Below, piece after piece: positions 1 through 64,000 of a stretch of DNA of 64,000 bases. The translations under genes were made by a program, and so were the position numbers. Source of the DNA: Paenibacillus sp. NAIST15-1 (GTDB lineage Bacteria; Bacillota; Bacilli; Paenibacillales; Paenibacillaceae); the NCBI RefSeq assembly GCF_001894745.1, contig NZ_BBYF01000002.1, positions 62,001 to 126,000 on the forward strand. The letters run 5' to 3'. Below the pieces are notes generated by a model, which made no database searches, was not told where the DNA came from, and worked only from the letters and a program-made list of their open reading frames with translations. The stretch's first letter is position 1; each line of letters starts with the position of its first letter.

Positions 1-9
1 AAGCAGCTG

Positions 10-1059
10 TTATTCTGTCTTCACAGGTTCTTGCCTCACGCTAACCTCAAGCAGATCCAAGAAGAACATGAATATCGGTACTCCGAGAATCAATCCCCAT
101 ACGCCGAGGAAATGCTCTGCAATAATAAGAACGGCAAACGTATAGAAAATTGGCAAGTGAACCTTCGCTGACATCAGTTTCGGATTTAAGATATACGCCT
201 CGATCGCATGGATGACGATGACCATAATGACGACGTATAAGACCTTAATCAAGCCGCCGATGGTGAAAGCAATCGCACACAACGGAATGAGTGAAATCAC
301 AACGCCCATTACCGGGATCAGCCCGAGCAGGAAGATCATGATAGCTAAGCCGAACAACTGCGGGAAGCCGAGCAACCACAAGCAGATTGTGGACAAGATG
401 GTATTCACGATGGCGATAAGGAACTGTGCTTCAATGACCTTGCCAAATGAATACAAGAACTTATTTCCGAAATACTCCAACTCCGAATAGATGAATCCAA
501 TCTTGCTCGTTCTGAACTTCTCCGTAAATTCCATGACACGCTTCTTCTCCAGTACGAAGAACAAGCTGAGGACGAAGGAAATGATAGCTCTCGTACCCCA
601 TTGTCCAATATCAGAGACTGATTTCACGATAAAGTCGAAGCCCTTACTCACATAGCTCGCTAGGTCGATCTTCTGCAGCGAGTCTGTAATGTATTGCATG
701 AACTCGAAATCAAAATCGTAATTCATGAAAGCCTTTGAATTATAGAACTGAATAATATTGTTCACGAGCTGCTCAATCTGTGTAATCACTTTCGGGAAGA
801 CGCTGTATGCTCCACCGATGATGGCAAGCAGCAGTACTGCATAGAGAAGCAGTACGGTTACTTTATAATTCACCTTTATGATCTTGTTGATCCTCCGATG
901 GAGGAATGTGTGCAGCCTGTCCACTAAGTACGTTAAGATGAACGTTATAAGGATGAGGTGGATCATGCTTCGCATTGCAAAGAGCAAGGCGATAAGTACA
1001 AGAAGAATAAAGATGCGTTTGACACCAGGACCTTTGAAAAATTCTTTCACTGTTTCCAT
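10..1059 (-). CDS. AI-2E family transporter (PerM/YdiK-type membrane protein)
   Basis: This is a multi-spanning membrane protein of the AI-2E exporter / PerM superfamily, which moves small molecules or ions; the substrate here is unknown. About eight hydrophobic segments are visible: a pair near the N-terminus, a soluble amphipathic loop around residues 90-150, then a dense C-terminal block. The C-terminal part carries the family's NPKLMSAKVHLP stretch followed by a glycine-rich membrane pair ending in GVPIFMF. The frame is open to a GTG at 1116 (368 residues), but I prefer the ATG at 1059 (349 residues) because an AAAGGAG sequence lies upstream and the extra 19 residues are charged and unlike the family. 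Family assignment is firm; the transported compound is not known. Confidence 0.85.
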   Translation of the reverse strand: METVKEFFKGPGVKRIFILLVLIALLFAMRSMIHLILITFILTYLVDRLHTFLHRRINKIIKVNYKVTVLLLYAVLLLAIIGGAYSVFPKVITQIEQLVNNIIQFYNSKAFMNYDFDFEFMQYITDSLQKIDLASYVSKGFDFIVKSVSDIGQWGTRAIISFVLSLFFVLEKKRVMEFTEKFRTSKIGFIYSELEYFGNKFLYSFGKVIEAQFLIAIVNTILSTICLWLLGFPQLFGLAIMIFLLGLIPVMGVVISLIPLCAIAFTIGGLIKVLYVVIMVIVIHAIEAYILNPKLMSAKVHLPIFYTFAVLIIAEHFLGVWGLILGVPIFMFFLDLLEVSVRQEPVKTE

Positions 1060-1208
1060 CGTAAATCTGGGGCTCCTTTGATTGTCACTTGTGAGAGCAG
1101 TTCGGTCCCTTGCCACATCTGTTAGAAGAGAACGCTCTTCCTTTCACTGTATTCAAGCATATGACATTCCATACGCGATAGCAAATGTAAGGATTCAATC
1201 TTTTACTG

Positions 1209-1237
1209 AAAAAAGTAAATAACTTTCTTACTTTTTT
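1209..1237. repeat. AT-rich inverted repeat between divergent genes
   Basis: AAAAAAGTAA at 1209-1218 is perfectly repeated in inverse orientation at 1228-1237 with a 9-base spacer. It lies between the two divergent genes, so it could be an operator or simply an AT-rich hairpin. No factor is assigned. Confidence 0.35.
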
Positions 1238-1280
1238 CTTAAGTAGGCGACATCACTCGGAAATATGGTGAAATTGTAAA

Positions 1281-1309
1281 CTGACAAATGGAATATATTG
1301 CGCTAAGAT
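1281..1309 (+). promoter_or_regulatory. sigma-A-like promoter of the chemotaxis receptor gene
   Basis: CTGACA at 1281-1286 and TAAGAT at 1304-1309 are separated by exactly 17 bases and sit about 40 bases before the receptor start. No sigma-D-type box was noticed, although motility genes often use one. Confidence 0.5.
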
Positions 1310-1351
1310 GTGAAGGAGACGAGGCGATTGACATAAGAAGGAGAGGCATAA

Positions 1352-3040
1352 ATGAGTATCCGGTGGAAAAACAGAATAGGGTTTTCGATTATTGTCATCT
1401 GCATGTTTGCAATCTTTACGTATCAATATAATGCGTCGAGCAATCAACTGAGCACAATGAAAGAGATAAAGGAACGAACACTTCAATCAACATTGCTCGC
1501 AGATAATATGAAGCTGTCGGTCGTTCAAGTTCAGCAGTGGCTTACCGATATTGGGGTTACGAGAGCGCAGGATGGTATGGACGATGGATTCAACCAAGCC
1601 GCTAAGTATGTCTCACAGTTCCAAGCGGATGTTCAGCACTTCAAGCAGCTTCATCCAGAGCTGTCCAGCAAATTAGATGAGATTGAGGGATCGTTTAGGA
1701 ATTTCTATGAGATGGGCCAACAGATGGCACATGATTATATTGATAAAGGAACGGAAGCGGGGAACCAGACGATGGGCTCCTTCGACCAAGCTTCTGAACA
1801 AATTAACAAGCAGATGGACGACATACGGTCGCAGCAATTGGACCGTATTCAGCAGGAGATGAATGCCGTGGAGCAGGCGAATCGTTCTCATCAGTCGGTC
1901 TTATTCATTTTGCTGCTTGCAACCGTTCTCATTGCGATTACGACAGCGGTGGTGTTGACCAGATCCATCGCTCGATCTATGAAGCAGTTGAATGAATCTG
2001 CCCGTGTAATCGCAGACGGCGATTTGCGTCACCCTATTATTCGGACTACAAACGATGAGATGGGGCAATTGGCGAAATCATTTGAGAAGATGCGTGTTGA
2101 TTTATCCCAATTGATTAGTTATGTTCAATCCGTAACAGATATGGTGGCGGATTCGTCAGAGCAGCTTCAGCAGTCGGTATTGCAGACCACGGACGCGACC
2201 AATCAATATTCGGAGTCGATGCATCGAATTGCTGAAGGCGCCGAAATACAAATGCGTGCATCTGCCGAGAGTGCAAGAGCAGTAGAAGAAATGGCACAAG
2301 GAATTGCGAGAATCGCTGCAACATCGGCTGAGGTTGCTGATTCCGCCCTCCATACAGAAAAATCGGCCTCAGGTGGGGATGAGCTCATTCGTCAAGCGGA
2401 ACAGCAAATCGTGGCAGTTCATGAGGCGAACCGCAATGCCTCATACACGGTCGAGCAATTAAGCAAGCAATCTGCTGAAATTCAACAGATGGTAAACGTG
2501 ATGACGACTATTGCTGCGCAGATTCAATTGCTTGCTCTAAATGCCTCTATTGAAGCGGCACAAGCCGGGGAGCATGGCAAGGGATTTGCTGTTGTTGCAT
2601 CAGAAGTAAGGAAACTGGCAGATCAGTCTAAGCATGCGGCAGGGCAAATCGCAAGCCTTGTAGGTCAAGTGAATGAGAAGATGGATGCAGCGGTTGAAGC
2701 GATGGAAGAGAGCACACGAGAAGTTCTCCTCGGGCAAAAGGCAGTGCTGCATGCTAGGCAATCCTTCCATAGTATCACCCAATCGACGGAACAGGTTGCG
2801 TTGCAAATTCAAGACGTGTCCGCATCTACGGAAGAGTTGTCGGCAGGATCAGAGGAGGTTGCAGCTGCATTGTCGCAGTTGAGCGATCTTGCACAGCATG
2901 CATTTCATGAAAGTGAGCTGTTATCTTCCGCATCACAGGTTACATCGACGGCTATGGAAGATATGAATCGATCAGTTACGCGATTAAACGATCTTGCTGG
3001 TGAGCTGCAAGCTTCTGTACGTCATTTCAAGCTAAGCTAA
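1352..3040 (+). CDS. methyl-accepting chemotaxis protein
   Basis: This is a transmembrane chemoreceptor of 562 residues. TM1 is at about residues 9-26. It is followed by a predicted helical extracytoplasmic ligand-binding domain of about 150 residues rich in Gln and charged residues, resembling a four-helix bundle. TM2 is at about 181-203, then a HAMP linker, then the long coiled-coil signalling domain. The conserved hairpin tip around residues 395-415 reads [20 protein letters not shown] followed by [11 protein letters not shown], which contacts CheA/CheW in this family. AAGGAG lies 7 bases before the ATG. The gene stands alone, so the ligand cannot be inferred from context. Confidence 0.95.
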
Positions 3041-3044
3041 GTGA

Positions 3045-3074
3045 CTGGCATCGAATCGGATTTTTACCTATAAT
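3045..3074 (+). promoter_or_regulatory. possible sigma-A-like promoter upstream of the small acidic protein gene
   Basis: CTGGCA at 3045-3050 and a perfect TATAAT at 3069-3074, with an 18-base spacer, lie just after the chemoreceptor stop codon. Confidence 0.4.
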
Positions 3075-3108
3075 GATAGAGATTGAAGGATGAAGTGAGG
3101 GATAATAC

Positions 3109-3393
3109 ATGAGTGTAACGATAACGAAGGCATCGATGCGTCAGAATGAAGACAAGACTTATATCGGACAAGTAGTTTTCCAGTTGGAGCAATTGAAATC
3201 ACCGTATGAAGTTAGCTTCTTCAGCAAGAACGGGAAGGATTGGGATTACAACCTGCACTTCACTGCCCAGTCTGGTGACGAAGAAGAATTCTACGAGTTG
3301 GATGCGAAGCTCGAAGGAGACGACGATTTGTTCGATGAATTGTTGACTGCAGCATGGGATACGCTTGAAGAAGCACCTGCAACCGACGTATAG
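3109..3393 (+). CDS. small acidic protein of unknown function
   Basis: I do not recognise this 94-residue protein. It is acidic, with a run of Asp/Glu in the C-terminal half (GDEEEFYELDAKLEGDDD), and has alternating beta-type segments in the first half (VVFQLEQL, YEVSFFSK, WDYNLHFTA). There is no signal peptide or membrane segment, so it is probably cytoplasmic. Its own promoter-like sequence precedes it and a strong terminator follows at 3432-3468, so it looks like a monocistronic gene. The ribosome site is a modest GAGGGA about 9 bases before the ATG. Confidence 0.75.
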   Translation: MSVTITKASMRQNEDKTYIGQVVFQLEQLKSPYEVSFFSKNGKDWDYNLHFTAQSGDEEEFYELDAKLEGDDDLFDELLTAAWDTLEEAPATDV

Positions 3394-3431
3394 CATATTT
3401 GGATGAAGGCAGGACATAAGTTGAAGTGGGT

Positions 3432-3468
3432 AAAGGATGTGAAGCAGCAGCTTCATATCCTTTTATTA
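3432..3468 (+). terminator. Rho-independent terminator after the small acidic protein gene
   Basis: AAAGGATGTGAAGC and GCTTCATATCCTTT form a 14-bp stem with one mismatch and a 4-base loop, followed by TTTTATTATTTT. Confidence 0.9.
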
Positions 3469-3503
3469 TTTTGAATGGAAGGAAGACATTTTATGAGATG
3501 GAA

Positions 3504-3512
3504 TGGTATAAT
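3504..3512 (+). promoter_or_regulatory. extended -10 promoter element
   Basis: TGGTATAAT is a perfect extended -10 box (TGN before TATAAT). It lies 70-80 bases before the secreted single-pass protein gene. No good -35 is seen, as is common for extended -10 promoters. Confidence 0.5.
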
Positions 3513-3584
3513 ACGGAAACGTAAATGGATTCCAAGACATCACAGAAGCAGGCAGGAAGGTAATCATTGTGTGGAGGTGTAGCC

Positions 3585-4277
3585 TTGAGAAGGATTTGTT
3601 GCCTTGGCTTATTTCTATGGCTGACTATATCCTTCGTAATCCCTGTTCAAGCCGCAGATGTACTACACCGATTGACTCACAACGACCAAGATACGCTGCT
3701 TATTGGGCAAGTGATACGAAATGAGAAGGCAGGGGTAGCGATTCAAGTCATCTATATCGTGTCAGGTGAGCAGACGAAGCAAGACATTACAGTTACCTGT
3801 GCTCAGCAAGCGAATGTGTGCTATGCATGGAATGTTGGGGATATGGCGTTATTCTCACTCGATAGGACGGATACAACAGATAGGAACTATAAGATGAAGT
3901 GGGGAAGTTATCCGCTTAAGATTGCAGAAGGTAAGGCGCTTTTGAAGGATGCACAGGTAGAGCCGGACATTGCAGCCTTGCAATACTATGTGAATAGCGG
4001 CGGAAAGTCATTATCGTTTGTAATTGATGGAGAACGGGTTCTAGGCAGGTACGACAATGGTGAGATTGTTCGAATTGCGCCTAAGATGGATCATGCGGCC
4101 CAGAAGCATACGGAGGATGGGATTGGGCAGCTGATACGCCCTCATGAATATAATCATCAAGTTACACAGCTGAAAGACATGGATCATGTGGAAAATCGGT
4201 ATACTCGCGTTATTTGGATTGTTGCAGAAATTCTCGGTTTTTTGATTGCGGGTGCCCTATTACTTGGGAAGAGATAA
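3585..4277 (+). CDS. secreted/membrane-anchored protein of unknown function
   Basis: This protein has an N-terminal signal peptide (RR followed by a hydrophobic stretch and VQA before Ala-Asp), an extracytoplasmic domain of about 180 residues and a C-terminal membrane helix at roughly the last 25 residues ending in GKR. It is therefore probably a type I membrane protein facing outside. The domain is beta-rich in appearance with two Cys (VTCAQQANVC) that could form a disulfide. I chose the TTG at 3585, which has GGAGGTG five bases upstream. An alternative TTG at 3567 adds six residues before the signal peptide. Function is not recognised. Confidence 0.75.
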   Translation: MRRICCLGLFLWLTISFVIPVQAADVLHRLTHNDQDTLLIGQVIRNEKAGVAIQVIYIVSGEQTKQDITVTCAQQANVCYAWNVGDMALFSLDRTDTTDRNYKMKWGSYPLKIAEGKALLKDAQVEPDIAALQYYVNSGGKSLSFVIDGERVLGRYDNGEIVRIAPKMDHAAQKHTEDGIGQLIRPHEYNHQVTQLKDMDHVENRYTRVIWIVAEILGFLIAGALLLGKR

Positions 4278-4295
4278 CGAAAAGCCATCAATAAT

Positions 4296-4307
4296 GTTAC
4301 CGGTAAC
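4296..4307. other. perfect 12-bp palindrome between convergent genes
   Basis: GTTACCGGTAAC is a perfect palindrome. With one flanking base each side it matches 12 of 14 positions of the Bacillus cre consensus for CcpA, but it lies between convergent genes, about 140 bases from the rocA stop, so a promoter role is unlikely. Confidence 0.3.
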
Positions 4308-4445
4308 CCTGTGCATCCAGATGGTTCTTTATCATAAAGAAGCCAGCAAGCTGTCCCTGTAACAGAGGAGGCCTGCCGGCTAATCTCGATCGTAGGATAA
4401 GTGCAGCTAATCTTAGTAAATTATATCATTGAAGTGAATTGGAGA

Positions 4446-5993
4446 TTACCACTTCTCTGATACAAGCTTCGCTTGTGTGAAGAGGAGCAGGTAGTCTCTT
4501 CCTCCTGCCTTCGAGTCGGTTCCTGACATATTGAATCCGCCAAATGGATGTACGCCTACTAGTGCGCCTGTACATTTACGGTTGAAATACAGGTTGCCGC
4601 AGTGCATATGATGGCGCGCATATTCCAGATGCTCGCGGTTCATGCTGTACACTGCACCGGTCAAGCCATAATCGGTATTGTTGAAAATATCGATCGCTTG
4701 CTCGAAGTTCGAAGCCTTGCTGATCGCCAGTACGGGACCGAATATTTCTTCCTTCATGATGGTTGCTTCTGCATCAACATCTACGTACACTGTCGGTTGG
4801 ATATAGTATCCGTTGCCATCGGCAATACTGCCTCCAGCTACGAGTCTGCCTTCGCCTTTGCCAACCTCAATATATTTCATAATGCTGTCGTACGCATGCT
4901 TATCGATGACTGGACCAATTGGGGCGTTCTCCTCAGCCAGACCTACACGCAAAGCTTGCGTTTTCTCGGTGACGAGTCGAACAACTTCGTCGTATACCGC
5001 CTCATGGACAATGGCGCGCGAACCGGCGGAACACTTCTGTCCTTGGAAGCCGAAGGCAGATTGTACGATCGCAGTTGCTGCTTCTTCCACATCTCCGGTT
5101 TGATCCACGACGATGCCATCCTTACCGCCCATTTCTGCGATGAAGCGCTTGATCCACAGCTGGCCTGGCTGTGTCTTAGCAACACGCTCATTGATGCGAA
5201 GTCCTACGTCGCGTGATCCCGTGAAGGATACGAAGCGAGTACGCGGATGATCAACTAAGAAGTCGCCAATCTCTGAGCCAGAACCAGGAACGTAGTTTAC
5301 TACACCTGCTGGAAGGCCAACCTCCTCCAATAACTCAACGAATTTCGCTGCAATGACAGGAGAGGCGGAAGAAGGCTTCAGCACGACAGTATTCCCAGAT
5401 ACGATAGCTGCACAGGTCATGCCAGCCATAATGGCAAGCGGGAAGTTCCACGGTGGAATGACGATTCCGATGCCTAGTGGAATGTAAGTGAGACGATTGT
5501 CTTCACCAGCAATTGTTGTAATCGGCTGTGGACCACTAAGACGAATCATTTCCCGCGCATAGAATTCTAAGAAATCAATTGCTTCCGCCACGTCCGCATC
5601 TGCTTCTGCCCAGTTCTTGCCGACCTCGTATACAAGCCAAGCAGCATAGTCGAACTTGCGGCGGCGCATGACGGCAGCTGCCTTGAACAAATACCCTGCA
5701 CGCACATCTGGGGCAACGTGCTGCCACTTGGAGAATGCTGCATCCGCTGCTGCAATTGCTGATTCTGCGAGCTCGACGCCAGCTTGAGCAACATGGCCCA
5801 CAATTTGATCAAGGTCGCCTGGGTTCGAAGAGGTGCTTCGCTTCTCTGTCAAGATTCGCTCGCCGCCGATGACCAATGGGTAGGTATTACCCAGCTGCTC
5901 ACGCACTCTGAGCAATGCGCCTTGCATTGCCGTGCGATTGCCCTCTGCTGTGAAATCCGTAAATGGCTCATTCCGATAATCGATTACTGTCAT
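4446..5993 (-). CDS. rocA: L-glutamate gamma-semialdehyde dehydrogenase (1-pyrroline-5-carboxylate dehydrogenase)
   Basis: This enzyme oxidises glutamate semialdehyde, formed from pyrroline-5-carboxylate, to glutamate with NAD, the second step of proline breakdown. The 515 residues match the usual RocA/PruA length. The aldehyde dehydrogenase signature is complete: PPWNFPLAI in the cofactor site, FTGSRDVG, catalytic base Glu287 in AEMGGK, and nucleophile Cys321 in QGQKCSAGSR, plus EEIFGPVLA near the C-terminus. AAGGAGG lies just before the ATG. It follows the proline dehydrogenase gene by 106 bases on the same strand, so the two very likely form one putB-rocA operon converting proline to glutamate. 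Confidence 0.96.
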   Translation of the reverse strand: MTVIDYRNEPFTDFTAEGNRTAMQGALLRVREQLGNTYPLVIGGERILTEKRSTSSNPGDLDQIVGHVAQAGVELAESAIAAADAAFSKWQHVAPDVRAGYLFKAAAVMRRRKFDYAAWLVYEVGKNWAEADADVAEAIDFLEFYAREMIRLSGPQPITTIAGEDNRLTYIPLGIGIVIPPWNFPLAIMAGMTCAAIVSGNTVVLKPSSASPVIAAKFVELLEEVGLPAGVVNYVPGSGSEIGDFLVDHPRTRFVSFTGSRDVGLRINERVAKTQPGQLWIKRFIAEMGGKDGIVVDQTGDVEEAATAIVQSAFGFQGQKCSAGSRAIVHEAVYDEVVRLVTEKTQALRVGLAEENAPIGPVIDKHAYDSIMKYIEVGKGEGRLVAGGSIADGNGYYIQPTVYVDVDAEATIMKEEIFGPVLAISKASNFEQAIDIFNNTDYGLTGAVYSMNREHLEYARHHMHCGNLYFNRKCTGALVGVHPFGGFNMSGTDSKAGGRDYLLLFTQAKLVSEKW

Positions 5994-6099
5994 CTAGATG
6001 ACCTCCTTAACGAATGGATACTTAGTAATATGGAGTTGAGTGCTGTCAATTTGTATGAGATGGATCTGCTATAGCATGCAGGATGCTATGCCTATGCCC

Positions 6100-7008
6100 C
6101 TATGCCTTAAACATCGATTTGAGAACGAACCCGACGTTCGCAGGACGTTCTGCAAGTCGGCGCATGAAATATCCATACCAGTCATTTCCGTATGGGACAT
6201 ATACGCGCATGGTGTAACCTTCGTCAGCAAGCTGCTGCTGTGCTTGAGTCCGAATGCCGTATAACATTTGAAATTCGAATTGTGTGCGTGGAATATTGTG
6301 AGTTTGTGCGATTTGTTTGACGTGATCGATGATGTGGTCGTCGTGTGTGGCGATCGCGGCATAATTGCCGTTGGCTAGATGCTGTTCAATGATGTGGATG
6401 AAATTGCGGTCGACATCAACCTTGTTCGGGTATGCAACCTGTGGTGATTCTTTGTATGCTCCCTTAACCAGCCGCAGATTGGGTTTGTAGCGGTTAAGAT
6501 GTTCGATATCCTCGCTGCTCTTGTACAGATAAGCCTGAATGACAAGGCCAACCGTGCTGCCGAACTCTTCGCGAAGCTGATTGAAGATGTCGATGGAAGC
6601 TTCGTTGCGAGCGTAGTCTTCCATGTCGATGCGCACGAAGTTATTATGACGGCGAGCAGTATCTAGGATGGCGCGCATATGATCCATGCAGAGCTGTGGC
6701 GAGATGTCCAAGCCGAGCTGAGTTAGCTTGACTGAGAGATTGGACGTAACTTGATGCGCTGCTATTTCATTTAAGGTGCGGATACAATACTGTGCTGATT
6801 CTGCTGCTTCCTCTTTGGTGGAAATAAACTCGCCAAGATGGTCGAGCGTGGCTACGATTCCACGATCATTTAATTGCTTAACCGTTGTAATCGCTTCCGA
6901 AATTTGCTCTCCCGCGACGAATCGTTTAGCGCCAAATCGCAGTCCGTATTTCTTCGCTGTGCGATTGGCCAGCCGATTCTTCGAGAGAAAGAGAAATGCA
7001 TTGCGCAT
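6100..7008 (-). CDS. putB: proline dehydrogenase (PutB-type, monofunctional)
   Basis: This FAD enzyme oxidises proline to 1-pyrroline-5-carboxylate. It is 302 residues long, the normal size for the monofunctional Bacillota form (not a PutA fusion). The proline dehydrogenase barrel is recognisable from RLVKGAYKE, QFEFQMLYGIR and the C-terminal RRLAERPANVGF, whose two arginines bind the proline carboxylate in this family. An ATG also exists at 7020, but I prefer 7008: the upstream ATG overlaps the GGAGG ribosome site that serves 7008, and the shorter form matches family length. It heads the putB-rocA pair and is divergent from a dedicated regulator. Confidence 0.95.
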   Translation of the reverse strand: MRNAFLFLSKNRLANRTAKKYGLRFGAKRFVAGEQISEAITTVKQLNDRGIVATLDHLGEFISTKEEAAESAQYCIRTLNEIAAHQVTSNLSVKLTQLGLDISPQLCMDHMRAILDTARRHNNFVRIDMEDYARNEASIDIFNQLREEFGSTVGLVIQAYLYKSSEDIEHLNRYKPNLRLVKGAYKESPQVAYPNKVDVDRNFIHIIEQHLANGNYAAIATHDDHIIDHVKQIAQTHNIPRTQFEFQMLYGIRTQAQQQLADEGYTMRVYVPYGNDWYGYFMRRLAERPANVGFVLKSMFKA

Positions 7009-7242
7009 GATTGCCTCCATGGCGTGCAGCTTCCTCTCTTTACTGTAATGGTATTTTTACATTCTTCTCATTCGCAATACGTTCATTAGCACTGGAATAA
7101 GTGTTCAAAAATTATACACAAATACAATTTATGATTAATTATAATCACATCAAGCGCATAAAGTAAATCATTATTTTAGCATCATATGGAAAATGGGTTG
7201 GGCTCTACATGTGCACGGAACAGGTGTCTATTTGTGTTTTCG

Positions 7243-7271
7243 TTGCTTTTTCCCACTCTTTTTGCCATAAT
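7243..7271 (+). promoter_or_regulatory. sigma-A-like promoter of the proline-locus regulator gene
   Basis: TTGCTT at 7243-7248 and CATAAT at 7266-7271 are separated by 17 bases and lie 33 bases before the regulator start. No sigma-54-type -24/-12 element (TGGCAC-N5-TTGC) was found in either orientation of the 7021-7303 intergenic region. Confidence 0.5.
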
Positions 7272-7303
7272 TTAAGAAAAAATAGAGAAGAATCGGTGAT
7301 AGA

Positions 7304-8638
7304 ATGCTAGAGTCGCAACAAATACAATCATGGCTCGAAGGCGTGTTGAAAGCGACGAATGATGCAGTGACGATTGTTGATCCTGAGGGTACGGTTATCT
7401 ATTGGAATGGTGCCGCTGAGCGTACGTATGGCATTGAGCGGACTGTCATCGTAGGGCGGAAGATCGGAGACTACTTCCAACGGGAATCGATTATGCTGCT
7501 GCAAGTGATGGAGAGCGGACAGGAAGTTCGCGAGGTCTATCATGAACCGCGTCCGGGGATGCACGTGATGATCAATGCCATTCCTGTATTCGATCAGAAT
7601 CAGGAGCTTATGGGCGCCATTTCGATTGAACGGAATGTAACACAATATGTGAAATTGAGCGCAGAGATGGTCAGCCGTTCAAGTGAAGAGGGAGTGACGA
7701 CATCCTTACTGCCGCTGACCGCGGAGAAGCAGAGCAGTCTAGGGGCATTGGCTCGGATGAAGTGTCCGCTGCTGCTAACCGGATCTGCAGGAGCAGGGAA
7801 GAAGTCGGTTGCGAAGTGGATGCACGCTCACTGTGGTCGTGAAGGACAGTTCGTCTATGTAAGCTGTAGTGGGATTCCAGCAGGCCTGCTGGAGGCTGAA
7901 TTGTTCGGCTATGAAGGAGAGCACCCACGAATAGGCAAGCTTGAGCTGGCGCAGAATGGAACCTTGTATTTGAAGGATGTGCATATGCTTCCGGCTTCGG
8001 TGCAGGAGAGGTTAATAGAAGCACTGCAAGAAGGTCAATATGTTCGGTCGGGAGAGATGGAATCGAAGGAAGCCGTCACGCTCGATGCGCATGTGATAGC
8101 CTCGATTCCAGAAGAGAACGGTGAGTGGGCTGGATTTGAGCGGGAACAATCTGCTCAATTGTTGAAGGAGATGTACTATGTGTTCCAGATCGAGCATATT
8201 CCTTCTCTCATGGAGCGCCAGCAGGAGCTTCCTGAATTGTCACGCTTCTACTTAAGTGAAGCTGCGGAGAAGGTTGGCGCGGCTATACCGAGTCTAGGTG
8301 CGGATGCAATGGCGGCGATAACGTCTTATCGTTGGCCCGGCAACATGGCGCAATTGGCCAATGCGATGCAATATGCGCTAGCGTCTCATCTAGGGCGCGG
8401 CGGAGACGGGGTCATTGCTGCTCAGGATCTGCCCGACTATGCCCGGCTTACGACACTGAATGAGTTGACGCAGCCCGAACTCCCGCTGAGCGTTCATTCG
8501 GAAGAGATGGAACGAGCGCTTATCTCGGAGACGCTGCAGCGAACGAAGGGCAACAAGGCCAAGGCAGCTAGACAGCTCGGCATATCGCGCGGAGCGTTGT
8601 ATTATAAGATTAGGCAGTATGGACTGGAAGGTTCATAG
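7304..8638 (+). CDS. PAS-AAA-Fis transcriptional regulator of proline catabolism, degenerate enhancer-binding protein
   Basis: Probable activator or repressor of the divergent putB-rocA operon. An N-terminal PAS domain covers about residues 10-120 (ATNDAVTIVDPEGTVIYWNG). A domain related to the sigma-54 activator AAA+ module spans about 145-375, and a Fis-type helix-turn-helix forms the C-terminus (AARQLGISRGALYYKIRQYG). The AAA module is degenerate: the P-loop TGSAGAGKKS (159-168) is preserved in outline, but the sigma-54-contacting GAFTGA loop is missing (ELFGYEGEHPRIGKLELA, 199-216), and the Walker B segment reads LYLKDV instead of LFLDEI. It therefore probably acts without sigma-54, as TyrR does. 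Domain calls are seen; the role in proline use is inferred from position. Confidence 0.85.
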   Translation: MLESQQIQSWLEGVLKATNDAVTIVDPEGTVIYWNGAAERTYGIERTVIVGRKIGDYFQRESIMLLQVMESGQEVREVYHEPRPGMHVMINAIPVFDQNQELMGAISIERNVTQYVKLSAEMVSRSSEEGVTTSLLPLTAEKQSSLGALARMKCPLLLTGSAGAGKKSVAKWMHAHCGREGQFVYVSCSGIPAGLLEAELFGYEGEHPRIGKLELAQNGTLYLKDVHMLPASVQERLIEALQEGQYVRSGEMESKEAVTLDAHVIASIPEENGEWAGFEREQSAQLLKEMYYVFQIEHIPSLMERQQELPELSRFYLSEAAEKVGAAIPSLGADAMAAITSYRWPGNMAQLANAMQYALASHLGRGGDGVIAAQDLPDYARLTTLNELTQPELPLSVHSEEMERALISETLQRTKGNKAKAARQLGISRGALYYKIRQYGLEGS

Positions 8639-8697
8639 CATTACAACTGCATCATAGAATAGACAACTTAGATAGAGATAGGAACAGGTGAGACATC

Positions 8698-10008
8698 ATG
8701 AAATTAGGATTGGCCTCATTCCAATGGCTCGTATTTATTTTGGCGGGAAGCCTCGTTGCTCCGCTGGCTGTTGGACATGCGTTTGGATTTTCACCGCAGG
8801 ATATTGCGGAATTTATGCAGCGCACGTTTTTGATTATCGGGATATCAGGTATATTGCAGACGATGTTCGGTCATCGGCTGCCGATTATGGAGAATCCGGC
8901 TGGTTTATGGTGGGGCGTCTTCGCAGTCTACGGCGGCCTCATCGCGGCAGGAACAATATCGCTCGAAGGCGGACTGCGGCAGCTGGAGATGGGGATGCTG
9001 ATTGCAGGCGCGCTCTTCATTATCATTGCTGTGCTGCGCTTAACGTCGGCAATTGGCAAGCTGTTCACACCGCTTGTCGTAGGGACGTATCTGCTTCTGC
9101 TTGTTGCACAGCTTAGCGGCTCCTTCATGAAGGGAATGCTCGGAGTTGGCTATCGTGCCTCTACACATGTAGAGCTTCAGGTTGCGATTCCCGCAATTAT
9201 TACATTATTGTGTGCCATGCTGCTGCCGCGGAGTTCGAAGGCCTTTTTGCGCAACTATTCTGTGCTCATTAGCTTGTGTATTGGTTGGCTGTTGTTCTAT
9301 CTGCTCGGCATCACAGAGCCTATACAGCCTTCTGCTTCATGGGTATCAGCGCCTATGCCATTCGCTTGGGGCCTGCCTGAATTGGATTCTGGCATCTTGA
9401 TGACGTCCTTGTTCGTCAGTCTTCTTCTCATTGCCAATATGATGACGAGCATTCGCGTCATGGAGGGCGTTATGGATAATTCAGGAAAGACATCCGAACC
9501 TGTCAATTATGATCGTACAATGCTGATGATGGGTGCGAATACAGGCTTAGGAGGCATTTTCTCCGCAATGGGATGTGTTCCGATTTCAGGGACAGCGGGC
9601 TTCATCATGACGACTCGAATTTATGAGCGTCTGCCATTCGTTATTGCCTGTGTGCTCATTGCAGGGATTAGCTTCTTTCCGCCTGCAACGGCCTTTTTTG
9701 CATCGATTCCCATGCCGGTAGGGTATGCAACGATATTCATCCCATTCGCTTCGATGGTTGGATTGGGATTGAAGGAGCTCCAATCGATTCCTATGAATGA
9801 GCGCAATCGCTTTATCCTCGGCGTATCTATTATGATGGGGATTGGCTGTATGTTCATCCCGGCTGAAGCAGTTGGGCAATTGCCAGGGCTGCTGAAGACT
9901 ATGGCGAACAACGGATTGATCGTAGGCATGATCCTATGCATGGCGATGGAGCAGGGAAGCCGCTTGCTGGATCGTGGAGCGGGCAGAACACAGAAGGAAG
10001 AATCGTAG
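8698..10008 (+). CDS. nucleobase (uracil/xanthine-type) permease, NCS2/NAT family
   Basis: This is an inner-membrane symporter of 436 residues with about 12-14 hydrophobic segments. Recognisable NAT-family features are GHRLPIMENPAGLWWG near the third helix and MGCVPISGTAGFIMTTR in the substrate-site region. The family imports uracil, xanthine, hypoxanthine or urate with a proton; I cannot tell which is used here. The gene begins 60 bases after the proline regulator and ends before a terminator at 10075-10105, so it may be co-transcribed with that regulator. Otherwise there is no purine or pyrimidine gene nearby. AGGTGAG precedes the ATG. Confidence 0.88.
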   Translation: MKLGLASFQWLVFILAGSLVAPLAVGHAFGFSPQDIAEFMQRTFLIIGISGILQTMFGHRLPIMENPAGLWWGVFAVYGGLIAAGTISLEGGLRQLEMGMLIAGALFIIIAVLRLTSAIGKLFTPLVVGTYLLLLVAQLSGSFMKGMLGVGYRASTHVELQVAIPAIITLLCAMLLPRSSKAFLRNYSVLISLCIGWLLFYLLGITEPIQPSASWVSAPMPFAWGLPELDSGILMTSLFVSLLLIANMMTSIRVMEGVMDNSGKTSEPVNYDRTMLMMGANTGLGGIFSAMGCVPISGTAGFIMTTRIYERLPFVIACVLIAGISFFPPATAFFASIPMPVGYATIFIPFASMVGLGLKELQSIPMNERNRFILGVSIMMGIGCMFIPAEAVGQLPGLLKTMANNGLIVGMILCMAMEQGSRLLDRGAGRTQKEES

Positions 10009-10074
10009 GAAGCTGAATGTTGTATATAATCTTGCGATGGAACGAAGAGAAGAACAACTAAATATATCGAAAAG

Positions 10075-10105
10075 AAAGGCGTCAAATTGGATTTGTCGCC
10101 TTTTT
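10075..10105 (+). terminator. Rho-independent terminator after the permease gene
   Basis: AAAGGCG-T-CAAAT pairs with ATTTG-T-CGCCTTT around a TGG loop and ends in five T residues. Confidence 0.9.
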
Positions 10106-10143
10106 CGTATTATAATAGATTGGCAAAATAGGGAAATGGTAGA

Positions 10144-10656
10144 TTAGTTCACTTCATCGTTTTTCATGGTTAGAAAAATGAGAACACCCATCATGAATGT
10201 AGTCAGTCGATCCGCAGGGAACAAGCCATTCCACTCTGAGGACATCCACATGCCGAACCATTCGCCACCGATTACCTGAAAACCTAGGAACCACACGCAC
10301 AAGCCAAGAATAAGACCCGCGATCGACAAGTTCTTCGCTTTGTGGAAGGATTCTGCGTCTGCATGCAAGTGGGAGAACAGGCGAAGTGATCCCCAGATGC
10401 AAATGAATGCGACAGCTGCCTCTGTGATGATAATCGCAATATAACCAATATGATGAATCGTCGTTCCTGTTATGGCGCGGTACATAATGTTGTTATCGGG
10501 AAATGTGGTGTCCATACTAAGCACATGCTTCACGAATTGGAAGTTCGTATTATAATCTGTAATATTGCCGAAGGCGACGAGGAACACATACAGCCCGAAG
10601 AACATCACGGCTAATGCTTTGGTAAAGCGGATTAACACACCTGTTGAGAGATTCAT
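10144..10656 (-). CDS. DUF2165-type small integral membrane protein
   Basis: This is a 170-residue membrane protein with four hydrophobic helices, resembling the DUF2165 family: FGLYVFLVAFGNITDYNTN in helix one, a long extracytoplasmic loop with FVKHVLSMDTTFPDNNIMYR, and the Trp-rich GGEWFGMWMSSEWNGL near the C-terminus. No function is known for the family. I chose the ATG at 10656 because AAGGGG lies 9 bases upstream; a longer frame to 10719 has no such site. The gene is divergent from a DinB-family gene. Confidence 0.8.
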   Translation of the reverse strand: MNLSTGVLIRFTKALAVMFFGLYVFLVAFGNITDYNTNFQFVKHVLSMDTTFPDNNIMYRAITGTTIHHIGYIAIIITEAAVAFICIWGSLRLFSHLHADAESFHKAKNLSIAGLILGLCVWFLGFQVIGGEWFGMWMSSEWNGLFPADRLTTFMMGVLIFLTMKNDEVN

Positions 10657-10807
10657 AGCTGTTACCCCTTTTCTATGTTTTTCTATGTAATGATTTAACA
10701 ATACTACTATAGCACCCATGAATATGTTGTCAAACGTTCATATTGGTGTGCGAAAATATCAAATTGCGAGACATACATCATTGACACAGGGAGAGGTTTC
10801 AATCGAC

Positions 10808-11275
10808 ATGGAAGCTCATAAACAATCACTTATTCATCAATTGAATCTTGCTGTACAATCAATTCGTTGCATCTTGGAACAGGTAACAGAGCAGCAGTTG
10901 GATTTGCAGCCCATGGCTCATAAACGTTCTTTACGAGACATGCTCGCTCATTTGACTCTCATTTGCGCGGCCGATCTGCATATTATGAACGAAGCAACTC
11001 AGACCGATATGGATCGTTTCTATGAAGAACATACACCACATACAATCGAAGAAATGAAGGAAACGTTGGCAGACGCTCACCAATCATTAGTTGAAGCGAT
11101 GCGTTCGTGGTCGGAAGAGCACTGGCTTGAAATCAAAACCGCGTATTGGGGAGTTGCATATTCGCGCTTTGAGTGGATGCTGGAAATCATCCTTCATTTG
11201 GCGCATCACCGGGGTCAGTTGTTCACCTTGCTGTGTGAGCATGCGGCGGAGCCTAAGATTGTAATGTTTGAATAG
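10808..11275 (+). CDS. DinB-family protein
   Basis: This 155-residue cytoplasmic protein has the four-helix DinB/YfiT fold pattern: a first helix with SIRCILEQV, the histidine in MLAHLTLICAADLH, and the terminal pair in LAHHRGQLFTLL. The conserved histidines usually bind a divalent metal. Members include thiol transferases (bacillithiol S-transferase BstA) and damage-inducible proteins of unknown activity. GGGAGAGG precedes the ATG at 10808 by 11 bases; the frame is open further upstream to 10718 but without a ribosome site. The next gene begins 22 bases after it, so the two are probably co-transcribed. Confidence 0.78.
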   Translation: MEAHKQSLIHQLNLAVQSIRCILEQVTEQQLDLQPMAHKRSLRDMLAHLTLICAADLHIMNEATQTDMDRFYEEHTPHTIEEMKETLADAHQSLVEAMRSWSEEHWLEIKTAYWGVAYSRFEWMLEIILHLAHHRGQLFTLLCEHAAEPKIVMFE

Positions 11276-11297
11276 ATGGGATTGGAGGCATTACACC

Positions 11298-11822
11298 ATG
11301 GGTGGGACTGAGAAGACGATAGAGCTGAGATCGCTCAAGCTTACAGATGGTTATGATATTTACGAGATGCTGCAGGGGATCGGCCCAGGTGAGAATGGCT
11401 TCGTCAATAGTGCGTACGGCATAAGAAGAGGCCAATTCCGAAGCTACCTGAGACAGCATTGGAATATATCGCAAGGGATAAATCTAATGCCGCAATATGT
11501 GCAGCAGACGATATATTGGCTTTATGTGGACGGTCGACCGATTGGATATGGGAAGCTTCGGCACAGATTGAATGAAGCGCTGCTTGAACGAGGAGGTCAT
11601 ATTGGCTACGTCATCCGGCTAGATGAGCGTGGCAAAGGATATGGAACGCTCTTACTCCGTGAACTTGTTCGTGAAGCAGCGGGACTTGGGTTGACAGAAG
11701 TGCTGCTGACAGTCGATGAAGATAATCTTCGCTCACGAAGAGTGATTGAAGGCAACGAGGGCGTATTAAGCGACACCAAGGATGGAATTTGCAAGTATTG
11801 GATTACGATCAAGACGGGGTAA
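11298..11822 (+). CDS. GNAT-family N-acetyltransferase
   Basis: This 174-residue protein is a predicted acetyl-CoA-dependent acetyltransferase. The pyrophosphate-binding motif A is clear in GYVIRLDERGKGYGTLLLREL, followed by the typical LTEVLLTVDEDNLRSRRVIE motif B. The substrate is unknown. The ATG at 11298 has GGAGG nine bases upstream; a TTG at 11268 overlapping the DinB-gene stop is the alternative. The 3' end overlaps the upstream extension of the next frame, so the three small genes from 10808 to 12271 are probably one transcript. Confidence 0.85.
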   Translation: MGGTEKTIELRSLKLTDGYDIYEMLQGIGPGENGFVNSAYGIRRGQFRSYLRQHWNISQGINLMPQYVQQTIYWLYVDGRPIGYGKLRHRLNEALLERGGHIGYVIRLDERGKGYGTLLLRELVREAAGLGLTEVLLTVDEDNLRSRRVIEGNEGVLSDTKDGICKYWITIKTG

Positions 11823-11884
11823 GTTATCAGCCTTATCAGCCGGGGTTATACTCAGAGTCAACAAATAAAGGAGCAGGGTACTGC

Positions 11885-12271
11885 ATGGGCGTAGGAGGAT
11901 TCAATGAGCCAGCATCAATGTTCAATCTGATGTCTACGATCTTCCCAATTTTCATTGTTCTGTTTATAGCTGTCTTCATCTTTGTGATTATTAAGGGTAT
12001 TATGCAATGGAACTACAACAATCAACAGCCAGTTCTAACTGTGGAAGCGATAGTGACGGATAAGCGAACAGAAGTGTCCAATAGTCATCACGCGGATCAT
12101 CACAGCCATTATTCAACCCATTATTACGCGACGTTCGAAGTGGAGAGCGGGGATCGGATGGAGTTCCATGTGAAGAAATCGGACTACGGATTGCTGGCCG
12201 CAGGAGATCGCGGAAAGTTGACATTTCAAGGGACGAGGTTTTATGAGTTCGAGCGGTATCACGTTCGTTGA
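11885..12271 (+). CDS. DUF2500-type membrane protein
   Basis: This 128-residue protein has one N-terminal membrane helix (FPIFIVLFIAVFIFVIIKGI) and a beta-rich cytoplasmic domain, as in DUF2500. The domain starts with VLTVEAIVTDKRTEV and ends with GKLTFQGTRFYEFER. Between them lies a histidine-rich linker (SNSHHADHHSHYSTHYY), which could bind metal, but this is only a suggestion. AAGGAG lies about 12 bases before the ATG, longer than ideal, so the start is somewhat uncertain. The function of the family is unknown. Confidence 0.75.
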   Translation: MGVGGFNEPASMFNLMSTIFPIFIVLFIAVFIFVIIKGIMQWNYNNQQPVLTVEAIVTDKRTEVSNSHHADHHSHYSTHYYATFEVESGDRMEFHVKKSDYGLLAAGDRGKLTFQGTRFYEFERYHVR

Positions 12272-12395
12272 GAGAAGGATGGTATCATACGCGCAGCTAG
12301 ACGATACAGTGGGCATGGAACTGGCGAAATGATGTTGGAGCAGCTATCATATAGAGAGACAGACAGAATAGGAACTTTGCAAAGGATGATTGTAC

Positions 12396-13370
12396 ATGTG
12401 GTGGATTGGAGCGGCTGCGTTCATTCTTATCCTGATTATTGTGATTTCAACGATTGCAGTGAGCCGGTATGCTTTCCGTCAGGTAACAATGTGGGAGAGA
12501 AGCACGCTGGACAAAGCGTTTGACGCGGTTGAAGGGTTCGGCTTGATGAGCAGGCAGGAATTCGCTGAAATGGCCAAGGAAGATGTATTCATCACTTCGG
12601 AGGACGGTCTGACGCTGCGCGGGTACTATATCGAGCCCTATCCAGAGCGCAAGAAAGTCATGATTATCGTCCACGGCTATACGGCAAATCATATTATTGG
12701 CTCGCAGTTTATCAATCTATTTACCGAGGAAGGCTATAATGTGCTCCTTGTGGATCAGCGGAGCCATGGGCGAAGCGAAGGGACGTATGCAACGTATGGC
12801 TACTATGAGCGTCAAGACCTCGATCGCTGGGTTGCATGGGTACGTGAACGAGTTGGTCATGATGCCTTCATCGGTCTTCATGGGCAATCGATGGGTGGAG
12901 GCACAGTACTGATGTATGCAGGCATTAATAAGCATGCCAAATTCATCATTGCGGATTGCCCCTATTCGGACATGGAAGAATTAATGAAATATCAAATGAA
13001 GGAACTGAACCATGTTCCGCATTTTCCATTTATTGCGCTGTTGGAACGGAGCTTGAATCGGATAGCGCAGTTCTCGATGAAGCAGGTGAAGCCGATTCTA
13101 GAGGTTGCGAACAAGGACATCCCTCTACTGCTGATACACGGCAAGGCAGACACATTCGTGCCAACGCGGATGAGCGAACAGATCTATCAAGAGAAGACAG
13201 AGGGCTTAACGAAGCTGGTTATTATCGACGATGCTGTGCATGCGAATGCATACCCAACCGATCGTCAGAAGTACGAGTCTGCTGTGCATGATTTCCTGAA
13301 GGAAGTTCAGGATCAATATGACGAGGCGGGAGTCAATGTGTGGACAGGAAGCAATGCGAATGGAGCATGA
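12396..13370 (+). CDS. membrane-anchored alpha/beta hydrolase
   Basis: This 324-residue protein has an N-terminal membrane anchor (residues about 3-22) followed by an alpha/beta-hydrolase fold. The oxyanion segment IIVHGYTANH, nucleophile serine in GLHGQSMGGG, acid in IHGKADTFVP and base histidine in DDAVHANAYP form a complete catalytic triad. It resembles the YqkD/BEM46-like group of Bacillota, which have no assigned substrate. The ATG at 12396 has AAAGGATG seven to eight bases upstream. A terminator follows at 13434-13468. Confidence 0.9.
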   Translation: MWWIGAAAFILILIIVISTIAVSRYAFRQVTMWERSTLDKAFDAVEGFGLMSRQEFAEMAKEDVFITSEDGLTLRGYYIEPYPERKKVMIIVHGYTANHIIGSQFINLFTEEGYNVLLVDQRSHGRSEGTYATYGYYERQDLDRWVAWVRERVGHDAFIGLHGQSMGGGTVLMYAGINKHAKFIIADCPYSDMEELMKYQMKELNHVPHFPFIALLERSLNRIAQFSMKQVKPILEVANKDIPLLLIHGKADTFVPTRMSEQIYQEKTEGLTKLVIIDDAVHANAYPTDRQKYESAVHDFLKEVQDQYDEAGVNVWTGSNANGA

Positions 13371-13433
13371 GGCGCTGGGATTTACGCCATGTGAATTTAT
13401 AAATAGCTCCAATTCATATCGATGAAATGGATG

Positions 13434-13468
13434 AAGGATGACTGTATGATGCAGTCATCCTTTTTTTT
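13434..13468 (+). terminator. Rho-independent terminator after the hydrolase gene
   Basis: AAGGATGACTG and CAGTCATCCTT form a perfect 11-bp stem with a 7-base loop followed by eight T residues. Confidence 0.95.
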
Positions 13469-14028
13469 GTCTTCAATTGACAAAAAACGATGGTAAACAT
13501 GTTCATAGAATGGAGGATATTGGCAATAAAAACCAATATCTATGTGACAGCAGCTGAAGTGAAAACCGATGTCGAATCTTTGAAAAAAATAACACTAGTA
13601 AGCATATAATTATAGTATAATATAGGCTACCACATGACAAAAAATAGCAGATTTCGATCTCCGCAATCGGGACTCCTTAAGGAAACTCACCATAGAAACG
13701 AACCCCCGAACGGTATCTTTCCTATTATTTCATCCTGCTGCATTCCTGACATTATTCCATGCAATCCTTGAATTTCACAGTTTTGAGAGAGAATGATGTC
13801 CCTTGAGTTAGGAGCTTACTTCTTAATTAGGTAGGAGAGTTATCTCTTCATCTCTTCCTATTCTTATCACTTGCCATTCGCATATTGGAATTGGCTTATA
13901 TTTTGCCAAGGAGGGATGCCTGCATAACGATGAACACAGGTAAGAAGAGTAATTAGGCAAGAGGGGGGATATCACCGCAGCGAAACAGACAAAAAACAAC
14001 AAGAATCAATAATAAACAATATTATTCG
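13469..14028. other. gene-free intergenic stretch before the ribose-type ABC operon
   Basis: No ORF with a ribosome site could be supported on either strand of this long gap. It is AT-rich with islands of GC (for example around 13665-13720). Three GACAAAAAA-type sequences occur at 13479-13487, 13636-13644 and 13988-13996, resembling sequences at the DeoR/aldolase divergent promoter. I looked for an S-box (SAM) riboswitch and a T-box here and saw neither. A TATAAT at about 13616-13621 could be a distal promoter. A long untranslated leader or small RNA is possible but unproven. Confidence 0.4.
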
Positions 14029-14057
14029 TTGCGATTCCACAATGTAGGTGTTAGTAT
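14029..14057 (+). promoter_or_regulatory. sigma-A-like promoter of the sugar ABC importer operon
   Basis: TTGCGA at 14029-14034 and TAGTAT at 14052-14057 have a 17-base spacer and lie about 80 bases before the binding-protein start. Confidence 0.45.
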
Positions 14058-14136
14058 GAAGTCAATTACAGGAAAATCAAACCAATTTTAGTGCAGGGCA
14101 TTCATCATTTTCATATGATATCGAGGAGTGTGTTCT

Positions 14137-15255
14137 ATGAAAAGAAACATGTTCAAAGTACTGATCCTATCATTAATGGCTGTCGTTCTTGTTGCAACAG
14201 GCTGTTCAACAAGCGGCAAGTCATCCTCAGGCAAGGCCGCCGTAGACAAGGGGGCAATTGCTGACCTTCCACAATCGATTAAAGACAAAGACATAAAAAT
14301 TATGGTTATTCGCAAAATCGGCGGTGATGACCATACCGCACAGTATCTAGCTGGAGCCAAACAAGAGGGTGAATCGCTGGGCTTCGTAGTAGATACCTTC
14401 TCCGCGAATAACGATTCTGCCAAATTTCATGATGCGATCGCTCAAGCGATGGATAAAAAATATGACGGCGTTATCATCTCGCACGGTGATGATGCGGCAA
14501 CGGTTGAAGATGTGAAGAAGCTGACGGAAAAAGGAATCCCGGTCGTTACATTTGACTCTGTTCCAGAAGTGTCTTCGGTGAATGGGGTAACCATGACATC
14601 ACAGGATGATGGCCAATTGGCAAGTCTAGCGCTAGACAGTTTGAATAAGCAGCTGAACGGCAAAGGGAATATTGTATACCTCTGGGTAGATGGATTTCCG
14701 CCAATGGTAGCTCGTAACGGAATCTATCAGCAATTTTTGAAAGATAATCCTGGTATTAAGGAAGTGGAGCGTTTCGGTGTGGCTGCAACAGACACATCTG
14801 TTCAGACACAGAATGCTGTTGCAGCGATGCTGACGAAGCACGGCAAAGGGGAAATCGATGCGATCTTCGCAACATGGGACGCGTTCGCAATTGGAGCAGC
14901 ACGGGCGTTGAAGGAAGCGGGTCGTGAAGAGGTTAAAATCTACGGTATCGATGTATCCAATGCTGATCTGCAGCTCATGCAAGAGAACAACAGTCCTTGG
15001 GCTTCCACGGCGGCAGTAGATCCGAAGGTAATTGGGGCAGTCAATTTGCGCTTGCTGGCGAAGAAGATTGCTGGTGAAGATACACCTCCGAAATATGATT
15101 TGAAGCCGACTTTGATTACTCAAGTTCAATTGAACTCCATAGGTGATGCTGTCAACATGGAGAGCCTGAACAAGATTATTCCGGGCTGGGGTGTAAGCAC
15201 GGACTTCGAAGAAGACTGGATGAAGGCGCTTAAGAAGGCTAACAAGGCGCAATAA
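14137..15255 (+). CDS. sugar ABC transporter substrate-binding lipoprotein (ribose/RbsB-like)
   Basis: This 372-residue protein is an extracellular binding lipoprotein. A charged N-terminus and hydrophobic stretch end in the lipobox VATGCS, followed by a Ser/Gly/Lys linker. The mature part has the periplasmic-binding-protein type 1 fold typical of ribose, galactose and autoinducer-2 binders (VVDTFSANNDSAKFHDAIAQ, then GVIISHGDD and GIPVVTFDS). It heads an operon with an RbsA-type ATPase, an RbsC-type permease, mtnK and mtnA, so the likely ligand is 5-methylthioribose or 5-deoxyribose, not ribose. GAGGAG lies eight bases before the ATG. Family is firm; ligand is inferred. Confidence 0.88.
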   Translation: MKRNMFKVLILSLMAVVLVATGCSTSGKSSSGKAAVDKGAIADLPQSIKDKDIKIMVIRKIGGDDHTAQYLAGAKQEGESLGFVVDTFSANNDSAKFHDAIAQAMDKKYDGVIISHGDDAATVEDVKKLTEKGIPVVTFDSVPEVSSVNGVTMTSQDDGQLASLALDSLNKQLNGKGNIVYLWVDGFPPMVARNGIYQQFLKDNPGIKEVERFGVAATDTSVQTQNAVAAMLTKHGKGEIDAIFATWDAFAIGAARALKEAGREEVKIYGIDVSNADLQLMQENNSPWASTAAVDPKVIGAVNLRLLAKKIAGEDTPPKYDLKPTLITQVQLNSIGDAVNMESLNKIIPGWGVSTDFEEDWMKALKKANKAQ

Positions 15256-15366
15256 CAGGTCGAAGCTAGTCTCGCACAGTGACAGCGAACAGGCAAGCGC
15301 CGGATCAGACAACTGGTTAGGCGCGCGAAGCGCTTGCCTGCTCATCGTGAACAGGGGGTCAGGGAG

Positions 15367-16881
15367 ATGGGGAAGACGAGCAAGATACTCCTGGAAATGA
15401 AGGATATCTCGATAGAGTTTCCCGGTGTACAAGCGCTTAAGAACGTTCATTTTACAACAGAGACGGGGAATGCGCATGCGCTGATTGGCGCTAATGGGGC
15501 AGGGAAGTCTACTTTAATGAAGGCATTGTCCGGTGCGTATAGTCACTATACCGGGGAAATCTGGATTAATGGTGAAGCGGTGACGATCCGTTCGCCGCGT
15601 CAGGCGAAAAACCTAGGGATCCAGATTGTCTATCAGGAAGTTGATACTGCGCTGATTCCTTACTTGACAGTAGGCGAGAATATCATGTTGGAAGATATGG
15701 TTCATGATATGGGGCCGAAGCAATGGATCAGATGGAGGAGACTTCATGATTCCGCTGGGCACATATTGAAGCGAATGAATGTTCAGGTACCAACCAAGAA
15801 ACTCGTCAGTGAATTAACACTGGCGGAGAAGCAGATGGTGTTAATCGCGAGAGCAATCTCTACGAAATGCCGCTTTCTTATCTTGGACGAGCCAACAGCG
15901 CCGCTAAGTCATGCAGAGACGACTGAACTGTTCCGCATTGTACGCGATCTGAAGGCGAACAATGTAGGGGTTATCTTTATTTCTCACCGCTTGCCGGAAC
16001 TGTTCGAGATCTGCGATGATATCACGATCATGCGCGACGGGGAACTCGTGACGAAGATGAGGATTGCGGATACCACCCCTGTTGAGACGATTGAATACAT
16101 GCTGGGCAAGAAGCTTGGCGAGCAGTTCCCAGGGCGCGCATCTTCCATTGGAGGCATGCATTTTGAAGTTAGCAATCTATCTGACTTTCATAAGATTGCA
16201 GATATTCATATGCATGTGCGCAAAGGGGAAATTGTCGGCGTCGCAGGATTGGTTGGAGCGGGCAAGACGGAATTATGCAAAGCTCTGTTCGGGGCTTCCG
16301 AGATCCAGTCGGGACAGCATAAGCTCGATGAACTACCGATAACCATTCGCAATTCACATGATGCCGTGAAGGCAGGAATTGCGCTTGTTCCCGAAGAGCG
16401 GCGCAAGGAAGGGATATTGATATTTGAATCTGTCGTGCATAACATCTCGGCAGCGAATCTATCGAGGTACTGCAAGTGGGGGCCGTTCCTTCAATTTCGC
16501 AAAGAAAGAGAAGAGGCAAGAAGGCTTATTGAGGAACTCGGCATTAAGACGCCTAGCGAACATACGAAAGTGCAGAATTTATCGGGCGGCAATCAGCAGA
16601 AGGTTGCGATTGGAAAGTGGCTGCTGGCTGATGCGGAAGTATACATATTTGACGAGCCAACCAAGGGTGTGGACGTCGGGGCGAAGAAGGACATCTTCGA
16701 GCTAATTACGAGGCTGGCGGAGCAAGGGAAGAGTGTAATCTACGCCTCCTGTGAATTGTCGGAAATCGTAGGCATTACGGATCGTGTGTATGTGCTGTAC
16801 GACGGACAGATTGTGAAGGAACTGCACACGAACGATACGAATGAAGAGGAATTATTGTTCTATTCAACAGGAGGTAAATAG
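15367..16881 (+). CDS. sugar ABC transporter ATPase with two nucleotide-binding domains (RbsA-like)
   Basis: This 505-residue ATPase energises the importer. As in RbsA/MglA it carries two fused ABC domains. Domain 1 has Walker A GANGAGKST, a degenerate signature LTLAEKQMV and Walker B FLILDEPTAPLS. Domain 2 has GLVGAGKTEL, the strong signature LSGGNQQKVAIGKWL and Walker B VYIFDEPTKGVD. The ATG at 15367 has AGGGGG upstream; the frame is open to 15334. It lies 111 bases after the binding-protein gene and 2 bases before the permease gene, so translation of ATPase and permease is probably coupled. Confidence 0.93.
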   Translation: MGKTSKILLEMKDISIEFPGVQALKNVHFTTETGNAHALIGANGAGKSTLMKALSGAYSHYTGEIWINGEAVTIRSPRQAKNLGIQIVYQEVDTALIPYLTVGENIMLEDMVHDMGPKQWIRWRRLHDSAGHILKRMNVQVPTKKLVSELTLAEKQMVLIARAISTKCRFLILDEPTAPLSHAETTELFRIVRDLKANNVGVIFISHRLPELFEICDDITIMRDGELVTKMRIADTTPVETIEYMLGKKLGEQFPGRASSIGGMHFEVSNLSDFHKIADIHMHVRKGEIVGVAGLVGAGKTELCKALFGASEIQSGQHKLDELPITIRNSHDAVKAGIALVPEERRKEGILIFESVVHNISAANLSRYCKWGPFLQFRKEREEARRLIEELGIKTPSEHTKVQNLSGGNQQKVAIGKWLLADAEVYIFDEPTKGVDVGAKKDIFELITRLAEQGKSVIYASCELSEIVGITDRVYVLYDGQIVKELHTNDTNEEELLFYSTGGK

Positions 16882-16883
16882 GT

Positions 16884-17885
16884 ATGAGCATAATTCGGCG
16901 TAGTCAAGCTCAAGGACAGACACCCAAGTCGTTTGACTTTTTCGATTTTTTATATAAATACGGAACCATCATTACAATCTTGCTATTGATCGCTGTGTTC
17001 GGAACGCTGTCAAGCAGCTTTTTGCTGCCGTCCAATATTATTAATATTTTGCGTTCGATCTCGATCGTAACCATTATTTCTATCGGGATTACGATCTCGC
17101 TTGCGGTAGGCGGTTTTGACCTGTCCGTTGGTTCCGTCGCTTCGCTTGCAAATGCGATTGTTATTTCTATGTTTGTATGGCATTCGCAAAATACATTCAT
17201 CTCGATCATTGCTGCGATCCTGGTATGTCTGATTGCAGGTGTAGTGAACTCGTTCATGATTGTGAAGGTGAAAATACCGGACATGCTTATGACGCTGGCA
17301 ACGATGTTCATTATACAAGGCTTGGCGCTTACCTATACAAGAGGGGCGACTGTCTCGCAAAATATGGTTATGCCGGATGGCTCGTTCGCAACGGGGAAGA
17401 TAAGTGCTTTATTTGCTAAGATCGGGCAAGTTCCTTGGATTATTGTCATAATGCTCATTGTAGTCACTGTTGTGCACATATTCTTGAACTACACGAAGCA
17501 TGGCAGATATATGTATGTAATTGGGGGCAATATCGAGGCGGCGAAACTGTCAGGAATCGCTGTCAATAAGTACCGAGTGCTTGCTTATATTCTATCAGCG
17601 GGGTTCGCAGCGATTGGCGGCATTATACTCGCTTCGCGTGTTATGACTGCAGAGGTGAATGCTGGTGCGCCGTATTTGATGGATGCAGTAGCGGCAGCCT
17701 TCATCGGCTTCTCTGTAGCAGGTGCTGGGAAACCGAATGCATTCGGTACATTCATTGGAGCAATCCTGATTGGGATCTTGCAAAATGGTCTTGTCATGAT
17801 GTCGGTTCCATACTATGCGATGGACATCGTGAAGGGGACGGTGCTCGCATTTGCACTGGCATTAACGTATTACAAGAAAAAATAA
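16884..17885 (+). CDS. sugar ABC transporter permease (RbsC-like)
   Basis: This 333-residue membrane protein has eight to ten hydrophobic helices of the BPD_transp_2 (RbsC/AraH) family. It shows the conserved SVGSVASLANAIV segment and the cytoplasmic coupling region GRYMYVIGGNIEAAKLSGI, which docks with the ATPase in this family. GAGG lies about 11 bases before the ATG, overlapping the end of the ATPase gene. It forms the channel of the importer and is followed 21 bases later by mtnK. Confidence 0.93.
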   Translation: MSIIRRSQAQGQTPKSFDFFDFLYKYGTIITILLLIAVFGTLSSSFLLPSNIINILRSISIVTIISIGITISLAVGGFDLSVGSVASLANAIVISMFVWHSQNTFISIIAAILVCLIAGVVNSFMIVKVKIPDMLMTLATMFIIQGLALTYTRGATVSQNMVMPDGSFATGKISALFAKIGQVPWIIVIMLIVVTVVHIFLNYTKHGRYMYVIGGNIEAAKLSGIAVNKYRVLAYILSAGFAAIGGIILASRVMTAEVNAGAPYLMDAVAAAFIGFSVAGAGKPNAFGTFIGAILIGILQNGLVMMSVPYYAMDIVKGTVLAFALALTYYKKK

Positions 17886-17906
17886 GGCTTACAGGAGGGG
17901 AAAGGA

Positions 17907-19130
17907 ATGAAGTATACAACGTACTTTACAATGCAAGAAGCAGATGTAATCGACTATGCGTTAACGAAGTTGGATGTATTCTCCGAGGATGCGAGCTTGA
18001 CCTGCAAGGAGATTGGGGACGGCAACTTAAATTACGTGTTCCGGCTCGTCGATGAGCAGTCGAAGCGTTCTATTATCATTAAGCAAGCAGGCCCTGTAGC
18101 GCGGATTTCGGATGAATTCAAAGTATCTCCTGACCGCAATCGCATCGAAAGCGAGATTCTGAAAATCCAAAATGAGCTTGCACCTGGACTTGTCCCGGAA
18201 GTATACAACTATGATCCGATCATGAACTGCTGTGTAATGGAGGACTTGTCCGATCATGTCATTATGCGCACCGCGTTATTGAACCGGGAGCAGTTCCCTC
18301 TGTTCGTGGAGCATATTACGACATTTATGGCGAACACATTGCTGTTGACATCTGATGTTGTCATGAATCATAAGGAAAAGAAAGAACGAGTTAAAACATT
18401 TATTAATCCTGACTTGTGTGAGATTACCGAAGATCTTGTATATACGGAGCCTTTCTACAATTGTGCGAGAAACGATGTCTACGAGCCGATTCGTGAATTC
18501 GCAGCTAAGCATTTGTGGGAAGATGAAGCGTTGCTGCTGGAAACGGCGAAGATGAAGTTTGAATTTATGACGCATACTCAATCTCTGATTCACGGCGATT
18601 TACATACAGGATCAATCTTCGTGAAGCAGGATTCGACCAAAGTGATTGATCCAGAATTCGCTTTCTACGGGCCAGCAGGATACGATGTGGGCAATATTAT
18701 TGCAAACTTAATCTTTGCCTATGTGAATGCAGAATGCACAATGGAAGCGGGCGACTTGAAGGAACGTCATTTGGAATGGATCATTGAAACGATTCAAGAC
18801 GTTGTTGACCAATTCCAAACGAAATTCTTATCCTTATGGTCAACATCTGTTCTAGATAAGTCAGCTTCGTATCCCGGATTCGATCGATATTATCTTGATC
18901 TGATTATGAAGGATGCAGCGGGTGTTGCGGGGCTTGAATTGTGCCGTCGCACACTCGGCATCGCGCATGTGAGAGAGATTGCATCCATTGCTGATGCTGA
19001 TGCAAGAGAACGTGCTGAGCGGATGTGTCTCATCATGGGCAAGCAGCTCATTATGGATCGTTCTGACATGAAGCGAGGCAGTGACTATTTCCGTATCATC
19101 AGTTCAAGCAGCGAGATGTACAGCCGATAG
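17907..19130 (+). CDS. mtnK: S-methyl-5-thioribose kinase (or 5-deoxyribose kinase)
   Basis: This 407-residue kinase phosphorylates the C1 hydroxyl of 5-methylthioribose with ATP. The MtnK hallmarks are present: the glycine-loop region [11 protein letters not shown], the ATP lysine in IIIKQAGP, the catalytic loop HGDLHTGS and the metal-binding pair in [11 protein letters not shown], followed by YDVGNI. Length matches the Bacillus enzyme. Family members linked to a fuculose-type aldolase also act on 5-deoxyribose. It lies 21 bases after the permease and 17 before mtnA, in one operon, so the imported sugar is probably phosphorylated at once. AGGAGGGG precedes the ATG. Confidence 0.93.
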
Positions 19131-19147
19131 AATGGGAGGGTGGAAGG

Positions 19148-20248
19148 ATGAGTCAAGTGAACAGCAGTCAAACAGTCAGCATGATATCATCAGTTCGGTT
19201 AGAGGATGAGAAGAATACGCTAGTCATTCTAGATCAGACACGTCTTCCGAATGAAACCGTATATCTCGAGCTACAGAAGCTCGAAGATATTTGGGATGCT
19301 ATCTATCATTTGAAGGTGCGTGGTGCGCCTGCTATCGGCATTGCGGCGGCATTCGGGGTATATTTGGGTGTGAAGGGATCCTCAGCGGACACGTATGAGG
19401 AATTCTTCGCAGACTTCGGCAATGCGAAGCAATATTTGGGTTCGTCGCGACCAACGGCAGTGAATCTGTTCTGGGCGCTGAATCGTATGGAAGCAAGGCT
19501 GGAACAGGTGCAAGATCGCTCTGTTGCTGAGATTAAGGCGGCGTTGAAAGAGGAAGCAGAAGCGATTCGCGCAGAGGATGAACAGGTATGCGAGAGCATT
19601 GGACGCTATGCCTTGTCTCTATTGCAGCCGAACTGGGGCATCTTGACACATTGCAATGCGGGGGCCATTGCAACAGCGAAGTATGGAACAGCTCTTGCAC
19701 CTATCCATCTTGGCCAAGAGCAGGGCTATCAGTTCAAGGTATACGCAGATGAGACGCGTCCATTGCTGCAAGGGGCTCGCTTAACGGCCTGGGAGCTTAA
19801 GGAAGCAGGCGTGGATGTAACGTTGATCTGTGACAATATGGCATCTATCGTTATGAAGGAAGGCAAGATACAAGCTGTATTGGTCGGCTGCGACCGAGTG
19901 GCGGCGAACGGTGATGCAGCGAACAAGATTGGCACTTCTGGTGTGGCCATCCTGGCAAAGCATTATGGCGTCCCGTTCTATGTATGCGCGCCATTATCTA
20001 CGGTGGATTTGGAGTGCCAGACAGGCGACGATATTCATATCGAGCTGCGTCCTGACAGTGAAGTAACGAGCAAGTGGTATGAGCAGCCAATGGCGCCAGA
20101 AGGGGTTAAGGTATACAATCCTAGCTTCGATGTGACCGATCATTCTCTCATCACAGCAATCATCACGCAGCATGGCATTGCTTATCCGCCGTTTGCAGAT
20201 TCTCTGCCAGAGATGTTCCACAAGGAAGCTGCGTCTAAGAAGGGTTGA
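19148..20248 (+). CDS. mtnA: S-methyl-5-thioribose-1-phosphate isomerase (aldose-ketose isomerase)
   Basis: This 366-residue enzyme converts the 1-phosphate of methylthioribose (or 5-deoxyribose) to the ribulose form. It is related to eIF2B subunits. Typical sequences are [17 protein letters not shown], the catalytic cysteine C169 in [27 protein letters not shown] and the catalytic aspartate D249 in [17 protein letters not shown]. The 80-residue spacing of Cys and Asp equals that of the Bacillus subtilis enzyme. GGGAGGG precedes the ATG. A strong bidirectional terminator follows at 20302-20359, which ends the operon. Confidence 0.95.
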
Positions 20249-20301
20249 TCGACTGCTTAAAGTAATCGAGTTTATATAATGAGACGAATCCGTTTCTAAA
20301 C

Positions 20302-20359
20302 AAAAATCCCCTGCATGCAAATCGACAACGAACAAGGCGATTTGTCTGTCAGGGTTTTT
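20302..20359. terminator. bidirectional Rho-independent terminator between mtnA and the deoR-type gene
   Basis: The outer stem AAAAATCCCCTG/CAGGGTTTTT and inner stem CAAATCG/CGATTTG form a long hairpin with A and T runs on both sides, serving the converging genes. Confidence 0.85.
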
Positions 20360-20375
20360 CTTATTGTACAAGTAT

Positions 20376-21137
20376 TTATTCGCATTCGTATAAGGAGATC
20401 CCCTTCGTGCTAGTGACCTCATGCCATGTTTCATCCAAACGCTGATCAGTAACAATGGTGTGGATTTGATCCAAATCACAAATACTTGCGAAAGAAGTTC
20501 GGTCGAATTTCGTATAGTCCGCAGCTAAATATACCTTGTTTGCCCGTTCTGCGGCAATGCGCCGAACCTCAGCTTGTTGTTCATTGGAGTCTGTCAGTCC
20601 ATGCTGGATGCTGACTGATCGGCAGGAGATGAATGCCATATCGAAGAAATAACTCTTCATATTCACTTCCGCATTTCTACCCAGAGCCGACATGGAGCTG
20701 GAGGATATGCCGCCGCCAATGACAACGAGATGCACTTGTGGACTGTCCATCAATACATTAATAATTTTAATTGAATTGGTTACGACCGTCAGACGCTGCT
20801 CCTGAATTTGTTGTGCGATGTACAGTGAGGTGGTAGAGGCATCTAAGAAAATGGAGTCTCCGTTTGAAATAAATTGAGCGCATTGCGCTGCAATTCGCTT
20901 CTTGCCATCAACATGGATATGTTCTCGGAGCTGGATATTGATATCATTTTGAACACCATCAGGTATGTACGCACCTCCATAAGTTCGAGTCAATACGCCT
21001 TCCTCCTCTAGTTGTTTCAAATCTCGACGAATGGTCTCCTCCGTGACTTGAAATAGTGAAGTAAGCTTGGCGACCGTAACGCTCTTCTCCTCTTGGATGA
21101 TATCTTTAATTTTCGCTTTTCTCGTAATAGGCAGCAT
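20376..21137 (-). CDS. DeoR-family transcriptional repressor
   Basis: This 253-residue regulator has an N-terminal DeoR helix-turn-helix (VAKLTSLFQVTEETIRRDLKQ, residues about 20-40) and a C-terminal sugar-phosphate-sensing domain related to ribose-5-phosphate isomerase folds (IFLDASTTSLYIAQQ, VVIGGGISSSSMSALG, VYLAADYTKFDRTSF). Family members usually repress sugar operons and are released by a phosphorylated sugar. Placed between mtnA and the divergent aldolase gene, it probably responds to a sugar phosphate of this pathway. GGAGAG lies upstream of the ATG. The target operon is inferred from context and shared sequence motifs. Confidence 0.9.
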   Translation of the reverse strand: MLPITRKAKIKDIIQEEKSVTVAKLTSLFQVTEETIRRDLKQLEEEGVLTRTYGGAYIPDGVQNDINIQLREHIHVDGKKRIAAQCAQFISNGDSIFLDASTTSLYIAQQIQEQRLTVVTNSIKIINVLMDSPQVHLVVIGGGISSSSMSALGRNAEVNMKSYFFDMAFISCRSVSIQHGLTDSNEQQAEVRRIAAERANKVYLAADYTKFDRTSFASICDLDQIHTIVTDQRLDETWHEVTSTKGISLYECE

Positions 21138-21171
21138 ATTGTCCGTTCTCTCCGCTTATGTTTGATTTTAA

Positions 21172-21276
21172 CTCCATTATATCATATCTCCTCTCTATAG
21201 CTTGCCAACTTCATACATAAACAATCCACACAAAACAACACAATGCATTGACAAAACGGATATAAAGTACGAATAT
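21172..21276. promoter_or_regulatory. divergent promoter/operator region between deoR-type and aldolase genes
   Basis: Rightward: TTGACA at 21248-21253 with a 17-base spacer to GAATAT. Leftward (minus strand): TTGGCA and TATGAT with a 16-base spacer, at about 21182-21209. The sequence ACAAAAC occurs at 21230-21236 and 21251-21257, 21 bases apart (two helical turns), the second one overlapping the rightward -35. These are candidate DeoR operators. Confidence 0.45.
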
Positions 21277-21368
21277 TAAATATGTGGCATACGAGGATTC
21301 AAACTTTAGATATAAGCCTCTTTATGTTTGATGTGGAGACAAGCCAGAGACACAGGGGGGGTGAAGGA

Positions 21369-22130
21369 TTGAATAAGCTGCAAGCTAACTCAGATACGGA
21401 AATGAAAGAACTCATCTGTGACATCGGCAGAAGGATGTATGCACGGAATTATGTGGCTGCAAATGATGGGAATATTACGATGAAGACCGAAGCGGGTACC
21501 ATTTGGGCTACACCGACAGGGGTAAGCAAGGGCTATATGACACCTGACATGCTGGTGGAGATGGATATGCAGGGTAATGTTTTGTCGGGTACATACAAGC
21601 CTTCTTCTGAAATTAAGATGCATTTGCGAGTATATCAGGAGAACTCGGAGGTACGTGCTGTTGTTCATGCGCACCCTCCAGTGGCAACGGCATTTGCTAT
21701 TGCGGGGATTGATCTGGATCAAGCTATTTCTCCCGAGGCAATTGTTAATCTGGGACGAGTAGCCGTTGCGCCCTATGCGACACCAGGTACGCAGGAGGTT
21801 CCCGATTCGATTGCCCCATATTGCAAAGGATATCATGCTGTGCTCCTAGCGAATCATGGTGCATTAACGTGGGGGAGGGATATGACAGAAGCCTATTTCC
21901 GAATGGAATCGCTAGAGCATTATGCACTGATGTACATGTATGCGAGCAGGTTGCTTGGCCGCACGAATGAATTGTCAAGTGAGCAGGTCGCGGAACTCGT
22001 AGACATACGAAGCCGGATGGGCGTTACAAGCGGTGGAAATCCATCGTTAAGGCGGCGGGAGGAAGACACCCTCTTCGATCAACTTGCGGATAAGATAGTA
22101 GAACGAGTGTTATCCAAATTAAATTCGTAG
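21369..22130 (+). CDS. class II aldolase (fuculose-phosphate-aldolase type; probable 5-deoxyribulose/methylthioribulose-1-phosphate aldolase)
   Basis: This 253-residue zinc aldolase shows the class II aldolase/adducin pattern: NDGNITMK, TPTGVSKGYMTPDMLVEMD, the SSEIKMHLRVY segment, zinc histidines in VVHAHPPVATA and the NHGALTWG segment. It lacks the usual size and context of MtnB dehydratase. With MtnK and MtnA, aldol cleavage of the ribulose-1-phosphate would give dihydroxyacetone phosphate and an aldehyde, the so-called DHAP shunt. I chose TTG at 21369 because GGGGGGTG lies five bases upstream; upstream ATGs lack a ribosome site and add a poorly conserved leader. Enzyme class is firm, substrate inferred. 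Confidence 0.85.
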   Translation: MNKLQANSDTEMKELICDIGRRMYARNYVAANDGNITMKTEAGTIWATPTGVSKGYMTPDMLVEMDMQGNVLSGTYKPSSEIKMHLRVYQENSEVRAVVHAHPPVATAFAIAGIDLDQAISPEAIVNLGRVAVAPYATPGTQEVPDSIAPYCKGYHAVLLANHGALTWGRDMTEAYFRMESLEHYALMYMYASRLLGRTNELSSEQVAELVDIRSRMGVTSGGNPSLRRREEDTLFDQLADKIVERVLSKLNS

Positions 22131-22222
22131 ATATGCGCTTCATCGAGACAGATCCCGAAGTCGGCAGGGTGAAGGGATTACTAGAAATTCAGGATGGATT
22201 TTGATTCTAATTTCAGACACAT

Positions 22223-22284
22223 ACAGCCCCAAAGAATAGTCACAATCCATGCAGCTGCATCGGATGCGACATCTTTGGGGCTGT
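22223..22284. terminator. terminator after the aldolase gene, probably bidirectional
   Basis: ACAGCCCCAAAGA and TCTTTGGGGCTGT form a perfect 13-bp stem around a 36-base loop that itself holds a GCAGCTGC palindrome; TACTTTTTC follows on the plus side. The stem also lies immediately after the stop codon of the convergent minus-strand gene. Confidence 0.8.
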
Positions 22285-22292
22285 TACTTTTT

Positions 22293-22982
22293 CTAAAGGG
22301 AGATATTTATTGTTTTCGCTGACTCATTCCATTCCACAGTGCCCGGCAATGCATCACGAAGCAACTGAAGTGGAACCATGAACTTGCCTTTGTATACAAT
22401 CATGGGAGTCGTAAGTTTATTAATCGTTCCGTCAATGGAGAAGGTGTAATGGTTATGCTTAATTGGGACAATCACTTGCCGTTTCGATGAAGATATGTAG
22501 ATTTTGTTGTCTTTAACCGAATAGTTTGCTTGTAGTGCCTTTAAGGTATCGATAAGTGGAAGCATAAGCTGGCTGTCATGGCGTACAGCCTGAATAGGCA
22601 GTTTAGTTGCTTCCTTGTTAAGAGTGATGGCAGCAGCTACTTCCGTGACGACAGGTTTGTTTTCTTTTGCCTGTTTATTAGTTGTGTTACCAGGTTTAGC
22701 GTTGTTTTTGTTTTTTGTTGTTGATTTACTAGATGATGAAGATTTGGAAGAGTTGGATGATTTGGATGACGAACTCTTCTTAGAAGAAGACTTAGATCCA
22801 CCATTGTGATAGTGGTATTCCCCATACTCCAGTCCCCATTTTTCGCAATTCGTTCTACACGTATGACCCCCGTTGCTATCTGTTCGGCCAGGGTGTGCGA
22901 TTGAGATCGATGAGAATGTCGTCATCGCAACGATACAAGCAGTACTTACGGCTATCAGCTTACTCCATCTTACACGTTTCAT
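22293..22982 (-). CDS. secreted YHYH-domain protein with Ser/Lys-rich linker and stalk domain
   Basis: This 229-residue protein has a signal peptide ending near SISIA. A YHYH module follows (HPGRTDSNGGHTCRTNCEKW then YGEYHYHNGG), with histidines and two cysteines suited to metal binding. A low-complexity linker of Ser, Lys, Asn and Thr covers about residues 60-105. The last 110 residues form a copper-amine-oxidase-N-like stalk domain (LMLPLIDTLKALQANYSVKD, then FMVPLQLLRDAL and VEWNESAKTINIS), common in Paenibacillus cell-surface proteins. It is probably displayed in the cell wall. Start ATG has AAGGGG about 9-10 bases upstream. Its exact role is unknown. Confidence 0.85.
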   Translation of the reverse strand: MKRVRWSKLIAVSTACIVAMTTFSSISIAHPGRTDSNGGHTCRTNCEKWGLEYGEYHYHNGGSKSSSKKSSSSKSSNSSKSSSSSKSTTKNKNNAKPGNTTNKQAKENKPVVTEVAAAITLNKEATKLPIQAVRHDSQLMLPLIDTLKALQANYSVKDNKIYISSSKRQVIVPIKHNHYTFSIDGTINKLTTPMIVYKGKFMVPLQLLRDALPGTVEWNESAKTINISL

Positions 22983-23211
22983 CGTGGTAACCCCTTTCTA
23001 TTCGCATAGGTATTATGGATCAATTCTATTATAGTTCCACTACCTCTTAAGAACTAGGAAATATTTGAGAAATGACGAGATAGGTCAATGATTATCGTGT
23101 TTTTTGCCATTATGCAATTTCGAATGGCTGTGAGATAATGAGATGTAGAAGCATCTGCAGCAGGGGAATCCTGCACGGATAGCGTAAGGATGACGAAGGG
23201 GAATGACGTTC

Positions 23212-23814
23212 ATGGCGGGCATAAATGAAAGATTAATGAGGCAACTTGAATTTGTGAAGGAATTGGATAAATTAAAGAAGGTGTTTCGTCGTTCGTATTT
23301 GCTTGATGGAAGCCGCCATGAGAATGATGCTGAGCACACATGGCATTTGACAGCGATGGCAATGCTGCTGCACGAATATACAAGTGAACGCAATATGAAT
23401 TTGCTCCGTGTGCTCAAAATGTTAATTATTCATGATGTGGTCGAGATTGATGCAGGGGATACCTTTGCATATGACGCTGAAGGCAATGCAAGCAAGTTCG
23501 AGCGCGAGTCAAAGGCGGCCAAGCGGTTGTTTGGCATCTTGCCAGAGGATCAGAAACTGGCGCTAACACAATTATGGACGGAATATGAGCAGCGTCAGAC
23601 ACCGGAAGCGCAATTTGCCGTTGCACTTGATCGTTTGCAGCCGCTGCTTCACAACTATGTGACAGAAGGCAAGTCGTGGAAAGAGCATAAGGTAACGAGT
23701 GAGCAAGTGTTGGCGCGGATTCAAGCAATCCGAGATGGGGCTCCGGAACTGGGGAAGCTAGCAGAAGAACTCATCCGCAGTTCAGTGGAGAAGGGATACT
23801 TGGCTAACAGCTAA
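23212..23814 (+). CDS. HD-domain hydrolase (YfbR/HDDC2-like, probable 5'-deoxynucleotidase)
   Basis: This 200-residue HD phosphohydrolase has the metal-binding set in RHENDAEHTWHLT (first His and the second-sphere His), LIIHDVVEIDAGD (the HD pair) and ALDRLQPLLHN (last Asp). The HxxxDAEHTWHL pattern with HDxxEIDAGD is typical of the HDDC2/YfbR group, whose members remove phosphate from deoxynucleoside monophosphates. It appears to be a single gene. AGGGG lies 10 bases before ATG 23212; an ATG at 23203 in the same frame is too close to that site. A terminator follows. Confidence 0.88.
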   Translation: MAGINERLMRQLEFVKELDKLKKVFRRSYLLDGSRHENDAEHTWHLTAMAMLLHEYTSERNMNLLRVLKMLIIHDVVEIDAGDTFAYDAEGNASKFERESKAAKRLFGILPEDQKLALTQLWTEYEQRQTPEAQFAVALDRLQPLLHNYVTEGKSWKEHKVTSEQVLARIQAIRDGAPELGKLAEELIRSSVEKGYLANS

Positions 23815-23843
23815 CTAAGGCTGTCTAGCATCAAACCATGAAT

Positions 23844-23884
23844 AAAGGGGGAAGGAGCGAGCGAGTATGCATCCTTCCCTCTTT
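23844..23884. terminator. bidirectional terminator between convergent genes
   Basis: AAAGGGGGAAGGA pairs with TCCTTCCCTCTTT with one mismatch, between the HD gene and the minus-strand GNAT gene. Confidence 0.7.
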
Positions 23885-23897
23885 CCTCCTTGTTCAT

Positions 23898-24338
23898 CTA
23901 GACGTAGAGAACCCAACGATTGCGGGTTGCACTCGAACCTTCCAGCTTCCATCCATTATGCTCATAGTATCCATTGAAGCTGGACTGAATAGGGCAGGCT
24001 GATTCTATCGGATGAGGAGCTAAGGTATCCAGCATTTGTCGCAATAGATGCTGCCCCCTGAACGGTTCCGCTACAGCAAATTGATAGAGAGAGATGCGCT
24101 CACTCCCTTTGCGAGGGTAGAACCGCAATGCTCCAGCCAAGCGCAGGCCGATGACGGCGACAAGCAGCTGCTTGCGTCTTATTGCAGCAGCAACCCCATC
24201 TGGACAGCGAAGCTCTCCGCTTGTCAACCCATCATGGTGCAGATCTATTCTTTCATTGAAGAAATGCGTAATTGCGCTCGTTTCTTCCCATTTTGCCAGT
24301 CGTATGTACACCGCAATCCCATCCTCAATATTCTTCAC
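23898..24338 (-). CDS. GNAT-like acetyltransferase
   Basis: This is a protein of about 146 residues with a GNAT-like layout: a first strand YIRLAKWEETSAITHF, a strand AVIGLRLAGALRFYPRKG, then YQFAVAEPFRGQHLLRQML, which matches motif A with the R-x-x-x-x-L variant, and C-terminal YYEHNGWKLEG. The reading frame is open to 24428, but that N-terminus would overlap the upstream VOC gene in another frame. The GTG at 24338 overlaps the VOC stop codon by one base (TAGTG), which suggests translational coupling. A second GTG a few codons later, preceded by GAGG, is an alternative. Substrate unknown. Confidence 0.72.
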   Translation of the reverse strand: MKNIEDGIAVYIRLAKWEETSAITHFFNERIDLHHDGLTSGELRCPDGVAAAIRRKQLLVAVIGLRLAGALRFYPRKGSERISLYQFAVAEPFRGQHLLRQMLDTLAPHPIESACPIQSSFNGYYEHNGWKLEGSSATRNRWVLYV

Positions 24339-24703
24339 TATTTGCCAACTAGAACGAACACGTTGTGATCTGGAGCTTCCATGACGGCAACGTGTCCAGA
24401 TTCGGTAGGGAACGGTTCTCGAATCCAATGAATATCAGTCCGTTCTTGCAGTTTCGCATACGTCTCTCGTACATCATCAACGAGAAGTTCGATATCGATT
24501 TCTTTCAACTCAGGGTTGTTCTGCAGCACAAGCTCTGAGCTGCGTTCATCTGGGAAAGACAACCCCACAATTGTCCATGGTTCCCCATTTGGAAGCGGGC
24601 GTGTGATCGTCCAACTCTCTTTTAACCCGATTGCGGTGTAGACAGCAACGGATTCCTCTATGTTGGCAGTATATAATGCGGCACATTCCATTTTACGTAT
24701 CAT
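24338..24703 (-). CDS. VOC (glyoxalase/bleomycin-resistance) family protein
   Basis: This 121-residue single-module VOC protein has the classic beta-alpha-beta-beta-beta arrangement: AALYTANIEESVAVYTAIGL, SSELVLQNN, DIELLVDDVRETYAKLQ and a C-terminal HVAVMEAPDHNVFVLVGK. Members bind metals and include glyoxalases, isomerases and drug-binding proteins; no substrate can be deduced. AGGAGG precedes the ATG. The gene is divergent from the WYL regulator, which probably controls it together with the overlapping GNAT gene. Confidence 0.85.
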   Translation of the reverse strand: MIRKMECAALYTANIEESVAVYTAIGLKESWTITRPLPNGEPWTIVGLSFPDERSSELVLQNNPELKEIDIELLVDDVRETYAKLQERTDIHWIREPFPTESGHVAVMEAPDHNVFVLVGK

Positions 24704-24715
24704 TCTATTTCCTCC

Positions 24716-24768
24716 TTGTATCTCGTACTGCTCATACTGTACTATCTAACCATGACAAATCATGTCAT
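24716..24768 (+). promoter_or_regulatory. promoter and inverted-repeat operator of the WYL regulator
   Basis: TTGTAT at 24716-24721 and TACTAT at 24740-24745 (18-base spacer) are followed closely by the inverted repeat ATGAC-N7-GTCAT at 24752-24768. An operator just downstream of the -10 suggests self-repression and possibly control of the divergent VOC-GNAT pair. Confidence 0.4.
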
Positions 24769-24814
24769 AGTTATGAAATCGTTTTACGATAGGGGGAGGG
24801 GGGGAGTCTTGGGC

Positions 24815-25762
24815 ATGAACAAATCCCAGCGACTCATTGAGTTGATGATGATCGTGAACAAGAAGCAGCAGTTTACCGCGCGTGAGCTGGCGGAAGAAAG
24901 TGGTGTATCCGTACGGACAATATTGCGGGATTTGCGCCAATTAGAAGAGCTTGGTGTTCCTCTATATACGGAGTATGGACCCAGGGGCGGGTTTCGTTTG
25001 TTGAAGGAGAAGCTGCTTCCGCCGCTGACATTTCTGGAGCAGGAGGCGTTTGCTGTCTTTTTCGCCGTTCAGCTGCTGCAAGAATATAAGACAATCCCAT
25101 TTGGCAAGGATGCCACGAGAGCGTTATCGAAGTTCTATCAGGTGCTGTCTCCACATACACAACAGCAAATCGACGCGATGAAGCTCTGTGTACGATTTTG
25201 GGTTCCTCCTCGTGAACAGGATATACCGCATTTGCAGCAATTGCTGCATGCTTCGCTCGACAATAAGGTGATCCAGATCCGTTATGCTTCCATCAGAGGA
25301 GAGGAATTGCGCGATATCGTCCCAATCGGCATATATGCCCATAATGGCTATTGGTATTGCCCAGCCTACTGTATGGAGCGGAAAGGGTATCGGTTGTTCC
25401 GTGCGGATTGCATGCTTGAGGTGAACGAGGTTGAGCAGCATACGGTACCTATGTTAGAGCTAATGAGCTTGGAAGAGTGGTTCGAGCCTCCCCAACTGAA
25501 GGACGATGTTGTTGCCATTTATGTGGAATTGACGAAGCTTGGGGTTCGGAAATGTCAAACCGATCCATGGTTGGATAAGTCGCTGACTGTGCGCGAAGAT
25601 GGAACGGGTGTGATCAATCACGTGATCGCGGCGACTGAAGTAGGCTATTTGGCGGACATTCTGTTTGGAATGGGGACAGATGCGCATGTCATCGAACCTC
25701 CAGAGATTATAGAGTTGATTCAGCAGAAGGCGAAGCAGTTAATTGCACAATATCAACACTAA
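24815..25762 (+). CDS. YafY/WYL-family helix-turn-helix transcriptional regulator
   Basis: This 315-residue regulator has an N-terminal DeoR-like helix-turn-helix (TARELAEESGVSVRTILRDL, residues about 20-39) with GPRGGFRLL in the wing, and a C-terminal WYL domain (IQIRYASIRGEEL, IVPIGIYAHNGYWYCPAYC, YRLFRADCMLEV). Such regulators often sense small ligands or nucleic acids and control a divergent gene. A purine-rich AGGGGGAGGGGGGGAG precedes the start; the ATG at 24815 is preferred to a TTG two codons earlier. The divergent VOC and GNAT genes are the likely targets. Confidence 0.88.
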   Translation: MNKSQRLIELMMIVNKKQQFTARELAEESGVSVRTILRDLRQLEELGVPLYTEYGPRGGFRLLKEKLLPPLTFLEQEAFAVFFAVQLLQEYKTIPFGKDATRALSKFYQVLSPHTQQQIDAMKLCVRFWVPPREQDIPHLQQLLHASLDNKVIQIRYASIRGEELRDIVPIGIYAHNGYWYCPAYCMERKGYRLFRADCMLEVNEVEQHTVPMLELMSLEEWFEPPQLKDDVVAIYVELTKLGVRKCQTDPWLDKSLTVREDGTGVINHVIAATEVGYLADILFGMGTDAHVIEPPEIIELIQQKAKQLIAQYQH

Positions 25763-25937
25763 GAGAGGTACACTATGAATCTCTAATACCAGTCTATTTG
25801 AGGGATATTCTGGGGTTAAACCCCGTCTTTGGGCTTATTGTAATTGTGTGATCCCAATATATACTAAACAGAGAAGTAATAGATTTGGAGTAAATTTGGT
25901 AGGAATAACGAATTAATAGAGTGTGATTTCACATAAA

Positions 25938-25967
25938 TTGACAATAATAGTCAAATGGTGCTAGAGT
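25938..25967 (+). promoter_or_regulatory. promoter of the type VII secretion locus
   Basis: A perfect TTGACA at 25938-25943 and TAGAGT at 25962-25967 (18-base spacer) lie about 40 bases before the first gene. A GGGGTTAAACCCC inverted repeat at 25812-25824 lies further upstream and may be part of a weak terminator for the preceding gene. Confidence 0.5.
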
Positions 25968-26008
25968 TGACTTATCACTACGTGCTGGTGTGAAAGGTGC
26001 CTTAGCTT

Positions 26009-26341
26009 ATGATACTTACCGTCTCTTTTGGAAGACAAGGCCGTGAGTGGTTCGATATTGATGTAGCGGATGATTGTACAGTAGTTCAGTTGAAGGCAAT
26101 ACTTGGACTGAAGCTATTCGGAGAACCACCGAAGAATCATATGCAATATATTTTGGAAGTCAAGCAGCCAGAAGGATTATGGAGTACTGTTCCTGAGCAG
26201 CAGCGTTTGCTGGAGGCAGGTGTCCGTGAAGGGGCATACATTCGCGTACAGCGAGCGTTCTCCACGACTACAGATTCAGCACCATCGTTTGGTCGCCGAG
26301 CATTGTTCCAACTCGATGAGGCTGATGAACATACTGAGTAG
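26009..26341 (+). CDS. yukD: YukD/EsaB-like ubiquitin-fold protein of type VII secretion
   Basis: This 110-residue protein begins with a ubiquitin-like beta-grasp pattern (ILTVSFGRQGREWFDIDVAD, TVVQLKAILGLKLFGEPP, LLEAGVREGAYIRVQ), as in YukD of Bacillus and EsaB of Staphylococcus. These are small cytosolic accessory or regulatory parts of the type VII machine. The C-terminal 25 residues are polar and extra compared with YukD. It is the first gene of a one-strand cluster and lies 36 bases before the EssC gene, which supports the assignment despite weak sequence conservation in this family. Confidence 0.82.
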   Translation: MILTVSFGRQGREWFDIDVADDCTVVQLKAILGLKLFGEPPKNHMQYILEVKQPEGLWSTVPEQQRLLEAGVREGAYIRVQRAFSTTTDSAPSFGRRALFQLDEADEHTE

Positions 26342-26377
26342 TCGTGACAAGAGGAACGAGACGAGGAGTTGTTCAAT

Positions 26378-29300
26378 GTGAACGTGATGTATCAGAGATC
26401 GCCTCGCATTAAGCCGGAATTACCAGAGGAGAAGCTTGAGATATTACGGCCTCCTGCTGAACCGTCGCGTCCGACGTTCTCTATCGTTACACTGATTATT
26501 CCGATTGTGATGACCTTGGTCAGTATCGGATTCTACATATATATGTCCATGTCAGGGAAGATGGGCAATAGTAACTATATGATGTTTCAAATGATTACCA
26601 TCTCGATGATGCTTATGTCCTATACGCTTCCATTTTTCTTGTATTTGAGCAACAAAAGACAGTACGTGCGCAAGCAGGCGGAACGAAGTCAGATGTATCT
26701 GGCTCAATTGGAGAAGCATCGCCTGGAGATTATCGAGAAGCAACATGAGCAGCGAGCAGCGATGTATGCGATTCATGGTGATCCAGATGTGTGCCATCAA
26801 ATTGTGAAAAATCGCAACAGCAGCCTGTGGGAACGCGGGCCTTTTGATGTTGATTTTATGGATGTTCGCATTGGCACCGGAGAAGTGCCTTTTTATATGC
26901 CAATCATTACTCCGCGAACCGATGGCTACGAGAAGGATCCACTTATCGAGGCGGCTCATAAGCTCGAACAGGATTCTCGGACAGTAGATGAGGTTCCAAT
27001 TACATTGCCGTTGTATGAGTCGAAGGTAGTCGGAATCGTTGGAGACAAAGCTTCCGTTATGGAAGCAGTACGGATTGTGATTGCTCAGCTGACGACAAGG
27101 CATTCGCCTGATGAGGTGAAGCTAGCTGCGCTCTACGATGAGCAGGAAGCAGAGAATTGGGGCTGGCTGCGATGGCTTCCGCATACATGGAATGATGATC
27201 GCACACAGCGTTATTTGGCTGATCGGCGTAGTACGGCACATCAATTGGCTGATCAATTGTATGGAATTCTAAATCGTCGCAAGAGTTTCCAGACGACCGG
27301 CGAGAAGAAGAAGCAGCTTCCCATTTATGTTGTTCTGCTGCAGGATAGCCAAATGATCGAGGAAGAGCCGCTATATCCTCTTCTATTAGAAGAAGCGAGC
27401 CGAGTGGACAGCTGTACCCTAGTGCTGTCTGATCGCAAGGAGCGGCTTCCGATGCAATGCCGCCTTATTGTAGAAGTCGGTGCAGATACTGCTGTATCTA
27501 CGCAAAAAACGGATCAGGAGGGGATCGTTCAGCATTCCTTCCAAATGGATCATTTATCTGCTGACAAGATCGATACGCTGGCAAGATATATGGCGCCGAT
27601 TCGCTTGAAGCGTTCTGCTGCTTCAGATCTTCCACCCGTTCTAACGTTGTTCGATATGTTCGGTGTAGAACAAGTTGAGCAATTGAAGTTGGTGGAACGC
27701 TGGAATCGAAATCGATATCCAGATACATTGCCAGTGCCCGTAGGTGTGCGTGCTGGTGGCAAGCTGGTGTCCTTGAATCTCCATGACAAGATTGAACGCA
27801 AGGGACATGGTCCACATGGACTTCTCGCAGGAACAACAGGCTCAGGCAAAAGTGAGGTTATTCAGTCGCTAATTGCTTCACTGGCAGCTGAATACCACCC
27901 TCATGATGTGGCCTTCATGCTGATCGACTACAAGGGCGGAGGAATGTCTAATACGTTCGAGAAACTTCCTCATGTCGTAGGAACCATTACGAATCTAGAC
28001 GAGAGCCTGATCGAACGTGCACAGGTATCGCTTCGTGCTGAGCTGATTCGCAGACAACACATTTTGAATGATGCGGGAAACATGCAGCATATTGACGAGT
28101 ATTACAAGTCGCCGCTTCGCTATCAGAATCCGCTGCCTCACTTGATCATCATCATTGATGAATTTGCTCAGCTTAAGAAGGAACAGCCAGAATTCATGGA
28201 TGAGTTGATCAGTATAGCAGCTATTGGACGTACATTAGGTGTTCACTTGCTGCTGGCGACTCAGAAGCCTGCCGGGGTAGTGGATGAGAAGATATGGAGC
28301 AATACACGATTCCGCATCTGCCTTCGTGTTCAGAGTGAAGGCGATAGTCGGGATATGCTCAAAATTCCGAATGCAGCTTGGATTACGCATCCGGGGCGCG
28401 GGTATTTTCAGGTGGGCAGTGACGAAGTGTTCGAGGAGATGCAATTCGCATGGAGCGGTGCACCTTATCTGGTAAAGCGTCAGGAAGGTCAGCCGCTGCG
28501 AATTGAAGTGAGCGAGGTTCGCCTGAACGGGAAGATGGAGGCTTTGCTGCCTAGTGATACACTATTGTCGGCCTATGATGAGCAAGATCAGCTGAAGCAG
28601 CTTCAAGTATTCATTGATGCTGTTGCCGAGGCGGCATGTTGTGAGGAAATTAATCGATTGCAAGGGCCATGGCTCGCCCCGCTGCCACAAGAGCTAGGTC
28701 GCAGTGAATTATTCAAGCGTACACGGACGTTGTCAGGTGTTCCCGGTGATTTTAAGGGAATACAACCAATTGTAGGCTTGCTGGATGACGTCATGAACCA
28801 ACGGCAGGAGCCGCTTGGCATCGAAATGGATCATGAACATTGGGCAGTATACGGAATGCCGGGAACGGGAAAGACAACATTTGTACAGACACTTCTCATG
28901 TCTCTCGCTGAGCAGTATGAACCTGATGTCTGGCACGGCTATGTTGTGGATATGGGGCGTATGCTGAAGGATTATGCTGACTTGCCTCATGTGGGCGCGG
29001 TAATTGCAGGTGAGGATGAAGATAGACTCAAGCGGCTGTTCCGCTATCTTCTTGCGAAGGTGAAGGAACGAACAGAGATGTTGTCCGAAGCCGGCGTCAA
29101 GACGATTGCTTCTTATCGGCAGGTAACACAGCTATCGGTGCCGAATATTGTTGTTATCATTGACGGGTATTTGAATTTCCGAACTTCCTATCCGGATGAG
29201 AATGAATGTTTGGAATATTTGCTTCGAGAAGGCGGCAGCTTGGCCATTTCATTCGTGATTACAGCCAATCGCGTAACCGATATTTTTGACAAATTCCGTA

Positions 29301-30409
29301 GCAATATATCGAATGCGATTTCGTATGAATTAGCTGATCCAAGCGACTATTACTTTGCTGTGGGCAGACCGGCTAGAACGCCGGCGCGGCTGCAGGCAGG
29401 TCGCGGACTCATTAAGCATAACGGGGTACCGATCGAATTCCAGACTGCTTATCCTGCGGATGGGAACAATGATGTAGAACGTGTTCTTCAGTTGCGTTCA
29501 CAGATTCGATTGATGCACAATTCCTGGCAAGGGGCTGCAGCCCCACTCATTCGCAGCTTGCCTGAGCGTGTGCGTCTTAGTGAACTGCTGAAGCTGCACG
29601 ACGATTCATACGAGGAAAGCGAGATCATAGAAGCGGAGCAGCTGCAATGCTCGGAACGGTTGCAACCCGTGCCTGTTGGCGTGCGCACAGATGATTTGGA
29701 GCCATATCTGGTCAATTTGAAGGAAGGTCCTCACTTCGTCGTCGCAAGTCCTATGGAGAGCGGCAAGACCTCATTCCTTACGAGCTGGATGCTGTCTTTG
29801 GCTTATCATATGTCTCCAGAACGTTTGCATATCTATGCGATTGATGTTCGATATGGGGACAATGGCGTTGCTTCGCTAAGAGACTTGCCTCATGTAAGGG
29901 AGATTGTAACAGAGGAAGAGCGAATTCCTGGATTCATTCAGCAAGTATATGATCAGGTCTCGTCCCGGAGTAAGGATGGAGGGGATCCAATCCTACTGCT
30001 GGTTATGGATGATGCAGATATGCTGTGCAAGCAGCTCACAGATTACACGGTCAAAGATCAACTGTCTGCGATCGTACGCCAAGGTCGGGATAAAGGGGTA
30101 CATCTCGTATTGGCAGGGGTTCCGTCTGATTTTCCAACCTTCGGGGTGGACTGGTTTAACGATGTCAAAGCATCGCAAGCTGGATTTTTATTTGGGACGA
30201 TTGATGCGAATGATCTGTCCTTCTTCCGAATCCCGATCTCAGAGTCGCAGTCTTCTGGTCCTAGTGGGTCGAAGGTGCTTCCTCCTGGTCAAGGATATTT
30301 TGTTAGACGTAAATTTACAAAAATAAAGACAGCAATACCCTACGATGAAATATGGACTCCGGCCGCATGGACAACACTTATACATAAACGTTGGAAAGTG
30401 CGGGTCTGA
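26378..30409 (+). CDS. essC: type VII secretion FtsK/SpoIIIE-type ATPase (EssC/YukBA-like)
   Basis: This 1343-residue motor protein drives export of WXG100 substrates. Two membrane helices lie at about residues 33-80, followed by a coiled segment and three tandem FtsK-type ATPase domains. Domain 1 has Walker A GTTGSGKS (485-492) and Walker B LIIIIDEFAQL; domain 2 has GMPGTGKT (826-833) and VVIIDG; domain 3 has the weaker SPMESGKT (1124-1131) and LLLVMDDADML. The paired FHA domains at the N-terminus of Bacillus and Staphylococcus EssC are absent; the protein begins directly with a short Pro-rich leader. I chose GTG 26378, nine bases after GAGGAG. Confidence 0.95.
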   Translation: MNVMYQRSPRIKPELPEEKLEILRPPAEPSRPTFSIVTLIIPIVMTLVSIGFYIYMSMSGKMGNSNYMMFQMITISMMLMSYTLPFFLYLSNKRQYVRKQAERSQMYLAQLEKHRLEIIEKQHEQRAAMYAIHGDPDVCHQIVKNRNSSLWERGPFDVDFMDVRIGTGEVPFYMPIITPRTDGYEKDPLIEAAHKLEQDSRTVDEVPITLPLYESKVVGIVGDKASVMEAVRIVIAQLTTRHSPDEVKLAALYDEQEAENWGWLRWLPHTWNDDRTQRYLADRRSTAHQLADQLYGILNRRKSFQTTGEKKKQLPIYVVLLQDSQMIEEEPLYPLLLEEASRVDSCTLVLSDRKERLPMQCRLIVEVGADTAVSTQKTDQEGIVQHSFQMDHLSADKIDTLARYMAPIRLKRSAASDLPPVLTLFDMFGVEQVEQLKLVERWNRNRYPDTLPVPVGVRAGGKLVSLNLHDKIERKGHGPHGLLAGTTGSGKSEVIQSLIASLAAEYHPHDVAFMLIDYKGGGMSNTFEKLPHVVGTITNLDESLIERAQVSLRAELIRRQHILNDAGNMQHIDEYYKSPLRYQNPLPHLIIIIDEFAQLKKEQPEFMDELISIAAIGRTLGVHLLLATQKPAGVVDEKIWSNTRFRICLRVQSEGDSRDMLKIPNAAWITHPGRGYFQVGSDEVFEEMQFAWSGAPYLVKRQEGQPLRIEVSEVRLNGKMEALLPSDTLLSAYDEQDQLKQLQVFIDAVAEAACCEEINRLQGPWLAPLPQELGRSELFKRTRTLSGVPGDFKGIQPIVGLLDDVMNQRQEPLGIEMDHEHWAVYGMPGTGKTTFVQTLLMSLAEQYEPDVWHGYVVDMGRMLKDYADLPHVGAVIAGEDEDRLKRLFRYLLAKVKERTEMLSEAGVKTIASYRQVTQLSVPNIVVIIDGYLNFRTSYPDENECLEYLLREGGSLAISFVITANRVTDIFDKFRSNISNAISYELADPSDYYFAVGRPARTPARLQAGRGLIKHNGVPIEFQTAYPADGNNDVERVLQLRSQIRLMHNSWQGAAAPLIRSLPERVRLSELLKLHDDSYEESEIIEAEQLQCSERLQPVPVGVRTDDLEPYLVNLKEGPHFVVASPMESGKTSFLTSWMLSLAYHMSPERLHIYAIDVRYGDNGVASLRDLPHVREIVTEEERIPGFIQQVYDQVSSRSKDGGDPILLLVMDDADMLCKQLTDYTVKDQLSAIVRQGRDKGVHLVLAGVPSDFPTFGVDWFNDVKASQAGFLFGTIDANDLSFFRIPISESQSSGPSGSKVLPPGQGYFVRRKFTKIKTAIPYDEIWTPAAWTTLIHKRWKVRV

Positions 30410-30427
30410 TGGGGGGTGGACACATTG

Positions 30428-31291
30428 GTGACGAGTAACGAACCATATCTACAAGCGCAAGATGGCAGAAGTGGTATTGAGCTTCACGTAAAAGAATTGT
30501 ATTTTCTTGCTGGAATCATTGGATCTGATCGCTTGCTTGGGATTGAGGATCCATTTCGGGGCTATCTAACTGAGGAAATTGCAGAAGAATGGAATAAGGT
30601 CAAAGCTGCGCTGCTGCGCAAGGGATACTTAACGGAAGAGCCTGGAGGCAGAGAGCTGGCTATGCCATCTCACGTCTATTCAACGGTAGCGGTAACGGGA
30701 TTGGCAAATCGCTCCTGCTGGGTTCGGATTTCAAATGCAGCAGATGAGGGGCCTAATCGCGAAGTATACGAAGGCTATTTTCATTTTACGAATGAATTAG
30801 TCATCGAACGAGCACAGAAGCGGCTCCAACCAGAAATTTGCTCCTTTCGAGAATATGACTCGACGAATGAGGCGTGTTCCGTCATTGTGAACCGCATGAA
30901 CTGGGCTGATCAGCAGGAAAGCGAGATAGCTGCTGTTATGTTGTCCAAGAGGCATTTCCATAAACTCTATGAGCATGCGGCTGAGCTTACCGTAGAGCAA
31001 ATGACTAGTCAGCTAATGACCTTCGATGGAGAGGAAGCGGGAGCAATGGCCCTGGCGCATTCGCTGAAGCATCGTACCGCAGAAGGGGAGCTCTTGTTTC
31101 TTGTGTGGAATGAGAAAAGCTGGGATGTGCAGGGAGCAGCTTTTCTCGTCGGAGGTTCCCGCAATTGGCTTATTCGGCAAAGCTCCAAAGGTGATGAGGA
31201 TTGGCTGACTGCCACATTAACAACAAAGGAACAACTTGAAGGCCTGTTAATCGAGTGGGAACGCCAGCATTCTATAGAAGAAGGAAGGTGA
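30428..31291 (+). CDS. type VII locus protein, possibly an EspG-like substrate chaperone
   Basis: I do not recognise this 287-residue soluble protein with certainty. There is no signal peptide or membrane helix. Its N-terminal layout resembles actinobacterial EspG chaperones: IELHVKELYFLAGIIGSDRL, then an amphipathic helix with EEIAEEWNKVKAALLRKGYL, a linker, and a long alternating beta region including CWVRISNAADE and YEGYFHFTNELVIER. The late LLFLVWNEKSWDVQGAAFLV also looks like a beta hairpin. It sits directly between essC and a WXG100-like gene, where EspG genes lie in ESX loci. GTG 30428 and TTG 30425 are both possible starts after GGGGGGTGG. Treat EspG as a hypothesis. Confidence 0.55.
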   Translation: MTSNEPYLQAQDGRSGIELHVKELYFLAGIIGSDRLLGIEDPFRGYLTEEIAEEWNKVKAALLRKGYLTEEPGGRELAMPSHVYSTVAVTGLANRSCWVRISNAADEGPNREVYEGYFHFTNELVIERAQKRLQPEICSFREYDSTNEACSVIVNRMNWADQQESEIAAVMLSKRHFHKLYEHAAELTVEQMTSQLMTFDGEEAGAMALAHSLKHRTAEGELLFLVWNEKSWDVQGAAFLVGGSRNWLIRQSSKGDEDWLTATLTTKEQLEGLLIEWERQHSIEEGR

Positions 31292-31295
31292 CATC

Positions 31296-32465
31296 GTGCG
31301 CATTATCGTAACGCCGGATGCGCTTCGTCAGGGGAGCCGTCAGTTGCAGGCAACAGCGGAGCAATTAAATGCGATTCAATCGTCATTGGAACGTTCTCTG
31401 CAGACGCTGGAGTGGGAGGTTTCTATTAAGGCTGCGATCGGAGAAAAATGGCAGCAAGCTTCTCGGTTATCGGCTCAAATACATACGCTTTTGTTTGATT
31501 TAAGCCAGCAGCTTCAGTCCAAGGCGGATCAGTTTCAATCAGCTGATCAGCAAGCGCACCCGATTCTAGGCCATGCCTATCAAATCGGTTCGGCGGCGTC
31601 ATTATATTCAACGATAGGGATTGGGGGGGCATCACTGATTATCCCTGCTCTAGGGACACAGGTAGGCGCCATATCGAACCCAAATGCGGTTGTTCGGGCG
31701 ATTGGCACACAAGAGGATAAAGGTTCAGGCGGTTGGAATTGGAAGCCAACGACTCCTGAAATGTATGGCTATGGCAAAGACGGATACCGCATGATCAATA
31801 TGGCGAAGAGCGGGTTCAATGTGAATGTTCGTGGAGACGGCTACGTGACAATCAGTGGTGCAAGATCGAAATTCGCACTGTCTGAGGGGATTCAAGGAAC
31901 GAGATATGCGGCATCGAATGCAGCGAATCATGCAAATGTGTGGAAATTCGTTGATCCAGTAGTTGCAGCAAAGGAATCGCTCTCTATCAAGGGATGGAGT
32001 GCCAAGCTTGGATATGCGGGGCTTGCATACGATACAGGTACCGCAGTCATGACGGATTACGAGAAGGGTGGCCCTAGTCGTGCAGCTGCCAGTACTGTTG
32101 TGAATGGATCAATCGGAGTAGGTACCATGGCAGCGAGTGCTGCCGTGGGAGCCTGGGTAGGTTCAGTCGTTCCTGTTGCCGGCACTATTGTAGGGGCAGG
32201 AGTAGGGTTAGCAACAGGAGCTGCTATCTCTATGGTTACGGAGGTAACCATTAATGGCAAGTCTATCAAGACCCATGCGGTTGATGCCGTTGACACTGTG
32301 GTGGATACCGTGACTGATACCGTTGCGAGCGGAACGAAAGTGGCAACTGATGCTGTTCAAGATGGCGTTAAAGCGGTGAAGAGCGGTGCAACGAAGGCTG
32401 CTGGCAAAGTCGTGAATAAGGTTTCAGATATGTTCGGTTCAGTAGGTAAACTACTGCCTAGTTGA
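31296..32465 (+). CDS. candidate type VII secreted protein: WXG100-like N-terminus plus glycine-zipper domain
   Basis: This 389-residue protein starts with about 85 residues of helix-turn-helix WXG100 character (LRQGSRQLQATAEQLNAIQS, turn near LEWEV, then LSAQIHTLLFDLSQQLQSKA). There is no signal peptide. The middle part has beta/Gly-rich sequence (NVNVRGDGYVTISGARSKFA). Residues about 265-315 form a hydrophobic glycine-zipper segment (GSVVPVAGTIVGAGVGLATG) able to insert into membranes. The tail is a set of Val/Asp/Thr/Lys amphipathic repeats. It is probably an exported substrate, perhaps a membrane-active effector; toxicity is not shown. It starts 5 bases after the preceding gene with GGAAGG before the GTG. 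Confidence 0.65.
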   Translation: MRIIVTPDALRQGSRQLQATAEQLNAIQSSLERSLQTLEWEVSIKAAIGEKWQQASRLSAQIHTLLFDLSQQLQSKADQFQSADQQAHPILGHAYQIGSAASLYSTIGIGGASLIIPALGTQVGAISNPNAVVRAIGTQEDKGSGGWNWKPTTPEMYGYGKDGYRMINMAKSGFNVNVRGDGYVTISGARSKFALSEGIQGTRYAASNAANHANVWKFVDPVVAAKESLSIKGWSAKLGYAGLAYDTGTAVMTDYEKGGPSRAAASTVVNGSIGVGTMAASAAVGAWVGSVVPVAGTIVGAGVGLATGAAISMVTEVTINGKSIKTHAVDAVDTVVDTVTDTVASGTKVATDAVQDGVKAVKSGATKAAGKVVNKVSDMFGSVGKLLPS

Positions 32466-32661
32466 AGCTATTAAAACGGGGCTAATAGACTAACCTAATT
32501 TATGACATAGGAACTATATTATGATATTTATTTATCGCTCTGTAGGATCAGAATACTGCTCATGTTATTTGTATATTGGTTAATATGATCAGCTCGTCGC
32601 ATCGCGTGTGCAGCTTCGATAAGAATTGTAGGATGCAAGAGTAGAAAGGGAAGGATGAATT

Positions 32662-32979
32662 ATGGGGAATCAGACTGAACAACAACATGTTGGGAATGGA
32701 GAGGATGCATTGCTTCCACTCGGCTCTATCGTACTGCTGCATGAAGGAAGCAAAAAATTAATGATATATGGCCGCAAGCAGCTGCAGATCACTACGAACC
32801 GTTTGTTCGACTATTTGGGAGTCATATATCCTGAAGGGTATATTGATGAGAACTACTCCTATTTGTTCAATCAGGAAGACATTGAAATGATTGTCCACGT
32901 TGGCTATACCGATGTGGAAGAAGAGCAGTTCCAACTCGTACTTCAGAGCGTTCCTCAGGCTCAGGAGTCCACATTTTAG
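32662..32979 (+). CDS. DUF4176 protein of the type VII locus
   Basis: This 105-residue cytosolic protein matches the DUF4176 pattern: LLPLGSIVLLHEGSKKLMIYGR, FDYLGVIYPEGYI, FNQEDIEMIVHVGYTDVEEEQF. DUF4176 proteins occur almost only in type VII/LXG operons of Bacillota, and some act as targeting factors or chaperones for LXG toxins. It lies 196 bases after the candidate substrate and 120 before EsxA, so it could serve either. AAGGGAAGG precedes the ATG. Confidence 0.85.
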   Translation: MGNQTEQQHVGNGEDALLPLGSIVLLHEGSKKLMIYGRKQLQITTNRLFDYLGVIYPEGYIDENYSYLFNQEDIEMIVHVGYTDVEEEQFQLVLQSVPQAQESTF

Positions 32980-33005
32980 AATTAGGACTGCAGACTCTTT
33001 TAAAT

Positions 33006-33034
33006 TTGTAATAGATTTCATGTACAATTATTAA
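33006..33034 (+). promoter_or_regulatory. possible internal promoter before the esxA gene
   Basis: TTGTAA at 33006-33011 and TATTAA at 33029-33034 have a 17-base spacer. With the hairpin after esxA, this would give separate high-level expression of the small substrate. Confidence 0.4.
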
Positions 33035-33098
33035 TAGAAATATTTGCATAATTTATTTGTCGTTCAAATGTCTATGTCTACCAAAAGGAGGAACAAAC

Positions 33099-33374
33099 AT
33101 GGCAGGTCGCATTTTAATTACACCGGAACAGGTTGATCAAGTGTCGAATCAATTCAAGCAGGGTGGAGATCAGAGTCAACAGATCGTAGCTACCCTGACA
33201 CAAGCTATTCAAGGAATGGAAGGTCAATGGGAAGGGATGACGAAACAGCGCTTCTTCCAAGAATTCCAAGAAGCAAGCAAGCAGATGCAATCCTTCGTTC
33301 AAACCTTGAACACAATTAGCGAAGAATTGAAGGCTATTGCGCAGAAGTTCCGCTCTGTGGATGAACAGCGCTAA
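33099..33374 (+). CDS. esxA: WXG100 family type VII secretion target (EsxA-like)
   Basis: This is a small secreted helical hairpin of 91 residues. The WXG motif is WEG in GMEGQWEGMTKQRFF, centrally placed, flanked by two helices (QVDQVSNQFKQGGDQSQQIV and MQSFVQTLNTISEELKAIAQ). The C-terminus KFRSVDEQR resembles the Y/F-xxx-D/E export signal with Phe in place of Tyr. Proteins of this type are exported as dimers by EssC and are needed for machine function. AAAGGAGG precedes ATG 33099. A hairpin with T-run follows, so it may be expressed more strongly than the downstream genes. Confidence 0.95.
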   Translation: MAGRILITPEQVDQVSNQFKQGGDQSQQIVATLTQAIQGMEGQWEGMTKQRFFQEFQEASKQMQSFVQTLNTISEELKAIAQKFRSVDEQR

Positions 33375-33404
33375 TCGTTCAATTCTTACTTGAATACGAA
33401 GAGG

Positions 33405-33434
33405 AAGCCGGGCGTAAGACACTCCCGGTTTTTC
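33405..33434 (+). terminator. hairpin/attenuator between esxA and the kinase-like gene
   Basis: AGCCGGG pairs with CCCGGTT around an 11-base loop and is followed by TTTTTC. It lies inside the gene cluster, so it probably lets some transcripts through. Confidence 0.65.
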
Positions 33435-33474
33435 TTACATCATACAGATGCATCATCTCGGGAGGATAGGAATT

Positions 33475-35511
33475 ATGTCATTTCAGCCACAATCAGGAGA
33501 TACGATCATTATTCAAGATATCGAATATCGGTTCGGCGAACATCCGGCAGCTCCTGGCCTCGTATATGCGCAGGCTGGCAGACAGGGTGTCATCTATCAG
33601 CTGCTTCCAACCCGAGGAGATGCTGTAGAGGCAAAGGCGCTCAAAGTGTTCCATCCGAAGTATCGTATCCCTGCGATGGTATATCAATCTGAGCTGCTCG
33701 ATACCTATAGTGAGCTTCCAGGACTAAGCGTGTGCAGTCGGAACGTATTGACCCCTGAGAAAAACGGAGGACTTATCCAGAAGAGCACGGATTTGCTCTA
33801 TGCAGTGGTAATGCCGTGGATACATGGCCCGACGTGGCTGGATATCGTTGCAGAACATAATCGGCTGACACGCCAAGACAGCCTGCAGATTGCCAAATCG
33901 CTCGCACGAGTATGCTCCGGTATGGAGCAGCGAGGTCTGGCACATTGCGATTTGTCTGCGCCGAATGTCATGCTTCCGTTTTTCTCGGAAGTTAAGCAGA
34001 GTTCGAAGGCATCATCGATTGAACTGGTAGATGTGGAGCAGCTCTATAGTCCTAAGATGGATCGACCGGATGTGCTGTTCAGTGGCTCTCCAGGATATGC
34101 TGCACATCGTGCGCTGCTGACAGGGATGTGGAGTGCATATGCAGATCGATTCGCAGGCAGCATTCTTCTTGCAGAGATGCTTGGTTGGTCATCTCAGCAG
34201 ATCGTGGATAAGGCATGGGGCGAGAGCTATTTCGACCAACGTGAAATGCAAACCTCCTGCGAGCGCTATGAGGGATTGAAGCATGTATTAACAGAACGAT
34301 ATGGCAGCAAAGTATCGGATCTGTTCTCACGCGCTTGGGAAAGCCAGGATTTGAGCAGTTGTCCGACCTTTGGTGAATGGTTGATTGTGCTTAATGGCGT
34401 AGACGAGGAAGAACAGATCGTTATGGACGTTAAGCAGCAGAATGCGCCAGAAGGAACGCAAGCGATTCATGAGCAGCGTTCAGAGGATAAAGCGATAGAT
34501 AAAGAGGCGGAAGGGTGCACAAAGAATTCTGCTGTACAACCCGATGCAGTATCCGCCCCCCTTATTCCTGCTCGGGCTGATGTTGATCCGGATGTGGTCA
34601 ATCGCCTGTTCCGGCAGGCAAGAGAACTAGAAGAGCAAAATCAACTGCAAAGTGCCTTGGAAGTGTACCGATCGGCTCATCATTTTGTTGAGAAGGAAAG
34701 TCCGATGCATATTGAGCTGGCTGCGGCGATTCAAGACTTGGAGCAGAAGCTTGCAAGGGAAGCAGATCAAATGCCACGGTCTAAGGTCAAGCTAGGGAAG
34801 CGAGCGATTGCGATCATTAGTGTAGCGTCAGCACTCCTATTGCTTGGCTGTGGAGCTTTTGTGATGAATCAGATGAACGAAGATGCGGTTAAGAAGGCTG
34901 CGGAAGAACAAGCGCTGCTTGACGCAAAGACTCAACAGTTGAAGGCGGAAGAGGAACGGAAGCAGGAAGAAGCAAAACGGCTTCGTGAGGAAGAACAGCG
35001 CAAGGAGGAAGCGCGCAAGCAAGAGGAACAGCAACGCAAGGAAGATGAGCAGAAGCGCATAGAGGAACAGCAGCGCATCAAGAAGCTGGAGGAACAGAAG
35101 AAGAAGGGTGCGGAGCGGAAACGCCTGCAGGCCCAGTATGATCAACAAGAGCAATATGAGAAGTATGTGGAGTGGAAGAAGAAGCGGGATGAACAGACAA
35201 GAATGGAACAGGCTCGCGAGCAGGAGCGCAAACGGCTGGAAGCGGCACAGGCCGCACAGGCTGCGGAGAAAGCTGCTCAATTAAAGAAGATTCGCAGTCG
35301 TGATGTGGTACTGCTGATTGCCTCTTACAATAAGGCGTATAATGCACTATCAAGAAATAATGTGAATAATGCTTCAAAGTATGCATTAGAGTTTACAGAA
35401 CGGTATGAAAAGGATCCAGACTACTTCAAAAATGTAGGCAAGGTGGGGACGAGGGCCGGACATATTTATAAGTTCTTGAATGATACGTCCTATATGCTGC
35501 CAGACATTTAG
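33475..35511 (+). CDS. membrane Ser/Thr-kinase-like protein of the type VII locus (EssB topology)
   Basis: This 678-residue protein has a cytosolic kinase-like domain (about 1-300), a helical-repeat linker (about 370-430), one membrane helix (443-466) and an external Glu/Lys/Arg/Gln-rich coiled coil (470-610) ending in a small helical domain. Kinase elements seen are the lysine in AKALKVFHP, the catalytic loop HCDLSAPN (157-164) and DVE (186-188) where DFG is usual. EssB/YukC of known machines has the same order but a pseudokinase and only about 450 residues. The retained catalytic-loop Asp and Asn suggest activity, though no glycine-rich loop is obvious. ATG 33475 follows GGGAGG. It probably replaces EssB and signals to the adjacent VWA and phosphatase proteins. 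Confidence 0.8.
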   Translation: MSFQPQSGDTIIIQDIEYRFGEHPAAPGLVYAQAGRQGVIYQLLPTRGDAVEAKALKVFHPKYRIPAMVYQSELLDTYSELPGLSVCSRNVLTPEKNGGLIQKSTDLLYAVVMPWIHGPTWLDIVAEHNRLTRQDSLQIAKSLARVCSGMEQRGLAHCDLSAPNVMLPFFSEVKQSSKASSIELVDVEQLYSPKMDRPDVLFSGSPGYAAHRALLTGMWSAYADRFAGSILLAEMLGWSSQQIVDKAWGESYFDQREMQTSCERYEGLKHVLTERYGSKVSDLFSRAWESQDLSSCPTFGEWLIVLNGVDEEEQIVMDVKQQNAPEGTQAIHEQRSEDKAIDKEAEGCTKNSAVQPDAVSAPLIPARADVDPDVVNRLFRQARELEEQNQLQSALEVYRSAHHFVEKESPMHIELAAAIQDLEQKLAREADQMPRSKVKLGKRAIAIISVASALLLLGCGAFVMNQMNEDAVKKAAEEQALLDAKTQQLKAEEERKQEEAKRLREEEQRKEEARKQEEQQRKEDEQKRIEEQQRIKKLEEQKKKGAERKRLQAQYDQQEQYEKYVEWKKKRDEQTRMEQAREQERKRLEAAQAAQAAEKAAQLKKIRSRDVVLLIASYNKAYNALSRNNVNNASKYALEFTERYEKDPDYFKNVGKVGTRAGHIYKFLNDTSYMLPDI

Positions 35512-35560
35512 CGCGGATCAGGCACGATTGAAATAACATGCTATGAGGTGAATTGGACGG

Positions 35561-36313
35561 ATGAACTACACGATACAGGCTTCACAGCGCACGCCTGCAC
35601 TTCTCATCTATTTAATTGATATCAGTGCTTCCATGAATATGACGATGGCCGGAAGACGGCGAATCGATGTAGTATATGACGCATTATCCCAAGCGATTCG
35701 ACAGATGGTATTCCGTTCTACGAAGGGAAATCGTCTGACACCGCGCTATCGCATTGCAATATTGGCCTACAGTGACGATGTCTATGATGTGCTGAATGGC
35801 ATCAAGGGAATTGACGAGATTGCAAGCATGGGGGCATTACCTGATTTGACGCCGGTTCGCTTCTCTGATGCAGCCAAGGCGTTCCTTCAGGCAGAGAGAC
35901 TGCTGGAGGCCGAGCTGCCTCATATGCAGGACTGTCCTGCTCCGCTTATTTGCCATATGACGGACGGAGTTGCTACCGGGGATGATCCAGCGCCAATTGC
36001 TAGGCGGATTATGCAAATGAGTGTGCCGGACGGCAATGTGCTTATCGAGAATATATTTATTACGGATCACATGTTGGATACACCAATTGAAGAACCCCGC
36101 AGGTGGAAGGGAATCGTGCAGGATACCGTTCTTACCGATGAACATGCACAGAAGCTGCGAAGCATGTCTTCGATCTTGCCGGAAAGCTATCGTGAGATGT
36201 TGGTGGAGGCGGATTATCACCTCTCATCAGGAGCCTACATGATGCTGCCCGGAAATTGTCCAGAGCTGGTCTCGATCGGATTCCAAATGTCTGCCGCTAC
36301 TCCTGTGCGTTAA
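35561..36313 (+). CDS. von Willebrand factor A domain protein of the type VII locus
   Basis: This 250-residue soluble VWA protein has the MIDAS metal motif DISASM (DxSxS) in LLIYLIDISASMN, followed by YRIAILAYSDDVYDVL and the acidic HMTDGVATGDD. The domain pattern resembles the stand-alone cytosolic VWA proteins found with tellurite-type (Ter) and kinase/phosphatase gene sets. It starts 49 bases after the kinase gene and ends 119 bases before the phosphatase gene. It is probably an adaptor that binds a partner in a metal-dependent way; the partner is unknown. The ribosome site is a modest GAGGTG upstream of ATG 35561. Confidence 0.88.
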   Translation: MNYTIQASQRTPALLIYLIDISASMNMTMAGRRRIDVVYDALSQAIRQMVFRSTKGNRLTPRYRIAILAYSDDVYDVLNGIKGIDEIASMGALPDLTPVRFSDAAKAFLQAERLLEAELPHMQDCPAPLICHMTDGVATGDDPAPIARRIMQMSVPDGNVLIENIFITDHMLDTPIEEPRRWKGIVQDTVLTDEHAQKLRSMSSILPESYREMLVEADYHLSSGAYMMLPGNCPELVSIGFQMSAATPVR

Positions 36314-36432
36314 TTGATTCCTAACGAAGGGATTTCACAATGAGGAGAGATTGCAGGAAGCTATTCAATCTCCGTATGCCTATTGTACAACGATACAGCT
36401 TGGATTACGTAAGAAAGGCAGGGTGAATCCGA

Positions 36433-37248
36433 TTGAGTCTGACATCCTTTCACTACCGTTGTTCCCAACAGGTGGATCAGCCGTTAATGACGATCGAGCA
36501 ATCCTCTTTTCGCTGTAGATTTGCTTACGCACGAGCGGGAGAGACGGCGCAATATAAGGATAACAATCAAGATTATTTGGCCTTTCGCATAGATGGTGGT
36601 TCGCTCAGCTTTGTATTATGCGATGGGGTTAGTTTGAGCTACCAAGGAGATTTTGCTGCGAGGTTTCTAGGTGCCCATCTATTGGACTGGATTGCTGTTC
36701 AGTCTGAATTGAATGCCGAGTCTTTGCATGCTTATCTGGATTCTCTACGTGATGCAGCAGCTGAGCAAATGTCTGGACTGCCGATTCCCTCGGGACTCCC
36801 TCCACTTGTGAAGGAAGTATTGGAAGACAAGAAACGAATCGGCAGCGAGGCGATGTTCACCTGCGGGCGAATCGATGGCACTGATGGAACGGATGAAGCA
36901 GAGCCGTATAGTCGAATATGGCTTGCATGGCATGGGGACGGGCGACGTCGGTTATGGCAGCATGGACAAGAAAGCTGCAATCTGTTCGAGACTTCCAGCT
37001 CAAGTGGAGAACGGTGGTCAGTCTATCGTGGTCTCATCGGCGGAAGAGCTCATACCTTGCACCACCATATTGAAGGCAATGCACCCTTTCGGCTGATGGT
37101 GTATACCGACGGGTTATCCGAATTGGACAGCCTGCCGTATCCGCCTGCAGACGAACTGCTTCGCCACAAGCTGGAGCATCGAAATGGAGAAATGCTGGAG
37201 GATGATGTGTCTCTGCTCGACATAAGCTGGTCATCTCGCGGAAAATAA
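36433..37248 (+). CDS. PP2C-like protein phosphatase of the type VII locus
   Basis: This 271-residue protein shows PP2C features: NNQDYLAFRID (first metal Asp), FVLCDGVSLSYQGDFAARFL (metal Asp-Gly), MVYTDGLSELD and the last DDVSLLDISW. The motif before DG is less typical than VADGMGG, so divergence is notable, but metal-binding aspartates appear kept. Next to a kinase-like and a VWA gene it probably dephosphorylates the same targets. The start TTG at 36433 has AGGGTG seven bases upstream; ATG 36487 is the alternative but has no ribosome site. It is the last gene of the cluster. Confidence 0.82.
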   Translation: MSLTSFHYRCSQQVDQPLMTIEQSSFRCRFAYARAGETAQYKDNNQDYLAFRIDGGSLSFVLCDGVSLSYQGDFAARFLGAHLLDWIAVQSELNAESLHAYLDSLRDAAAEQMSGLPIPSGLPPLVKEVLEDKKRIGSEAMFTCGRIDGTDGTDEAEPYSRIWLAWHGDGRRRLWQHGQESCNLFETSSSSGERWSVYRGLIGGRAHTLHHHIEGNAPFRLMVYTDGLSELDSLPYPPADELLRHKLEHRNGEMLEDDVSLLDISWSSRGK

Positions 37249-37418
37249 GGAGATATGACAATATATCACATGCCGAACGCTTGCGAGTAAGGTATAATCG
37301 TAGCAAAGGAAATTTGAAGCTGGGCCTCTCTTGTCTGTCTGCAGATACAGGTGACGAACTGCAGTGCTCGACAAATGGGAAATAAAGAGACGGCATCCGA
37401 GCTGAGGAAGGTTGCCAC

Positions 37419-37958
37419 ATGAAGAGAAAACACGCAGATCGCTACGATTGGAAACGGATTTTGTCCAAGCAGTTCGCGCTAACTGAAGTAGATTCTCCCG
37501 AATTTACAGGCTACATCTCTCTGATTAAATTCAATGCGGTGCGGCAGCCGTTAACAGTGACAATGGACGGGAAGAGAATAAAGCTCGTAGATACAGGATA
37601 TTGCTGGATGCAATATTTCCCCCTGCATAAGCATTATTCCATTACGACTGTATTTGATGAACAGGGGGAGGTCATGCAGTGGTACGTGGATGTTTGTGAA
37701 CCGGTCGGAACGGATGATCGGGGCATCCCCTATTTCGACGACTTATACTTAGATGTTGTGCTGCTGCCATCGGGCCATATCTTCCTCTTGGATGAAGATG
37801 AGCTGGAAGAAGCTCTGGAGTGGGGACGCATTACCCATGATCAATACAGCACAGCTGTGAAAGAAGCTTCCCGACTCGTTCATGAAGTGAAGGAACACCC
37901 ATTAGTTAGACGAAGTAAAGAGGACTTTATAATGATGCAGCAATTGCTTGTGCCATGA
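37419..37958 (+). CDS. DUF402-domain protein (Ntdp-like nucleoside phosphatase)
   Basis: This 179-residue protein matches the DUF402 family: ITTVFDEQGEVMQWYVDVCE, YFDDLYLDVVLLPSGHIFLL and DEDELEEALEWGRITHDQY. Characterised members in Gram-positive bacteria hydrolyse nucleoside tri- and diphosphates or bind RNA. The Tyr/Trp/Asp-rich core is well kept here. It is transcribed alone between the type VII cluster and a terminator hairpin that begins at its stop codon. AGGAAGG precedes the ATG. Confidence 0.85.
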   Translation: MKRKHADRYDWKRILSKQFALTEVDSPEFTGYISLIKFNAVRQPLTVTMDGKRIKLVDTGYCWMQYFPLHKHYSITTVFDEQGEVMQWYVDVCEPVGTDDRGIPYFDDLYLDVVLLPSGHIFLLDEDELEEALEWGRITHDQYSTAVKEASRLVHEVKEHPLVRRSKEDFIMMQQLLVP

Positions 37959-37985
37959 GAGAAGACTGATATCAGTCTTCTCTAT
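37958..37985 (+). terminator. hairpin after the DUF402 gene
   Basis: A perfect 13-bp inverted repeat (AGAGAAGACTGAT and its reverse complement) with no spacer starts at the stop codon and is followed by ATTTCTTTAT. The T-run is weak, but the position suits a terminator. Confidence 0.65.
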
Positions 37986-38234
37986 TTCTTTATAGCACTT
38001 GTTCGCAAACCGCATTACTTGACCCCATCTAAAGTCCCTACTTAAAAGTTGAAATGTTTCCGTACTGGTATGCAGTATTATAGTCTGCCGCAAGCCAATT
38101 CCATCTCTCATTTGACCAAGGGCTGGGTGTGCGCTGAAACTTTTTCCATGCCTGCTGCGTCTAAGATATGTACCTGGCAATTTGGTTGATGTTACCTTTT
38201 CGTATGGAGGATTCTTATTGCGATCTTATGGTGA

Positions 38235-38438
38235 GTGGCGGATAGGATCCAACAGCAATTTGTTATGTATGCGCTCACACTTTTCCTGCTCCTTATCGCT
38301 GCTGTACTCACATTGCGCAATTTGAAAAGGGAACGTAAAAAGAGATCATGTCAGTCAGACATGAAAAGGATGGGGTCAAATTGTATTTTCCAGTTGTATA
38401 TTCTACATTATGCGAGCAAGCACTTAGGGGATGGATAG
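38235..38438 (+). CDS. possible small single-pass membrane protein
   Basis: This 67-codon frame encodes a hydrophobic helix (MYALTLFLLLIAAVLTLRNL) followed by KRERKK, a plausible membrane anchor with a positive inside tail. It overlaps the next gene by about 90 bases in another frame, and its GTG start has no good ribosome site. It lies in a 389-base gap that otherwise holds only the terminator. It may be a chance ORF. Confidence 0.25.
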   Translation: MADRIQQQFVMYALTLFLLLIAAVLTLRNLKRERKKRSCQSDMKRMGSNCIFQLYILHYASKHLGDG

Positions 38439-39373
38439 AAGAGAATTATGCTGTAGGCAAGGTTCAGCGGGTTGAATTTTTGCTGCGCGGAATGAACGAT
38501 ACCTATAAGGTGCATGGCGATGACGCCCTGTATATTTTCCGTGTATATCGTGGAGATTGGAGAAGACACCAGGCAGCGGTTGAATTTGAGATGGATTTCC
38601 TTCTACATCTACAAGCTGAGGGGATATCCGTATCCTCACCGATTACGGCATTGAATGGGGAACGTGTTCATCCGCTCCAAGCACCTGAAGGTATTCGATT
38701 TGGCGTCCTGTTCACCTATGCTGTGGGAGAAGAACGCTCAATCGACAATGCCGAAATTAGCCGATTGTTCGGACAAGCAGTAGCGCAGCTGCACAGTGCA
38801 GCAGATACGTTTACAAGTTCATATGAGCGTCCTGTAATGGATCAGAATTATCTAATCGATAAGCCGCTGCAGGTGATTGCTGACCGAATTCAGCATAGGC
38901 CCGAAGATGTTCAGAAGTTGATGGCCGTTGGCAGCGCATTGAAGGAGCAAATTACACAGTTCTCAGCGCTGGATTGGGGAGTGTGCCACGGGGATTTGCA
39001 TGGAAATACCAATATTAGTTACATCGACGATCAGACGTATACTCATTATGACTTTGACTTGTGCGGTTATGGCTACCGCGCTTATGATATAGCAGAATTT
39101 CGCTTGGCTCGAGAGGTGCGTTTAGGCAATGATCCTGGAAAGCTGTCAGAGTTGTGGGATGCATTCCTAGAGGGCTATCAGTCTGTACGTCAACTTAACG
39201 AAGACGATATTCGAGCAGTTCCCGTATTCGTTGCTGCACGTCAGTTGTGGTTAATGGGACTATGTCTCCATGATTTGCATATTGTCGGAAGCGTCGATTC
39301 GGGCGATGATTTTATTGATGAGAAAATGGAGTATTTCAACTCGCTGTCTGTTGAATTCGCAGGTCGTCTATAA
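38348..39373 (+). CDS. aminoglycoside-phosphotransferase-fold kinase
   Basis: This 341-residue protein belongs to the APH/choline kinase superfamily. It has the ATP-lysine region YIFRVYRGDWRR, the catalytic loop CHGDLHGNTN and metal site HYDFDLCGYGYRAYDIAEF. It resembles homoserine-kinase-type and SrkA-like members of unknown substrate more than true drug-resistance enzymes. The ribosome site before ATG 38348 is weak (AAAGAG). A small enzyme-poor gene string follows. The phosphorylated substrate cannot be deduced. Confidence 0.85.
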   Translation: MSVRHEKDGVKLYFPVVYSTLCEQALRGWIEENYAVGKVQRVEFLLRGMNDTYKVHGDDALYIFRVYRGDWRRHQAAVEFEMDFLLHLQAEGISVSSPITALNGERVHPLQAPEGIRFGVLFTYAVGEERSIDNAEISRLFGQAVAQLHSAADTFTSSYERPVMDQNYLIDKPLQVIADRIQHRPEDVQKLMAVGSALKEQITQFSALDWGVCHGDLHGNTNISYIDDQTYTHYDFDLCGYGYRAYDIAEFRLAREVRLGNDPGKLSELWDAFLEGYQSVRQLNEDDIRAVPVFVAARQLWLMGLCLHDLHIVGSVDSGDDFIDEKMEYFNSLSVEFAGRL

Positions 39374-39429
39374 TAAGTTCATCGATATAAGGAAGTAAAC
39401 AAGCGACTTAGCAACTTAGGAGGGACATC

Positions 39430-39684
39430 ATGAATGTAAAGACGCTGCCTAGAGAGCAGAAGGAAAAATGGATAGAGGATTTGAAGCAGTATTTTGAGAC
39501 AGAGCGTGGAGAATCCCTGGGCATGTTCGAGGCAGAGGAGCTAGTTGACTATCTACTGAAGATGTTCGAGCCCTACCTATATAATCAGGCCATCGAGGAT
39601 GCGCGTGCGATGTTGGAGCAGCGTATGGCTGGCATTGAAGAGGATCTATATGCAATGAAGAAATCGGAGAAGGGCAGCAGATAA
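39430..39684 (+). CDS. DUF2164-family small protein
   Basis: This 84-residue helical cytosolic protein matches DUF2164: LKQYFETERGESLGMFEAEE, LLKMFEPYLYNQAIEDARAM and EDLYAMKKSEK. No function is known. AGGAGGG precedes the ATG. It ends two bases before the truncated DUF4184 frame. Confidence 0.88.
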   Translation: MNVKTLPREQKEKWIEDLKQYFETERGESLGMFEAEELVDYLLKMFEPYLYNQAIEDARAMLEQRMAGIEEDLYAMKKSEKGSR

Positions 39685-39686
39685 TC

Positions 39687-39884
39687 ATGCCTTTTACCTT
39701 CGCACATCCACTGTATGCTACACCTGTTCAGCGTCTTGCGCCGCAATACTTAAGTGTGACCGGGCTAGTTCTTGGAAGCATGGCACCTGACTTTGAATAT
39801 TTTATCATGCTTGAACCGTACCAATTGATGGGCCATACGTGGAAGGGATTGCTGTTGGAGGCAATCCCTCTGTGTCCATTGTAA
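39687..39884 (+). pseudogene. truncated DUF4184 membrane protein gene
   Basis: The 65 codons match only the N-terminus of DUF4184 proteins (MPFTFAHPLYATPVQRL, YLSVTGLVLGSMAPDFEYF, GHTWKGLLLE), which normally have about 230-280 residues and several membrane helices. After GLLLEAIPL the similarity stops and a stop codon follows; the next 90 bases contain no continuation in any frame. The rest of the gene was probably lost by deletion. A short functional product is unlikely. Confidence 0.75.
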
Positions 39885-39975
39885 TGGATGCAGCATTTCT
39901 TATCCAAGGTAGGACTTTCTGTTGAAGTGTATTGAATATATCGATGATGAACTCACCTGTAGAGGAGGGTGTCAA

Positions 39976-40488
39976 TTGCAAATTCGAAAAGCGATGGCTG
40001 GCGATGCGCCTGGTATTGCGCGTGTTCATGTCGACAGCTGGCGCACTACCTATCAAGGGATTGTATCAGATACTTATTTGTCTGGATTATCTGTACAAGC
40101 TAGACAAAATATGTGGGAACATGCGATCGGACATTTGACAGATGACAAGTGTATTTATGTCGCAGTACAGGATACTGGGGAAATCGCAGGCTTTGTGATG
40201 GGCGGTCCAAGCCGGAGCGAACAATTTCCTGATCGAGCAGAATTATATGCACTCTACTTGCTGTCGACCGTTCAAGGACAAGGGCTCGGCAGCAAGCTGG
40301 TTTCACACGTGATGGAGCATTCGAAGTCATTCGGACATACGAATATGTTGGTATGGGTTTTGAAAGGGAATCGTGCTCTTCAATTTTATCGTTGTACCGG
40401 TGCATTAATCGTCGGCGAGAAAGAAATTGAGATTGGCGGAGAACCGCATACGGAAATCGCTATGGAATGGGGACAACTGTCGATATAA
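39976..40488 (+). CDS. GNAT-family N-acetyltransferase
   Basis: This 170-residue acetyltransferase has N-terminal QIRKAMAGDAPGIARVHVDS WRTTY, the acetyl-CoA motif LYLLSTVQGQGLGSKLVSHV and the C-terminal ALQFYRCTGALIVGEKEIEI. It resembles YkwB/PhnO-like members common in Bacillota. I chose TTG 39976 with GAGGAGGG upstream; the frame is open to 39922 but that part overlaps the end of the truncated DUF4184 remnant. Substrate unknown. Confidence 0.88.
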   Translation: MQIRKAMAGDAPGIARVHVDSWRTTYQGIVSDTYLSGLSVQARQNMWEHAIGHLTDDKCIYVAVQDTGEIAGFVMGGPSRSEQFPDRAELYALYLLSTVQGQGLGSKLVSHVMEHSKSFGHTNMLVWVLKGNRALQFYRCTGALIVGEKEIEIGGEPHTEIAMEWGQLSI

Positions 40489-40581
40489 CAGGTAGGATCC
40501 GACTACTCCGTTGTGAACAATTGCTCACCACACACGGGAAGCGGGACAGATACTACATTATACATAAGTAGGTGATTTGCA

Positions 40582-40869
40582 ATGGCTTCAACGATACATT
40601 ATCAATTAAAGCAGTTGGAAGGTTCCACGGCATTATACGCTTACGCTACGGAGGCAGGCGAGAAGAAAGGGTTGTTCGAAGTCGACTTTGTAGAGTATGA
40701 ACGGATGTGTCAGAAAGGGCAAGTACCTTCGATAGAGGATACAGTTTATTTAATACGCAAGAGTGAGCATGACACTAACTTTTATGGGGGAATACGTGTG
40801 TTTTTCCACCTATACAAGCATTATTTACAGCATGGTGCGTATGCCCAGGAATATGGTCAGATGGCGTAA
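40582..40869 (+). CDS. small hypothetical protein
   Basis: I do not recognise this 95-residue soluble protein. It has mixed alpha/beta character with aromatic-rich ends (GLFEVDFVEYERMC, FYGGIRVFFHLYKHYLQHGAY). AGGTG lies about 7-8 bases before the ATG, which supports real translation. It sits between two acetyltransferase genes on the same strand, with about 95 bases on each side. Confidence 0.65.
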   Translation: MASTIHYQLKQLEGSTALYAYATEAGEKKGLFEVDFVEYERMCQKGQVPSIEDTVYLIRKSEHDTNFYGGIRVFFHLYKHYLQHGAYAQEYGQMA

Positions 40870-40965
40870 GTTGCATGCTCATGAATCCACACACAAACTC
40901 TGTCATTCACTTGATTCAACCATGCAGGTGAGAAGTGAGAGACAGCTTAGAGGAGGATAATCATC

Positions 40966-41421
40966 TTGGAAGCACTCATTATTCCTACGGAAACTCGTAA
41001 CATCCCACTAGATTTGCTGCTGCTTGCTGATCCGGAAGAAGCTGCCGTGAATCAATACTTGCATCGCAGTATCGGTTATACATTGAATGTGAATGGAGAG
41101 ACGATTGGAGCTGTACTTCTGCTTCCGACGCGCCCCCACACCCTTGAGCTTGTGAATGTGGCTGTTGCAGAAGAGTGGCAGGGCAAGGGCTATGGCAAGC
41201 AGCTTGTACAGTATGCCATTCAGTGCGCTCGTGAGCTTGGTTATCAAGTGCTGGAGGTAGGCACTGGGAACTCCAGTCTGTCACAGCTCGGTTTATATCA
41301 GAAATGCGGCTTCCGTATTTGCGGAATCGATACCGATTTCTTCGTCATTCACTATGATGAACCGATCGAAGAGAATGGAATTCCTTGCGTAGATATGATT
41401 CGTCTCCGCCTTATCTTGTAA
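40966..41421 (+). CDS. GNAT-family N-acetyltransferase
   Basis: This 151-residue acetyltransferase has a clear motif A in LVNVAVAEEWQGKGYGKQLV and motif B in LEVGTGNSSLSQLGLYQKCG. The pattern ending FFVIHYDEPIEENGIPCVDM is typical of the YvbK-like group, whose members modify amine-containing drugs or metabolites; the substrate here is not known. AGGAGG lies about 7-9 bases before the TTG start. Confidence 0.9.
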   Translation: MEALIIPTETRNIPLDLLLLADPEEAAVNQYLHRSIGYTLNVNGETIGAVLLLPTRPHTLELVNVAVAEEWQGKGYGKQLVQYAIQCARELGYQVLEVGTGNSSLSQLGLYQKCGFRICGIDTDFFVIHYDEPIEENGIPCVDMIRLRLIL

Positions 41422-41494
41422 ACGTGTACTATAATGGATAAATAGATAGATTTGCATTTATCCATACGTTGATAAGAGTGGGAGCGTGTTACCG

Positions 41495-42625
41495 ATGAAT
41501 CATTTTACCGATGAAGAAATTCGCATCATTCGAGATCAGGCATTGTCCATTGAGCGAGAGGGGAAGCTTCCGCAGCAGCTGCTGCAATGGATTTATGAGC
41601 GTGGATTGTTCAAGCTGTTCGTACCAGTTGAATTACAGGGGAATATGACAGAACTTCCCGAAGCGTTGAAATGGTTCGAGCATACGTCCTGGATTAATGG
41701 TAGCTTCGGCTGGCTCGTAACGATTGGCTCTGGAGGCGGCTTCTTTGCACCATTTATGACGCCAGAAGTGGCGAAGGATGCTTATACGAGGAAGGAAGCG
41801 GTTGTAGCAGGATCGGGGCATCCAAGCGGAACGGCTGTGAAGGTTGAGGGCGGATACCGGGTGAATGGGCGCTGGAAGTTCTGCAGCGGCTCCACATATG
41901 CGACTGTGTTCACCGCCAATTGTGTGGTTCAAAAGCATGGCGAATCGGATACTGGAGTGGAATCTGAAGAGATGTCTACAGAGGAATCTACAAATGTACC
42001 TGAAGCGGAAGCAGACATTCGTTCGTTCGTGTTCTGGCCAGATGATGTTGAGATCGTAAAGGATTGGAATGCTTTTGGACTAAAAGCTACGGAAAGTCAT
42101 TCCATTGTCGTACATGATGTATTTGTACCTGATGAACGAACCTTTAGCATTATGGAGCCAAATGGTCTTTACGATAACCCGATATACAGCTATCCGTTCC
42201 TGCCATTTGCAGAAGCCTCGTTCGCTGCTGTAAGCATAGGGCTGGCAATGCACTTCCTGGAAGAGGCACGAAATATTGCGGAGCGGAATCGAACTGCATG
42301 GGAGAATGCTTCGGTGGACCGTTATGATTCTATATCGAATAAAATCATCATTCAGAACGAATTGCTGACGGAAGCGGTAAGAGCGTTCTATCACGCTATC
42401 GAGCAATCGTGGAACGAACATACACAAGGCAAGGTACTCACGGACACGGATGTACAGGAAGTATCACTTCGGTGTAAGGAAGCTGGACAATCAGCCTTAT
42501 CATCGGCCAATGCGCTTTTCCCGTACTTGGGCATCCATGCAGTTATGGAGGATGCGCCAATCAATCAAATATATCGGGACTTGCAGACTGTGTGTCATCA
42601 CTCATTGTTAGTGAAGTTTGATTAA
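41495..42625 (+). CDS. acyl-CoA-dehydrogenase-like flavin-dependent monooxygenase/oxidoreductase
   Basis: This 376-residue protein has the acyl-CoA dehydrogenase fold: an N-terminal helical domain (ERGLFKLFVPVELQGNM), a central beta domain with KVEGGYRVNGRWKFCSGS, and a C-terminal four-helix domain. The GRWKFCSGS element and absence of the catalytic glutamate context of true dehydrogenases point to the class D flavin monooxygenase group (HsaA/DszC-like), which use reduced flavin from a partner. An acidic insert (about residues 155-175) is unusual. No flavin reductase is adjacent. ATG 41495 has GGGAG 10 bases upstream. Confidence 0.8.
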   Translation: MNHFTDEEIRIIRDQALSIEREGKLPQQLLQWIYERGLFKLFVPVELQGNMTELPEALKWFEHTSWINGSFGWLVTIGSGGGFFAPFMTPEVAKDAYTRKEAVVAGSGHPSGTAVKVEGGYRVNGRWKFCSGSTYATVFTANCVVQKHGESDTGVESEEMSTEESTNVPEAEADIRSFVFWPDDVEIVKDWNAFGLKATESHSIVVHDVFVPDERTFSIMEPNGLYDNPIYSYPFLPFAEASFAAVSIGLAMHFLEEARNIAERNRTAWENASVDRYDSISNKIIIQNELLTEAVRAFYHAIEQSWNEHTQGKVLTDTDVQEVSLRCKEAGQSALSSANALFPYLGIHAVMEDAPINQIYRDLQTVCHHSLLVKFD

Positions 42626-42670
42626 GTAAGAGGCATACGTCACTTCCAAGATAGCTTGGAAACGACATGA

Positions 42671-42725
42671 AAAAGGCAGAGTAGAGATAGGAGGAACGTC
42701 TCCTGGTTCTCTTCTCTGCCTTTAT
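42671..42725. terminator. bidirectional terminator between convergent genes
   Basis: AAAGGCAGAG and CTCTGCCTTT form the outer stem; GGAG/CTCC form an inner stem. A-rich and T-rich flanks suit both the plus-strand flavoprotein gene and the minus-strand opp operon. Confidence 0.85.
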
Positions 42726-42753
42726 TGCTAGGTCTGAAATAATTGGATACATC

Positions 42754-43713
42754 CTAAACGAGATGGCAGGCTACATAATGACCAGGCTTAGCTTCACGGA
42801 ATTCCGGAGCAGCAGCCGCACACCGCTCAGTTGCCGCGGGGCATCTCGTACGGAAATGACAACCACTCGGTGGATTGATTGGACTTGGGAGTTCACCGCT
42901 TAACACAATTCGCTCCTTCTGCGCCTCGATATCTGGATCGGGCACGGGAATGGCGGACATGAGCGCTTGCGTATAAGGATGAAGCGGCTCATTGTAGAGC
43001 GTGTCACTATCAGTCAGTTCAACCATTTTGCCCAGGTACATGACGGCCACGCGATCGCTAATATGCCTGACCATGGACAAATCATGGGCGATGAACAAAT
43101 AGGTGAGTCCAAGTCGAACCTGAAGATCCTTCAGCAAGTTAACGACTTGTGCTTGGATGGATACATCAAGCGCGGAGATCGGCTCGTCACAAATAATGAG
43201 CTTCGGATCTACGGCAAGCGCGCGAGCGATGCCGATACGCTGTCGTTGGCCGCCTGAGAATTCATGCGGATAGCGAGTAGCGTGATCTGGATTCAAGCCA
43301 ACAAGATCAAGGAGATCTTCGATCTGCTTCTTCTTTTCTGCGCGGCTCGCAGCTAGCTTGTGAATATCGATAGCTTCTCCAATAATATCAGAGATAGTGA
43401 GCCGCGGATTAAGCGAAGCGTACGGATCTTGGAAGATCATCTGCATTTCACGGCGCATCGCTGCCATCTGCTTGCGCTTCAGGCTGTAAATATTCGTTCC
43501 ATTGTAGATTGTCTTGCCGCCTGTCGGCTCGTAAAGGCGCAGGACAGTTCGTCCTACAGTGGACTTTCCGCAGCCGGATTCACCAACCATACCGAGGGTC
43601 TCACCCTTATGGATGGTGAAGCTGACATCGTTAACCGCTTTTAATATATTGCCGTGGCCTAGATTGAAATACTTCTTCAATCCCTGTACTTCAAGCAATG
43701 CCTCTCTGCTCAT
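42754..43713 (-). CDS. oppF: oligopeptide ABC transporter ATPase (OppF-type)
   Basis: This 319-residue ATPase has Walker [10 protein letters not shown], signature [15 protein letters not shown], Walker [13 protein letters not shown] and the C-terminal oligopeptide-transporter region with four cysteines ([21 protein letters not shown]), which in this family can bind an iron-sulfur cluster. It pairs with OppD to energise peptide uptake. Its ATG overlaps the OppD stop by four bases (ATGA), with AGGAGG upstream, so translation is coupled. It is the last gene of the operon. Confidence 0.93.
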
Positions 43714-44702
43714 CGAGCCACCTCCTGCGCCAACGGATGGAGAAGCCAGCATTTCGCTTGATGCGAATCGCCTACCTTCGTCACTTCCGGATCGTAGGAC
43801 ATGCAGACTTCCATCGCTTCATTGCAGCGAGCGCAGAACCCGCACCCTGCTGGCGGCTTAATCAGATCTGGCGGTGTGCCGTAAATCGGAATAAGCGGCT
43901 CATCCTTCTTCTGATCCAGACGAGGCAAGGAACGGAGCAAGCCCTTCGTATAAGGATGCTGTGGATTTTTGAATATATCCCATTTCGTGCCGGTCTCAAC
44001 GATTTTACCAGCATACATAACAATGACTCGGTCGCATAGATCAGCGACAATTCCGAGATCATGTGTAATTAATATAATGGATGTGCCCATCTCTTGCTGC
44101 AGCTGCTTCATAACGCGCAAGATTTGAGCTTGTATAGTTACGTCAAGCGCTGTAGTCGGTTCATCTGCGATTAGCAGGGATGGTTTGCAGGCAAGTGCGA
44201 TGGCAATCATCGCGCGCTGGCGCATTCCGCCCGAGAATTCATGCGGGTATTGCTGGAAGCGGGAAGCTGGATTCGGAATGCCAACTATAGACAGCATCTC
44301 GATAGCCCGCGCCTTCGCTTGTGCAGCAGTCATCTGTTGATGCTTCATTAATACCTCAGTAATCTGTCGACCTATCGTCATCGTCGGATTTAATGAAGTC
44401 ATTGGATCTTGGAAGATCATGCCGATGTCCTTGCCGCGAATCGATTGCATGTCACGTTCTTTCAGCTTCAGCAGATCATTTCCCTTGAAGCGTATCTCGC
44501 CTTGCTTCACCTTGCTAGGTGGGCTTGGCAGCAGCCGCAAAATCGATTGTGCCGTTACACTCTTGCCACATCCGGATTCACCTACGATTGCCACAGCTTC
44601 GCCTTGATTCACATGAAAATTAATGCCGCGTACTGCCTTCACCTCGCCGCCACGGACGTGGAAAGAGACGTGAAGGTCGTTGATTTCCAGTAAAGGCTTC
44701 AT
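43710..44702 (-). CDS. oppD: oligopeptide ABC transporter ATPase (OppD-type)
   Basis: This 330-residue ATPase has Walker [10 protein letters not shown], signature [15 protein letters not shown], Walker [13 protein letters not shown] and the C-terminal cysteine motif [15 protein letters not shown]. It works with OppF on the cytosolic face of OppBC. I chose ATG 44702, nine bases after GGAGG; the ATG at 44711 is too close to that site. The gene starts 18 bases after oppC. Confidence 0.93.
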
Positions 44703-44720
44703 ATTCGTCATCCTCCTCGT

Positions 44721-45671
44721 CTACTTTTTCATCTTCGGATCGAGTGCATCACGCAGCCCGTCGCCGAACATGTTGAATGCAAGCATCGTCAAGCTGATAA
44801 AGAATGCAGGGAATGCGATACGCCATGGATAGACGGTCATCGCCTTCAATGCATCGCTAATCATCGTTCCCCAAGAAGCAGCAGGGGATTGTACACCAAG
44901 CCCGAGGAAGCTAAGAACCGCTTCGCCGAAGATCGATACAGGAATTGCTAAGGTAAGCGTAACGATAATCGGGCCGAGTGAATTGGGAATCAGATGCCGG
45001 AACAAGATCCGTGCTCCCGATGCGCCGAGAGAACGGGAGGCAAGGACGAACTCTTGATTTTTGAGCTGCATCATTTGCCCGCGTACGATCCAGGCCATAT
45101 TAATCCAGCCAGTGAAACAGAGTGCCAATATAATAACGCCAAGACTTGGTTCTAGTACTACTACCAGTAGAATGGCTACAAGAAGGTCGGGAAGTGTGAA
45201 TATAATTTCAGATGCCTTGTTCATGATTTCATCGAGTTTCCCTCCCACATACCCCATAATGCCGCCATATATGACGCCGACAATCAGGTTAATGAGGGCT
45301 GCGGAGAAGCCGACGATAAGTGAAATACGAGCGCCCATCCAGGTACGGGCGAACATGTCGCGGCCGAGATCGTCCGTGCCGAACCAATGCTCTGAGGAAG
45401 GTGGCAAATTCGTCTTGTCCAAATAATTGGTTTCGTAGTCATAAGAAGTTAACATTGGTCCGATGATGGCCATAATAATGAGCAGAACAAGAATAACGAG
45501 GCCTGTCATTGCTGCCCAATTGCTGCGCAATCGAAGCCATGAATCGCGCCAAGCGGATATACTCTCGCGTTCGATCGCCTCCGCCGCATGTTCGTCGATG
45601 TTCGCTTTTTTGAATTGCTCAGGCTTGATAGGGGGCTGCTGCAATGGATTCTGTTTGTTGTAGGTAATCAT
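44721..45671 (-). CDS. oppC: oligopeptide ABC transporter permease (OppC-type)
   Basis: This 316-residue permease has an N-terminal cytosolic extension (about 45 residues), one membrane helix, the external loop with EHWFGTDDLGRDMFAR, which is the OppC hallmark, and five further helices with the EAA coupling loop SRSLGASGARILFRHLIPN. It forms the membrane channel with OppB. Its ATG overlaps the OppB stop by four bases (ATGA); AAAGGAG lies upstream. Confidence 0.94.
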   Translation of the reverse strand: MITYNKQNPLQQPPIKPEQFKKANIDEHAAEAIERESISAWRDSWLRLRSNWAAMTGLVILVLLIIMAIIGPMLTSYDYETNYLDKTNLPPSSEHWFGTDDLGRDMFARTWMGARISLIVGFSAALINLIVGVIYGGIMGYVGGKLDEIMNKASEIIFTLPDLLVAILLVVVLEPSLGVIILALCFTGWINMAWIVRGQMMQLKNQEFVLASRSLGASGARILFRHLIPNSLGPIIVTLTLAIPVSIFGEAVLSFLGLGVQSPAASWGTMISDALKAMTVYPWRIAFPAFFISLTMLAFNMFGDGLRDALDPKMKK

Positions 45672-46606
45672 GCCGCTTTCTCCTTTCCTTTGGCAAGCTT
45701 AATACGAGGATCGATAGCACCATAAGCCAAATCAGTAAGGAAGCGAGCCACCATCAATATAACGCCATAGAACATGGTGATGCCCATGATGAGTGAATAG
45801 TCGCGGTTCGTAATACTCATTACGAATATTTTGCCAAGACCACCGATTCCGAAAATATGCTCCACAATGAATGAACCGGTAACAATACCTGCAGTAAGTG
45901 GGCCAATATACGTAACAACAGGCAAGATTCCGTTGCGTAAAATATGTCTGCGCACAATAACGCCGGCAGACAGACCTTTGGACTTGGCTGTCTTAATATA
46001 ATCAGAATGCAGAACCTCCAGCATACTGGAGCGAGTTAATCTGGCGATGAAAGCAATCGGTAGAGCTGATAGCGCAATGGTGGGCATGACATAGGTGAGG
46101 GGGCCTGCTAGTCCAAAGACAGGCAGTAGCTTCAGTTTCACTCCAAGCACGTATTGCATAAATGAGGCAAGAACAAAGCTTGGGACAGACACGCCAACGA
46201 CAGCGAGTACCATGGAAGACGTATCAATCAGCTTGCGATGCCGCATTGCTGCAGCAATACCGAGTCCTATCCCGATCGTGACGGCTACAATTAATGCACA
46301 GATACCGAGCTTGAGCGAATAGGGGAAGGATTCGCGGATGGCCTGAACGACTTCACGATCCTGCATTTTCATGGAAATACCAAGATCACCTTGAACGAGC
46401 TTGTTCAAATAAACGACATACTGTTCATATAATGGCTTGTCGAGTCCATATTGCTCCATGAGCCTTGCGCGTATTTCTGGAGGAACGGCTTTCTCTGACA
46501 GAAATGGGTCGCCTGGGACAGCCTTCATCAATAGAAAGGTAAGTGTAGCCAGAACCCATAAGGAAATGATGAGATACATTAGCTTGGTAAGGACATAGCG
46601 AATCAC
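45668..46606 (-). CDS. oppB: oligopeptide ABC transporter permease (OppB-type)
   Basis: This 312-residue permease has six helices, the N-terminal MKAVPGDPF motif typical of OppB/DppB, and the coupling loop TAKSKGLSAGVIVRRHILRN. GTG 46606 has AGGAGG upstream at a suitable distance. A stem-loop at 46653-46693 separates it from oppA, which usually gives higher expression of the binding protein than the membrane parts. Confidence 0.94.
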   Translation of the reverse strand: MIRYVLTKLMYLIISLWVLATLTFLLMKAVPGDPFLSEKAVPPEIRARLMEQYGLDKPLYEQYVVYLNKLVQGDLGISMKMQDREVVQAIRESFPYSLKLGICALIVAVTIGIGLGIAAAMRHRKLIDTSSMVLAVVGVSVPSFVLASFMQYVLGVKLKLLPVFGLAGPLTYVMPTIALSALPIAFIARLTRSSMLEVLHSDYIKTAKSKGLSAGVIVRRHILRNGILPVVTYIGPLTAGIVTGSFIVEHIFGIGGLGKIFVMSITNRDYSLIMGITMFYGVILMVARFLTDLAYGAIDPRIKLAKGKEKAA

Positions 46607-46652
46607 ATTCCACCAGCCTCCTGAAGGATAAATTTCAACCTATAATGCTAAA

Positions 46653-46693
46653 GTCGGGATACATATGAACATTGCCTGCATATGTACCCCGAC
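46653..46693 (-). promoter_or_regulatory. intercistronic stem-loop between oppA and oppB
   Basis: GTCGGG-TACATATG pairs with CATATGTA-CCCGAC (one mismatch, 15-bp arms, 11-base loop). There is no following T-run in the direction of transcription, so it more likely protects oppA mRNA or partly attenuates read-through than fully terminates. Confidence 0.6.
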
Positions 46694-46724
46694 TATTTAC
46701 ATGCTCAATGTCACGATCGATCGA

Positions 46725-48446
46725 TTAGTGTTCTGCAATATAACCGCGAGTGAAGTTTATTTGTCCTTGGTAGTCGATAAATACATTTTTGACGTACGGC
46801 TTCTGTAAATGAACATTTGTATGATAGAAAATTGGTATGATCGCCATATCGTCTGCAATCAGCTTCTTCTCAGCTTGCTTAATCAAGTCCATACGTGCAT
46901 TTGGATCCACAGAAATCTTCGCATCTTTCACCAGTTTATCGAATTCAGGATTGTTGTACCCAATATCATTATTGCCGCTGCCAGTCGTATACAGATCGAT
47001 GAATGACATTGGATCATTATAGTCTGTCGTCCAGCCGGCGCGAGCGACTTGATAGTTCAATGCCGTCCGGTTCTTTAGGAAGACACCCCACTCCTGATTT
47101 TCAACCTTTACTTTCAGTCCAAGCGTATTTTTCCACATATTCGCGACGGCTACAGCAACTTTCTTATGCATTTCATTGGTATTGTGAGCGAGTGTAAATT
47201 CAGGCATTTCTGTCAATCCGGATTCCTTCAAGCCTTTTTCGAGAAGAGCCTTTGCTTCAGCGGCATCTTCCTTGAAATAGGCGGTATCGTCGGTTTCATT
47301 GCGATACTCATCATTTAATCCTGCGATACCTTTCGCAACAATACCAAATGCAGGTGTTTGACCACCAAGCGTGACTTTTTCAACAATTTGCTTACGATCA
47401 ATAGCCATTGCCAGTGCCTTGCGAATATTGACATTGTCGAATGGCTTCTGCTTATTGTTGAACAGGTAGTAATACGAGGCAGCAATACCTTTGATATGAA
47501 GCTCATCTGGCTTCGACTCCTTCAGCATCGCAATTTGGTCGACCGGAATTTCACCAGTCGGCTGACCTGCGAATTCAAGTGCTCCCGTTTCATACATGCT
47601 TACTTCGGTACCAGGATCCTCGACAATTGTAATTTGTACTTTCGTAAATTTGATTTCATCTTTTGCATAGTAGTGTTCGTTTGGAACCAGTTCAAGTGAG
47701 TTTTGATGCTTCCAGTCTGCCATTTTGAATGGGCCGTTCGATATGATAGTACTTGCCTCAGAAGCCCATTTTGAATCGCGGGCATCCGTGTGTACAGGGT
47801 AGTAGGATTGGAAGGAAAGTAAACTTAAGAAGTAAGCAGTTGGAGTCGTGAGTTCGACTTCCAACGTGTAATCGTCAGTGGCTTTTACTGCTACGGAATT
47901 TGGATCTGTGGATTTCTTCGTGTTGTAATCTTCAGCACCTTTGATGTAGTACAGCTGATAGGCATATGGTGGAGCTGGCAACATCTTAGGATCGAGAACA
48001 CGTTTCCAAGCGTTCTCGTAATCTTTTGCTTTTACAGGATCGCCGTTCGACCATTTGGCATCTTTGCGGAGATGGAAGACATACTTCGTCTTAGTAGCAT
48101 CTTCTTCCCAGCTCTCTGCGGTACCTGGAATAACTTTTCCGTGCTCATCCAATCGTGTGAGCCCTTCAAAGATATGGCTCAATACTTGGAAGGAAGTCGT
48201 ATCCTGAGATGTACCAGGATCAAGGGAAGGAGGATCACTCTTCATGTTGAAGCGGAAGGTCTGATCTGAGGCGAGTGCCACGTCCTTGTTCTCTTCTTTT
48301 TTCTCACCTGTCCCGCTGTCGCCAGGTTTCTGAGTCTCGCTCGGCTTGGACTCAGGGGCAGGCGTGCTGCTGCTTCCGCAAGCGCTTACAAACGCACTTA
48401 TTGCCAGTAAAAGCGTCAACATAAGCATCATGGATCTACGTTTCAT
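46725..48446 (-). CDS. oppA: oligopeptide ABC transporter substrate-binding lipoprotein (OppA-type)
   Basis: This 573-residue extracellular lipoprotein has a signal peptide with lipobox VSACG, a Pro/Ser/Thr/Lys/Glu spacer, then the SBP_bac_5 fold (FRFNMKSDPPSLDPGTSQDT, LRKDAKWSNGDPVKAKDYEN, NVNIRKALAMAIDRKQIVEK, NYQVARAGWTTDYNDPMSFI). It captures oligopeptides, which can serve as nutrients or signals for sporulation and competence in Bacillota. It is first in its operon. A GAGAGGGG lies about 13 bases before the ATG, farther than usual. Confidence 0.94.
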   Translation of the reverse strand: MKRRSMMLMLTLLLAISAFVSACGSSSTPAPESKPSETQKPGDSGTGEKKEENKDVALASDQTFRFNMKSDPPSLDPGTSQDTTSFQVLSHIFEGLTRLDEHGKVIPGTAESWEEDATKTKYVFHLRKDAKWSNGDPVKAKDYENAWKRVLDPKMLPAPPYAYQLYYIKGAEDYNTKKSTDPNSVAVKATDDYTLEVELTTPTAYFLSLLSFQSYYPVHTDARDSKWASEASTIISNGPFKMADWKHQNSLELVPNEHYYAKDEIKFTKVQITIVEDPGTEVSMYETGALEFAGQPTGEIPVDQIAMLKESKPDELHIKGIAASYYYLFNNKQKPFDNVNIRKALAMAIDRKQIVEKVTLGGQTPAFGIVAKGIAGLNDEYRNETDDTAYFKEDAAEAKALLEKGLKESGLTEMPEFTLAHNTNEMHKKVAVAVANMWKNTLGLKVKVENQEWGVFLKNRTALNYQVARAGWTTDYNDPMSFIDLYTTGSGNNDIGYNNPEFDKLVKDAKISVDPNARMDLIKQAEKKLIADDMAIIPIFYHTNVHLQKPYVKNVFIDYQGQINFTRGYIAEH

Positions 48447-48629
48447 ACGTGTACAGTTCCCCTCTCAATGGAATAATCGTTTACACCATACGCCAACCTT
48501 ACTAGATGCAGGTCAGAGGAGATAATTGACACCTGGTTTGTACCATATACTACCATAATGTTAGGGGTTCGTCTTTATATTTTTCGATGATTTTATAAAA
48601 AATTTATCAAATTCGTAACGATTACCGCA

Positions 48630-48656
48630 TTGACAGCATGCCAATTAAGGTACAAT
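48630..48656 (+). promoter_or_regulatory. possible promoter of the Nudix gene
   Basis: A perfect TTGACA at 48630-48635 and TACAAT at 48651-48656 are only 15 bases apart, a short spacer. A second TTGACA lies at about 48528. Confidence 0.35.
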
Positions 48657-48694
48657 TAACTGTTAGAATACTTTTATCAAGGGAGGGAAGAAAC

Positions 48695-49171
48695 ATGAAG
48701 CCCATACGAAATTCAGCGAAGGCAATCATATTAAAAGACGGGAATGTACTGCTTACGAAAAATAAGGATCATGAAGGCTTTTTCTATCTGTTCCCCGGAG
48801 GTGGCCAGGAACATGGAGAGCAGCTAAGTGAAGCGTTGAAGCGGGAATGTATGGAAGAAATAGGTTGTCATATCCGAGTACGCAACCTGGCGTACGTTCG
48901 TGAGTACATCGGTAAAAATCATCAGTTTGCACAATGGGATGCCGATATCCATCAGGTTGAGTTTTATTTTGTTGCTGAACTTGATGAGCGTATTTCTCCG
49001 ACAGAGCAAGAGGCTCAGATCTTTGCAGGAACGAATCCTGACGAGTATCAGGTTGGTGTAGAGTGGGTTGCCTTATCAGCGCTAGATCACATTCGAGTCT
49101 ATCCTGCACAATTGATACCCAAGCTGCAAGGTAAAGGGGAAAAAGACGTCTACATGGGAGACACGAATTAA
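48695..49171 (+). CDS. Nudix hydrolase
   Basis: This 158-residue enzyme has a canonical Nudix box (G-x5-E-x7-REUxEExGU) in GGGQEHGEQLSEALKRECME followed by EIG. It should hydrolyse a nucleoside diphosphate linked to another group; the His-rich insert GKNHQFAQWDADIHQVEFYF resembles the family of ADP-ribose/8-oxo type MutT proteins in Bacillota, but the substrate is unknown. GGGAGGG lies shortly before ATG 48695. A terminator at 49229-49265 follows. Confidence 0.92.
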   Translation: MKPIRNSAKAIILKDGNVLLTKNKDHEGFFYLFPGGGQEHGEQLSEALKRECMEEIGCHIRVRNLAYVREYIGKNHQFAQWDADIHQVEFYFVAELDERISPTEQEAQIFAGTNPDEYQVGVEWVALSALDHIRVYPAQLIPKLQGKGEKDVYMGDTN

Positions 49172-49228
49172 TTAATACGCAAACATTTAACTTTCAGTAA
49201 TTATGAATAGTGTGGAAGGCTAGATCTG

Positions 49229-49265
49229 GGATGAGGAGCTCGATAGAGCTGCCTTATCCTTTTTT
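49229..49265 (+). terminator. Rho-independent terminator after the Nudix gene
   Basis: GGATGAGGAGCTC and GAGCTGCCTTATCC form an interrupted stem around GATA, followed by six T residues. Confidence 0.85.
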
Positions 49266-49285
49266 AATTGGCAGAAGATTGCTGC

Positions 49286-49333
49286 TTGCGAAATGCAACG
49301 ACTCCCACTATAATGATAATGATTATCAATATC
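49286..49333 (+). promoter_or_regulatory. promoter with Fur box before the flavodoxin gene
   Basis: TTGCGA at 49286-49291 and a perfect TATAAT at 49309-49314 have a 17-base spacer. Directly adjoining the -10 is GATAATGATTATCAATATC (49315-49333), which matches the 19-base Fur box consensus at 18 positions. Iron-replete Fur should therefore block transcription. Confidence 0.85.
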
Positions 49334-49368
49334 ATATTATGTACATAAATAAGTTGGAGGTTATATAC

Positions 49369-49812
49369 ATGAGCACATTGTTAATTTATGCGAGTATGAC
49401 GGGGAATACAGAAGAAATGGCGGAAGCTGTAGCCGAAGGCGTCAAAGGAACTGATGAGGAGCTTACGATGAAGGAAGTCATGGATGCCTATGCATCGGAG
49501 ATGGCAGATTACGATGGAATTCTGCTTGGCGCGTACACATGGGGGGATGGTGAACTGCCCGATGAATTCCTTGATTTTTTCGATGAGATGGATGATGTGG
49601 ATCTGACGGGCAAGAAGGCGGCCGTGTTTGGTTCTTGTGATTCTTCGTACGCACAATATGGTGCAGCAGTGGACATTCTCATTGAGAAGCTGCGTCAGCG
49701 CGGCTGCGAGGTTGTGTTGGATGGCTTGAAGGTAGAATTGACGCCTAAGGCTGACGAGAAGGAACTGTGTAGACAATTCGGGAATGCTTTCGTTGGCAAG
49801 CTTCGTTCATAA
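49369..49812 (+). CDS. flavodoxin
   Basis: This 147-residue electron carrier has the FMN phosphate loop SMTGNTEEMAEAV at the N-terminus and the flavin-stacking loops GAYTWGDGELPDEFLDF and FGSCDSSYAQYGAAVDIL. Length and acidity match short-chain flavodoxins (YkuN/YkuP of Bacillus), which replace ferredoxin under iron limitation. The Fur box in its promoter agrees with that role. TTGGAGG precedes ATG 49369. Confidence 0.95.
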   Translation: MSTLLIYASMTGNTEEMAEAVAEGVKGTDEELTMKEVMDAYASEMADYDGILLGAYTWGDGELPDEFLDFFDEMDDVDLTGKKAAVFGSCDSSYAQYGAAVDILIEKLRQRGCEVVLDGLKVELTPKADEKELCRQFGNAFVGKLRS

Positions 49813-49888
49813 TCAGGTCTAGTTCTGCCTCTGTTATTTCGTAATCATCCAAAGAGATAATTCTAATAACAGCATCTAAAACAGACAT

Positions 49889-49930
49889 CAGCTCGTGTCC
49901 TTATTGAAGGTAACGGGCTGTTTGTCTTTG
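49889..49930 (+). terminator. probable terminator after the flavodoxin gene
   Basis: CAGCTCGTGTCCTT and AAGGTAACGGGCTG form an imperfect stem with a 4-base loop, extended outward by AAACAG/CTGTTT, followed by GTCTTTGTC. Confidence 0.5.
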
Positions 49931-50042
49931 TCACGTTGAAGATAGAGATAGAGATAGGGTGTGGTTAGACAATAGCGGGCGGTTATGGCATGATCTTGTG
50001 TAGATGAATAAGGTGAACCCCAGATTCATAAGGAGGGAAATC

Positions 50043-50621
50043 ATGATGCGCAAGACCGAACTGTTCTTTCCCGTTCCAGTCCTAGAGACAGCCCGTACAC
50101 GTATGAAGGGAATGACGCTTCAGGATGCTGAAGATATGTTTGAATATGCCTCTGACGAAGAGATTTCGCGGTTTGCAACATGGCCTGCTCACCAGACGAT
50201 TGCTGATTCGCAGCGTATTCTGAACTGGATTATCCAGCGTTATAGTCGCGGAGAGATTGCTCCGTGGGGAATTTACTGCAAGCAGTCGGAGCGGCTTATC
50301 GGCACATGCGGCTTTGGGAATTGGAATCAGCAGCATGCACGTGCCGAGATCGGCTATGCGTTGTCCAGATCCTGCTGGGGACATGGCCTCATGACAGAGG
50401 TTGTGAACGAGGTGATTCGTTATGGATTTACTTCGATGAAGCTTGTACGGATTGAAGCTAGATGCTATCCAGATAATACTGCCTCGATTCGCGTGTTGGA
50501 GAAGTGCGGTTTTCAGCAGGAGGGAGTGCTTCGTAAGCATATTTTTGCAAAAGGGCGCTACGAGGATGTTCATTTGTTCTCCATTATTAATGATGACTTA
50601 TTGGATGGGCAGCAAGCATAA
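50043..50621 (+). CDS. GNAT-family acetyltransferase (RimJ/RimL-like)
   Basis: This 192-residue protein matches the RimJ/RimL subgroup: TARTRMKGMTLQDAEDMFEY near the N-terminus, APWGIYCKQSERLIGTCGFG, RAEIGYALSRSCWGHGLMTE (motif A) and NTASIRVLEKCGFQQEGVLR (motif B). Such enzymes acetylate protein N-termini or small molecules. AGGAGGG lies five bases before ATG 50043 (a second ATG follows directly). A terminator follows. Confidence 0.92.
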   Translation: MMRKTELFFPVPVLETARTRMKGMTLQDAEDMFEYASDEEISRFATWPAHQTIADSQRILNWIIQRYSRGEIAPWGIYCKQSERLIGTCGFGNWNQQHARAEIGYALSRSCWGHGLMTEVVNEVIRYGFTSMKLVRIEARCYPDNTASIRVLEKCGFQQEGVLRKHIFAKGRYEDVHLFSIINDDLLDGQQA

Positions 50622-50622
50622 A

Positions 50623-50661
50623 AAAGAGCAGTACAGGTAAGAACAGCCCGTATTGCTCTTT
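50623..50661. terminator. terminator between convergent genes
   Basis: AAAGAGCA pairs with TGCTCTTT around a partly paired 22-base loop directly after the acetyltransferase stop; it may also serve the minus-strand stalk-domain gene. Confidence 0.65.
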
Positions 50662-50717
50662 CAGATTTCAGATCTATTCGCTCTATGGAATTATTGCTGC
50701 GTACATTATCCAACCTT

Positions 50718-51206
50718 CTACCAATTGTTGAGCAGGGTAACGGTTTTCGTTTTGCTATCCCAGTCAAATTGATAAGTAAATACATTCTGCAGAAGACGAA
50801 GCGGGATAAAGGTTTTATTGTTAATAATTTGAGGGAATGTCGTGAGCACCGTATCCTTGCCATTCACCTTCATCTTGCCAGTTAGTGAACTCCACGTAAT
50901 ATCTGATTTGTCCCCTTCAATATATACAGTATGGCTGTATGATTCCCATCGTACCTTCAAATTCAAATGCGTGCTTAGATCCTTAATAGGGATATATGTC
51001 AGCCCATTCTCAATCATGGCGTCATGGGATAAAATATTCCCATCCGTATCTACCACACGGACGACCGGAATCGGAGCCGGTTGCATTTGAACCTTATGCG
51101 CGGCACCATCACCAGCATAGGCTAAACTTGAACCAAGCAGTGTTATAAGTAGACAGCCTACTAGAATGGATAGGCTGTATTTCAATGTACGAGTAACATC
51201 TTTCAT
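50718..51206 (-). CDS. secreted stalk-domain (copper-amine-oxidase N-like) protein
   Basis: This 162-residue protein has a signal peptide ending SLAYA before Gly-Asp and a stalk domain: MIENGLTYIPIKDLSTHLNL, RWESYSHTVYIEGDKSDITW and KTFIPLRLLQNVF followed by FDWDSKTKTVTLL. This domain is common at the cell surface of Paenibacillus, usually attached to other domains; here it stands alone. A terminator lies downstream. AAAGGGGG is about 13 bases before the ATG. The role is unknown. Confidence 0.85.
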   Translation of the reverse strand: MKDVTRTLKYSLSILVGCLLITLLGSSLAYAGDGAAHKVQMQPAPIPVVRVVDTDGNILSHDAMIENGLTYIPIKDLSTHLNLKVRWESYSHTVYIEGDKSDITWSSLTGKMKVNGKDTVLTTFPQIINNKTFIPLRLLQNVFTYQFDWDSKTKTVTLLNNW

Positions 51207-51374
51207 GTAAGCCCGAAACCCCCTTTAACAATAATAACGATGATAGAATGAAAAAGTTGCAACATTTAGAAGTCTTTTTTAATCTGGACAAGTACGGAAA
51301 CGACGTGAGAAAATAAAAAACATGATTCAAAGCTGTAATTGGTATAACAACGATTTCCTATGGGGGAGTTCACG

Positions 51375-52166
51375 TTGGATAAAATTATCATCATCTCCTT
51401 ACTAACTATGCTTATCCATTTATTTGAGACATTGTCCTATGCGGTTCGCTACGCGGGCGTACGTACAGGTAGACTTGCAGTTGCTCTATCATTAACTGGC
51501 ATAATTGTCCTTGTATCTCGAACTTCGAATTTGCTTCAGGGCCCAATGACGGGGAAAATTATCGATTATGCAAAGCAGCATCCGGAATTCGATTTGGAAG
51601 GCCAGTTCCGTATTGTAATCGGCTCATCAACGGTAGGAACGCTGCTGGCAATGCTCTTTTTTCCAACGGCTGTCTTGATTGCAACTAGAGTGATACGTCA
51701 TATGGAAGTGTCGGGCTCTATTCCGAAATTGATTTCATCCGTATCCCTCGATCAGATTCGGCATGTGAAGCATCATCTGCGAACGCCAACATGGAACATG
51801 CTCCGCTCGCTGCGGATCATGGGAATTCCGAAGCGCTTGCTGCTATTGAATTGTCTGGTCACCAGCATCTATACGATCGGGGTTCTGGCAGCGCTGTACG
51901 CATCTGCTTTGAATCCAGAGTATAGTACGGCCGCCTCGCAATCATCTGGACTAATTAACGGACTAGCTACGATCATACTCACGATCTTCGTCGATCCGCA
52001 AATGGCAATGCTTACCGATCGCGCAATGGGCGATGCTACAGAACGGAATCGCTTAGGTAAAATATTTGCGCTCTTGATGTTCTCAAGAGCGGTAGGTACG
52101 ATTATCGCTCAGTTGCTGTTCTATCCAGCTGCTGCATGGATTGCTTGGGTCGTTCAAGTCATCTAG
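51375..52166 (+). CDS. amj: lipid II flippase Amj family protein
   Basis: This 263-residue membrane protein has six to eight hydrophobic helices and matches Amj (YdaH): LLTMLIHLFETLSYAVRYAG at the N-terminus, VLVSRTSNLLQGPMTGKIID, and the C-terminal DPQMAMLTDRAMGDATERNR. Amj is the alternate lipid II flippase of Bacillus, able to replace MurJ and resistant to some envelope toxins. I chose TTG 51375 because GGGGGAG lies six bases upstream; an ATG at 51360 overlaps that site. It is monocistronic with a terminator at 52253-52284. Confidence 0.92.
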   Translation: MDKIIIISLLTMLIHLFETLSYAVRYAGVRTGRLAVALSLTGIIVLVSRTSNLLQGPMTGKIIDYAKQHPEFDLEGQFRIVIGSSTVGTLLAMLFFPTAVLIATRVIRHMEVSGSIPKLISSVSLDQIRHVKHHLRTPTWNMLRSLRIMGIPKRLLLLNCLVTSIYTIGVLAALYASALNPEYSTAASQSSGLINGLATIILTIFVDPQMAMLTDRAMGDATERNRLGKIFALLMFSRAVGTIIAQLLFYPAAAWIAWVVQVI

Positions 52167-52252
52167 GTGATGAACTCGCGTTCGACAAATTGTCATTACC
52201 CATATTTATGAAAAATGAACCGTTCTTCTCCGTGAATCCCAACGAAATACAT

Positions 52253-52284
52253 GCCTGCTCAATGAATCAAAGGGCAGGTTTTTT
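52253..52284 (+). terminator. Rho-independent terminator after amj
   Basis: CCTGC pairs with GCAGG around a 15-base loop, followed by six T residues; the short stem makes it moderate in strength. Confidence 0.7.
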
Positions 52285-52299
52285 GTTGTTGATTTCTTG

Positions 52300-52317
52300 C
52301 AAATAGGTCAAATAGGT
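52300..52317. repeat. two tandem CAAATAGGT copies
   Basis: CAAATAGGT occurs twice in tandem, at 52300-52308 and 52309-52317, in the 310-base gap before the FAD enzyme gene. Nothing else was recognised in the gap apart from the amj terminator. The repeat may be a regulator site. Confidence 0.35.
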
Positions 52318-52476
52318 TCCAAATCTATGATGAAAAATGGTAGAAAGAGGCACGTTTCTAACTTACATTCTGTTTTTCTTGTAGATCTGCGTTGAGAGGT
52401 GTTGTAATCCGTCGATTTATAGTAATATGAAACTAGTTTATTTTTCCAATGATAATAACGGAATAGGAGTGCTCAA

Positions 52477-54141
52477 TTGTTTATGGTGGGGAAAGATCGC
52501 CCAAGTGTGATCGTGCTAGGCGGTGGTATCGCCGGCATGAGTGCAGCGCACGAACTAATGGAGCGTGGATTTCGCGTCTCTGTGTATGAATGGAGAACCA
52601 TTCCAGGAGGCAAGGCACGAAGTATGCCGGTTCCCAATTCGGGGACGAATGGTCGACCAGATTTGCCAGGAGAACACGGATTCCGGTTCTTCCCAAAATT
52701 CTATAAGCACGTTACGGACACCATGAAGCGTATTCCCTATCAACGGCCGAACAGCACCGAGAGGTTAACCGTATTTGATAATCTAATCGAAGGAACGAAC
52801 TTGGGACTTGCCTTCTTCAATCGTCCTATGCTTCCTTTTCTTACTGAATTCCCGCAAACGATACGCGGCTGGCGCACACTGCTTAAATCACTATTCGATA
52901 ATAAACTTGGTTTAAGTGAGAAGGACGTCGACCGTTATGTGAACTGTCTGTGGCAGGTTCTGACCAGCTGTGATGAACGCCGGCTGCTGGATTATCAGCG
53001 TGTAGCATGGTGGGATTTTCTACAGGCGGAGAAGCAGTCAGCGGAATTCAGACACATCTTCACTGGCCTAACACGCATATTGGTCGCAGCACGGGCGAAG
53101 GATGCGAATGCCTGCACAGTAGGCACGGTAGCTGCAACCGTAATGCTGGATATGGTGCTGCCAGGAGGTAGTGCGGATCGCTTGCTGAACGGCCCTACGA
53201 ATGATGTGTGGATCAATCCTTGGCTGACTTACTTGAGACAAGGGGGAGTCGACTATCGCTTAAGAGCGAAAGTTGAACATATTCATTGCAAGAATGGCCG
53301 GATTCAAGGCGTGACCATTCAAGAAGAAGGTCGCTCCCACATTGTAACCGCAGATTACTATATCGCAGCACTGCCCGTTGAGGTGATGGCGGAACTGATT
53401 ACAGAGGATCTAATCGAGGGTGATCCATTGCTGGGCAGACTGCCCGAGCTGGCGAAGAACGTAGAATGGATGAACGGCGTCCAATTTTATTTGAAAGAAG
53501 ATGTCCCTATCATCCATGGTCATGTCATCTATATGGATAGCCCTTGGGCATTGACTTCCGTATCCCAAGCTCAGTTCTGGCCGCATTTCAAGATGAGTGA
53601 TTTCGGCAATGGGGATGTGGCAGGTATCATCTCGATCGATGTATCGGATTGGAAGACGCCTGGTATTGTATTCGGGAAGCCGGCAATGCACTGCACTAGC
53701 GAGCAAATTAAGATAGAAGTGTGGGAGCAGCTGAAGCGGAGCTTGAATCAAGGTGAGACCATACTAAACGATGATATGATTGTGCATTGGTATCTCGATG
53801 AAGATATTCAATTCCCGAACCCGCATGAAGTGATCAACATGGAGCCGCTGCTCGTGAATCATGTCCACACGTGGAACTTGCGGCCGAATGCATATACAGC
53901 AATTCCGAATCTGTTCCTTGCGTCGGATTATGTTCGAACGAATACAGATTTGGCTACGATGGAAGGGGCGAATGAGGCTGCGCGAAGAGCGGTCAATTGC
54001 ATCATCGAACGATCGTCGATCGATGCCCCACCCTGCAAAATATGGGATATGTATGATTATCCATTGCTATCGGCATGGCGTTCCAATGACCGCTCCCGAT
54101 TCCATAAAGGGCTTCCATGGAACGGGAAAATCATTGGCTGA
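52477..54141 (+). CDS. FAD-dependent amine-oxidase/carotenoid-desaturase-type oxidoreductase
   Basis: This 554-residue flavoprotein has the N-terminal dinucleotide-binding motif VLGGGIAGMSAAHEL followed by GGKARSM, the family's FAD element, and GEHGFRFFPKFY. The C-terminal FAD segment is IPNLFLASDYVRTNTDLATM then EGANEAARRAV. It belongs to the NAD(P)-binding Rossmann-like superfamily that includes phytoene desaturases, hydroxysqualene dehydroxylase HpnE and polyamine oxidases. No isoprenoid-synthesis gene lies near, so the substrate is open. TTG 52477 has AGGAGTG upstream; ATG 52483 is possible. Confidence 0.85.
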   Translation: MFMVGKDRPSVIVLGGGIAGMSAAHELMERGFRVSVYEWRTIPGGKARSMPVPNSGTNGRPDLPGEHGFRFFPKFYKHVTDTMKRIPYQRPNSTERLTVFDNLIEGTNLGLAFFNRPMLPFLTEFPQTIRGWRTLLKSLFDNKLGLSEKDVDRYVNCLWQVLTSCDERRLLDYQRVAWWDFLQAEKQSAEFRHIFTGLTRILVAARAKDANACTVGTVAATVMLDMVLPGGSADRLLNGPTNDVWINPWLTYLRQGGVDYRLRAKVEHIHCKNGRIQGVTIQEEGRSHIVTADYYIAALPVEVMAELITEDLIEGDPLLGRLPELAKNVEWMNGVQFYLKEDVPIIHGHVIYMDSPWALTSVSQAQFWPHFKMSDFGNGDVAGIISIDVSDWKTPGIVFGKPAMHCTSEQIKIEVWEQLKRSLNQGETILNDDMIVHWYLDEDIQFPNPHEVINMEPLLVNHVHTWNLRPNAYTAIPNLFLASDYVRTNTDLATMEGANEAARRAVNCIIERSSIDAPPCKIWDMYDYPLLSAWRSNDRSRFHKGLPWNGKIIG

Positions 54142-54188
54142 CTCGAATGCTCAACGTTCAAGGCATTGAATCGATAGGGAAAGGAATA

Positions 54189-55451
54189 ATGATGTTGATC
54201 CATTCCATATTAGCGCATGAATTCAAAGGGCTGCTCTATATTATGAGCGCAAGTCTTATGTTTCTCATCATCACGCCGAAATTCATGTTCGCTCATTACC
54301 GTCGCAAGCTGTTATTTATCTTTATCTTATTTTTGCTGACTTGTTTCTATATTGGGTATGAGGATATCGATCCATTACTGTACGGGCTGCATTTAACTCC
54401 TGTGTCTCTTGCGCTAGCTGCTCTGTTCGAGGGTTTGCTTCCAGGGATATGTACATGGTTGGCATTCAATCTGTGCACATTGCTATACTTGCAGATTTAC
54501 TCGGTACCGACAATCATTGGTTCCACGATGATGCTCGCAGCTGGACTTATCCTGCACTATAAGCAGGTGCTGCAAAGTACCTATTTGAAGATTTTCCTCA
54601 TGTCGCTGCTGCTGATTACGGTATATTTAGCTGGCTATCTGTTCTTCTTCGATCAATGGGATCAAGTGCAGGGAGTAGAGGTGGTGATTGCTGTCATTGG
54701 AACCTATTTGTCCTCGATGTATGTAAGCTACATCTATCATCATGTCAAAAATCAGGAACGGATGCGGGAAGAGCTTTTTCGTGCTGAAAAATATCAAGTT
54801 ATCGGTCAGCTAGCCGCTTCCATTTCTCATGAAATTCGCAATCCACTGACAACTGCACAAGGCTTTCTACAGCTTATGAACCGTAAAAACTTGACCCCGG
54901 AACAAATTCAGACCTATCGGAATTACGCAGCTTCCGGCATTGAACAGGCGAATTCGATCATTACAGATTATTTGAATTACGCCAAACCAACGGTCGAGGT
55001 GGCTCGTCCACTCTATGTTCAGGAAGAAATAGACACCGTCGTGCCCATGGTATCTCCACTTTGTTTACTGGCGAAGGTGGAGGTAGTTGTCCAGCATCTA
55101 TCTCAAAAACCGATGTACATAATGGGAGAGTCGAAGAAATTTCAGCAGTCGCTGCTAAACATAATGAAAAATGCAGTCGAGTCCATGCCGGATGGAGGCA
55201 CGTTGAAGGTTACCACCTGGTCGGATAATGAGGGAGTGCATATTCATATTAAGGATACTGGGGTTGGCATGAGCGATTATCAAATTAAACGAATTGGCAT
55301 GCCATTCTATACGACGAAGGAGAAGGGAACAGGGCTCGGTCTAATGGTCGTTATTAGTCTGGTGAAATCGATGAATGGCACGATATCGTACTACAGCCGC
55401 CCAGACGAGGGCACTACCTGTGTGCTACAGTATAAGCAAGTTCACTTGTAA
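54189..55451 (+). CDS. sensor histidine kinase (KinB/KinD-like, multi-membrane)
   Basis: This 420-residue kinase has five to six N-terminal membrane helices (5TM-5TMR_LYT-like region, about residues 1-185) and a full kinase core: H-box SISHEIRNPLTTAQGFLQLM (His phosphorylated), N-box SLLNIMKNAVESMPDGG, G1 DTGVGM, F-box FYTTKEKGTGLGL. It resembles sporulation kinases of Bacillota that signal to Spo0F; no response regulator is adjacent. Overlap with the FAD gene is not real: ATG 54189 (AAAGGAA upstream) lies 47 bases after it, although the frame is open to 54117. Confidence 0.9.
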   Translation: MMLIHSILAHEFKGLLYIMSASLMFLIITPKFMFAHYRRKLLFIFILFLLTCFYIGYEDIDPLLYGLHLTPVSLALAALFEGLLPGICTWLAFNLCTLLYLQIYSVPTIIGSTMMLAAGLILHYKQVLQSTYLKIFLMSLLLITVYLAGYLFFFDQWDQVQGVEVVIAVIGTYLSSMYVSYIYHHVKNQERMREELFRAEKYQVIGQLAASISHEIRNPLTTAQGFLQLMNRKNLTPEQIQTYRNYAASGIEQANSIITDYLNYAKPTVEVARPLYVQEEIDTVVPMVSPLCLLAKVEVVVQHLSQKPMYIMGESKKFQQSLLNIMKNAVESMPDGGTLKVTTWSDNEGVHIHIKDTGVGMSDYQIKRIGMPFYTTKEKGTGLGLMVVISLVKSMNGTISYYSRPDEGTTCVLQYKQVHL

Positions 55452-55495
55452 GGGCGGAATATGGTTTTGCAAGTTCATATAATGGCGAAACATAC

Positions 55496-55548
55496 AACAA
55501 AGGACATTCATCTAGATATTACTGCTGCTAGAGAATGTCCCTTTGTTT
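55496..55548. terminator. bidirectional terminator between the sensor kinase gene and helD
   Basis: AACAAAGG-ACATTC and GAATGTCCCTTTGTT form a stem with one bulge, with an inner CTAG pair, between convergent genes. Confidence 0.8.
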
Positions 55549-55580
55549 GAACAAGCTGATAGGTTTAGTGATCAAATCGG

Positions 55581-57773
55581 TTAAGACATCAATTCGACCG
55601 TATCTTCATCATCTGTGCACACGAGCGGCGATAGCTGATTCGCAGGTTCGTGAACAATCCACAGCTCGTGCAGCGCACGAGTACAGCCGACATACAACAG
55701 CTTCGCATCAAGCAAGCTGCATGGATATCGATGCTCATCGACGTCAAGAACAAGAACCGCATCAAATTCCAAGCCTTTGGACAAGTATACCGGAAGAACA
55801 GATATTCCGCCTTCGTATTGCTGCTCGTTGCCATCAATCAGGTGGATGCTGTGCTTCAGTTCTCCATCGATATTTGCATGGAGTGCTGCGTGCAGTTCCC
55901 TGGCTTCATCCGCTGTTCGAGTCAATAAGGCAATCGTATTATGCCCATTGTCTTGGAAATCAGTGATAATCTGCTTCAGCTGTCCGGGTCTCTCGTTCGC
56001 CTTGCTGCTGACAATACGAACCTTCTGACCGCTGCGGAATACCGGAACGGCCAACATGTCTGTTCCTACACCTCGTTCTAGGATGACGTTTGCGAACCGG
56101 ATGATTTCCATCGTCGAACGGTAACTGCGTGTTAAGGCGAAGTAATCCGTTGCCTCCTCTTCGAACAGTTCTCGCATCTCTGACCAGTCGTGAATACCGG
56201 CATACGCATGAATCCCTTGTGAGAGGTCTCCTAAGATGGTAAAGGAGTGGTTTTTGGCAAAGTGGTCGAGTACAGCAATTTGTAATGGCGAGAAGTCTTG
56301 CGCCTCATCGATGACGATATGGTCGTATCGGTACTCAGATGGAATCCCGTGCAAGCGGGAATGCAAATAGAGCAGTGCTGCCAGATCCTCGTGACGAACC
56401 ACTTTTTTCTTCAAATACGCTAAGGTTTCTTTGCGCACGGGCTCTGGAATGGCGATACTGCTGTCGCTATCCGTGTCGCCCTGTTTCCTCGGTTCGAACA
56501 GGGAGCGATACATTTGCCATGTATCGAGGACAGGCCATTTCTTCATATAGGCTTTGAGACGCTGCGTTGACAGCTTCTTCTTATCCTTCAGCACAGTCTT
56601 GGAGTGTACTCGCTTCAGTTCCATCTGAATCCAGCGCTGAATGCGGGCCATAACGCGCTCCTTGCGCTTGGCTGGCTCGTAAGAGCGGTACTCTTCATGG
56701 AACCAGCTGTATATGGTTGCATATGGGAGAACGGTTCCGTCCCAAGGAGAGAAGTCGCCGCTTGGCACCGCGTTCTGCTCGTACTCCTTCATAAGCTGAT
56801 CCATATGAGACAGCAAGGATAGGGAACCTTTGAATCGTCCAGAGACTTGGTCGTCAAGAACTGGACGCGAATCCAAGGAACCGTACCATTTCTCCACTTG
56901 CTCCATCGGAGATGCGAGTGTTACGGACAACTCCATATCCATTACCGCTAAAGCCCACTCAGGGAACGTCTGCTGCTGGATGTTGCCGACACCCAGTTCA
57001 GGCAAGACATCGGATATATAGTTCAGGAACATGCGGTTGGGCGCAAAAATCATCATCTTCTCGGCACGAATCTGCTCCTGATATTGATAAAGCAAGTAAG
57101 CAAGTCGGTGCAGAGCAACGGTTGTCTTACCGCTACCAGCGACCCCTTGTATGAACAAGGCAGTATTCTTCGGAGCTCGAATGATGCGATCCTGCTCCGC
57201 TTGAATCGTAGATACGATATCGCGCAGTCGATTGTCCTTGTTCTCTCCTAATCGGTAGACGAGAAATTCGTCTGTGACATGGCTGTCGCCTTCCGAGCGA
57301 TTGTAGGTATCGACGACTCTTTGCAATTGTTGGCTGCGTATCGCCAGATTGCGCTTGAGATGTACGATGCCCTCGATAGGGCCGTCTAATGAATCATAAG
57401 ATACCGGAGCGGTGCCGCCGGAGAAGGAATAGAATAAGCTCGCAATCGGGGCTCTCCAGTCAATCACTAGCGGGTACGCTTCATTCTCGACTTCTGCACT
57501 GCGATGAACGCCTCGTTTGCCGACATACAGCTTGAGTGCTTCATCTTTTCCGTTTTCTTCGAAATCGATTCTTCCGAAATAAGGCTCTTTCCGGGCTTGA
57601 GCCAAGCGTTCTTCCTGCTGCTTGCGGTTGTCCTCTAATACTTGCAGCGTAAAGTCGTGCCCAGTATAAGGGGCTACATTATGAACTTTGTCGTATTGCT
57701 GCTCGATGATGTCGAGCGTGTCTTTCAGACGGTGCTGCTCTTCTTGAAAGGCACTTTGAAACGTGTCGCTCAC
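55581..57773 (-). CDS. helD: RNA polymerase recycling motor HelD (UvrD-like helicase)
   Basis: This 730-residue superfamily 1 ATPase releases stalled RNA polymerase in Gram-positive bacteria. It has a coiled-coil N-terminus (EEQHRLKDTLDIIEQQYDKV) that enters the RNAP secondary channel, then GRIDFEENGKDEALKLYVGK, Walker A GVAGSGKTTVALHRLAYLL, Walker B IVIDEAQDFSPLQ and motif RSYRSTMEI. Length is close to Bacillus HelD (774). The start is GTG 57773 with AGGAGG nine bases upstream. The gene appears monocistronic. Confidence 0.93.
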   Translation of the reverse strand: MSDTFQSAFQEEQHRLKDTLDIIEQQYDKVHNVAPYTGHDFTLQVLEDNRKQQEERLAQARKEPYFGRIDFEENGKDEALKLYVGKRGVHRSAEVENEAYPLVIDWRAPIASLFYSFSGGTAPVSYDSLDGPIEGIVHLKRNLAIRSQQLQRVVDTYNRSEGDSHVTDEFLVYRLGENKDNRLRDIVSTIQAEQDRIIRAPKNTALFIQGVAGSGKTTVALHRLAYLLYQYQEQIRAEKMMIFAPNRMFLNYISDVLPELGVGNIQQQTFPEWALAVMDMELSVTLASPMEQVEKWYGSLDSRPVLDDQVSGRFKGSLSLLSHMDQLMKEYEQNAVPSGDFSPWDGTVLPYATIYSWFHEEYRSYEPAKRKERVMARIQRWIQMELKRVHSKTVLKDKKKLSTQRLKAYMKKWPVLDTWQMYRSLFEPRKQGDTDSDSSIAIPEPVRKETLAYLKKKVVRHEDLAALLYLHSRLHGIPSEYRYDHIVIDEAQDFSPLQIAVLDHFAKNHSFTILGDLSQGIHAYAGIHDWSEMRELFEEEATDYFALTRSYRSTMEIIRFANVILERGVGTDMLAVPVFRSGQKVRIVSSKANERPGQLKQIITDFQDNGHNTIALLTRTADEARELHAALHANIDGELKHSIHLIDGNEQQYEGGISVLPVYLSKGLEFDAVLVLDVDEHRYPCSLLDAKLLYVGCTRALHELWIVHEPANQLSPLVCTDDEDTVELMS

Positions 57774-57947
57774 CTTCAGTTACCTCCTAAGAAAGGATTG
57801 TGTGATCTCTCCCACTTCTTTGTTGAAACACATCAAAATATGGAAAGAGAAGAACTAATATATCATATTGACCCTGAAAAAGCAATGAAATTTCAATGTG
57901 TCATTGCGACTATATCATGACGAGCAGTATTTAAATGGTGAATGGAG

Positions 57948-58140
57948 ATGTACGGTTCCTTCAAATTTACAAACTTAATTGTATGAGGAGGAACAATGGA
58001 TTCAGCAAGAGCCACGGGGAGGCTATGTTCGTCATAATGTACTGTACCGAGCCATATATAATGAGACAGGAGAGTGCTGCGAAGACGAGCCTATAGGTGA
58101 GAACGAAGCGATTATGATGTATGCGATGCGCCATTGTTGA
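57948..58140 (+). pseudogene. remnant of a small gene broken by a one-base frameshift
   Basis: From ATG 57948 the frame reads MYGSFKFTNLIV then stops at 57984. The other plus frame, starting at TTG 57979, continues with protein-like sequence (YEEEQWIQQEPRGGYVRHNV, LYRAIYNETGECCEDEPIG, ENEAIMMYAMRHC) to the stop at 58140. Removing one G near 57981 joins them into a single polypeptide of about 63 residues. I do not recognise the family. It is the only supportable feature in the 446-base gap after helD. It could also be a small intact gene starting at TTG 57979. Confidence 0.35.
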
Positions 58141-58219
58141 GAAATGGTCAAGGGGACATCGCTGTTAATGTATCATCTGAACAGTAGCGTAATTTCAATA
58201 TAGGAGGGATGACATTTTA

Positions 58220-58519
58220 ATGAAGAATTCCAAGCGATTTATTCTCTTATGTGTAGTGTTTATCACCATGACGATTCTGCTAAGCGGCTGTATGCCTGGA
58301 GACGGTTCGTACACGGATCAATCACCAGCAGGTTTCTTCTGGGGGATCTGGCATGGCTGGATTGCGCCGATCTCGCTGATTTTTGGGCTTTTCAAGGATG
58401 GAATCCGTGTATACGAGATCAATAATACAGGCTGGTGGTATGATCTCGGATTTTATATAGCGATTATAGGCGGTTTTGGAGGCATCGCATTCGGACGAAG
58501 AAAAGGGGATCATCATTGA
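58220..58519 (+). CDS. small membrane lipoprotein of unknown function
   Basis: This 99-residue protein has a lipoprotein signal ending LLSGCMPG, then a hydrophobic helix (FFWGIWHGWIAPISLIFGLF), an aromatic loop (GIRVYEINNTGWWYDLGFYI) and a second Gly-rich helix. Small proteins with the PAGFFWGIWHGWIAPISLI segment are widespread in bacteria, but I know of no assigned function. TAGGAGG precedes the ATG. It is monocistronic with nothing else recognised nearby. Confidence 0.85.
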   Translation: MKNSKRFILLCVVFITMTILLSGCMPGDGSYTDQSPAGFFWGIWHGWIAPISLIFGLFKDGIRVYEINNTGWWYDLGFYIAIIGGFGGIAFGRRKGDHH

Positions 58520-58637
58520 ATTGTTGCTGAGATGTCAAAGATAAGTATCGAAGGCGAAAGTGGACGCGATTTAGTTTTGGTTAATTTAGAAGCAATTCAA
58601 TTATCTCAAAATCTATCAAAATAATACAATAATTTTA

Positions 58638-58666
58638 TTTACATAATATGGTCAATAAGGTACAAT
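58638..58666 (+). promoter_or_regulatory. promoter of the bacteriocin-like gene
   Basis: TTTACA at 58638-58643 and TACAAT at 58661-58666 have a 17-base spacer, about 45 bases before the start. Confidence 0.55.
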
Positions 58667-58712
58667 AAAGGTGGTTGATCAGCCAAATTATGGATTATGG
58701 AGGGTTGTTGAG

Positions 58713-59141
58713 ATGAAGAAATTTATTTCTACGGTCTTGGTTTCTGCAGCTGTTTTGATCGTTTCTTCAGTTACTGCATTTGGAAATGAAGAAACTCTTT
58801 CAAAAGCAGGAAGCTTGTCTGGCGGCTGGAGCGAGGAGCGCGGTTATTACATTAATGCTAGTAGCAATTTTGCTGCATTATCTTCCTCAGAACCAGATGA
58901 TCACAAAGCAACAAGGAAATACAGGCAAGCAGGTGGGTCAAATGTGGAAACTAAGTTGATTGGGGAAACTTGGTGGAAAGGGGTGCGGCATTATACACGA
59001 GCTAGATTTGAGTACATTTGGCCTCTTTCCGGATATTTGGGTGATACAGATCGGGTTTGGGGAAGTGATAAAACCACAGCAGAAACGGATTATCTAATTG
59101 CCGATCTTACAACCGCTCACACCTACTGGGGAAATGAGTAA
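58713..59141 (+). CDS. secreted bacteriocin-like precursor next to a lactococcin-972-type transport cassette
   Basis: This 142-residue protein has a signal peptide (MKKFISTVLVSAAVLIVSSV ending TAFG) and a mature part of about 118 residues without cysteines. The mature part has Trp/Tyr/Gly-rich segments (LSGGWSEERGYYINASSN, GETWWKGVRHYTRARFEYIW) and ends DTDRVWGSDKTTA ... TAHTYWGNE. A GGW-start and aromatic, Gly-rich end loosely resemble lactococcin 972 peptides, but it is longer. It is followed by a membrane-protein pair and ABC ATPase typical of that bacteriocin group. GGAGGG precedes ATG 58713. Bacteriocin function is inferred mainly from neighbours. Confidence 0.65.
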   Translation: MKKFISTVLVSAAVLIVSSVTAFGNEETLSKAGSLSGGWSEERGYYINASSNFAALSSSEPDDHKATRKYRQAGGSNVETKLIGETWWKGVRHYTRARFEYIWPLSGYLGDTDRVWGSDKTTAETDYLIADLTTAHTYWGNE

Positions 59142-59161
59142 TTTACTAGGGAGATAGCAAC

Positions 59162-59213
59162 AGATTATCCTGGATTACATAACAACTTGCGATGAATTCT
59201 TCCAGGATAATCT
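59162..59213 (+). repeat. inverted repeat after the bacteriocin-like gene
   Basis: AGATTATCCTGGA (59162-59174) is perfectly repeated inversely at 59201-59213 with a 26-base spacer. It could form a terminator-like or attenuating hairpin between the peptide gene and the transporter genes, although no T-run follows. Confidence 0.55.
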
Positions 59214-59227
59214 TGCTGTTGTATATA

Positions 59228-60187
59228 ATGATCAATTTGATGTTAAGGAAAAGTGCAAGATTCTATGTCCTATTCATTTCTATTTGTTTCATCGTATTAT
59301 CTCTTTTATACACGGTTTCTCGGCTTGATTATATCAACATGATGAACAACGGATTTGTTCATAAGGATGCTATTACCTTTACTCTCGATAAGCTGGACAA
59401 GCCATTTCGCAGGACATCGGAGGCATTTCTCTTATTTCAGTACGAATATCATTTGCCTAGAAATAAAACGGTCTGGATGAATGGAAATCATTCTCTACCG
59501 GCAATAACATTCAATCAAAAAAATCGTATATCAGATATAACGAACCATTCGAGAAATATAGCAATCGCTGGGAAAGATGCGGCAACGAGAGACTTTCCGT
59601 CTGATTATGAACTTATCGGCCATTTCGAGCCCACTACGTCATACAAGTTGAATTCAGAAGTATGGCTCTTGCCAGCGGCGTTTCAGATCGATTTGGCGCA
59701 AGGCCATTATTTCGTGTTCAATACGACAGCCCACAACAAATTGGATGCGCTGAATAACATCATCAATGGCAATTCTATTGAACTCATTGACGCGGAACAG
59801 CATGGAACATACGCTTTGAATTCGAATCGCTTTCTGCTTATGGGGATGCGATTATTTTTTGTGTTGCTCATCGCAATATTTCTCTTCATCTGCGTTGTTT
59901 GGATGAATCGGGAAAAACACATCATAAATATCATGTATACAAGCGGATATACACCGCTTTATATATATGGCGTACTTGTACGATATAAAGTAGTCCCTTG
60001 CGTTGGCGGTGGTATTATTGCTCTAGTGTTGGCTGAAACGCTACAGAACCATCTATATCCGACGTGGGGCAGTGGGTGGATCGAGTACTCTACTATTACG
60101 ATAAGCAGCTTTGTTTTATTTTTGATCGTTCAATGTCTTGTTATGGTATTGATCTACTCCATAAGAAAAGGCGGCAGAAAATATTGA
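59228..60187 (+). CDS. bacteriocin-associated integral membrane protein, N-terminal half (putative immunity/export permease)
   Basis: This 319-residue protein has one N-terminal helix, an extracytoplasmic domain of about 170 residues and three C-terminal helices ending in IRKGGRKY, an FtsX/MacB-like half. It corresponds to the first half of the lactococcin-972-type bacteriocin-associated membrane protein, which is normally one chain of about 650-700 residues. Its stop overlaps the TTG start of the next gene. The start is uncertain: ATG 59192 falls inside the inverted repeat, and ATG 59228 or 59240 are alternatives without a clear ribosome site. AT-rich base composition. Confidence 0.65.
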   Translation: MINLMLRKSARFYVLFISICFIVLSLLYTVSRLDYINMMNNGFVHKDAITFTLDKLDKPFRRTSEAFLLFQYEYHLPRNKTVWMNGNHSLPAITFNQKNRISDITNHSRNIAIAGKDAATRDFPSDYELIGHFEPTTSYKLNSEVWLLPAAFQIDLAQGHYFVFNTTAHNKLDALNNIINGNSIELIDAEQHGTYALNSNRFLLMGMRLFFVLLIAIFLFICVVWMNREKHIINIMYTSGYTPLYIYGVLVRYKVVPCVGGGIIALVLAETLQNHLYPTWGSGWIEYSTITISSFVLFLIVQCLVMVLIYSIRKGGRKY

Positions 60188-61461
60188 AGATAATCAGGTT
60201 ATTATTTAAACAAAGTAAAATTCTAAATTTACTGAATAGCGCGATTGCTTTAACCTTATTTTTATTTCTAGTGGCTCTTGCTGTTAATATGCAACAAGCA
60301 AGTCTTGAAGTTGATGCAATGAAGCACTTTAAAGATAAAAATATATATCAAATATCTGATAACTTAGTCAATGAAATCGAAGGGGAGTTTTTTAAGAAAA
60401 AATATAATTATGACAAACTAAATGAATTTGCGAGTATGCTGGAACAATCTACTGCTTTTCAATACTATAAAGCAAATTGGCAACCAATTGATGTACTGGA
60501 TTTTAAAGGGGACAAAATATTCGGTGCTTACTATGAATCTGGGGATACGGAACATTTTAAAAAAGATGATAGGGGATATCATTTTGTTAAATCTATTCAA
60601 ATTAGTAAAAGTGTGATTCCGATCAATAATGTACAACTAATCCAAGGCAGATTTTTTGATGAGAATGAATATGTGCTTCAGGAAAACAGTATTCCTATCA
60701 TTTTAGGAGCAGAATATAGTTCCATCTATAAGCTTGGTGATGAAATTAAGATAGAATATTATTTCAAACAATTCACTGGAACTGTAGTAGGCATCTTACA
60801 GCCTTCACAAAAAATTGTAACAACCAATCGACCTGAGCTTATTTTGGATCGATACATGATCATCCCAGCATTGTCACTACCCGACGCGCCGTCCCGACTC
60901 TTGAAAAATGCAACAAAATATCCAGTCTTTTTTAAAGCATCGTTACTTAGCAGAGCGAATGGAGTAATTTTATCCGAACTCGATCCGTTAGCAATCAGAA
61001 AGGTCGTTGGAGAAATTGCGGATAAAGCGGGATTTGACCAATTTGCCATCATAGGTGCTGACGGCCCAATAATCAATACATTAGCTCAAATGACGGAAAC
61101 GAATCGAACGACACTAATCATACTTTCCACTTTATTATTACTCCTTGTAATATGCGCACTGTTTATTACGCTTTTCATGAATACCAAAAAAAATGTGGAG
61201 ACCTATAAGGTACTGCTTATAAGCGGTGCCTCACTTGAACACGTATGCAAAATGCTGGGCTTCCAATTTGTCATGACTTATTTCATCGGAAGTATACTCC
61301 CTTTACTTATCATCCTTTTATTAACGAACTTTTCGATTTCCATACTGTCTGTTTACATATTGCTTGTCATATTGTTCTTGATAATTATTTTTACGGTCTC
61401 TTATGTATTTTCCAAAAAATTACTCACAAAAATGGATCTTGTTCGAGAATTGAAAGGGTGA
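60184..61461 (+). CDS. bacteriocin-associated integral membrane protein, C-terminal half
   Basis: This 425-residue protein starts with a membrane helix (NLLNSAIALTLFLFLVALAV), has an extracytoplasmic domain of about 280 residues and ends with three or four helices (ILSTLLLLLVICALFITLFM, FVMTYFIGSILPLLIILLL, ISILSVYILLVILFLIIIF), an FtsX/MacB-like arrangement. The TTG at 60184 overlaps the preceding stop (TTGA), giving translational coupling. Together with the previous gene it makes the two halves that are fused in typical lactococcin-972 cassettes. The frame is open to 60064 but that part overlaps the previous gene. AT-rich. Confidence 0.7.
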   Translation: MKIIRLLFKQSKILNLLNSAIALTLFLFLVALAVNMQQASLEVDAMKHFKDKNIYQISDNLVNEIEGEFFKKKYNYDKLNEFASMLEQSTAFQYYKANWQPIDVLDFKGDKIFGAYYESGDTEHFKKDDRGYHFVKSIQISKSVIPINNVQLIQGRFFDENEYVLQENSIPIILGAEYSSIYKLGDEIKIEYYFKQFTGTVVGILQPSQKIVTTNRPELILDRYMIIPALSLPDAPSRLLKNATKYPVFFKASLLSRANGVILSELDPLAIRKVVGEIADKAGFDQFAIIGADGPIINTLAQMTETNRTTLIILSTLLLLLVICALFITLFMNTKKNVETYKVLLISGASLEHVCKMLGFQFVMTYFIGSILPLLIILLLTNFSISILSVYILLVILFLIIIFTVSYVFSKKLLTKMDLVRELKG

Positions 61462-61468
61462 ATGCTCC

Positions 61469-62134
61469 TTGGTGGTTCGATTGAAAAAGATAACGAAACA
61501 GTATAACAATAAAGTTATTTTAAATGGTATCGATTTTCAATGTGGGGAAGGGCAGATTATTGCGATAAAAGGGAAAAGTGGTATTGGAAAGAGTACGCTG
61601 CTGAATATTGTGGCGGGATTGGAACGGGCTACTTCTGGAGATTATTTCTATCAGGACACGCAAATGAACAATAAAAGCATTTCTTTCTTAACGAATTTCC
61701 GCCGAATGCATATTGGCTATATATCGCAGCACAGTCCGATGATTCCCGAATTAACCGTAATGGACAATATATGCGTGCCGCTTTGGTTCGAAAAAAATGA
61801 AGATCACAAGAAACAAGCAATGAACCATGTGAAAGAGTTAGGCCATCTTTTTGAGATCGACCATCTGCTGAACGAAAATGTAAAGACATTATCTGGCGGG
61901 GAACTGCAGCGAGCTGGTATCATTCGAGCACTAATCAACAAGCCGACGCTCATTATCGCGGATGAACCTACCGGTGCATTGGATGATGAGACGGCATCGA
62001 TTATATTGACTCATTTTCATGCTTTAAAATCGGAAGGGGTTACGACGATATTAGCCACCCATAGCGAGGCTATATCAAGTCAATGCGATAAAATTTATAC
62101 GTTGAACCAAGATGGATTATCCCTTGAGCGTTAA
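61469..62134 (+). CDS. ABC transporter ATPase of the lactococcin-972 group
   Basis: This 221-residue ATPase has Walker A GKSGIGKST, signature LSGGELQRAGIIRAL, Walker B LIIADEPTGALDD and the H-loop ATHSEA. The GKSGIGKSTLLNIVAGLE form and small size fit the bacteriocin-export/immunity ATPases of the lactococcin 972 group and the LolD/MacB family. It should power the two upstream membrane halves. TTG 61469 has GGGTG about 7-9 bases upstream, eight bases after the preceding stop. It is the last gene of the cassette. Confidence 0.85.
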   Translation: MVVRLKKITKQYNNKVILNGIDFQCGEGQIIAIKGKSGIGKSTLLNIVAGLERATSGDYFYQDTQMNNKSISFLTNFRRMHIGYISQHSPMIPELTVMDNICVPLWFEKNEDHKKQAMNHVKELGHLFEIDHLLNENVKTLSGGELQRAGIIRALINKPTLIIADEPTGALDDETASIILTHFHALKSEGVTTILATHSEAISSQCDKIYTLNQDGLSLER

Positions 62135-62184
62135 GAAGTTCGTTACGTTTGTTTCATTTCACTAACTTATTTCCAAAATAATAG

Positions 62185-62224
62185 AGGATCGTTTTCATGC
62201 ATAGCATGATGCGATCCTTTTTCA
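62185..62224 (+). terminator. Rho-independent terminator after the bacteriocin cassette
   Basis: AGGATCG and CGATCCT enclose an inner CATGC/GCATG pair, followed by five T residues. Confidence 0.85.
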
Positions 62225-62263
62225 TTACAACCCAAAAAACTTTACATGACAAAAATGAAAGGA

Positions 62264-62292
62264 AAATGTAAGGCATAACAATGGTTACATTT
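62264..62292. promoter_or_regulatory. inverted repeat operator candidate before the BceA-type gene
   Basis: AAATGTAA (62264-62271) and TTACATTT (62285-62292) form a perfect 8-bp inverted repeat with a 13-base spacer, about 60 bases upstream of the ABC gene. It could be a response-regulator (BceR-like) binding site. Confidence 0.5.
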
Positions 62293-62353
62293 CTTCATAC
62301 CCAGTAAAGTATGTGGTACATAACAGGTAAGCGAAGGAGTGTAATTAGCATCT

Positions 62354-63118
62354 ATGTTGGAAGTCAGAAATGTATCCAAAATATATGAAGGCAAAGTGTC
62401 TTACAAAGCACTTTCCGATTTGAATTTATCGATAGGCAAGGGCGAATTCGTCGGCATCATGGGGCCATCTGGAAGTGGTAAGACTACTTTCTTGAACGTG
62501 GTGTCCACGATCGATAAGCCATCATCAGGAGAAGTATTGATTGGCGGCAGCAACGCACACGCTCTTAGTAAGCGTAAGCTAGCCTTGTTCCGTCGCAGAG
62601 AGCTTGGCTTTGTGTTTCAGGATTTCAATTTACTGCAGACCTTGACCGTGAAGGAAAATATTATTTTTCCATTGACGCTGGAGAATGTCAGCATTAAGGA
62701 GCAGGAGCAGCGCGTAAAGGTAATCGCAGATAAGCTCGGGATTGGACATATACTGGACAAGCGCACATTTGAAATTTCTGGTGGTCAGTGTCAACGTACT
62801 GCGATTGCGCGGGCAATCATCCATCAGCCGAAGCTGCTGCTTGCGGACGAGCCGACTGGTAATCTGGATTCCAAGTCAGCCAAGGACGTGCTTGAGATGA
62901 TGGAGAAGATCAACAAGGAAGACGGAACCACGACGATGATGGTTACTCATGATGCATTTGCTGCAAGTTACTGTGACCGCGTCATCTTCATCAAGGACGG
63001 TTCGCTGTATCAAGAGCTGCACAAGCATAATGAGCGGCAAGTATTCTTCCAAGAAATTATGAATGTCTTGTCAGCATTGGGGGGAGCGGAAGATGAACTT
63101 TCGTCAGTTCGCGTTTAA
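62354..63118 (+). CDS. bceA: BceA-type peptide-resistance ABC transporter ATPase
   Basis: This 254-residue ATPase has Walker A GPSGSGKTT, the typical FLNVVSTIDKPSSGEV, signature ISGGQCQRTAIARAI, Walker B LLLADEPTGNLD and the extended C-terminus RVIFIKDGSLYQELHKHNER. This matches BceA-type proteins that protect against bacitracin and other lipid II-binding peptides. It overlaps the permease gene by 26 bases, so the pair is co-translated. A GGAGTG lies about 12 bases before ATG 62354, slightly far. The histidine kinase and regulator usually found with BceAB are not upstream. Confidence 0.9.
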   Translation: MLEVRNVSKIYEGKVSYKALSDLNLSIGKGEFVGIMGPSGSGKTTFLNVVSTIDKPSSGEVLIGGSNAHALSKRKLALFRRRELGFVFQDFNLLQTLTVKENIIFPLTLENVSIKEQEQRVKVIADKLGIGHILDKRTFEISGGQCQRTAIARAIIHQPKLLLADEPTGNLDSKSAKDVLEMMEKINKEDGTTTMMVTHDAFAASYCDRVIFIKDGSLYQELHKHNERQVFFQEIMNVLSALGGAEDELSSVRV

Positions 63119-64000
63119 GAACGTATTTCGGAACAAGCGATTGTATGCCGGATATTTCATAAGCTGCGCCTTCTCAGTCATGATCTTCTTCGTGTATTCG
63201 ATGCTGGCCTTCCACCCGGAATTGAACATGGCCGGCAGCGGCAAGTACGGCAAGGGTGCACAGGCGGGGATGGAGGTTGCGCAGTACATTATTTATGTGT
63301 TCTCCTTCTTCTTCATCCTGTATTCGATGAGCGTCTTCTTGAAGACACGGAAGAAAGAATTCGGCGTGTGTATTATGCAAGGGATGTCTGACATGCAGTT
63401 GAAGCGCCTTGTATTTGTAGAAAATATCATTATCGGATTTGCTTCAACGGTTGCAGGGATAGTTACTGGATTAGCAATGTCAAAGGGAATGCTCATGTTA
63501 GGCTCATCCTTGTTGTATTTGGATGACCCATTGTCATTCTATTTCCCAACGACAGCGTTGTGGTTCACGTTCGCAGCCTTCATGGCGCTGTTTATTGCGA
63601 TTTCATTATTTACGGCTACCATATTGCGTACAAGTTCCTTGATCGACCTGCTAAAAGCTTCAACGAAGCCGAAGCCAGAGCCCAAGGCTAATGCGGGGCT
63701 CGCGATATTTGCAGCACTGTGCATCTTGGGCGGCTATGGAACCGCGTTCGTAGTCCGTGGGGAACAGGTCTTATTCGCCATGCTGCCTGTAGTCGTTCTT
63801 GTCTCGGTTGGCACTTATTTCTTATTTACGCAGCTAAGCGTGTTCATCATTACTAGGCTGAAAAAGAAGCAGAAGCTGTACCGCAGAAATACAAATATGC
63901 TGACATTGTCAGACTTGGCCTATCGGATGAAGGACAATGCACGGATGTTCTTCCTCGTCGCCATTATTTCCACTGTAGCATTTACGGCTATTGGTACACT
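63093..64000 (+). CDS. bceB: BceB-type FtsX-family permease, 5' part only (cut by window end)
   Basis: The first 302 residues of a large permease are visible: MNFRQFAFKNVFRNKRLYAG, the first helix, then FFFILYSMSVFLKTRKKEFG (FtsX-domain start) and further helices, plus DLAYRMKDNARMFFLVAIIS at the end. This N-terminal pattern is typical of BceB (about 640-670 residues, ten helices with a large external domain that binds peptide-lipid complexes). ATG 63093 has GGGGGAGCGG upstream and overlaps the end of the ATPase gene. The frame is still open at base 64000. Confidence 0.9.
   Translation, partial: MNFRQFAFKNVFRNKRLYAGYFISCAFSVMIFFVYSMLAFHPELNMAGSGKYGKGAQAGMEVAQYIIYVFSFFFILYSMSVFLKTRKKEFGVCIMQGMSDMQLKRLVFVENIIIGFASTVAGIVTGLAMSKGMLMLGSSLLYLDDPLSFYFPTTALWFTFAAFMALFIAISLFTATILRTSSLIDLLKASTKPKPEPKANAGLAIFAALCILGGYGTAFVVRGEQVLFAMLPVVVLVSVGTYFLFTQLSVFIITRLKKKQKLYRRNTNMLTLSDLAYRMKDNARMFFLVAIISTVAFTAIGT

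What the first reader, a model, noticed from the sequence alone, without database searches (positions are those of the whole stretch)
26009..37248. Type VII secretion locus with kinase, VWA and PP2C modules and no EssA/EsaA
Nine same-strand genes hold YukD, EssC, EsxA and DUF4176 homologues, but no EssA or EsaA-type membrane proteins. In their place are a membrane kinase-like protein, a VWA protein and a PP2C-like phosphatase. A kinase-phosphatase pair controls type VI secretion (PpkA/PppA) by phosphorylation; a similar system joined to type VII secretion would be new to my knowledge. The gene set is seen; a phospho-switch on secretion is inference.
Basis: partly seen in the sequence, partly recalled or inferred. 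Interest (0 to 1): 0.78.

Follow-up and report, generated by a model that had tools for sequence, protein, structure and literature searches.

The report
Kinase-equipped type VII secretion locus (T7SSc)
This stretch of a Paenibacillus-like genome encodes a protein-export machine of a subtype (T7SSc) already described in 2024, which carries a kinase, a VWA protein and a phosphatase instead of the usual membrane partners; related kinase-VWA pairs also sit beside such machines in another phylum, often with no membrane anchor, which favours a control role over a structural one.

Summary
The nine genes are really there, but this is not a new system. It is a T7SSc, defined by Garrett, Higginson and Palmer in 2024 (PMC11217815) for Paenibacillus among others, with kinase TscD, VWA protein TscE and phosphatase TscF. 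That paper also suggested phospho-control of some T7SS subtypes and drew the T6SS parallel.

In 197 Paenibacillaceae genomes, 50 of 52 TscD kinases lie within 20 kb of essC on the same strand, and 0 of 197 has YukC/EssB above the Pfam cut-off.

Three refinements go beyond the texts I saw. The constant pair is kinase plus VWA (51 of 52); no phosphatase was found near 9 of 52. TscE matches TerY, so the triad resembles TerY-P. In Chloroflexota 16 of 35 kinase loci have VWA and EssC, 14 of these 16 with a kinase frame of at most 380 residues, without room for a membrane segment. That weakens the idea that TscD merely replaces EssB. The phospho-switch itself remains untested.

The parts
26009..26341 (+). 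TscB, YukD/EsaB-like small beta-grasp protein, 110 aa
   Evidence: Pfam YukD E=0.024, 15.8 bits, below cut-off 27; orthologues next to EssC in L003, L004, L005, L006, L007, L008, L021
26369..30409 (+). TscC, EssC-type FtsK/SpoIIIE ATPase, 1346 aa, no FHA domain recognised in the first 500 residues
   Evidence: TIGR03928 1198.8 bits over cut-off 778.4; FtsK_SpoIIIE in 3 stretches; no FHA match in residues 1-500
30416..31291 (+). TscG, EspG-fold chaperone, 291 aa
   Evidence: AlphaFold model mean pLDDT 88.0; the 18 PDB matches at E<=0.001 are all EspG, best 4w4i E=2.6e-13, TM 0.60/0.64
31296..32465 (+). Candidate cargo: N-terminal WXG100 domain and C-terminal glycine-zipper-like hydrophobic stretch, 389 aa
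   Evidence: Pfam WXG100 29.5 bits (cut-off 27.3) and EspC 25.4 (cut-off 23.5); GxxxG at residues 285, 296, 300, 304; long relatives in L003/L090, L083-L089 and L106
32662..32979 (+). DUF4176 protein (family now called Ltc toxin chaperones), 105 aa
   Evidence: Pfam DUF4176 99.2 bits, cut-off 25; family role from a passage of PMC13355648; by single-sequence search found only in the loci that carry a long gene-4 relative
33057..33374 (+). TscA, EsxA-type WXG100 protein (likely start ATG 33099)
   Evidence: Pfam WXG100 66.0 bits; TIGR03930 75.9 bits, cut-off 44.85
33448..35511 (+). TscD, membrane Ser/Thr-kinase-like protein (likely start ATG 33475): kinase domain, TPR-like helices, one TM helix, long predicted helix, small helical end
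35561..36313 (+). TscE, TerY-type VWA protein, 250 aa
   Evidence: PADLOC TerY E=4.4e-24; VWA_2 24.6 bits, cut-off 27; 54-96% identity to 14 orthologues
36433..37248 (+). TscF, PP2C/PPM-type phosphatase-like protein, 271 aa
   Evidence: Pfam PP2C_2 21.6 bits, cut-off 24; the five aspartates tested are conserved in 37 of 37 Bacillota rows

Best explanation
This is a T7SSc secretion system. TscC (EssC ATPase), TscB, TscA and the chaperone TscG are the export core; the gene-4 WXG/glycine-zipper protein with its DUF4176 chaperone is the likely local cargo. TscD, TscE and TscF form a TerY-P-like control module. Proposed mechanism (inferred): TscD reads an envelope or cell-state signal and phosphorylates a partner. 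The VWA protein TscE, its constant companion, is the likeliest first target or reader and in turn gates or assembles the TscC machine. TscF, where present, resets the switch. Shown here: identity of the parts, genetic linkage, conserved catalytic residues, and that the membrane part of the kinase is variable or absent across relatives. Not shown: kinase or phosphatase activity, the phospho-target, or any effect on secretion.
For: All seven TscA-G components are present, as listed for T7SSc in PMC11217815. TscD-TscC linkage: 50 of 52 within 20 kb, same strand; median gap 2,126 bp over the 51 on one contig with EssC; TscD-TscE: 51 of 52. In 47 Bacillota kinase rows the VAIK Lys, the catalytic-loop Asn and the DFG Asp are kept in 47, the HRD Asp in 46; PP2C aspartates 37 of 37; VWA DxSxS 43 of 44, the other row being truncated. 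In the phylum of L011 (Chloroflexota) 16 of 35 kinase loci have both VWA and EssC within the fetched stretch; of 20 loci whose kinase frame is at most 380 aa, 14 have EssC and 18 the VWA. WXG100 and YukD of L066 and L073 pass Pfam. 28 of the 31 genomes with the kinase also hold an EssC-like match somewhere, against 73 of 400 overall. The ectodomain varies: long helix, WG repeats in Brevibacillus, nearly none in L103, L105, L110, L111, L017. TscE matches TerY.
Against: No activity or secretion data. No PP2C found near 9 of 52 Paenibacillaceae kinases nor in 18 of 35 Chloroflexota kinase loci, several of them on short contigs, so a reversible switch may not be general. No FHA phospho-reader recognised in the locus. 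10 of 35 Chloroflexota loci have the kinase family with neither VWA nor EssC, so the kinase domain is not exclusive to T7SS. 26 of 76 EssC hits in Paenibacillaceae have no such kinase within 20 kb and 45 of 73 Chloroflexota genomes with an EssC-like match have no kinase match, so the module belongs to some subtypes only. PADLOC links of TscD and TscF to TerY-P are weak and not their best matches. The co-occurrence p-value (2.3e-26) ignores shared ancestry, and the genome searches score a capped number of candidates per genome.
Confidence: 0.62

Rival explanations
1. TscD is mainly a structural replacement for EssB: a membrane scaffold with a kinase fold that holds TscC, its catalysis being incidental.
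For: Published topology parallel between TscD and EssB; EssB/YukC is a pseudokinase membrane hub (passages of PMC13037476). The genome has no YukC match, and 0 of 197 family genomes has one above cut-off.
Against: Catalytic residues kept in 46-47 of 47 rows, whereas the active site of EssB is not conserved (PMC11217815). 14 of 16 Chloroflexota loci with VWA and EssC have kinase frames of at most 380 aa, without room for a membrane segment. The outside part is replaced between clades. PMC13037476 reports that TscD of P. azoreducens, unlike TsdD, TseD and TsjD, does not show the bitopic arrangement of TraF.
Confidence: 0.2
2. The triad is a TerY-P-like stress or anti-phage module that travels with T7SS genes without controlling secretion.
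For: TerY match; TerY-P triads occur with WXG and FtsK-like genes in H. pylori and in CoCoNuT restriction loci, where defence or stress roles are proposed (passages of PMC4978471, and PMC11090510).
Against: Same-strand placement within 20 kb of EssC in 50 of 52 cases, usually inside the Tsc gene run; found in two phyla. None of the window proteins other than EssC has an over-cut-off helicase or restriction match.
Confidence: 0.12
3. TscD catalyses something other than Ser/Thr phosphorylation (for example AMPylation), since DFG is replaced by D-x-E.
For: D-x-E in 47 of 47 Bacillota and 23 of 28 Chloroflexota triad-group rows, D-x-D in the other 5.
Against: VAIK Lys, HRD Asp, Asn and DFG Asp are kept; a PP2C gene lies near 43 of 52, which suggests phosphoprotein substrates.
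Confidence: 0.06

Closest known systems
T7SSc (Garrett, Higginson, Palmer 2024, PMC11217815)
   Same: Same seven components TscA-TscG, EssC without FHA, no EssA/EssB/EsaA; Paenibacillus named as a carrier
   Different: This locus adds a WXG/glycine-zipper protein and a DUF4176 chaperone between tscG and tscA. The paper's main text does not mention TerY, Chloroflexota, DUF4176 or a glycine zipper; its supplementary data were not read
T7SSb (EssC/EssB/EssA/EsaA)
   Same: EssC, EsxA, YukD; DUF4176 chaperones
   Different: No EssB, EssA or above-cut-off EsaA in the genome; no FHA recognised on EssC
TerY-P triad (TerY VWA, PP2C, Ser/Thr kinase)
   Same: VWA protein matches TerY at 4.4e-24; the same three protein classes
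   Different: Kinase has a TM and ectodomain instead of a C-terminal zinc ribbon or OB fold; embedded in a secretion gene cluster
T6SS threonine phosphorylation pathway (PpkA/PppA/Fha; its details are recalled or from a passage of PMC11217815)
   Same: Membrane kinase plus PP2C linked to a secretion machine
   Different: No FHA protein recognised; different secretion machine
TelE of Streptococcus gallolyticus (PMC10434224) for gene 4
   Same: WXG-superfamily N-terminus and C-terminal glycine zipper, T7SS-linked
   Different: WXG100 rather than LXG N-terminus; no immunity gene recognised; toxicity not tested

Membership tests
T7SSc | EssC/EccC-type ATPase without N-terminal FHA | tested here: met
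   TIGR03928 1198.8 bits; no FHA Pfam match in residues 1-500
T7SSc | TscA, single WXG100 protein of EsxA type | tested here: met
   WXG100 66.0 bits, cut-off 27.3; gene 4 has a second, weaker WXG100 domain
T7SSc | TscB, YukD-like | tested here: inconclusive
   Pfam YukD only 15.8 bits, cut-off 27; accepted on position and orthologues
T7SSc | TscD kinase with TM, kinase active site conserved | tested here: met
T7SSc | TscE VWA and TscF PPM phosphatase | tested here: met
   both Pfam scores lie just below cut-off
T7SSc | TscG with EspG fold | tested here: met
T7SSc | EssC phylogenetically nearer to T7SSa EccC than to T7SSb EssC | not tested
   No EssC/EccC tree was built
T7SSb | EssB/YukC present | tested here: not met
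   0 matches in the genome; B. subtilis control rang
T7SSb | EssA present | tested here: not met
   0 matches in the genome; B. subtilis control rang
T7SSb | EsaA present | tested here: not met
   4 hits, none over the 122-bit cut-off and none on the window's contig; that they are YhgE/Pip-type relatives is recalled, not tested
EssB fold (TscD) | Fold match of TscD to EssB/YukC | tested here: inconclusive
   The rows shown were protein kinases; a family not listed is not excluded
TerY-P triad | TerY-type VWA protein | tested here: met
   PADLOC TerY 4.4e-24
TerY-P triad | PP2C of the TerY-P type | tested here: inconclusive
   PADLOC PP2C 1.6e-4, second to PDC-M21C 6.8e-5
TerY-P triad | Kinase fused to zinc ribbon or OB fold | tested here: not met
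   After the kinase domain the model has helices, a TM and a long helix; Pfam at E<=1 shows kinase matches only
T6SS-type phospho-pathway | FHA phospho-reader in the locus | tested here: not met
   No FHA match for the nine proteins at E<=1 (for EssC only 25 of 43 families were printed, so residues 1-500 were rescanned at E<=0.01, none); the rest of the genome was not searched for FHA

The most novel reading that the evidence does not exclude
A TerY-type VWA plus kinase pair is a licensing module for FHA-less type VII secretion shared by Bacillota and Chloroflexota. It may be older than the membrane forms of the kinase; the ectodomains (long helix, WG repeats, none) would be later, interchangeable sensors, and the VWA protein, not an FHA domain, would be the phospho-reader that opens the EssC channel.
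Probability: 0.3. Interest if true: 0.65.

Novelty: new member of a known kind. Interest (0 to 1): 0.4.

Why it matters
The system type is in print, but in the texts I saw no experiment addresses what its kinase, VWA and phosphatase do. The comparison makes that testable: the constant pair is kinase plus VWA, so TscE is the partner to assay first. The naturally short, apparently soluble kinases of Chloroflexota separate a regulatory from a structural role. The TerY link would join threads (T7SSc, TerY-P triads, CoCoNuT and H. pylori islands with WXG/FtsK genes) that are treated apart in the passages I read.

Tried and rejected
Rejected: a degenerate T7SSb (no EssB, EssA or above-cut-off EsaA). 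Rejected: chance assembly of unrelated genes. Not settled: EssB likeness of TscD by fold. Foldseek and VIA-align showed only protein kinases among the rows printed, which excludes nothing.

Led nowhere: Rfam found no family in the window at gathering score. PDB search with the TscE profile gave one match at E=0.86. The promoter/terminator scan was close to the shuffled expectation (21 against 17.2; 10 against 9.2). The PADLOC match of gene 4 to LeoB (2e-6) lies on the glycine-rich stretch and I treat it as composition. Anantharaman et al. 2012 and PMC12482557 are not held; their content is known here only through other papers' passages.

Literature basis: PMC11217815: abstract, passages, part 1 of 3 of the Results, substrate section and Discussion. 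PMC13037476, PMC11090510, PMC4978471, PMC1779556, PMC10434224, PMC9600955, PMC13355648, PMC3935865, PMC4010439: passages only. Statements that something was not found in print rest on searches of the held open library, whose listings were often cut to 15-30 papers.

Rows dropped before counts: one search used 52 of 54 TscE rows (two weak ones at about 1e-11 dropped) and 76 of 78 EssC rows (two partial sub-cut-off ones dropped). One search used 44 of 46 PP2C rows (second pieces of G169 and G150 dropped). For the Chloroflexota census two weak kinase hits (63 and 46 bits) were not fetched, and a 20-bit EssC piece at a contig edge in L071 was counted as absent. In one search duplicate loci (L001, L002, L026, L031-L050 except L046, L090, L098, L099) and short rows were left out. 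The whole-genome searches score a limited number of candidates per genome (for example 3 for EssC, 5, 2), so absences, such as EssC in G083, are not firm.
Full report
What is there. Nine same-strand ORFs occupy 26009-37248. By Pfam and NCBIfam they are a YukD-like protein, an EssC, an unnamed protein, a WXG100-headed protein, a DUF4176 protein, an EsxA, a kinase-like membrane protein, a VWA protein and a PP2C-like protein. The EssC call is secure (1198.8 bits, cut-off 778.4). YukD, kinase, VWA and PP2C are all below Pfam's cut-offs taken alone and rest on relatives. The DUF402 gene at 37419 has a relative downstream in P. alvei (L003) but none in the other loci, so I leave it out.

The unnamed protein. 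Gene 3 was folded from a 25-sequence alignment (pLDDT 88.0). All 18 PDB matches at E of 0.001 or better are mycobacterial EspG chaperones (best 2.6e-13). An EspG fold is what PMC11217815 reports for TscG of T7SSc.

Which system. PMC11217815 defines T7SSc by TscA (WXG100), TscB (YukD-like), TscC (EssC without FHA), TscD (membrane kinase, active site conserved), TscE (VWA), TscF (PPM phosphatase) and TscG (EspG fold), reports no further T7SSa or T7SSb components in carrier genomes, and names Paenibacillus. Every component is here, TscB with the weakest evidence. Genome-wide searches found no YukC, no EssA and only sub-cut-off EsaA-type hits elsewhere. The paper also raises phospho-regulation for some subtypes and compares with the T6SS. 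The finding is therefore a member of a published kind and its main idea is in print. A 2006 paper already listed an S/T kinase near YukD in low-GC Gram-positives (PMC1779556); I take that to mean what is now called EssB in T7SSb (my inference).

Co-conservation. I searched 197 Paenibacillaceae genomes for TscE (49 with a match, 47 after dropping two weak ones), TscD kinase (47), EssC (70), YukC (1, none over cut-off) and TscF (44). Of 52 TscD hits, 51 have TscE within 20 kb and 50 have EssC within 20 kb, all of these on the same strand. The exceptions are G083, where kinase and VWA lie on different contigs and no EssC was found, and G159, with EssC 26 kb away. TscF is within 20 kb of 43 of 52. 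Seven of the nine without it are the short-kinase forms (frames of 464-497 aa); Pfam found no PP2C among ten proteins of one such operon (L111). Conversely 26 of 76 EssC hits have no TscD within 20 kb, so T7SS loci without this module exist in the family. No correction for shared ancestry was made.

A second phylum. The search for related loci brought in two Anaerolineae loci (L011, L018). A search of 400 genomes of L011's phylum (Chloroflexota by the label printed) found the kinase in 31. Of 35 loci examined, 24 have the VWA, 17 PP2C, 17 EssC and 16 VWA with EssC. Of the eight with VWA but no EssC, six lie on contigs under 15 kb, L074 on a 19 kb contig and L056 in a 4.1 Mb contig. Ten have neither. 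In 20 loci the kinase frame is at most 380 aa, leaving no room for a membrane part; 18 of these have the VWA and 14 EssC. L066 carries VWA, PP2C, kinase, WXG100, YukD and EssC in a row; WXG100 and YukD pass Pfam cut-offs and no FHA was found on the EssC N-terminus. On the kinase tree the 20 short forms make one 100/100 group apart from the Bacillota and membrane forms; the root is unknown. Several lie on contigs of 4-9 Mb, so contamination is not the general explanation. EssC-like matches are commoner than the kinase: 73 of 400 genomes at 1e-60, only 7 over the family cut-off. 28 of the 31 kinase genomes have one and 45 of the 73 have no kinase match. ESX-type systems or WXG100 proteins had been noted in Chloroflexi before (PMC4010439, PMC3935865). 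I found no report of the kinase-VWA link there in the held library (searches listed under Tried and rejected). Whether these are T7SSc or a sister subtype needs an EssC tree.

TerY link. TscE matches PADLOC's TerY at 4.4e-24. TscF and TscD match the PP2C and STK_OB models weakly (1.6e-4 and 8.8e-4) and not as best hits. TerY-P triads with WXG/FtsK genes are described in an H. pylori island, and TerY-like VWA genes beside EssC-like ATPases in CoCoNuT loci. The main text of PMC11217815 does not mention TerY.

Cargo. Gene 4 has a WXG100 head and a tail with GxxxG repeats (residues 285-308), as the probably pore-forming T7SSb effector TelE has a C-terminal glycine zipper (PMC10434224). [quoted passage not shown] The pair occurs together in the window, L003/L090, L083-L089 and L106. 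Toxicity and immunity are untested. The only two WXG100 Pfam matches of the genome are in this locus; LXG proteins were not searched for.

Verdict. Observation confirmed; novelty claim not upheld. The best mechanism is a TerY-P-like control module on a T7SSc. Confidence in identity is about 0.95; in the regulatory reading about 0.6.

Noticed in passing
L066 7700-15736; L073 8639-15569; L011 1905-14497: Chloroflexota T7SS loci with kinase, WXG100 and EssC, with VWA and YukD in L066 and L073 and PP2C in L066; kinase short in L066 and L073, membrane-type and doubled in L011.
   Followed up: partly
G300:C7, G232:C5, G241:C112, G308:C1, G557:C230, G236:C80: Frames of 2,957-2,993 aa that each gave two EssC-like stretches: apparently giant fused EssC-type ATPases in Chloroflexota.
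   Followed up: no
L011 7178-8260: Protein after EssC whose C-terminus looks like a CHAP amidase (by eye, not tested), next to a TscD-type kinase.
   Followed up: no
L019 9989-12043: TscD-like protein of Brevibacillus migulae with the catalytic HRD aspartate changed to arginine and no other Tsc gene matched in the fetched stretch; perhaps a pseudokinase.
   Followed up: no
L003 13009-13807: TscF of P. alvei DSM 29 is split into two overlapping frames; sequencing error or real inactivation not distinguished.
   Followed up: no
L103, L105, L110, L111: A T7SSc-like clade with no PP2C recognised, a kinase ending just after its TM helix, and two WXG100-like genes after TscG.
   Followed up: partly
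L057-L063: A Chloroflexota clade of 697-788 aa membrane kinases related to TscD with no VWA, PP2C or EssC match in the 20 kb fetched around each.
   Followed up: no
L073 7399-8862: TIR-domain protein on the opposite strand next to a VWA-kinase-EssC locus.
   Followed up: no
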